A program made the position numbers and the translations under genes. 22,591 nt of DNA, taken from the IMG/VR virus record IMGVR_UViG_3300008055_000004, positions 1 through 22,591 of that record; one strand, written 5' to 3'. The notes beneath the pieces are model-generated. The model was not told the DNA's origin and did no database searches. It saw only the letters and a list, made by a program, of their open reading frames with translations. The DNA is from a virus. Position 1 is the first letter of the stretch. The number at the start of each line of letters is the position of its first letter. Below, piece by piece: positions 1 to 22,591 of this stretch.

Positions 1-9
1 ACGCTTTCT

Positions 10-261
10 ATGCGACAGCGCTGGGACGACGCTGACTATCTTGCCAAGATGGTTTTTTGCAGTATGGTTCCTATAGAATGCAGAAACACAGATCGCGGTT
101 ATGGTATAGGAACACAATTGTATGCTGATGTAAATTTGCTAATAACTCTAGATACTACTACTCAAGTTGTAATGCTACAATCTGCTACAGACATGCATTG
201 CAAGTTTAAAATGAGCTTTGAAAAATTTGTTTCTGAATTTTTTAGTAACGCTCAAATATAA
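10..261 (+). CDS. hypothetical protein, possibly 5'-truncated by the window edge
   Basis: An 83-residue protein with no family I recognise. The reading frame stays open to the first base of the window, so the ATG at 10 may be internal and the real start may lie upstream. The N-terminus is charged (RQRWDDADY) and the middle has an alternating hydrophobic, beta-like stretch (NLLITLDTTTQVVML, about residues 42-56). Base composition is more AT-rich than the replication genes downstream, as is often seen for phage accessory genes. The left arm of an imperfect inverted repeat (41-60) lies inside its 5' part. Confidence 0.5.
   Translation: MRQRWDDADYLAKMVFCSMVPIECRNTDRGYGIGTQLYADVNLLITLDTTTQVVMLQSATDMHCKFKMSFEKFVSEFFSNAQI
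41..60 (+). repeat. left arm of an imperfect inverted repeat
   Basis: TTGCCAAGAT followed by GTTTTTTGC. The reverse complement of 321-342 carries the same two blocks (10 and 9 identical bases), with GG-type spacing here and ACC-type spacing there. The arms face each other across about 260 bp. Confidence 0.55.
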
Positions 262-297
262 TTATAGCAATATAGTGTGATAAAACTTTATAAGTTG

Positions 298-305
298 TAT
301 CTTTA
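298..305 (+). promoter_or_regulatory. possible -7 box (TATCTTTA) upstream of the acidic gene
   Basis: TATCTTTA is identical to the -7 box at 4522 and close to the Bacteroidetes TAnnTTTG consensus. The -33 region (around 275-279, GTGTG) is a poor match, so this is a weak call. It would transcribe the gene starting at 363. A second look-alike, TATCTTGG at 332-339, lies inside the right arm of the inverted repeat. Confidence 0.3.
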
Positions 306-320
306 ATAATATGAATCTCT

Positions 321-342
321 GCAAAAAACGGTATCTTGGCAA
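321..342 (-). repeat. right arm of an imperfect inverted repeat
   Basis: On the minus strand this reads TTGCCAAGAT, ACC, GTTTTTTGC, matching 41-60 apart from the short spacer. It lies in the intergenic space just before the gene at 363. Confidence 0.55.
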
Positions 343-362
343 TAATTACTTGCTAACCTACC

Positions 363-659
363 ATGCTGTACCAACTTCCCAACGGAAAATGTGTAGAGAT
401 ATCTCTGGAGCAGTACCTCAGAATGAGTGATGAAGAGCTGGACATGTACATGGCATTTAACTCTGGCGAAGAGGTCAACGACCCCTTTGCGTTAAGTGTG
501 CTGCGTCATGGCCCCAGTGTTGACAAAAGCGAAGATGATGACCTGGACTTCATACAAGAACTAAGACTCGAAGAAGACCTTGGCATTAAAGAACTTACAG
601 ACCTTCTACCTGAGGAAAAGCTATCAGACATTGACTATGCTGACCCTGAAGACTATTGA
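363..659 (+). CDS. small, very acidic phage protein
   Basis: A 98-residue protein with 28 Asp/Glu against 7 Lys/Arg, so it carries a strong net negative charge, concentrated in the C-terminal half (EDDDLDF, EELR-type and DYADPEDY stretches). The N-terminal pattern (LPNGKCVEISLEQYLRMSDEE) looks like small conserved phage proteins of unknown role; I cannot name a family. The extreme acidity allows a DNA-mimic or protein-binding role, but that is inference only. It is followed 18 bases later by the HNH-like gene and probably shares its transcript. Confidence 0.75.
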   Translation: MLYQLPNGKCVEISLEQYLRMSDEELDMYMAFNSGEEVNDPFALSVLRHGPSVDKSEDDDLDFIQELRLEEDLGIKELTDLLPEEKLSDIDYADPEDY

Positions 660-677
660 CGCACCCTGCGCCTGACT

Positions 678-1094
678 ATGATAAAACCAAAGCTTAAAAC
701 CTGCGCGTCGTGCGGGGAGGAGAGATACATCTGGAAAAACTTTGAAGGACAGAAGTTCTGCAAAGACTGCTGGATGCAGAAAGCACCGCCCAAACAAGCG
801 CAAACCTCCAGGTTGATCAAACCTGTTTCTGACAAGCGCAAGCCTCTGGATCAACTGTACTCCAAGATGCGCAAGCAGTTTCTGGACCTTCCAGAAAACG
901 CTACCTGCAGAGCCAAACTACATGTATGCCTGAACACAAGCAGGCAAGACCTGACGATTCATCACAGCAAAGGACGTGGCAAGTATTATCTTGACACCAC
1001 CACCTGGATACCGCTGTGTCTCTCTTGTCACCGGTGGGTAGAGGAACACCCCGCTGACGCTAAAGAAATGTTCCTGACTGAAACCAGAGTTTAA
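678..1094 (+). CDS. HNH-fold, zinc-binding nuclease-like protein
   Basis: A 138-residue protein with two metal-site regions. The N-terminal ribbon has Cys9-x2-Cys12 and Cys28-x2-Cys31. The C-terminal half has Cys77, Cys84, a His95-His96 pair (LTIHHSKGR), then a Trp and Cys114-x2-Cys117-His118 ([13 protein letters not shown]), the layout of a zinc-stapled HNH/beta-beta-alpha-metal fold. Known relatives include lambda NinG/Rap-like junction nucleases and small phage HNH proteins. It probably cuts or binds DNA during recombination or host takeover. The central Asn of a textbook HNH motif is not obvious, so activity is uncertain. Confidence 0.65.
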
Positions 1095-1105
1095 ACCCCA
1101 TTCAA

Positions 1106-1483
1106 ATGGAAGAACCATCATCACCAGGACCTTTTGGTCTGTTACACTTAGGAAGAGGCAGTTTTGGAGACGCTCTTTTAGCACTCAAAGAAGGTTACCG
1201 CGTCGCACGCAGTGGCTGGAATGGCAAGAATATGTTCATCTTTCAAAGACCACAAGATGAACTTACTCCTGCGTTCATTGTAGAAAGAGTAAAGTCTCTG
1301 CCTCAGTCTGTAAAAAACTTTATTTCTCAAAAGTACAACCATGAAACTCACTACTCCAGTGGTGAAGAAATCAAAGTAAAGTTTACAGCTTACTTGTGCA
1401 TGTATGCTGCTGATGGAACCATTGTCAATGGATGGCTGGCTTCTCAGACAGACATGCTTGCAGAAGACTGGTCTATTTTATAA
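1106..1483 (+). CDS. tad2: DUF2829 protein, Tad2-like anti-Thoeris (signal-sequestering) protein
   Basis: A 125-residue protein matching the DUF2829 layout. After a short Pro/Gly-rich N-terminal extension comes [20 protein letters not shown] (about 21-40) and then an aromatic strand (MFIF). The family C-terminal signature [13 protein letters not shown] lies at 110-122, preceded by [14 protein letters not shown]2829 proteins are established as Tad2, which forms an oligomer that binds and hides the cyclic ADP-ribose-type signal made by the Thoeris defence sensor ThsB, so that the ThsA effector stays off. It has no catalytic role. Placement among small early genes fits a counter-defence job. Family assignment is strong from the motif; ligand range is unknown. 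Confidence 0.85.
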
Positions 1484-1511
1484 CAGCTCAAAAACAACCT
1501 TTTAATCCCTT

Positions 1512-1820
1512 ATGAAAAAATTTATTGGCTACTATATCATTGGTGCAAACACCTATGAAGATGCAAAAGCTGAAAGAGGACTCCTTTTATGGAGTGAAAG
1601 CAAACCTTCTTTTTTCAAACGTCTGTTCAACGCATTGCTCTTGGGTATCCACTGGGTGGACAAACCACGCACGCTTGCTGATCGCGGCAAGACTTCACAA
1701 AGTCTCAGCGGTGATACAGACAAAGCTTACACAGAAATGCAGAAGCTTACCCCTGTGACTGGTGACGTGCAACGTCCCGTGCGCAAGAACACCAGGCCCA
1801 AGCCTGAACTCAAAAACTAA
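1512..1820 (+). CDS. hypothetical protein with basic C-terminus
   Basis: A 102-residue protein, not recognised. The first half is hydrophobic and aromatic (MKKFIGYYIIGANTYEDAK, then FFKRLFNALLLGIHWVDKP), which could be a compact fold or a weak membrane-associating helix. The second half is polar and ends in a basic, proline-containing tail (RPVRKNTRPKPELKN), probably disordered. It lies between the Tad2-like gene and the SF2 helicase, eight bases before the latter, and is presumably co-transcribed with both. Confidence 0.65.
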   Translation: MKKFIGYYIIGANTYEDAKAERGLLLWSESKPSFFKRLFNALLLGIHWVDKPRTLADRGKTSQSLSGDTDKAYTEMQKLTPVTGDVQRPVRKNTRPKPELKN

Positions 1821-1828
1821 CAAACAAC

Positions 1829-2938
1829 ATGATGACTGAATTAACCAAACGTGAGTTGATTCAGCAAGATGCCCTCACGGCGGTGCGTAACAAACACCGC
1901 TGTGGCCTGGGCATTTCTGTTGGTGTAGGAAAAACCCTCATAGGACTACGCCACATGGAGCAAGAGTACACAGATGGTGCCACTAAGTTTTTAGTGGTAG
2001 CACCTAAGGTCAGCATCTTCCAGTCATGGAAAGATGATGCTGAAAAGTTTGGACTCAGCTACTTGCTGGAGCACATTGAATTTACTACCTATCTGTCCTT
2101 AGGCAAAAAATCCAGAGACTATGATGTAGTCTACCTGGACGAGTGTCACAGCCTTTTGTACACACACGACTTTTATCTGTCAACTTTTTCTGGCAAGGTC
2201 CTGGGACTGACAGGTACACCGCCACGTTTCAAAAAATCTGAGAAAGGTGAAATGGTGGACAAGTACTGTCCCATTGTTTATACTTACATTACTGACGATG
2301 CTGTTGAAGACAAGATCTTAAACGACTACCAGATCATCGTGCACAGCCTTCCGCTTAGCACCACCAAGAACCACAAGGTGAGTCTGAAAAAAGGTGGTTT
2401 CTTTATGACCAGTGAGCAGGCCAACTACGACTACTGGTCTGACAGGATCCTTTCTGCTACCAACGGGGCACAGCAAAAGATCTTTCGCATCATGCGCATG
2501 CAGGCTCTTATGCAGTTTTCTTCAAAAGAACGCTACGCCATGCGACTGCTCCAAATGTTTCATCAAAAGTGCATTGTCTTTTGCAACACCACCGATCAAG
2601 CGGACCGGATCTATCCTTGCTCTTACCATAGCAAAAACCCAGACAGCGAACGCAACCTGGAACTGTTCAAAAAAGGTGAGATCCTTTCGCTAACCTGTGT
2701 CCAACAACTCAACGAAGGTGTAAACATTCCTGACCTGGGCACCGGCATTATCCTGCACGCATACAGCAATGAACGCAAAAGCTCTCAGAGGCTTGGAAGG
2801 CTTCTTCGTCTGAGTCCAGACAAGAAGGCCACCATTCATATACTGATGTATGAGAACACCATCGATGCTGAATGGGTCAGCGATGCTCTCAGAGACCTGG
2901 ATGCGGATAAGATCTTGTACACAGACCCCATGTTTTAA
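1829..2938 (+). CDS. SF2 DNA helicase, DECH-box
   Basis: A 369-residue superfamily 2 helicase that should couple ATP hydrolysis to DNA strand separation or translocation. Motif I (Walker A) is GVGKT at 32-36; motif II is Asp104-Glu-Cys-His107 (DECH); motif III is TGTPP near 128-132. The second RecA domain carries LNEGVNIPD and a motif VI QRLGRLLR near 319-327. It is short for the superfamily, with only the two RecA lobes and no accessory domain, as in compact phage UvsW or RecG-like annealing helicases. The ATG pair at 1829 and 1832 makes the start uncertain by one codon. Together with the NinB-like gene downstream it suggests a recombination-dependent replication role. Confidence 0.88.
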   Translation: MMTELTKRELIQQDALTAVRNKHRCGLGISVGVGKTLIGLRHMEQEYTDGATKFLVVAPKVSIFQSWKDDAEKFGLSYLLEHIEFTTYLSLGKKSRDYDVVYLDECHSLLYTHDFYLSTFSGKVLGLTGTPPRFKKSEKGEMVDKYCPIVYTYITDDAVEDKILNDYQIIVHSLPLSTTKNHKVSLKKGGFFMTSEQANYDYWSDRILSATNGAQQKIFRIMRMQALMQFSSKERYAMRLLQMFHQKCIVFCNTTDQADRIYPCSYHSKNPDSERNLELFKKGEILSLTCVQQLNEGVNIPDLGTGIILHAYSNERKSSQRLGRLLRLSPDKKATIHILMYENTIDAEWVSDALRDLDADKILYTDPMF

Positions 2939-2960
2939 GCTGCCGTTTTACACTCACCTT

Positions 2961-3353
2961 ATGCGCAACGCGGTTATTACTTTTACCAAAAAAGATGGAC
3001 AGTTGGTCCCTGCCTCTGAAAGAGAAATGGGTAAGCTCAAACTGTTCAGTATGTCCATTAAAGACAAAGAGACCGTTGAGGTCTATATGTCGGTGTCAAC
3101 ACCCAACAACAAAACACTACCCCAGCTGGCAAGGATTCACGCCATGCTCAGAGAACTCTCTGGATTTACCGGTCACACACTGGACGAGATCAAAGATGAA
3201 ATAAAAAGAAAGGCGGGCCTGTACACTGTGACAGGAACCCGCTCTGAGGATGTGGAGTTCAAAAGCTTTGCAGACTGTAGCAAGGATGAATTGTCAAAAG
3301 CAATAGAGACCTGTATTCAAATAGGTCACTTGCTGGGACATGACATTTACTAA
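2961..3353 (+). CDS. NinB-like recombination protein (putative)
   Basis: A 130-residue protein. The frame is open further upstream, but earlier starts would overlap the helicase gene; ATG 2961 follows its stop by 22 bases. An N-terminal strand (AVITFTKKDG) is followed by a helical core, QLARIHAMLRELSGFTGHTL, and then KSFADCSKDELSKAIETCIQ. The order of short strand, 'head-count plus test for similar ring' helix and a C-terminal 'F..CSKDELS..I' segment recalls the NinB/Orf recombination mediators of lambdoid phages. The resemblance is in layout rather than a clear motif. Its stop overlaps the stop of the convergent minus-strand gene. Confidence 0.5.
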   Translation: MRNAVITFTKKDGQLVPASEREMGKLKLFSMSIKDKETVEVYMSVSTPNNKTLPQLARIHAMLRELSGFTGHTLDEIKDEIKRKAGLYTVTGTRSEDVEFKSFADCSKDELSKAIETCIQIGHLLGHDIY

Positions 3354-3679
3354 AGAGAATCTTTAAGCATTTCTGCTGCCTCACTCTGCGATACTTGCAC
3401 TACAAAACCTTCGTTTCTTGCGATGGTTTCAAACTCTTTTGCAAGAATCAGCAGCGTTTCATAGTGGTGCACCCATTCTTGCGTAATGTCTTGCAAAGAC
3501 ATTTGCTGATGCGCATCGTTGAGTTCATCTGCAGATTTACCTGCAATCATAAACCCTAGCGCATTCTGGATCCTTTTGTAGTATCCAGAGCTCATGGCAA
3601 TGTTTACCAGCGCTTCCGGTTTGATAATGTCAATCATACCAGGGGCTGGTGTACGTGAATTGTTGTTTTCATTCTCCAT
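3350..3679 (-). CDS. hypothetical protein, lone minus-strand gene
   Basis: A 109-residue helical protein with no recognised family. The frame is open further upstream, but ATG 3679 (MENENNNSR) is preferred because a -7 box (TATTTTTG, 3707-3700) lies only about 20 bases before it and the upstream codons would be promoter sequence. The N-terminus is polar and probably disordered (ENNNSRTPAPG); the rest is helical, with EWVHHYETLLILAKEFETIA as a likely amphipathic helix. It is the only minus-strand gene inside the plus-strand early block and is convergent with the NinB-like gene, their stop codons overlapping. Confidence 0.7.
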   Translation of the reverse strand: MENENNNSRTPAPGMIDIIKPEALVNIAMSSGYYKRIQNALGFMIAGKSADELNDAHQQMSLQDITQEWVHHYETLLILAKEFETIARNEGFVVQVSQSEAAEMLKDSL

Positions 3680-3699
3680 TGAAATACTAATTAAGTCTA

Positions 3700-3707
3700 C
3701 AAAAATA
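3700..3707 (-). promoter_or_regulatory. minus-strand promoter -7 box, TATTTTTG followed by TAGAC
   Basis: Exact match to the Bacteroidetes -7 consensus TAnnTTTG on the minus strand, followed by TAGAC, the same extension seen downstream of the box at 8901. No convincing TTTG lies at the expected -33 position, so upstream support is missing. It fits transcription of the gene starting at 3679. Confidence 0.5.
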
Positions 3708-3736
3708 AGAAAGAAGCACACTAAGTTCTACACCAC

Positions 3737-4471
3737 ATGCAAAATAAAAATGTACCCTCACTCACTCACGACCAAATTGTTGACAAACTGCAGGAAATGC
3801 TTAGACCTTCTGGTTGGCACAACCTGCTCAAAGGTTTCTTAGTATCAGAAGACTTTGAAAAAATCATTCTCACCTTAGAAACGCTTGTGAAAGAAGACAA
3901 AAGGTTTACTCCCCCTTTAAAACAAGTTTTCAGAGCCTTTCAGGAGTGCCCTCTTGAAAATCTTAAGGTAGTCATTATCGGTCAAGATCCGTATCCACAA
4001 CTAGGCGTGGCAGATGGCATTGCTTTCAGTTGTGGTAACACGATGAAAATGGAAGCTTCTCTTCGCTACATCCATAAAGCTGTTATTGACACTGTTTACC
4101 ATGGTCAATTAGACATAAAAGAACTGAGTCCTGACCTAACCCGTTGGGCCAACCAAGGCGTATTGCTTATGAACACTTCTCTGACAACAGAGATTGGTAA
4201 AATTGGCAAGCACTTGGAACTATGGAAAAGTTTTACAGCTTACGTTATAGATATGATTAATACCCAAAAAAAGGACATTGTCTGGGTCTTTTTGGGTAAA
4301 AAAGCTCAAGAGTATAGTGACCTAGTTGATGACCACCGGCACAGAAAACTCTATGCATCACATCCTGCATCAGCAGCGTATCAAAGGGAACAGTCCTGGA
4401 ACTGTAACGACATCTTCAACGAAGTTAATAAAAACCTTGTAGAACTGCAATACCCCCCTGTCAAGTGGTAA
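3737..4471 (+). CDS. ung: uracil-DNA glycosylase, family 1
   Basis: A 244-residue enzyme that flips uracil out of DNA and cuts the N-glycosidic bond, starting base-excision repair. The water-activating loop GQDPYP is at 82-87 (catalytic Asp84), followed by GVADGIAFS for uracil recognition, LLMNTSLT for base discrimination, and the leucine-intercalation loop as SHPASAAY with catalytic His209 (HPSPLS in most relatives, so HPAS is a modest variant). Length is normal for family 1. It sits between the lone minus-strand gene and the helicase promoter. Paired with the phage's own thyX and dNMP kinase, it suggests a phage that keeps uracil out of its genome. Confidence 0.93.
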   Translation: MQNKNVPSLTHDQIVDKLQEMLRPSGWHNLLKGFLVSEDFEKIILTLETLVKEDKRFTPPLKQVFRAFQECPLENLKVVIIGQDPYPQLGVADGIAFSCGNTMKMEASLRYIHKAVIDTVYHGQLDIKELSPDLTRWANQGVLLMNTSLTTEIGKIGKHLELWKSFTAYVIDMINTQKKDIVWVFLGKKAQEYSDLVDDHRHRKLYASHPASAAYQREQSWNCNDIFNEVNKNLVELQYPPVKW

Positions 4472-4487
4472 TAACCCTGTTTTTTCT

Positions 4488-4513
4488 GTAGACCATTTTT
4501 TGTTTTGGTCTAC
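4488..4513. promoter_or_regulatory. perfect 8-bp inverted repeat overlapping the helicase promoter
   Basis: GTAGACCA (4488-4495), ten bases mostly T, then TGGTCTAC (4506-4513). The loop contains the TTTG that would be the -33 element of the promoter driving the helicase gene. It could be an operator for a dimeric repressor, or the hairpin of a terminator for ung; no T-run directly follows the right arm, which argues for the operator reading. A partial copy (TTTAGACCA) recurs at 4552-4560. Confidence 0.5.
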
Positions 4514-4529
4514 AAAATTCGTATCTTTA
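4499..4529 (+). promoter_or_regulatory. Bacteroidetes-type promoter for the replication block
   Basis: TTTG at 4499-4502, a 19-base spacer and TATCTTTA at 4522-4529, matching TTTG-N19-TAnnTTTG with one mismatch in the last base. The predicted start of transcription is near 4535, about 14 bases before the ATG at 4549. Confidence 0.6.
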
Positions 4530-4548
4530 CACCTGTTCCGTATTCTAC

Positions 4549-5595
4549 ATGTTTAGACCACCCCTTACTGAAACCACACCTTCAGCTACAAATTCAAAAA
4601 ACATGGCGCAAACAGCATCACACATGGGTGGTGCTACCCCTAAAAAACCCTGGAAACGCTATGGAGATATCATGTCTGACAGCATTGAATATCTCACCAG
4701 GCGTTCACAAGGGTCTCTTAAATCACTAAAAACTCAATGGCCCACCTTCAACAAGATAGGTCTTGACGGCATTGAGTGGCAGTCACTGTATGTGATTGCT
4801 GCAAGACCTGGTGTAGGTAAGACACTGATCGCAGCTTCCCTTACCAGAGAGTTGCAGGTGCTCAACCGTGACCAGGATTTTGCTGTGCTGCATTTCCAGT
4901 TTGAGATGCTGGGTCGCAACATGGCAATGCGTGAGCTCTCCAGTGCAACCAACATGAACATCCGTTACATGCAAAGTGCACAGGACGATGGATTGCCCCC
5001 GCTAACTGCCGTAGACCTGAAACGACTGGAGGAATACGCTTCCAAACAACACACGCGTGAAGAGTTTGTCATTGACAAACCTTTGAGCGTTTCTCAGATG
5101 GAAGACGTGATCATGAGTTTTCACAATGACGTAAGAAAACCGGTAGTGATCACACTGGACCACACACTGCTTGTTAAGCAAGGTGCGTCCGAAACCAGCA
5201 GACAACAAACCCTGCAAAACTTGGCAACAATGATGACAGAAATAAAAAACAAGCTTCCTGTTACTTTTCTGATTCTGACACAGCTCAATCGTGACATTGA
5301 CGACGCAGAACGACAAAAACCAGGCATGTTGAGCAACTATCCCACAGAAGCTGATGTGTTTGGTAGTGACTACCTGTTGCAGTGCGCTGATGTAATGATC
5401 GCCTACAACCGTCCTGCCAAATACAACCTTGCTCTCTATGGCCCGCAGCGTTTTGAAATCACAGACAAATACCTGCTTGCTCAACATGTTCTAAAAAACC
5501 GCTTTGGAGAACCCGCCATCTACTGGTACAAGGCTCAGTACGAGACCATGACCATTGCAGAAGCACCAGTACCCAGAATGATTCCAAAAAAATAA
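4549..5595 (+). CDS. replicative DNA helicase, DnaB-type RecA domain
   Basis: A 348-residue protein with a DnaB C-terminal ATPase core and only a short N-terminal region, which would unwind the fork as a hexamer. Walker A is ARPGVGKT (about 85-92), an FQFEM segment matches helicase motif H1a, Walker B is VVITLDHTLL, and LTQLNRDID is the glutamine sensor loop (H3). The N-terminal DnaB domain that contacts primase is absent or replaced by about 60 polar residues. Either ATG 4549 or ATG 4603 could be the start; the promoter at 4499 allows both, and the A-rich AAAAAAC before 4603 resembles other starts here. Primase follows four genes later. Confidence 0.9.
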   Translation: MFRPPLTETTPSATNSKNMAQTASHMGGATPKKPWKRYGDIMSDSIEYLTRRSQGSLKSLKTQWPTFNKIGLDGIEWQSLYVIAARPGVGKTLIAASLTRELQVLNRDQDFAVLHFQFEMLGRNMAMRELSSATNMNIRYMQSAQDDGLPPLTAVDLKRLEEYASKQHTREEFVIDKPLSVSQMEDVIMSFHNDVRKPVVITLDHTLLVKQGASETSRQQTLQNLATMMTEIKNKLPVTFLILTQLNRDIDDAERQKPGMLSNYPTEADVFGSDYLLQCADVMIAYNRPAKYNLALYGPQRFEITDKYLLAQHVLKNRFGEPAIYWYKAQYETMTIAEAPVPRMIPKK

Positions 5596-5616
5596 CTTAA
5601 AACAAATTCGCATCGC

Positions 5617-6264
5617 ATGACAACCGCAACAATCGACAAACCTAAACGACACATCTCTGCTATTACAGCAGAGTACCGCGCCTTCTGGCAACCCTTGTTT
5701 GACCACATGGGTCTCACCAATCCTCAGTTTGGTGCTAAGCTCTGCTACCTGGGCAGAGAGTTTTCTACTGACGGGTCCCGTGTACCTGGCATCAGGTTCT
5801 TTCCCAATGAACTCAACAACGGTGCAGACTACTACACTGAGTTGTTTGACTGGGATCAGAACCGCTTTGACCCTGCCAACCGGTCGCTGTACAGGCTCAA
5901 GCATGATCCAGACTGGCAGAGCAAATCTCACAAGTATATTGAGGCTGTTTCTGAAAAGCTCCCTACCAGCACGTATGCTGTGAGGCTTTCAGATTTTGAG
6001 CTGATCAACACCACGGACGCCAAAGCACTGACCCCTGAGCTCAAAAAACCAGTGGCTGCTGAAAAAGCACCTGAGTTGTTTTCAGAAATTGGCCTGGACC
6101 TGGAGTCACAAATGACTGAAATGTTCAGTGACAAAGAAGACAACCACTACTCGTCCATGACCATCAGGGATCTGTACTGCATGCTTCAGAACGTTCCTTT
6201 GAGCAACAAAAAATGGTTAAATCAACTCATTACATCTGGTAAACAATGGCGACAACTACCGTAA
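5617..6264 (+). CDS. hypothetical protein in the replication block
   Basis: A 215-residue protein, not recognised. The N-terminal two-thirds looks globular (aromatic-rich, with AEYRAFWQPLFDHMG and FFPNELNNGADYYTELFDW), followed by an acidic, proline-containing linker (about 135-165) and a C-terminal helical segment (MTIRDLYCMLQNVPLSNKKWL). This two-part layout with a linker is what an adaptor or helicase-loader protein might look like, but there is no motif to prove it. Its end overlaps the start of the RecA-like ATPase gene by 19 bases, so the two are probably translationally coupled and may act together. Confidence 0.75.
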   Translation: MTTATIDKPKRHISAITAEYRAFWQPLFDHMGLTNPQFGAKLCYLGREFSTDGSRVPGIRFFPNELNNGADYYTELFDWDQNRFDPANRSLYRLKHDPDWQSKSHKYIEAVSEKLPTSTYAVRLSDFELINTTDAKALTPELKKPVAAEKAPELFSEIGLDLESQMTEMFSDKEDNHYSSMTIRDLYCMLQNVPLSNKKWLNQLITSGKQWRQLP

Positions 6265-7016
6265 GCACAGGCATCGTCCTTCCCACAGGTGTGGTGAAGG
6301 CTATCACCAAAAGCCCCAAGAACCTGATCATCTTCTCAAAACCCAAGGTGGGTAAAACCACTTTGCTCTCCAAGCTTGAGAACTGTTTGATCATTGACCT
6401 GGAGAGTGGCACTGACTACATTGACGCAATGAAGATCAAAGCGTCCAACGTGACAGAACTCAGCAACATTGTGCGCGCCATTCAGGAAGCAGGAAAGCCC
6501 TACAAGTTCATTGCTGTAGACACCATCACTGCCCTGGAAGAAATGTGCATACCACTTGCAGAGTACAACTACTCCAAAAGCTCGATGGGTACCAACTGGT
6601 TCAAAGAAGGCGGTGGTAAACAAAAGTATGGGTCCATTCTCAACATGGCCAATGGTGCAGGCTATCCATGGCTTCGCCAGGCGTTTGAGACCATGGTCAG
6701 CATGCTCAAAGGACTTGCCCCGCATGTGATCCTGGTAGGACACATCAAAGACACCTTGCTGGAAAAGAACGGTGCAGAGTTCAACTCTCTGGATCTGGAT
6801 CTGACCGGCAAGCTCAAGCGCATCACCACCTCAAACGCTGATGCTATTGGCTATTTGTACCGCAAAGGCAACCAAAACATCTTGAGCTTCAAAACCTCTG
6901 ATGAAATTGCCTGTGGTGCCCGTCCAGAACATCTTCGCAACGCAGAGATCGTGCTCTCTGAGATACAGGAAGATGGCAGTGTAGTGACACACTGGGACAA
7001 GATTTTCATTGACTGA
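6246..7016 (+). CDS. RecA-fold ATPase, Sak4-like recombinase
   Basis: A 256-residue P-loop ATPase. Walker A is SKPKVGKTT at 31-39 (Ser in place of the first Gly), a short acidic strand follows (LIIDLESGTD), and Walker B is FIAVDTITALEE around Asp92. This is the layout of the phage 'AAA_24'/Sak4 group, single-domain RecA relatives that promote single-strand annealing together with a phage SSB. The gene directly downstream encodes an SSB-like protein, the usual partner arrangement. It overlaps the previous gene by 19 bases. The exact biochemical class (annealase or loader) cannot be settled from sequence. Confidence 0.82.
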   Translation: MATTTVSTGIVLPTGVVKAITKSPKNLIIFSKPKVGKTTLLSKLENCLIIDLESGTDYIDAMKIKASNVTELSNIVRAIQEAGKPYKFIAVDTITALEEMCIPLAEYNYSKSSMGTNWFKEGGGKQKYGSILNMANGAGYPWLRQAFETMVSMLKGLAPHVILVGHIKDTLLEKNGAEFNSLDLDLTGKLKRITTSNADAIGYLYRKGNQNILSFKTSDEIACGARPEHLRNAEIVLSEIQEDGSVVTHWDKIFID

Positions 7017-7048
7017 ACAACCAACCAACAACCTAAATTTTAAAAAAC

Positions 7049-7804
7049 ATGTTTACATCCAAAAATTTCAACCCCAACGCAGGAGGCAGCTATCCTAAGA
7101 TCATGAACCCTGGTACCAACTATTGTCGCATTGTTGACATGAAACTGGACCGTCCACCTTACACTCCTGAAAAGGAGCCTTACTTTGTCGTGCTGACACT
7201 GGAAGGTGTGGATCTGGGCGATGACTTTCAGGGTATTGCCATTGACAAGAACGATCCTTCGCGTGGCAACTACCGCGGTCAGATCGCCAATGTGCGTTCA
7301 GGACGTTATCCTTTCACCACCTACACCTACAATGGCAACACCATTCAGCGTGACGACCAGATCTTCCGCTGGGTCAACAACCTGGCTAAGCAACTCGGTG
7401 TACTGGAGCAGATGAATGCTGACAACGTAGAGGCTAACACCATCGAGGAGTACGTCGAAGTGGTAAAGCGCTATGTGGTCAACCCAGAACTGTGGGCACA
7501 TCACACCATCGGTGGTCAGGAGTACTTCACAGAAGGGTACGACAAACCCAATTACCGCATGTTCTATCCAAAGCCTGAGGGTAAGCTGCTTCCTTTTGCA
7601 GCAATGGAAGATGAAAACGGTCAGCCTTTGAACCTGCTCAACTTTGATCGTGCCAAGCACATCGTGGTAAAAGCAGATGAAACTGCTGAGACAGTAACAG
7701 GGTTCCCAGGTCAGAACGGCACACCAATGCCAATGCCAAGCATCCCTCAGATGCCTATCATGCCACAGGGTAACACTGCTGTGGCTGACCTGCAGCTTCC
7801 CTAA
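7049..7804 (+). CDS. probable single-stranded DNA-binding protein
   Basis: A 251-residue protein preceded by an A-rich TTTAAAAAAC start context. The N-terminal part is strand-rich with aromatic and basic residues typical of an OB-fold surface (NYCRIVDMKLDRPPYT, YFVVLTLEGV, YPFTTYTYNGN). The last 35 residues form a flexible tail of Gly, Pro, Met and Gln (GTPMPMPSIPQMPIMPQ) ending in VADLQLP. An OB-like core plus a disordered tail with a short terminal tip is the SSB architecture, and the position after the Sak4-like ATPase is the usual one. I rely on layout and context rather than a family motif. A strong terminator follows. Confidence 0.6.
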   Translation: MFTSKNFNPNAGGSYPKIMNPGTNYCRIVDMKLDRPPYTPEKEPYFVVLTLEGVDLGDDFQGIAIDKNDPSRGNYRGQIANVRSGRYPFTTYTYNGNTIQRDDQIFRWVNNLAKQLGVLEQMNADNVEANTIEEYVEVVKRYVVNPELWAHHTIGGQEYFTEGYDKPNYRMFYPKPEGKLLPFAAMEDENGQPLNLLNFDRAKHIVVKADETAETVTGFPGQNGTPMPMPSIPQMPIMPQGNTAVADLQLP

Positions 7805-7826
7805 TCTTTAACCCAACAACAGAACT

Positions 7827-7861
7827 AAAGGGGTGGGAAGTGTTCCCATCCCTTTTTTTTC
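7827..7861 (+). terminator. rho-independent terminator after the SSB-like gene
   Basis: A 13-bp stem AAAGGGGTGGGAA / TTCCCATCCCTTT with one G-T wobble and a GTG loop, followed by a run of eight T. It ends the transcript of the helicase, ATPase and SSB-like genes, or attenuates read-through into primase. Confidence 0.85.
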
Positions 7862-7880
7862 TGTTCTATCCGCAACAGAT

Positions 7881-8891
7881 ATGTTTTCAAGCAAACACTT
7901 CATAGAAGATGTCAATCATGTTCCAGCAACCTGGATCTTTGAAAACTACCTGGGGCTGCCAGAACCTCTGACAGGTCAGCGGGTCCGCATCAACTCTTTG
8001 TTCAACCCCAACGACAAGACACCGTCTATGTACTTGTACTACAACAAAGACTCAGAATCCTACCGCTACAAATGCTTCTCCACCGGCAAGGGAGGCAGCG
8101 CGGTAGATCTGATGATGCACCTGTGGAATATGCCCTTCTTAGACGTTTCCAAAAAGATCATCACTGACTATGTGGCTTATCAACGCTCTGGTAAAATCTG
8201 TGAGACCAGGGTCATTGAATACTCACAATGGCAGGTAGCGCACTACAAAGTAAGACAGTGGAACACCCATGACGCGTCCTTCTGGGGCTCCTACAATATC
8301 TCCAGTGCGCTTTTGGAACAGCATCATGTAGTGCCCATTGAGCGCTACGTAATGCAGAAGAAAACCTCCAATAAGATTGACCAGGAGTTTGAAGTCGTCA
8401 GCAAGCATATCTACGGATACTTCACAGCTGAAGGCAAACTCTATAAGATCTACCAACCCAAGAACCGTGAGCGCAAGTTCATCAAGCTTTGTGATTACAC
8501 CCAAGGGTACGACCAGCTTGAGAACAAACCTTTCCTGGTCATTGCTTCCTCACTCAAAGACTGCCTTGCCATCAAAAGCATGAAGCTGAACTGCGATGTG
8601 ATAGCACCTGACAGTGAGAACACACTGCTCAGCGATGAGATGATGACCGAGTTCAAGCAAGTCTACCATGCCATTGTCACTGTTTTTGACAGCGACCAGG
8701 CAGGTATCCAGGCAATGCAGACCTACCAGAAAAGACATGGACTGCCTTTTGTCTACATTCCTTTGGAAAAAGACATTGCTGATGTGGTGAAGATCCATGG
8801 CATTCAAAGAGCCATGATAGAGTTTGTCCCCAGGCTGGATAGAGCGGTGGAGGCTTACTATGAACCTGTGCAGGAAGTTGGTAAGTTGTAG
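7881..8891 (+). CDS. DnaG-like primase with degenerate zinc finger and TOPRIM
   Basis: A 336-residue protein. A GTG in the same frame at 7833 lies inside the terminator stem, so ATG 7881 is chosen. The N-terminus aligns in layout with the CHC2 zinc finger of DnaG (FNPNDKTPSMYLYY, then YKCFSTGKGGSAVDL), but only Cys65 remains of the metal ligands, so zinc is probably not bound. The TOPRIM domain has the second motif intact (Asp270-Ser-Asp272-Gln-Ala-Gly), but the usual Glu-Gly of the first motif reads Ser-Ser (VIASSLKDCL, 220-229). It should make RNA primers for the phage polymerase; the missing Glu may be supplied elsewhere or indicate altered chemistry. Confidence 0.8.
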   Translation: MFSSKHFIEDVNHVPATWIFENYLGLPEPLTGQRVRINSLFNPNDKTPSMYLYYNKDSESYRYKCFSTGKGGSAVDLMMHLWNMPFLDVSKKIITDYVAYQRSGKICETRVIEYSQWQVAHYKVRQWNTHDASFWGSYNISSALLEQHHVVPIERYVMQKKTSNKIDQEFEVVSKHIYGYFTAEGKLYKIYQPKNRERKFIKLCDYTQGYDQLENKPFLVIASSLKDCLAIKSMKLNCDVIAPDSENTLLSDEMMTEFKQVYHAIVTVFDSDQAGIQAMQTYQKRHGLPFVYIPLEKDIADVVKIHGIQRAMIEFVPRLDRAVEAYYEPVQEVGKL

Positions 8892-8908
8892 AGATTTGGC
8901 TATTTTTG
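8878..8908 (+). promoter_or_regulatory. Bacteroidetes-type promoter for the GIY-YIG gene
   Basis: TTG at 8878-8880, 20-base spacer, and a perfect TATTTTTG -7 box at 8901-8908, followed by TAGAGC. The predicted transcription start is near 8913, so the ATG at 8929 would have a leader of only about 16 bases. The promoter overlaps the end of the primase gene. Confidence 0.65.
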
Positions 8909-8928
8909 TAGAGCTTACTTCAACCCCT

Positions 8929-9384
8929 ATGAACCACTGGACATACGCGCCCACCGACAAGGTCGTTCTGCAACTGGAAGACCTTCCCAACCACGACGAA
9001 GTTGTTGGTTTTGTTTACAAGATCACCAACCTGAAGACTGGTAAATTTTACATTGGCAAAAAAAGTCTTCACGCTACAAGGAAGACCAGACTATCCAAGA
9101 AAGAAAAAACAACAACAGGCACCAGAAAGATCTTTAAGCGTGTTGTCAAAGAGTCTGACTGGCTCACCTACCATGGTTCTTCAGCTGACCTGAAACATGA
9201 CGTAGGCAAACTTGGACCTGAATTTTTCAAAAGAGAAATCCTTGAGCTCTGCTGCACCAAAAAGTACCTGACCTATTGCGAGTTGTCCTATCAGATCAAG
9301 CACGATGTTCTGAAGTCTAACAGCTACAACGGCAACATCCTGGGCAGGTACTATGGCAGAGACATGGAGAACTGCAAATGCTAA
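8929..9384 (+). CDS. GIY-YIG endonuclease, Seg/homing-type
   Basis: A 151-residue GIY-YIG fold nuclease. The N-terminal motif pair is FVYKITN (28-34) and FYIG (40-43); Arg51 or Arg54 would be the catalytic arginine and Glu118 (YCELSYQ) the metal-binding glutamate. DWLTYHGSS and FFKREIL match phage Seg-like and group-I-intron-type nucleases. ATG 8929 is chosen because the promoter box at 8901 lies upstream and earlier codons overlap primase. It has its own promoter inside the replication block, as expected of a free-standing homing nuclease inserted as a moron, though it may also act in recombination. Confidence 0.82.
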   Translation: MNHWTYAPTDKVVLQLEDLPNHDEVVGFVYKITNLKTGKFYIGKKSLHATRKTRLSKKEKTTTGTRKIFKRVVKESDWLTYHGSSADLKHDVGKLGPEFFKREILELCCTKKYLTYCELSYQIKHDVLKSNSYNGNILGRYYGRDMENCKC

Positions 9385-9405
9385 GCAATTATAGAAATTA
9401 CAAAC

Positions 9406-10461
9406 ATGGCTACACCAAAGTTTATCGCCCCAAGCATCTCCTTTTCAGATCGTATGCAAAAGGAGGAGGAGTTTTTCTCCAAACCATTTTTACTGTCGTA
9501 TTCAGGACTGAACAGACTTTTGTACAGTCCTGCACTTTTCTACAACCACTACGTGCTAGGTCAGCGCGATGATGTTGAAGACCGCAACATGATTGAAGGC
9601 AAGCTGATACACTGCTTACTGCTCAATCCAGAAAACTTTGACAAAGAGTTTGTGCTCAGTGCGACAGACATTCCTTCTGACAATCCACGTCAGCTTTTGA
9701 ACACGCTGTTTGCACACTACAAAGAACTCAAAAAGCACGACCCTGAAGATACGCGTGAAGACCTGCACGAGTTCAACGGTGCAATCATTGATATTCTCAG
9801 TGACATGAACCTGTATCAGTCTTTAAAGACCGACACACAGCGTCTGGAAAAGATCATCACTGAGAAGCATGTCTCTTACTGGGACTACCTCAAAAAGTCA
9901 CAAAACCGCACCATCATTGACCATGATACCTACACGTTTGCAAACAGTGTAGTGGAAAAGATCAAGAACACACCTTCTGTCATTGATGTGATGGGCTTCT
10001 TTGAAGACCCGTTGCGTGGCATCACCAAGCAAAATGAAGTAGAGCTGGTAAAGTTTTCAGAGAAACACCCCTTTGGTATTCGTGGTTTTATTGACAATTT
10101 GGTGATTGACCCTTCCACAAAGACCATCAAGGTCAACGACCTGAAAAAGTCCAGCAAGGATATCAGCTCTTTTAAAGATTCTATTGAGTACTATCGTTAT
10201 TATTTACAAGCTGCGATCTATTACAGATTAGTAGAGGATGTTTACTTGAGCCGTCCTGAGTACAAGGACTTTACCATCACATTTCGTTTTGTAGTGGTAG
10301 ATCCTTACATGCAGATCGCACCCATTAGGGTGTCATCGCTTAAAATGCAGGAGTGGTTGGAAATCCTTGATCAAAAACTATTGCAGGCAGCCTATCACTT
10401 TGAGCAAAGAGAGTTTGACCTACCCTATGAGTTTTTGACCAATACTGAAGTTGTACTATGA
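9406..10461 (+). CDS. PD-(D/E)XK exonuclease, RecE/Cas4-like
   Basis: A 351-residue protein with the catalytic triad of the PD-(D/E)XK superfamily: Asp230 in GFIDNLVID, then Asp245-x-Lys247 in NDLKKS, and downstream YRYYLQAAIYYRLV as the QxxxY-type helix found in RecE, Cas4 and AddB nucleases. The N-terminal region with 'SYSGLNRLLYSP..FY..Y' and EGKLIHCLLL matches the DUF3799/RecE-like phage exonucleases, which chew one strand of linear DNA to expose ends for annealing. With the Sak4-like ATPase and the SSB-like protein this makes a standard phage recombination pair. It overlaps the next gene by an ATGA. Confidence 0.82.
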   Translation: MATPKFIAPSISFSDRMQKEEEFFSKPFLLSYSGLNRLLYSPALFYNHYVLGQRDDVEDRNMIEGKLIHCLLLNPENFDKEFVLSATDIPSDNPRQLLNTLFAHYKELKKHDPEDTREDLHEFNGAIIDILSDMNLYQSLKTDTQRLEKIITEKHVSYWDYLKKSQNRTIIDHDTYTFANSVVEKIKNTPSVIDVMGFFEDPLRGITKQNEVELVKFSEKHPFGIRGFIDNLVIDPSTKTIKVNDLKKSSKDISSFKDSIEYYRYYLQAAIYYRLVEDVYLSRPEYKDFTITFRFVVVDPYMQIAPIRVSSLKMQEWLEILDQKLLQAAYHFEQREFDLPYEFLTNTEVVL

Positions 10462-11009
10462 TATCACAAATCTATCAGAAGTACTTTCAAAAATCTTTCA
10501 CCTTTCTGTATCCGCTGCTTGGCTTCAAAAAAGGAAAGCACCCTAAACCCACACAGACCTATGTATGCTGGGAGGGTACCGACTTTAGTGTAGAAAAACG
10601 CAAACTGATCTGCGTTTTTGAAAAACAAAATACAGAAGAATGGAAAAGCTTTGAGATGAACTACCTGGTCACGCACAAAATGCTAGAACAGATTGTGGCT
10701 ATTGATGAAAAAACTGTGATATATGTCTTTGACATGAATATTTTTGCAGCAGATTATGACCGGTTTGTCAAAGGCAAATACTCAACAATGTCTGTTCAGG
10801 TCAAGAAAATACTAACAGACTACTATGGTACCCACACACCAGAGTGGGTGTATATAGAATCCTTTTTGTTTCCTGGCAAATACTTCAAGCAATACGCAGA
10901 GATCCTGGACATAGAAGAACAAGTGCTCAAAGATGTAGGGGAACTCTGTGACCTGCTTGACATTACAAAAGAAACCTGCACTGTGAAAGTTCCTCAAGAC
11001 ACCGTGTAG
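10458..11009 (+). CDS. hypothetical protein
   Basis: A 183-residue protein, not recognised. The N-terminus is aromatic and basic (ISQIYQKYFQKSFTFLYPLLGFKKGKHPKP), followed by mixed strands and helices with several YVxxF and hydrophobic patches (TVIYVFDMNIFAADYDRF). It starts by ATGA overlap with the exonuclease stop, so translation is probably coupled and a joint role in DNA end processing is possible, though no motif supports it. Confidence 0.75.
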   Translation: MISQIYQKYFQKSFTFLYPLLGFKKGKHPKPTQTYVCWEGTDFSVEKRKLICVFEKQNTEEWKSFEMNYLVTHKMLEQIVAIDEKTVIYVFDMNIFAADYDRFVKGKYSTMSVQVKKILTDYYGTHTPEWVYIESFLFPGKYFKQYAEILDIEEQVLKDVGELCDLLDITKETCTVKVPQDTV

Positions 11010-11048
11010 TCCACTTAACCCTTAAACTCAACCTTTCAAAAACAACCT

Positions 11049-11444
11049 ATGACGCTTCCAAAGCACACCCAAAACATGTTCGTATACAGCACTGACTGGT
11101 ACGGACGTAAGTCTTTTCGCATGCTTCCAGCATCAGAAGACTGTCCTTTCAACGAGGTGATCTACGATCCCAACACCGGCGTGTTGGCAGTGATCAGCCG
11201 TGACAAAAAGGACAAGCCGCAGATGCTGCCCAAGCTTACAGAAAAAGGACAGGTGATCCCTCTCAAACCTGTAGCCAACGACACACAGCAGCGCTATGTG
11301 GAAGAACGCCGAATCCTGGAAACGTACTACGAGTACTACCTCGATGACAAGCAGGACATTCAAAACTTCATCAACATGTTTGCACTCAATGCTGATCATC
11401 CATCCATTGCGGTGATCAACGAAGAAAAACAAACACAAGCTTAA
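11049..11444 (+). CDS. hypothetical protein
   Basis: A 131-residue protein, not recognised. Mixed content with a strand-rich N-terminus (NMFVYSTDWYGRKSFRML, VLAVISRDKK) and a helical C-terminus (RYVEERRILETYYEYYLDD). The stop overlaps the polymerase start (TAATG), so it is translationally coupled to DNA polymerase and could be a polymerase-associated factor; that is only a context argument. Confidence 0.75.
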   Translation: MTLPKHTQNMFVYSTDWYGRKSFRMLPASEDCPFNEVIYDPNTGVLAVISRDKKDKPQMLPKLTEKGQVIPLKPVANDTQQRYVEERRILETYYEYYLDDKQDIQNFINMFALNADHPSIAVINEEKQTQA

Positions 11445-13426
11445 TGCAAAGACAGCGAAAGTTCTGGGTAATGGACTATGAGACCATTGTGAACTGCTTT
11501 GTCGCTGTGTTTACTGCTTATGACTCTGACGAGCAGCATGTCTTCGCTGTCAACCGTGACAGAAACGACATGCCTGCTTTTCTGAGCTTCCTGCAGCAAA
11601 ACATTCAGAGCAAAGACTGGCACTTTGGTTATAACAACCTGTCCTTTGATGCTCAGGTCACTGAGTACATCTTACAGAATGCAGCCTACTTTAATGGTAG
11701 AACTGCAGAAGAAATCACCACGACAATTTATCAGTACGCCCAACATGTCATTGGCAAGTCTGATCGCAAGGAGTTTCTTGATTATCCAGAATATAAGCTG
11801 AGCATTCCTTGTGTGGACATCTTCAAGCTGAACCATTGGGACAGTAACGCTAAACGTACTTCTCTGAAATGGGTCCAGTTCTCCATGGACTGGGACAGCG
11901 TTGAAGAAATGCCACATCCCCATTACAATCCTGTTGACACCAGCGAGGAGCTGGAGAGCGTCATCAAGTATTGTATCAACGACGTGCGCAGTACGCGCAA
12001 CATCTTCTTGATGAAAAACTCCAAGGGAGAGCAGGTCATGGCTTCGCAGATCAACCTGCGGGCTGAACTCAGCTCTACCTACAATCTCACCCTGTACAGT
12101 GCCTCAGAGCCCAGAATTAGCAAGGAGATGTTCTTGCACTTCTTAAGTGAAAAGCTGGGCAGGGATAAAAAAGAGATCAGGAACATGCGCACGGAGCGCT
12201 CTCACGTCACTGTGAGAGACATCATACTTCCCTATGTTCGCTTTTCTACCCCAGAGTTTACCAGTGTACACAACTGGTTTAAGTCTCTGGTGGTAGATAC
12301 AGCAATCATGGATGAAAGTGAGGAGACGCAAAAAGCAAAAGGTCCCAAGCACCGCGTCACCTTCAAAGGCGTTCCCACAGACTATGGTTTGGGTGGACTG
12401 CACGGTTGCGCTGCATCCGGTATCTACACTGTCACAAAAGGCAAGAAGATCCTGTCTGCAGATGTCACAAGTTTTTACCCCAACTTGGCGATAAAAAACC
12501 AGTGGGCACCTGCTCATATCCCCAAGGGGGATTTCTGTGAACTGTACGAGTGGTTCTTTGAAGAACGCAAAAAGTACCCCAAGTCTTCACCACTCAACTA
12601 CCTGTTCAAGATTATCTTGAACTCCACCTACGGCCTAAGCAAGAACAAGTATTCGTTCCTGTATGACCCTGAGTTTACTTTCAGGATCACCATCAACGGA
12701 CAGCTTCTGCTCTCCATGCTCTATGAGATGATTGCTACCAGGATCCCTGGCGCGCAGCCTTTGATGCAGAACACCGACGGTCTGGAGTTTTTGATAGATG
12801 AAGAACATGAAGTATTGTTCTACCAGATCTGTAAAGAATGGGAGACTTTGACACAGCTTCAGCTGGAAACAGTGGAGTACCAGAAGATGATCATTGGTGA
12901 TGTGAACAACTACATTGCCATTGACACTGCAGGTAAGACCAAGTGTAAAGGCAGGTTTGAGTTTGAAGAACTGCCGCTGCACAAAAACAAAAGCATGCTG
13001 ATCATCCCCAAGGCATGGTACGCCTACTTTGTGCATGGCAAAGACCCCGCAGAGTTCTTGCAAGAGAACCGCAACATTTATGACTACTGTGCCGGTGCCA
13101 AACTCAGAGGTGACTGGTACTTTGAAAAACACAGCATTGACAATTTAGAGTTCTCAAAAACAAGGTTACAAAAACTGGTGCGCTACTACATCTCTAACAA
13201 AGGATGTAAGATCATCAAGTGCAATCCTGATGGCAGAGAAATTCAACTGGAAAGTGGCAGATCTCTTCAGACTATTTTCAACAAACATGAGCACAAGCCC
13301 TGGTCTGAGTATGATGTCAATGAGACATTCTACCTGGACAAGATCTATGAAGAGATCAAGAAGATTGAGAAGTCGTCTTCTGTGCTACCTAAAATTCATC
13401 AAAACATCCAACTCTCATTTTTTTAA
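11444..13426 (+). CDS. compact family B DNA polymerase with 3'-5' exonuclease
   Basis: A 660-residue replicative polymerase. The exonuclease domain has Exo I Asp11-Tyr-Glu13 (MDYET), Exo II GYNNLSFD and Exo III YCIND. The palm has motif A SADVTSFYPNLAI (Asp near 340), motif B KIILNSTYGLS (about 388-398) and motif C QNTDG (about 442-446), where the usual Asp-Thr-Asp has become Asn-Thr-Asp while the second, metal-binding Asp is kept. It is short for family B, with little thumb between motif A and motif B and no obvious terminal-protein insertions. It proofreads and copies the phage genome using dNTPs from the nucleotide genes of this window. Confidence 0.92.
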   Translation: MQRQRKFWVMDYETIVNCFVAVFTAYDSDEQHVFAVNRDRNDMPAFLSFLQQNIQSKDWHFGYNNLSFDAQVTEYILQNAAYFNGRTAEEITTTIYQYAQHVIGKSDRKEFLDYPEYKLSIPCVDIFKLNHWDSNAKRTSLKWVQFSMDWDSVEEMPHPHYNPVDTSEELESVIKYCINDVRSTRNIFLMKNSKGEQVMASQINLRAELSSTYNLTLYSASEPRISKEMFLHFLSEKLGRDKKEIRNMRTERSHVTVRDIILPYVRFSTPEFTSVHNWFKSLVVDTAIMDESEETQKAKGPKHRVTFKGVPTDYGLGGLHGCAASGIYTVTKGKKILSADVTSFYPNLAIKNQWAPAHIPKGDFCELYEWFFEERKKYPKSSPLNYLFKIILNSTYGLSKNKYSFLYDPEFTFRITINGQLLLSMLYEMIATRIPGAQPLMQNTDGLEFLIDEEHEVLFYQICKEWETLTQLQLETVEYQKMIIGDVNNYIAIDTAGKTKCKGRFEFEELPLHKNKSMLIIPKAWYAYFVHGKDPAEFLQENRNIYDYCAGAKLRGDWYFEKHSIDNLEFSKTRLQKLVRYYISNKGCKIIKCNPDGREIQLESGRSLQTIFNKHEHKPWSEYDVNETFYLDKIYEEIKKIEKSSSVLPKIHQNIQLSFF

Positions 13427-13428
13427 TT

Positions 13429-14238
13429 ATGAAAAGAACCATTAGCGGCATGATGGCGTACTCCAAGATGATTGGATCAGCGCTGCCTGCAAAAACTGAC
13501 ACCTACACACCCATTGCTCACACTGCAGTTATCAACCGTGTGAGAAGTGAGATCACATCCTCTGGCTACATCATCACCGGTGAAGAGTACCGCGCCACCA
13601 ACGACGGTCAGGTGGCCGTTGGTACATTTCGCATGAACTACAAAGCTGACCCAGACATTGAGCTGAGTGCAAATTTTCTGAACTCATATAACAAACAGTA
13701 TGCGTTTCGCTTCAGCCTGGGCGGTCTTGTCAAAGTGTGCAACAACGGTATGATGCTGTCAAACAGCAAGTTTGGCGCCTACAAGCGCATGCACAAAGGC
13801 TCTGCAGATATACTAGCAGAAGGTAAGATCGCTGAGTTCATTGGTGACTCAGAACATTACTGGAGCACGCTTGTACAGCACAAAGACAAACTCAAAGATG
13901 AGTTGTTGACCACCACCGCCCAGCATGACATTCTGGGTGAGCTCTTCTTTCAGAAGAAGATCTTAAACACCATGCAGCTCAACACCATTCGTTCAGAAAT
14001 GCTGCGTCCCAGCTTTGACTACAAAGTGGACAGGGATTCTGCGTGGGCGTTATACAACCACATCACCATTGCCCTGAAAGACTCTCACCCTTCTGATTGG
14101 ATGAACCACCAGACACAGGTGCACGAGCTCTTTGAAAGGATGCTTGACCTGGAAGACAGCACCGAAGTAGAACCTGTGGTAGAACCTATGGTAGAAGCGG
14201 AAGCTATGAGTTCTGAACTGATAGAGCTTCCTTTTTAA
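13429..14238 (+). CDS. DUF932-like protein with SSB-like acidic C-terminal tip
   Basis: A 269-residue protein. The central block NSYNKQYAFRFSLGGLVKVC (about 85-104), with VAVGTFRMN before it and NNGMMLSN after it, resembles the DUF932 phage/plasmid family ('NSYD.S....L.AG..V.VC.N'), whose function is unsettled. The last 30 residues are acidic (EVEPVVEPMVEAEAMSSE) and end in ELIELPF, which recalls the DDDIPF tip by which SSB proteins recruit partners. It starts two bases after the polymerase stop and is followed by a terminator, so it closes the replication transcript. A role in DNA handling at the fork is inferred. Confidence 0.65.
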   Translation: MKRTISGMMAYSKMIGSALPAKTDTYTPIAHTAVINRVRSEITSSGYIITGEEYRATNDGQVAVGTFRMNYKADPDIELSANFLNSYNKQYAFRFSLGGLVKVCNNGMMLSNSKFGAYKRMHKGSADILAEGKIAEFIGDSEHYWSTLVQHKDKLKDELLTTTAQHDILGELFFQKKILNTMQLNTIRSEMLRPSFDYKVDRDSAWALYNHITIALKDSHPSDWMNHQTQVHELFERMLDLEDSTEVEPVVEPMVEAEAMSSELIELPF

Positions 14239-14252
14239 GTCCACAAACAAAT

Positions 14253-14286
14253 AAAAAGAGAGGCATTGCGTCCTCTCTTTTTTTTT
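14253..14286 (+). terminator. rho-independent terminator after the DUF932-like gene
   Basis: Stem AAAAAGAGAGG / CCTCTCTTTTT (11 bp) with an eight-base loop, followed by more T. It closes the long replication block. Confidence 0.85.
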
Positions 14287-14306
14287 GTTTTTAAATCCTC
14301 AGACCT

Positions 14307-14474
14307 ATGCGACCTAAAGACCTTATTGAAGAAGCTTACCGCAAGCTTCGCAACAAGCAGACGCGCATCAACAAGTTTTATATACTAAAACGTTACCTGC
14401 GCATGAAGTACAGGCTAGAGATATCCAAGTCCTGTTTATATAACAGAATCAAAACTTATTTAAAAACATCATGA
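14307..14474 (+). CDS. small, strongly basic protein (55 aa)
   Basis: A 55-residue open frame from ATG 14307 to TGA 14472-14474, below usual length cut-offs. It is rich in Lys and Arg and in Tyr (KDLIEEAYRKLRNKQTRINK, then KRYLRMKYRLEISK) with a helical, nucleic-acid-binding look, but no family is recognisable. It fills the space between a terminator and the kinase gene, and its stop overlaps the kinase ATG as ATGA, which is strong support for it being translated and coupled to the kinase. Confidence 0.6.
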   Translation: MRPKDLIEEAYRKLRNKQTRINKFYILKRYLRMKYRLEISKSCLYNRIKTYLKTS

Positions 14475-15160
14475 AAACACCTGTAAATCTTATTGGCATC
14501 TCTGGCAAAATAGGTTCTGGCAAAGATACTGTTGCCCAGATCATCCAGATACTTACATCATATCCATATTTTTTTGATAATGAAACAATTGTGCACTTTT
14601 TGCAATCTGAACCTAAACATGAAATCTTTAAAGATTGCGATACATGGAAAATTAAAAAGTTTGCAGGTGTACTTAAAAAAATAGCTTCAATATTGACTGG
14701 TATTCCAGTAAAAATGTTTGAAAGTCAAGAATTTAAAAAGACAGATCTTGGTCCTGAATGGGCTTATTTTCATCCTGAACATTGTTGGGACGATGATTCA
14801 CCCGTGTACACACGTATGTCTGTAAGACAATTTTTGCAAAAACTTGGTACAGAAGCTATGCGCGACGGTCTTCACCAAGACACTTGGGTAAACGCAACCT
14901 TTGCCAAATACAAACCAGATGTTGACAAATGGATCGTCACTGACACACGTTTTCCTAATGAAGCAGTGTCTATACAAGAACGCGGTGGTGTATTGCTTCG
15001 TATCAACCGCAATACAGACACTGGCGATCACCCTTCTGAAACTGCACTGGATGATTACAAGTTTGACTATATAATAGAGAACGATGGTGATCTTGTGAGT
15101 CTTGTAGAAAAAGTGAAAGTATTTTGTGAGACTTGCAAAATTATTAAACCCATAAAATGA
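14471..15160 (+). CDS. deoxynucleoside monophosphate kinase
   Basis: A 229-residue P-loop kinase. Walker A is GKIGSGKDT at 12-20, and a downstream stretch TRMSVRQFLQKLGTEAMR is the substrate-side helix typical of phage dNMP kinases (T4 gene 1 family); TDTRFPNEA follows as the LID-side Arg segment. It phosphorylates dNMPs (for T4, dTMP, dGMP and hydroxymethyl-dCMP) to diphosphates so that precursors from host DNA breakdown and ThyX reach dNTP level. It is more AT-rich than the replication genes, suggesting separate acquisition. It overlaps the previous stop and the next start by ATGA. Confidence 0.85.
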   Translation: MKTPVNLIGISGKIGSGKDTVAQIIQILTSYPYFFDNETIVHFLQSEPKHEIFKDCDTWKIKKFAGVLKKIASILTGIPVKMFESQEFKKTDLGPEWAYFHPEHCWDDDSPVYTRMSVRQFLQKLGTEAMRDGLHQDTWVNATFAKYKPDVDKWIVTDTRFPNEAVSIQERGGVLLRINRNTDTGDHPSETALDDYKFDYIIENDGDLVSLVEKVKVFCETCKIIKPIK

Positions 15161-15486
15161 TGCAAAAAAAAATATTCTATTTAATAGAGAAAGATTTTGT
15201 TGAGTACATTATAGAAGCAACTGATCACCCCAACAACAAAGTCTTTGTGTTGAAAAGATCTGTTTCTAAAACGTGGGCTGAAGACGTAAAAGCAAAAACC
15301 ATCCTTACAGTGTATGGTAATGGTGATGAATACAAGTTCAAGTGGGAAGAAAAGCAAGGTAGCAAGTTAGACTTTGCAACAACTGTAGAACTAACGCTCA
15401 TGCTTAATTTTCTGAACACTTACGATAACGACAAACCTACAAGCTACAGCATTGTTGAAGCCACTAATTTTACCAAGCTGCTCTGA
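15157..15486 (+). CDS. hypothetical protein coupled to the dNMP kinase
   Basis: A 109-residue protein, not recognised. Strand-rich with many Lys and aromatic residues (IFYLIEKDFVEYIIEA, FKWEEKQGSK). Start overlaps the kinase stop by ATGA; it shares the kinase's AT-rich composition and ends just before a bidirectional terminator. A second ATG follows the first directly, so the start is ambiguous by one codon. Confidence 0.7.
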   Translation: MMQKKIFYLIEKDFVEYIIEATDHPNNKVFVLKRSVSKTWAEDVKAKTILTVYGNGDEYKFKWEEKQGSKLDFATTVELTLMLNFLNTYDNDKPTSYSIVEATNFTKLL

Positions 15487-15490
15487 AAAC

Positions 15491-15521
15491 AAAAAAGCCT
15501 CCTGAAAAGGAGGCCTTTTTT
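15491..15521. terminator. bidirectional terminator between convergent transcripts
   Basis: AAAAAAGCCTCC, a six-base TGAAAA loop, then GGAGGC, an extra C and TTTTTT. A-run and T-run flank the GC stem on both strands, so it can stop the plus-strand kinase transcript and the minus-strand lysis transcript. Confidence 0.85.
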
Positions 15522-15540
15522 AAAGTCTTACAATAAGTTT

Positions 15541-16074
15541 TTAAGCTTCATTTACAGACAAACTGCCATTAGATGCAAGGTAAATTTTGCGGATATTCTC
15601 AGGACGGTTGTTGTACAAAGGACGTCTGACTTGTGAAATCCTCGACTTGTCTATGCGTACCACAGAGACTTTGTTACCCTGGTTGCCACCCAGTACATGA
15701 AAAGCTTTGTCATCTTCACCCACATAGATACCAACATGCCCGCCACCTTTGCGCGTGAACGTCAGCACATCTGCAAGCATTGCCTGGCTTGCGTCTACCT
15801 GCTCTCCAAACTGATTCCAAGAGAGCGCTCTTAATGGGATTGAAGGAACAGGTCTGCCTGCCCTGTGCATCACCACAGCCATGAACAAACCACACCATGG
15901 TATTTCATCGCTGGTATAGGTGCCTTGCAGACCTGTTTCTTTAGCCCATCCCATAATGACAGGGTTGTGCTTTGGACCCACTGTTTCTTCAGTTCCGTAC
16001 AGCTCAATAGCTTTTAGCAAGTGTCTGGGTGCAGCTTCCTGACCCAACCATAAAAGGTTCTTAGGCAGTTTCAT
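15541..16074 (-). CDS. endolysin, NlpC/P60- or CHAP-like cysteine peptidase
   Basis: A 177-residue protein of the TIGR02594-type phage lysin group. Catalytic Cys61 sits in IPWCGLFMA, His113 in GGHVGIYVG, and Asn131 in the GGNQGN turn, the Cys-His-polar order of papain-like cell-wall peptidases that cut peptide bonds in peptidoglycan. There is no signal peptide, so it needs a holin to reach the wall. It is the last gene of the minus-strand lysis operon and starts by ATGA overlap with the preceding membrane protein; downstream is the bidirectional terminator. Confidence 0.85.
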   Translation of the reverse strand: MKLPKNLLWLGQEAAPRHLLKAIELYGTEETVGPKHNPVIMGWAKETGLQGTYTSDEIPWCGLFMAVVMHRAGRPVPSIPLRALSWNQFGEQVDASQAMLADVLTFTRKGGGHVGIYVGEDDKAFHVLGGNQGNKVSVVRIDKSRISQVRRPLYNNRPENIRKIYLASNGSLSVNEA

Positions 16075-16472
16075 CCTTTAATCCATTTTTTTAAAAAGGT
16101 TTCCTTTGCAACACCTACAAAAAGATGTCCAATAAAAAACAAAACACCACATGTAGGGTTCAATACAGCAACAGCAACCGATGCCACACTTATTTTGCAA
16201 ATCTGAAAAAAATGCTCAGCATCTGTTAGAAACACAAAAAATGTAGCACTATAAGGAAAACGTTCTTCTTGAGGCATTGCAATTCCAAAGTGATACCACT
16301 TGTTTGTGTAAGGCTTTAAATTGTTACCATCTAAAGCCCATTTGTTTTTCCAAGAGTTACTACTATTCCATTTGGAAAAGTTGCCACTCCACTGTCCTCT
16401 GATGCATTCATCTTCCATTTCATTAAAAATCATGAACAAAAATCCCAAAAACAAAAAGACAAGCCCTATCAT
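16071..16472 (-). CDS. hypothetical membrane protein in lysis cassette
   Basis: A 133-residue protein with a hydrophobic N-terminus (IGLVFLFLGFLFMIF, about 2-16), a long Trp/Asn-rich soluble loop (SKWNSSNSWKNKWALDGN) and one or two hydrophobic helices near 90-125. The Trp- and Lys-rich loop with FFVFLTDAEHFFQ is a pattern I associate with small Bacteroidetes and phage membrane proteins of unknown function. It is coupled by ATGA to both the 47-aa protein upstream and the endolysin downstream. Confidence 0.7.
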   Translation of the reverse strand: MIGLVFLFLGFLFMIFNEMEDECIRGQWSGNFSKWNSSNSWKNKWALDGNNLKPYTNKWYHFGIAMPQEERFPYSATFFVFLTDAEHFFQICKISVASVAVAVLNPTCGVLFFIGHLFVGVAKETFLKKWIKG

Positions 16473-16612
16473 AGTAACTTAAAAGTCTTGAGTACAAACA
16501 GATACAATGCTCCACTTGTAACTACAAGCAATGCTGATAAAATTAACCATGACGTTATGGCAAAGACTTCAGAAAACTGTAGAACTCCTTTGTGTTTTTT
16601 TTCTTTTATCAC
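16469..16612 (-). CDS. 47-aa single-span membrane protein, GTG start
   Basis: A short open frame filling the gap between two lysis-cassette genes. From GTG 16612 it encodes a basic N-terminus (IKEKKHKG) then a hydrophobic span SWLILSALLVVTSGALYLFV and a short Lys-containing tail. No ATG is available in frame before the upstream stop. Its TGA overlaps the next gene's ATG (ATGA), the coupling seen elsewhere in this cassette. Topology (charged end, one span) fits a small holin, pinholin or antiholin, but function is not shown. Confidence 0.55.
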   Translation of the reverse strand: MIKEKKHKGVLQFSEVFAITSWLILSALLVVTSGALYLFVLKTFKLL

Positions 16613-16632
16613 AACTTGTTTTTTACTGTCTT

Positions 16633-17232
16633 CTATTTAAGTCTGATTTTCCAATAACTGGAAACGCCTAACTGTGCAGGTTCTCTACCATTAGTAAGTA
16701 TGTGCGCACCATAAACGCGGTCTTTTTTGTCTTTGTATAACAAACCGCCTTGAAGAGTCATACTGGTAAGAGTAGTGTTCACAGAAAGACCACCCCCAGC
16801 ATAGAGCTGACGTTTGGGAGGTAGCGTGACCGTCTTTGTGATAACAGGAATGCTGTACGAAAGCAGGTACTGGTGTTGCTTTAACCGGTTATACTGGATC
16901 GTGTCATGCAGGATTACAAAGCCAAACGTATCCAGCAACAACGTATCTAAGTAGATGTTTCTGACAGAGTAGCTACGGGCCAGTGTTTCAAACTGAATTT
17001 TGAGTTGAGTATAACAGGTGTCTGGAATAAACACAGAGTCACCAGGAAGCCACATGGTGTCTGTCTTGACAAGGGTTACATATTTTGTAATTACAGTGTC
17101 TTTGTAAACATAGTGTGTGTCTACATCTACAATAGTAGTAGGCTCAGGTGTCGGTTGTGGACTAGAGCACTGACGCTGCAGGAAAATGATCGCCACTAAC
17201 AGGGCGATGATTAGTAAAAGGTGTTTGTTCAT
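16633..17232 (-). CDS. membrane-anchored envelope protein, possible spanin-like
   Basis: A 199-residue protein with an N-terminal signal-anchor (HLLLIIALLVAIIFLQRQC) followed by a Pro/Thr linker, a periplasmic region of alternating strands and helices (TKYVTLVKTDTMW) and a C-terminal segment of alternating polar/hydrophobic strands (YAGGGLSVNTTLTSMTLQGG) that ends in Trp-Lys-Ile-Arg-Leu-Lys. The Cys near residue 22 is not in a proper lipobox. An inner-membrane anchor with an outer-membrane-like end in a lysis operon suggests a protein that bridges the envelope; a spanin role is inferred, not shown. Confidence 0.6.
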   Translation of the reverse strand: MNKHLLLIIALLVAIIFLQRQCSSPQPTPEPTTIVDVDTHYVYKDTVITKYVTLVKTDTMWLPGDSVFIPDTCYTQLKIQFETLARSYSVRNIYLDTLLLDTFGFVILHDTIQYNRLKQHQYLLSYSIPVITKTVTLPPKRQLYAGGGLSVNTTLTSMTLQGGLLYKDKKDRVYGAHILTNGREPAQLGVSSYWKIRLK

Positions 17233-17501
17233 TATTCGGTGGTTGGTTCTGGCTTTGACACAGTGGTTTTTGATCTGAGAGAAAACTTATCAAGCGTGTC
17301 AGCACCCATGCCAATGGCAGTGATGATCACTACTGCGTCCACTAAAGCATCTGAGGGATCTATTTCCTTGTGAGAAATCCCACTTGCCAGCATTGTGACG
17401 CACAGTGTTAGCGCACCCACAATAGCAATAACAGGCTTCACAGAAACATTGCCACGCTCGTCTTTGGTAAGCTCAGTAAGCCACTTGATAAACTTTTTCA
17501 T
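17232..17501 (-). CDS. putative holin
   Basis: An 89-residue protein with a charged N-terminus (KKFIKWLTELTKDERGN), a first membrane span about 22-40 (KPVIAIVGALTLCVTMLAS), a short acidic turn (HKEIDPSDALVD), a second span about 54-67 (VDAVVIITAIGMGADTL) and a charged Ser/Lys/Pro tail. Two spans with charged ends and this size fit a class II holin that opens the inner membrane for the endolysin. It overlaps the previous gene by ATGA and the next by TAATG. Confidence 0.7.
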   Translation of the reverse strand: MKKFIKWLTELTKDERGNVSVKPVIAIVGALTLCVTMLASGISHKEIDPSDALVDAVVIITAIGMGADTLDKFSLRSKTTVSKPEPTTE

Positions 17502-17845
17502 TTCTTGTTTTTGCTTTTAGGCTTTGTAAAGCCTTCTTCATCCCTTTGAAGGATGGCAGGTGAACGGTCCCACGCGTTGGGATTACCTGGCAGCGGAGTT
17601 TCAGGATAAGAAGAACGCTCACTGCTTCTAAGGATGACTCCTTTGAGCATCTCAACGTCTTCCTCCAGCTGCTCAATTTTAACCCTGTCTGCACTCTGCT
17701 GGGTCAGCAGGATTTTGATGTCTGCACGCATTTCTGTGACGTCGCGCCACAAAAGCATGCCTACAATGGCAATGAGAACAGGACTTGCCCATTCTTTTAA
17801 AATGGAGATGACCTCTTCCTTAGGATACTTATCAGATTTTTGCAT
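17498..17845 (-). CDS. membrane-anchored coiled-coil protein, XhlA-like
   Basis: A 115-residue protein with one membrane span (about 20-33, ASPVLIAIVGMLLW) followed by a heptad-patterned helix (VTEMRADIKILL and VKIEQLEEDVEMLKG, about 36-68) and a disordered, Pro/Ser-rich basic tail. The order helix-span-coiled coil recalls the hemolysin XhlA-type proteins encoded beside holins, though the span is at the opposite end from classic XhlA. It is the first gene of the minus-strand lysis operon. Confidence 0.65.
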   Translation of the reverse strand: MQKSDKYPKEEVISILKEWASPVLIAIVGMLLWRDVTEMRADIKILLTQQSADRVKIEQLEEDVEMLKGVILRSSERSSYPETPLPGNPNAWDRSPAILQRDEEGFTKPKSKNKK

Positions 17846-17950
17846 AGGTGGAGAATAAAAAGACTAAAAATTTAACAGAAACTCTCACACCTCCCTCTCT
17901 TATAATATACGGTTTTTTGCACAATTCATTAAAGAAAGTCTACAAAATAT

Positions 17951-17981
17951 TTTGGATGTCTACACAAACACGCGATATTTG
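17951..17981 (+). promoter_or_regulatory. plus-strand Bacteroidetes-type promoter
   Basis: TTTG at 17951-17954, a 19-base spacer, and GATATTTG at 17974-17981 (one mismatch to TAnnTTTG), followed by TAGCCC. Predicted transcription start near 17988, ahead of the terminator at 18075. Confidence 0.6.
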
Positions 17982-18006
17982 TAGCCCAGTTTTTTACGCT
18001 ATATCG

Positions 18007-18037
18007 TTGGCGTTTGGTGCTACTTTTTGTATCTTAT
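18007..18037 (+). promoter_or_regulatory. second plus-strand promoter in the leader region
   Basis: TTG at 18007-18009, 20-base spacer, TATCTTAT at 18030-18037, similar to the TATCTTTA boxes at 298 and 4522. Predicted start near 18043, about 32 bases before the terminator stem. Confidence 0.45.
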
Positions 18038-18074
18038 TAGAGCAGGAGAAGCTTCAAACTCCCGACCCTAACGA

Positions 18075-18106
18075 CCTGGAAAGTGCAAACTTTGCCAGGT
18101 TTTTTT
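18075..18106 (+). terminator. rho-independent terminator upstream of nrdB
   Basis: CCTGG-AAAGT stem pairing with ACTTT-CCAGG (one bulged G), a GCAA tetraloop, then seven T. It is oriented to stop plus-strand transcripts about 80 bases before the nrdB start, and no protein-coding gene precedes it on this strand. Confidence 0.75.
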
Positions 18107-18184
18107 GCCATTAGTGTTTTTACAAAACTGTAAACTGCATCACCTTAACCACTTATACATCCACCCTAATTAAGAAATACCACT

Positions 18185-19159
18185 ATGGGCATCTTTGACA
18201 AACGCGTGGCGTTTAAGCCATACGAATATCCTGAAATCATCAAGTTCAGGGACGCTATCAAACACAGTCGATGGGACGTAGAAGAGTTCAACTTTGACTC
18301 TGACGCCTTTGACTTCAAACACAAACTGTCTCCTCAAGAAAAGGAGGCGATCAAACGGACCTTATTGGCCATCTCACAGATAGAAGTATCTGTAAAAACC
18401 TTCTGGGCTAAGCTGGGTGAGCACATCCCTAAGCCAGAATTTAACTCTGTAGGGATCACCTTTGCAGAAAACGAGGTCGTTCACTCTGAAGCCTACAGCA
18501 AGCTGCTGGAGGTACTGGGTCTGAACGACGAATTTGACATGCTCCTTCAGAACCCTGTCATTGGAGGCCGCGTAGAGTACCTGACCAAATACCTGAGAAA
18601 CTCAGGTGAGAACGCCAAGCAAGTTTACACCCTAAACCTAGCGCTGTTCTCCATGTTCATTGAAAACGTTTCGCTGTTCTCTCAGTTTGCCATCGTGAAG
18701 TCTTTCATTGAGAAGAAAAATCTCTTAAAAGAAGTGGACACCGTCATTGAGGCAACCATGAAAGAAGAGATCATACACGCTCAGCTGGGCATGCACGTCA
18801 TCAACCTGATCAAAAAAGAGTATCCTGAATGGTTTGATGAAGACTTTTACCAGAAGATCTACCGCGCCTGCCGCAAGGCTTTTGAAGCAGAAGTTCGCAT
18901 TATTGACTGGATCTTTGAGCAAGGCGAGATAGACTCTATCTCTAAAGAAGCAGTAGTAGAGTTCATCAAGTCGCGTTTCAATGCATCGCTCAAAGCTATT
19001 GGCGGTGACGAGCTTTTTGACATTGACCAGGACTTGCTTAGTGAGCTGTACTGGATGGTGGAAGCCATCTATGGGTACGTACGCAATGACTTTTTCAACA
19101 CCCAGGGAACCAACTACACCAAGTTCCAAAAATCCATCACCAGCAAAGACCTTTTTTAA
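18185..19159 (+). CDS. nrdB: ribonucleotide reductase class I, small subunit
   Basis: A 324-residue ferritin-like protein that makes the tyrosyl radical for the large subunit. Metal ligands are visible in order: Glu67 (SQIEVSV), Glu97 and His100 (NEVVHSEAY), Glu160 (MFIENVSL), Glu195 and His198 (EEIIHAQL). Tyr104, four residues after His100, sits at the radical position, as in class Ia enzymes, so a metal-tyrosyl cofactor is expected. The first ligand is Glu rather than Asp, a common variation. nrdA follows two bases after its stop. Length is normal for phage NrdB. Confidence 0.95.
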   Translation: MGIFDKRVAFKPYEYPEIIKFRDAIKHSRWDVEEFNFDSDAFDFKHKLSPQEKEAIKRTLLAISQIEVSVKTFWAKLGEHIPKPEFNSVGITFAENEVVHSEAYSKLLEVLGLNDEFDMLLQNPVIGGRVEYLTKYLRNSGENAKQVYTLNLALFSMFIENVSLFSQFAIVKSFIEKKNLLKEVDTVIEATMKEEIIHAQLGMHVINLIKKEYPEWFDEDFYQKIYRACRKAFEAEVRIIDWIFEQGEIDSISKEAVVEFIKSRFNASLKAIGGDELFDIDQDLLSELYWMVEAIYGYVRNDFFNTQGTNYTKFQKSITSKDLF

Positions 19160-19161
19160 TC

Positions 19162-20823
19162 ATGGAATCAACACCTTCAACAACACACATGGATTGGTAC
19201 ACACCCCTCAGTCAGGAATTTATGGGGCGTGGGTACTTTCACAACGACGAGAGCATTGAAACAAGGATCAATGCCATAGCAGATCTGGTAGGTGACACGT
19301 TCCAGGACGAAACACTCAGAACAAAGGTCAGAGAGTATATTACGCGGGGGTACTATGTACTACCCTCTCCAGTATGGTCCAACGCCGGCACCAAGCGTGG
19401 CTCAGGTATATCCTGCTTCAACACGCACATCTCTGACAGCATAGAGTCCATTGTCAGGGCCAATGCTGAAGTAGGAATGCTATGCAAGATCGGCGGAGGC
19501 ACATCTGGCTACTTTGGTGAGCTGCGTCCTGCAGGTGCTGCTATTTCCACAGGTGGAGAAACACACGGGGCAGTGCACTTCATGCAAATGTTTGACATCA
19601 CCAAGAACGTCATCTCTCAAGGTAACGTAAGACGCGGTGAGTTTGCTGCTTATCTTGATATCACCCATGGTGACATCAAAGACTTTCTCAGAATCAACGG
19701 TGAGGGTCACAAACTGCAACGTTTTCCTTTTGGCGTCTGTGTTCCTGATAAGTGGATTGAAGAGATGAAAGCCGGTGACATGGATAAACGTGAGCTGTGG
19801 GCTATGGTGCTTGACTCACGCAACCGCACCGGTTTTCCTTACATCTTCTTCACTGATAACGTCAACAACAACACCGTGGACGTGTACAAGCACAAGTCAA
19901 GGATCAATTCTTCCAACATGTGCACAGAGATTCTGCTTCCTTCTACAGAAGAAGAAACCTTTGTATGTGACCTTGTGGGCATGAACCTGGTCAAGTTTGA
20001 CGAGTGGAAAGACACAGACGCTGTGGGTGTGGCTGTCTATATCGCAGACGCTGTACTGCAAGAGTTCATTGACCGTTACGAACACACACCCTTTATTGAG
20101 CGTGCCGTTCGTTTTGCAAGACGTCACCGCGCCATTGGTATTGGTGCATCAGGCTATCACTCATACCTGCAAAGCAAGATGATTGCCTTTGAGTCCATGG
20201 AAGCCAAGATGACCAACATGCAGATCTTTAAGACCATACAGGAACAAGCCTGGGCTGCATCCAAGGAGATGGCTGAGCGTTTTGGAGAACCTGAAATGCT
20301 TGCAGGCTATGGAAGACGACACACAACACTTACTGCCGTTGCACCTAACACCTCGTCGTCTTTCATCATGGGCCAGCAGTCTCAGAGCATTGAACCTTAC
20401 ACGTCCAATTACTATATCAAGAAGACTGCAAAGGTCAAGCACGCTGTAAAGAACCCTTACCTGAAGAAGCTTTTGGAACAGAAAGGCCAGGACAGCTTTG
20501 AGGTGTGGGAGTCTATTTTGCAGCGATCCGGTAGCGTGCAGCACCTGGATTTTCTCACAGCAGAAGAAAAGCTGGTCTTCAGAACCTTTGTGGAAATCTC
20601 TCAGATGGAGATCATCATTCAGGCAGCTGCCCGTCAGAAGTACATTGACCAGGGACAGAGTCTGAATCTGATGATCCACCCGCAGACACCCACCAGGGAC
20701 GTAAACACGCTGATCTTGAAAGCCCACGAGCTGGGTGTAAAGACGCTGTATTACCAGTTAGGACAGAACGCCGCCCAAGAGTTTGCGCGTGATATTCTTA
20801 GCTGTGAATCCTGTGCAGGATAA
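19162..20823 (+). CDS. nrdA: ribonucleotide reductase class I, large subunit
   Basis: A 553-residue catalytic subunit reducing ribonucleoside diphosphates to deoxy forms. Active-site residues are Cys85 (GISCFN), Asn252-x-Cys254-x-Glu256 (NMCTE) with the thiyl-radical Cys254, Cys269 as the partner Cys, the Tyr530-Tyr531 radical relay (TLYYQL) and the C-terminal redox pair Cys548-x2-Cys551. It is about 200 residues shorter than the E. coli enzyme; the N-terminal ATP-cone is absent, so dATP overall-activity inhibition should be lost, as expected for a phage that wants uninterrupted dNTP supply. Transcribed with nrdB. Confidence 0.95.
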   Translation: MESTPSTTHMDWYTPLSQEFMGRGYFHNDESIETRINAIADLVGDTFQDETLRTKVREYITRGYYVLPSPVWSNAGTKRGSGISCFNTHISDSIESIVRANAEVGMLCKIGGGTSGYFGELRPAGAAISTGGETHGAVHFMQMFDITKNVISQGNVRRGEFAAYLDITHGDIKDFLRINGEGHKLQRFPFGVCVPDKWIEEMKAGDMDKRELWAMVLDSRNRTGFPYIFFTDNVNNNTVDVYKHKSRINSSNMCTEILLPSTEEETFVCDLVGMNLVKFDEWKDTDAVGVAVYIADAVLQEFIDRYEHTPFIERAVRFARRHRAIGIGASGYHSYLQSKMIAFESMEAKMTNMQIFKTIQEQAWAASKEMAERFGEPEMLAGYGRRHTTLTAVAPNTSSSFIMGQQSQSIEPYTSNYYIKKTAKVKHAVKNPYLKKLLEQKGQDSFEVWESILQRSGSVQHLDFLTAEEKLVFRTFVEISQMEIIIQAAARQKYIDQGQSLNLMIHPQTPTRDVNTLILKAHELGVKTLYYQLGQNAAQEFARDILSCESCAG

Positions 20824-20860
20824 AGACCCACTCAAGTTTTAAAACCAACCATCAAACGCT

Positions 20861-21478
20861 ATGAAAGATTTGTATGACTTTCTGGTAAAGAACAAAGTCA
20901 GTCCCAACGGATTGTTTGTGCTGCACTGCACACACAACGGGTACATGTACCCCAACTATGTGAACTTTAACCATGAACAGTACCGCCTTGAGATTACCGG
21001 TCATCTTATCAAAGAGAACACCGGTATCAGCACTGTGTACAAGATCACAGAAAAAGGCCTCCACCTGCTCAGGGAAGCTGAGCACACCTTGACAAAAATG
21101 AAGCGAGCCAAGAAAGCCATTCCTTTGCAAGAGTGGGAAGACAACGTTGTTAAGTACAACGAAATGTTTCCCAAAGGCAAGAAGGAAGGTTCTTCTATAA
21201 GCTTTCGCACTAACCCGCGTGAGCTTATGGACCGCTTTATGTGGTTCTTCAAAGAGTACCCTGAGTACACCTGGGAGCACGTGTTCCAAGCCACAGAAAA
21301 ATACGTGAACACCTTTGATGAAGCCAGTGGGTTTACCTACATGCAAACCTCCAAATACTTTATCAAAAAGGACGACAAGAGTAAAACCACCACTTCAACC
21401 CTGGCCACAATGTGCTACAACATTGTTGAGGGTAACGACACTGAGGTACACTCAGGTTACCACTACTTTGGCCCTTAA
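20861..21478 (+). CDS. hypothetical protein with N-terminal winged-helix-like region
   Basis: A 205-residue protein. The first 75 residues look like a winged helix: KDLYDFLVKNKVSPNGLFVL, a helix with LEITGHLIKE, then a wing-like VYKITEKGLHLL, similar in pattern to DnaD-type or PadR-type domains. The C-terminal half is helical and aromatic (RFMWFFKEYPEYTWEHVFQA) with FTYMQTSKYFIKK. A DNA-binding or replication-initiation accessory role fits, but no family motif proves it. Confidence 0.7.
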   Translation: MKDLYDFLVKNKVSPNGLFVLHCTHNGYMYPNYVNFNHEQYRLEITGHLIKENTGISTVYKITEKGLHLLREAEHTLTKMKRAKKAIPLQEWEDNVVKYNEMFPKGKKEGSSISFRTNPRELMDRFMWFFKEYPEYTWEHVFQATEKYVNTFDEASGFTYMQTSKYFIKKDDKSKTTTSTLATMCYNIVEGNDTEVHSGYHYFGP

Positions 21479-21497
21479 ACAACAACACCAACACTTT

Positions 21498-21896
21498 ATG
21501 AAAGCAATTTTTATCAACGCCCGCGACAAGCGCGTTGAGCAAATAAACATCGCTAATGATCTTGATGAGCTGTACAAAATTCTAGATGTCAGAGTTATCA
21601 CAGTAGTATCTTCTCAAGACCCTGCTGTTACAGATGATCTTATTGTAGACGACGAAGCACTGCTCAAAGATGTTTCAGATTTACCAGGAGGTTTTTGGGC
21701 AGATTTCTTTCCTTCGCAACCACTGCTAGGCAATGCTCTAATGCTTGGCGTAGATCATGATACTGGTGAAAGCAAAGATTGCACAGTCACTGTAGATGAA
21801 ATCACTAAGCATGTCAGGTTTCTAACAGATGACGAGCTTAAATATTTTTATAACCTGCTTAGAAACATTCCTGCCGTTGTAATACCACTGCCATGA
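21498..21896 (+). CDS. DUF3846-like hypothetical protein
   Basis: A 132-residue acidic protein. The frame is open upstream inside the previous gene, but ATG 21498 (MKAIFINARDKRVEQI) follows that gene's stop and begins a clean strand. LIVDDEALLKD near the middle and LLGNALMLGVDHDTGESKD after it follow the pattern of DUF3846-type phage proteins (an internal acidic 'VDDEGLLK' then 'GNALVLG'), whose function is unknown. Its stop overlaps the thyX start by ATGA. The AT-rich composition differs from nrdA. Confidence 0.65.
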   Translation: MKAIFINARDKRVEQINIANDLDELYKILDVRVITVVSSQDPAVTDDLIVDDEALLKDVSDLPGGFWADFFPSQPLLGNALMLGVDHDTGESKDCTVTVDEITKHVRFLTDDELKYFYNLLRNIPAVVIPLP

Positions 21897-22540
21897 AAAA
21901 CACAGTAGAACTTTTAGGATACTATGGAACAGACCTGGTTCACGCGCAATCAGCGTGGACCAGTACGTCCAGAGAGTTGTCTGAAGAAAAACTGGAGAGG
22001 GTTGAGAAGCTCTTAACTATGCTGGCTACAGAAGGACATCACACACCATTTGAAAAATCCAGTCTGCACTTCTTGGTGACAGTAGACCAGGCAACGCACA
22101 TTCACTTGCTCAAGCACCGTATTGGTGTAAGCATCAATGGTGAGAGTGCCCGTTACAAAGAACTGAAGGAAGATAAGACTTACATTCCTGCTGACTGGGT
22201 AAATGCCGGTGACGGCGGGCTGGTAGGACAGGACTGGCAGTTGTTGCTAGAAGAACACACTCAGAAAAGCAATGAGCTTTACCATCAGTGCCTGGAAGAA
22301 TTGACACCACTACTGGGACGCAAGCGCGCCAAAGAGTCTGCCAGGTTCTTCAAGACCATGAACTCTCAGATCACCATGGATGTGATGTTCAACTGGCGAT
22401 CTTTTGTCCATTTTTTAAAACTGCGCAACTCTGAACACGCTCAAAAAGAAGTTAGAGAACTAGCACAACAGATGCTGCAGTTAGTAAAGGATATTCCTGG
22501 CAGTCCTTTTGAAAAAACAATACGGGCTTTTGAACTTTGA
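21893..22540 (+). CDS. thyX: flavin-dependent thymidylate synthase
   Basis: A 215-residue FAD enzyme that methylates dUMP to dTMP with methylene-tetrahydrofolate and NADPH. The ThyX signature is present as KHRIGVSINGESARY (74-88), carrying Lys for the first Arg and one extra residue between HR and Ser compared with the textbook RHRx7S spacing. The C-terminal helix region includes a substrate-side Arg/Asn segment (MFNWRSFVHFLKLR). It joins nrdAB and the dNMP kinase in making dTTP. The start is set by ATGA overlap with the previous gene. Confidence 0.93.
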   Translation: MKNTVELLGYYGTDLVHAQSAWTSTSRELSEEKLERVEKLLTMLATEGHHTPFEKSSLHFLVTVDQATHIHLLKHRIGVSINGESARYKELKEDKTYIPADWVNAGDGGLVGQDWQLLLEEHTQKSNELYHQCLEELTPLLGRKRAKESARFFKTMNSQITMDVMFNWRSFVHFLKLRNSEHAQKEVRELAQQMLQLVKDIPGSPFEKTIRAFEL

Positions 22541-22591
22541 GACAGTTCAAAAGGGGTGCAAAAGAAAAAGGGCCTTGAGTAGAAACTCTTG
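22541..22591 (+). other. trailing non-coding end, possible terminator cut by window
   Basis: Contains GAGT-AGAA-ACTC in a context AAAGGGCC...CTCTTG that could be the left half of a terminator hairpin after thyX; the rest lies outside the window, so it cannot be confirmed. Confidence 0.2.

Follow-up and report, generated by a model that had tools for sequence, protein, structure and literature searches.

In a crAss-like phage lineage, the gene directly behind that for the DNA polymerase encodes a DUF932-family protein that ends in an acidic, predicted disordered tail; among its near relatives this tail changes fast and stays acidic, while its last residue remains phenylalanine. Judged by sequence, the likeness of this end to the C-terminal tip of bacterial single-stranded DNA binding proteins (SSBs) suggests that the DUF932 protein plugs into SSB partner proteins in phage replication and recombination. 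Our preferred reading makes the protein an accessory of the recombination/replication module, coupled to the polymerase and equipped with an SSB-type docking tip, and we hold it tentatively, at a little short of an even chance; that the tip docks, on which partner and with what effect, we infer. DUF932 is a widespread family, for which TIGR03299 is presumably the phage/plasmid-like name. Literature searches on DUF932, TIGR03299, PF06067 and YfjQ, including the accessible part of PMC9025141, found no functional study.

The DUF932 gene and its replication block

The window, by which we mean the whole stretch of DNA analysed, is a 22.6-kb virus record carrying a replication block: helicases, a DnaB-like protein, a Sak4-like protein, a putative SSB, a primase, an exonuclease VIII-like nuclease, the polymerase and, named by eye, a uracil-DNA glycosylase-like gene. 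The argument draws on the following features.

6246-7016, + strand: Sak4-like ssDNA annealing protein (phrog_124, E 1.2e-28; AAA_24, E 5.4e-25), adjoining the putative SSB
7049-7804, + strand: putative phage SSB, assigned from its position by Sak4 and its tail shape, without a family match
9406-10461, + strand: RecE/exonuclease VIII-like nuclease (phrog_412, E 4.4e-22; DUF3799/PDDEXK)
11444-13426, + strand: DNA polymerase (PHROG match, phrog_1252), directly upstream of the DUF932 gene
13409-13423, + strand: QLSFF, C-terminal beta-clamp-type motif of the polymerase (from sequence; consensus in the accessible part of PMC11139829)
13429-14238, + strand: DUF932 protein gene, 269 aa (ORF, Pfam DUF932, IMG/VR relatives)
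13429-14151, + strand: conserved core, residues 1-241 (alignment, invariant columns ending at L241; pLDDT mostly 80-98 in model 2)
14152-14235, + strand: acidic disordered tail, residues 242-269, varying in length and sequence among relatives (alignment, charge, pLDDT)
14215-14235, + strand: ELIELPF, the SSB-style tip that closes the protein (from sequence; Phe kept in near proteins)
14253-14287, + strand: terminator-like hairpin and T run, 3′ of the DUF932 gene (by eye)

The preliminary description had placed a DUF932-like gene at 13429-14238, directly following the polymerase, and both points stand. The ORF runs from an ATG at 13429 to a stop at 14236-14238, and its product matches DUF932 (PF06067) at 40.1 bits against a cut-off of 23 (E 4.6e-10), the domain spanning residues 23-216. 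Two bases separate the polymerase stop from the DUF932 start, and the two genes adjoin in 40 of 40 distinct relatives, with gaps of -4 to +11 bases. Other near loci have hairpin-like repeats resembling the window's, also past the DUF932 stop.

The core is highly conserved (mean column identity 77% in a 21-row alignment) and near neutral, with a net charge of +1 over the first 240 residues. The protein matches phrog 1221 (E 1.6e-5), a family without an assigned function, and a Pfam scan at E up to 1 gave DUF932 only, with no OB-fold SSB domain (PF00436). Two AlphaFold models (pLDDT 75.2 and 82.4) retrieved nothing from the PDB with Foldseek at E up to 0.001, the best VIA-align Z scores were 6.2 and 5.9, under that program's noise guide, and a PDB sequence search gave nothing at E under 0.39. 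Matches in BFVD were chiefly to other DUF932 or uncharacterised phage proteins. RAD52 and ERF rows in the fold searches were weak, none with a probability over 0.25; like the T4 MotA rows, they give no basis for a fold assignment. With no fold match in the PDB, the core thus gives no independent sign of DNA binding.

On a related contig of 123,730 bases there are crAss-like genes for terminase, portal and major head protein, and the terminase of this contig matches 136 phage records, with Bacteroidota as the named hosts among the matches listed; from these two facts we infer that the host of the window's phage belongs to the Bacteroidota. Scans of bacterial genome contigs for a host found no relative. 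The main text of the crAss-like survey PMC7886860 has no mention of SSB, clamp or DUF932, and the text searched of PMC11348598 has none of clamp or DUF932.

Two further genes of the window deserve mention. Past the primase, a small gene at 8824-9384 has a GIY-YIG-like start (by eye) and is kept in 26 loci. At 14471-15160, near relatives (e.g. L092:3676-4350) keep an acidic end in ...PPHTEGFF, in place of which the window copy has KIIKPIK; the tail of those relatives is possibly another docking tail.

The acidic tail and its terminal phenylalanine

The window protein ends in SSELIELPF. The acidic tail ending in ELIELPF that was picked out at the start is borne out: the last 29 residues carry a net charge of -9 (only two of the last seven residues being acidic), and pLDDT falls under 50 at residues 244-269 in model 1 and 248-261 in model 2, as expected for disorder. 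Relatives came from IMG/VR, at 30 loci by protein search and 63 by alignment search; a named-phage collection searched with the DUF932 protein gave no match.

The near group comprises 18 distinct proteins, the window's included, which we selected as the near rows; all share at least 72% identity with the window's protein, and together they carry 16 distinct 24-residue tails. All 18 end in Phe. On the core tree the last column has 0 changes, against 3-10 for each of columns -2 to -20. Proline occupies column -2 in 11 of the 16 tails, with I, L, S or T in the other 5, and 11 tails have E at column -5.

Across the clade, a set of 40 distinct members, 25 end in F and 15 do not; the family therefore does not depend on the tip. 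Sixteen of the 40 end in PF, Pro being absent before Phe in 9 of the 25 F-ended rows, and all 25 have at least two acidic residues among the 11 preceding the Phe. The last column of the 40-row tree has 10 changes versus 14-24 for columns -2 to -12, which is still the lowest, and the label F/no-F changes five times. For distant DUF932 proteins we collected 80 loci, two of them cut open, and a terminal Phe was found in 1 of the 78 complete ORFs; it was found in none of 14 distant loci from the alignment search, several of which are contigs already counted. Set beside the 25 of 40 in the clade, this count places the tip with the crAss-like group rather than with DUF932. The preliminary description had counted a tail not conserved in relatives among the outcomes against it. 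In the near group this outcome did not arise, the terminal Phe being kept in all 18 while the rest of the tail turns over; the Phe is missing from 15 of the 40 clade members and from 77 of the 78 distant ORFs. Its further claim, that the end is close in character to an SSB tip, fares similarly. Three Bacteroidota SSBs end in ADDLPF, ADDLPF and TDDLPF and share their last three residues, LPF, with the IELPF of the window, but the Pro is replaced in 5 of the 16 near tails. The suggestion in the preliminary description that the protein binds host or phage partners of SSB is partly supported by these findings.

Proposed docking and its alternatives

On our preferred reading, the DUF932 protein would serve as an accessory within the phage's replication/recombination module and be translated jointly with the polymerase. 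The DUF932 core would perform DNA work, and the disordered acidic tail, with its hydrophobic-Pro-Phe tip, would reach out like an SSB tip and dock into a pocket that normally reads such tips, either bringing the polymerase-associated DUF932 protein to a partner or vying with SSB for access to it. Host proteins of the PriA, RecO and RecQ type bind SSB tips (DDLPF in Bacteroidota), and these would be the likeliest readers, with the phage's Sak4 second. If the tip does bind host SSB readers, the phage would be using the host's SSB network via a non-SSB protein. A tip that is kept yet easily deleted, in annealing-protein and exonuclease surroundings, gives the DUF932 family a testable role.

A less likely alternative is that the tip has its partner among the phage's own proteins (Sak4, primase, helicase or polymerase) or folds onto the DUF932 core in an autoinhibitory manner, the likeness to host SSBs then reflecting convergence. 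Acidic tails of SSB and T4 gp32 have been proposed to act as autoinhibitory tails, and in model 2 residues 262-269 lie outside the segment with pLDDT under 50, although this hint of self-docking is weak and absent from model 1. Loose tips among the relatives (STFPF, LSTF, IPIF) suggest a pocket co-evolving with the phage. The putative SSB, moreover, has D[LI][DE]LPF where the DUF932 protein is mostly without Phe, which may point to a pocket of the phage's own that accepts tips of this kind; this contrast, however, depends on a single change of state in the SSB.

The SSB assignment itself is putative: the 7049-7804 protein has no Pfam, PHROG or PDB match supporting it and no phage tblastn match, and PF00436 was found in 0 of 10 related records. 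It ends in DLQLP in the window and in D[LI][DE]LPF in the sister clade. Among 54 distinct complete proteins, all have [LI]xL near the C-terminus and 16 have a P-F or P-W tip near the end, mostly not at the very end (LPFG, LPFSSK), unlike the classical tip. Where all three proteins could be read (8 of the 40 rows lack a readable SSB), the DUF932 tip occurs without the SSB tip in 18 rows, the SSB tip without the DUF932 tip in 9, both in 3 and neither in 2. Since the SSB state changes only once on the tree, the contrast has no statistical force, and independent pairs offer no test of an exchange; as a strict law we rejected it, given the 3 rows with both, the 2 with neither and the one SSB change. 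That the SSB's P-F tip occurs mainly where DUF932 has none is a lead only. In the sister clade the putative SSB keeps its tip and DUF932 mostly lacks Phe; here the SSB ends in LxLP with no Phe and DUF932 bears the tip. It is quite unlikely, in our estimate, that this crAss-like lineage has shifted its recruiting tip from the SSB of the phage onto DUF932, the protein coupled to the polymerase; had it done so, DUF932 would be a hub calling recombination and restart proteins to the phage fork.

In three loci (L225, L232 and L252) the DUF932 protein ends in IDELP or IDVLP, its stop overlapping the next start, and the SSB ends in SELDLPFE; these loci may mirror the arrangement seen in the window.

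We think it improbable that the terminal Phe is a by-product, through drift or a DNA-level feature (TTTTTAA), with no docking function. Phenylalanine ends are not rare in these genomes (15 of 119 non-overlapping ORFs of at least 100 aa, counted over the window and 120 kb from a single relative), and just the two DUF932 ORFs among those 15 end in PF. The last codon is TTT in all 18 near genes, but TTT also makes up 177 of their 243 Phe codons, so codon choice cannot separate protein-level from DNA-level constraint there. Against a by-product stand the unchanged last column beside its changing neighbours, the use of TTC (3) alongside TTT (4) in those 7 F-ended rows that do not belong to the near group, and the finding that DUF932 genes lacking the tip have no T run in common.

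The neighboring polymerase offers a further candidate, a sliding-clamp (DnaN) binding motif, the clamp being the chief alternative target on which tips of this type dock. Scored as Q-phi-x-[LM]-(x)-[FL], the consensus given in the accessible part of PMC11139829, the motif is matched by 35 of 40 polymerase C-termini strictly and by 40 of 40 with QL[ST]FF allowed, the window's QLSFF being one of the five that require the relaxed form; the ends among relatives are QLSLF, QLTLF, QL[ST]FF, QLKLEL and QLTL[DE]L. A phage-encoded bacterial-type clamp domain was found in 0 of 10 related records (107-126 kb), so the polymerase motif would need the host's clamp, which the polymerase probably borrows. The DUF932 tip likewise is C-terminal, hydrophobic and Phe-ended, as in QL[SD]LF, in the same pair of genes and at the same position, and some tips (EVSIF, EIPIF, EMPLF) resemble the motif. 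None of the 40 DUF932 tails matches it, however, or has the Gln at position 1. According to the same part of PMC11139829 this Gln is not absolutely required, but changing it to Glu in a consensus peptide greatly lowers clamp binding, and Glu is what 11 of the 16 near tails have there. Clamp docking by the DUF932 tip is thus disfavoured by the 0 of 40, and we consider it very improbable.

Comparison with known systems

With other DUF932 proteins the window's protein shares its core domain and a recombination-module setting, whereas the acidic tail and Phe tip are missing from nearly all other members seen. An Erf- or Sak-like ORF lies inside the fetched flank in 37 of the 80 distant loci, a count that includes many near-copies and in which each of the two query families also matches loci of the other. 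PHROG scans of 20 chosen neighbor proteins at 13 hand-picked distant loci gave replication or recombination neighbors in 6 (exonuclease and helicase at L139, helicase at L160 and L145, primase at L154, Sak at L103 and Erf at L111), and unrelated or no matches in the other 7. Salinibacter phage M8CRM-1 has the order DUF932 (gp54), RecE-like exonuclease, hypothetical protein, SSB and ERF; there the SSB ends in DDELPW and DUF932 has no tip. A recombination or replication role for the core is supported by this context, not by structure.

The bacterial SSB tip, MDFDDDIPF in E. coli (accessible part of PMC7913777) and DDLPF in Bacteroidota, has in common with the DUF932 tip a disordered acidic tail and a terminal Phe, often with the Pro before it; that Pro is not always kept in DUF932, and the DUF932 tip is less acidic and sits on a protein without an OB-fold match. 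Literature searches on DDLPF and on Bacteroides SSB tips yielded no usable information, and a narrow one found no non-SSB protein with an SSB-like tip. The closest parallel within a phage module is HK620, where, according to the accessible part of PMC5928155, the SSB tip NDYPPF is required for Sak4 binding. Whereas in HK620 a true SSB adjoining sak4 bears the tip, and here a DUF932 protein several genes off bears it, in both cases a tip protein and a Sak4-like gene belong to one phage module.
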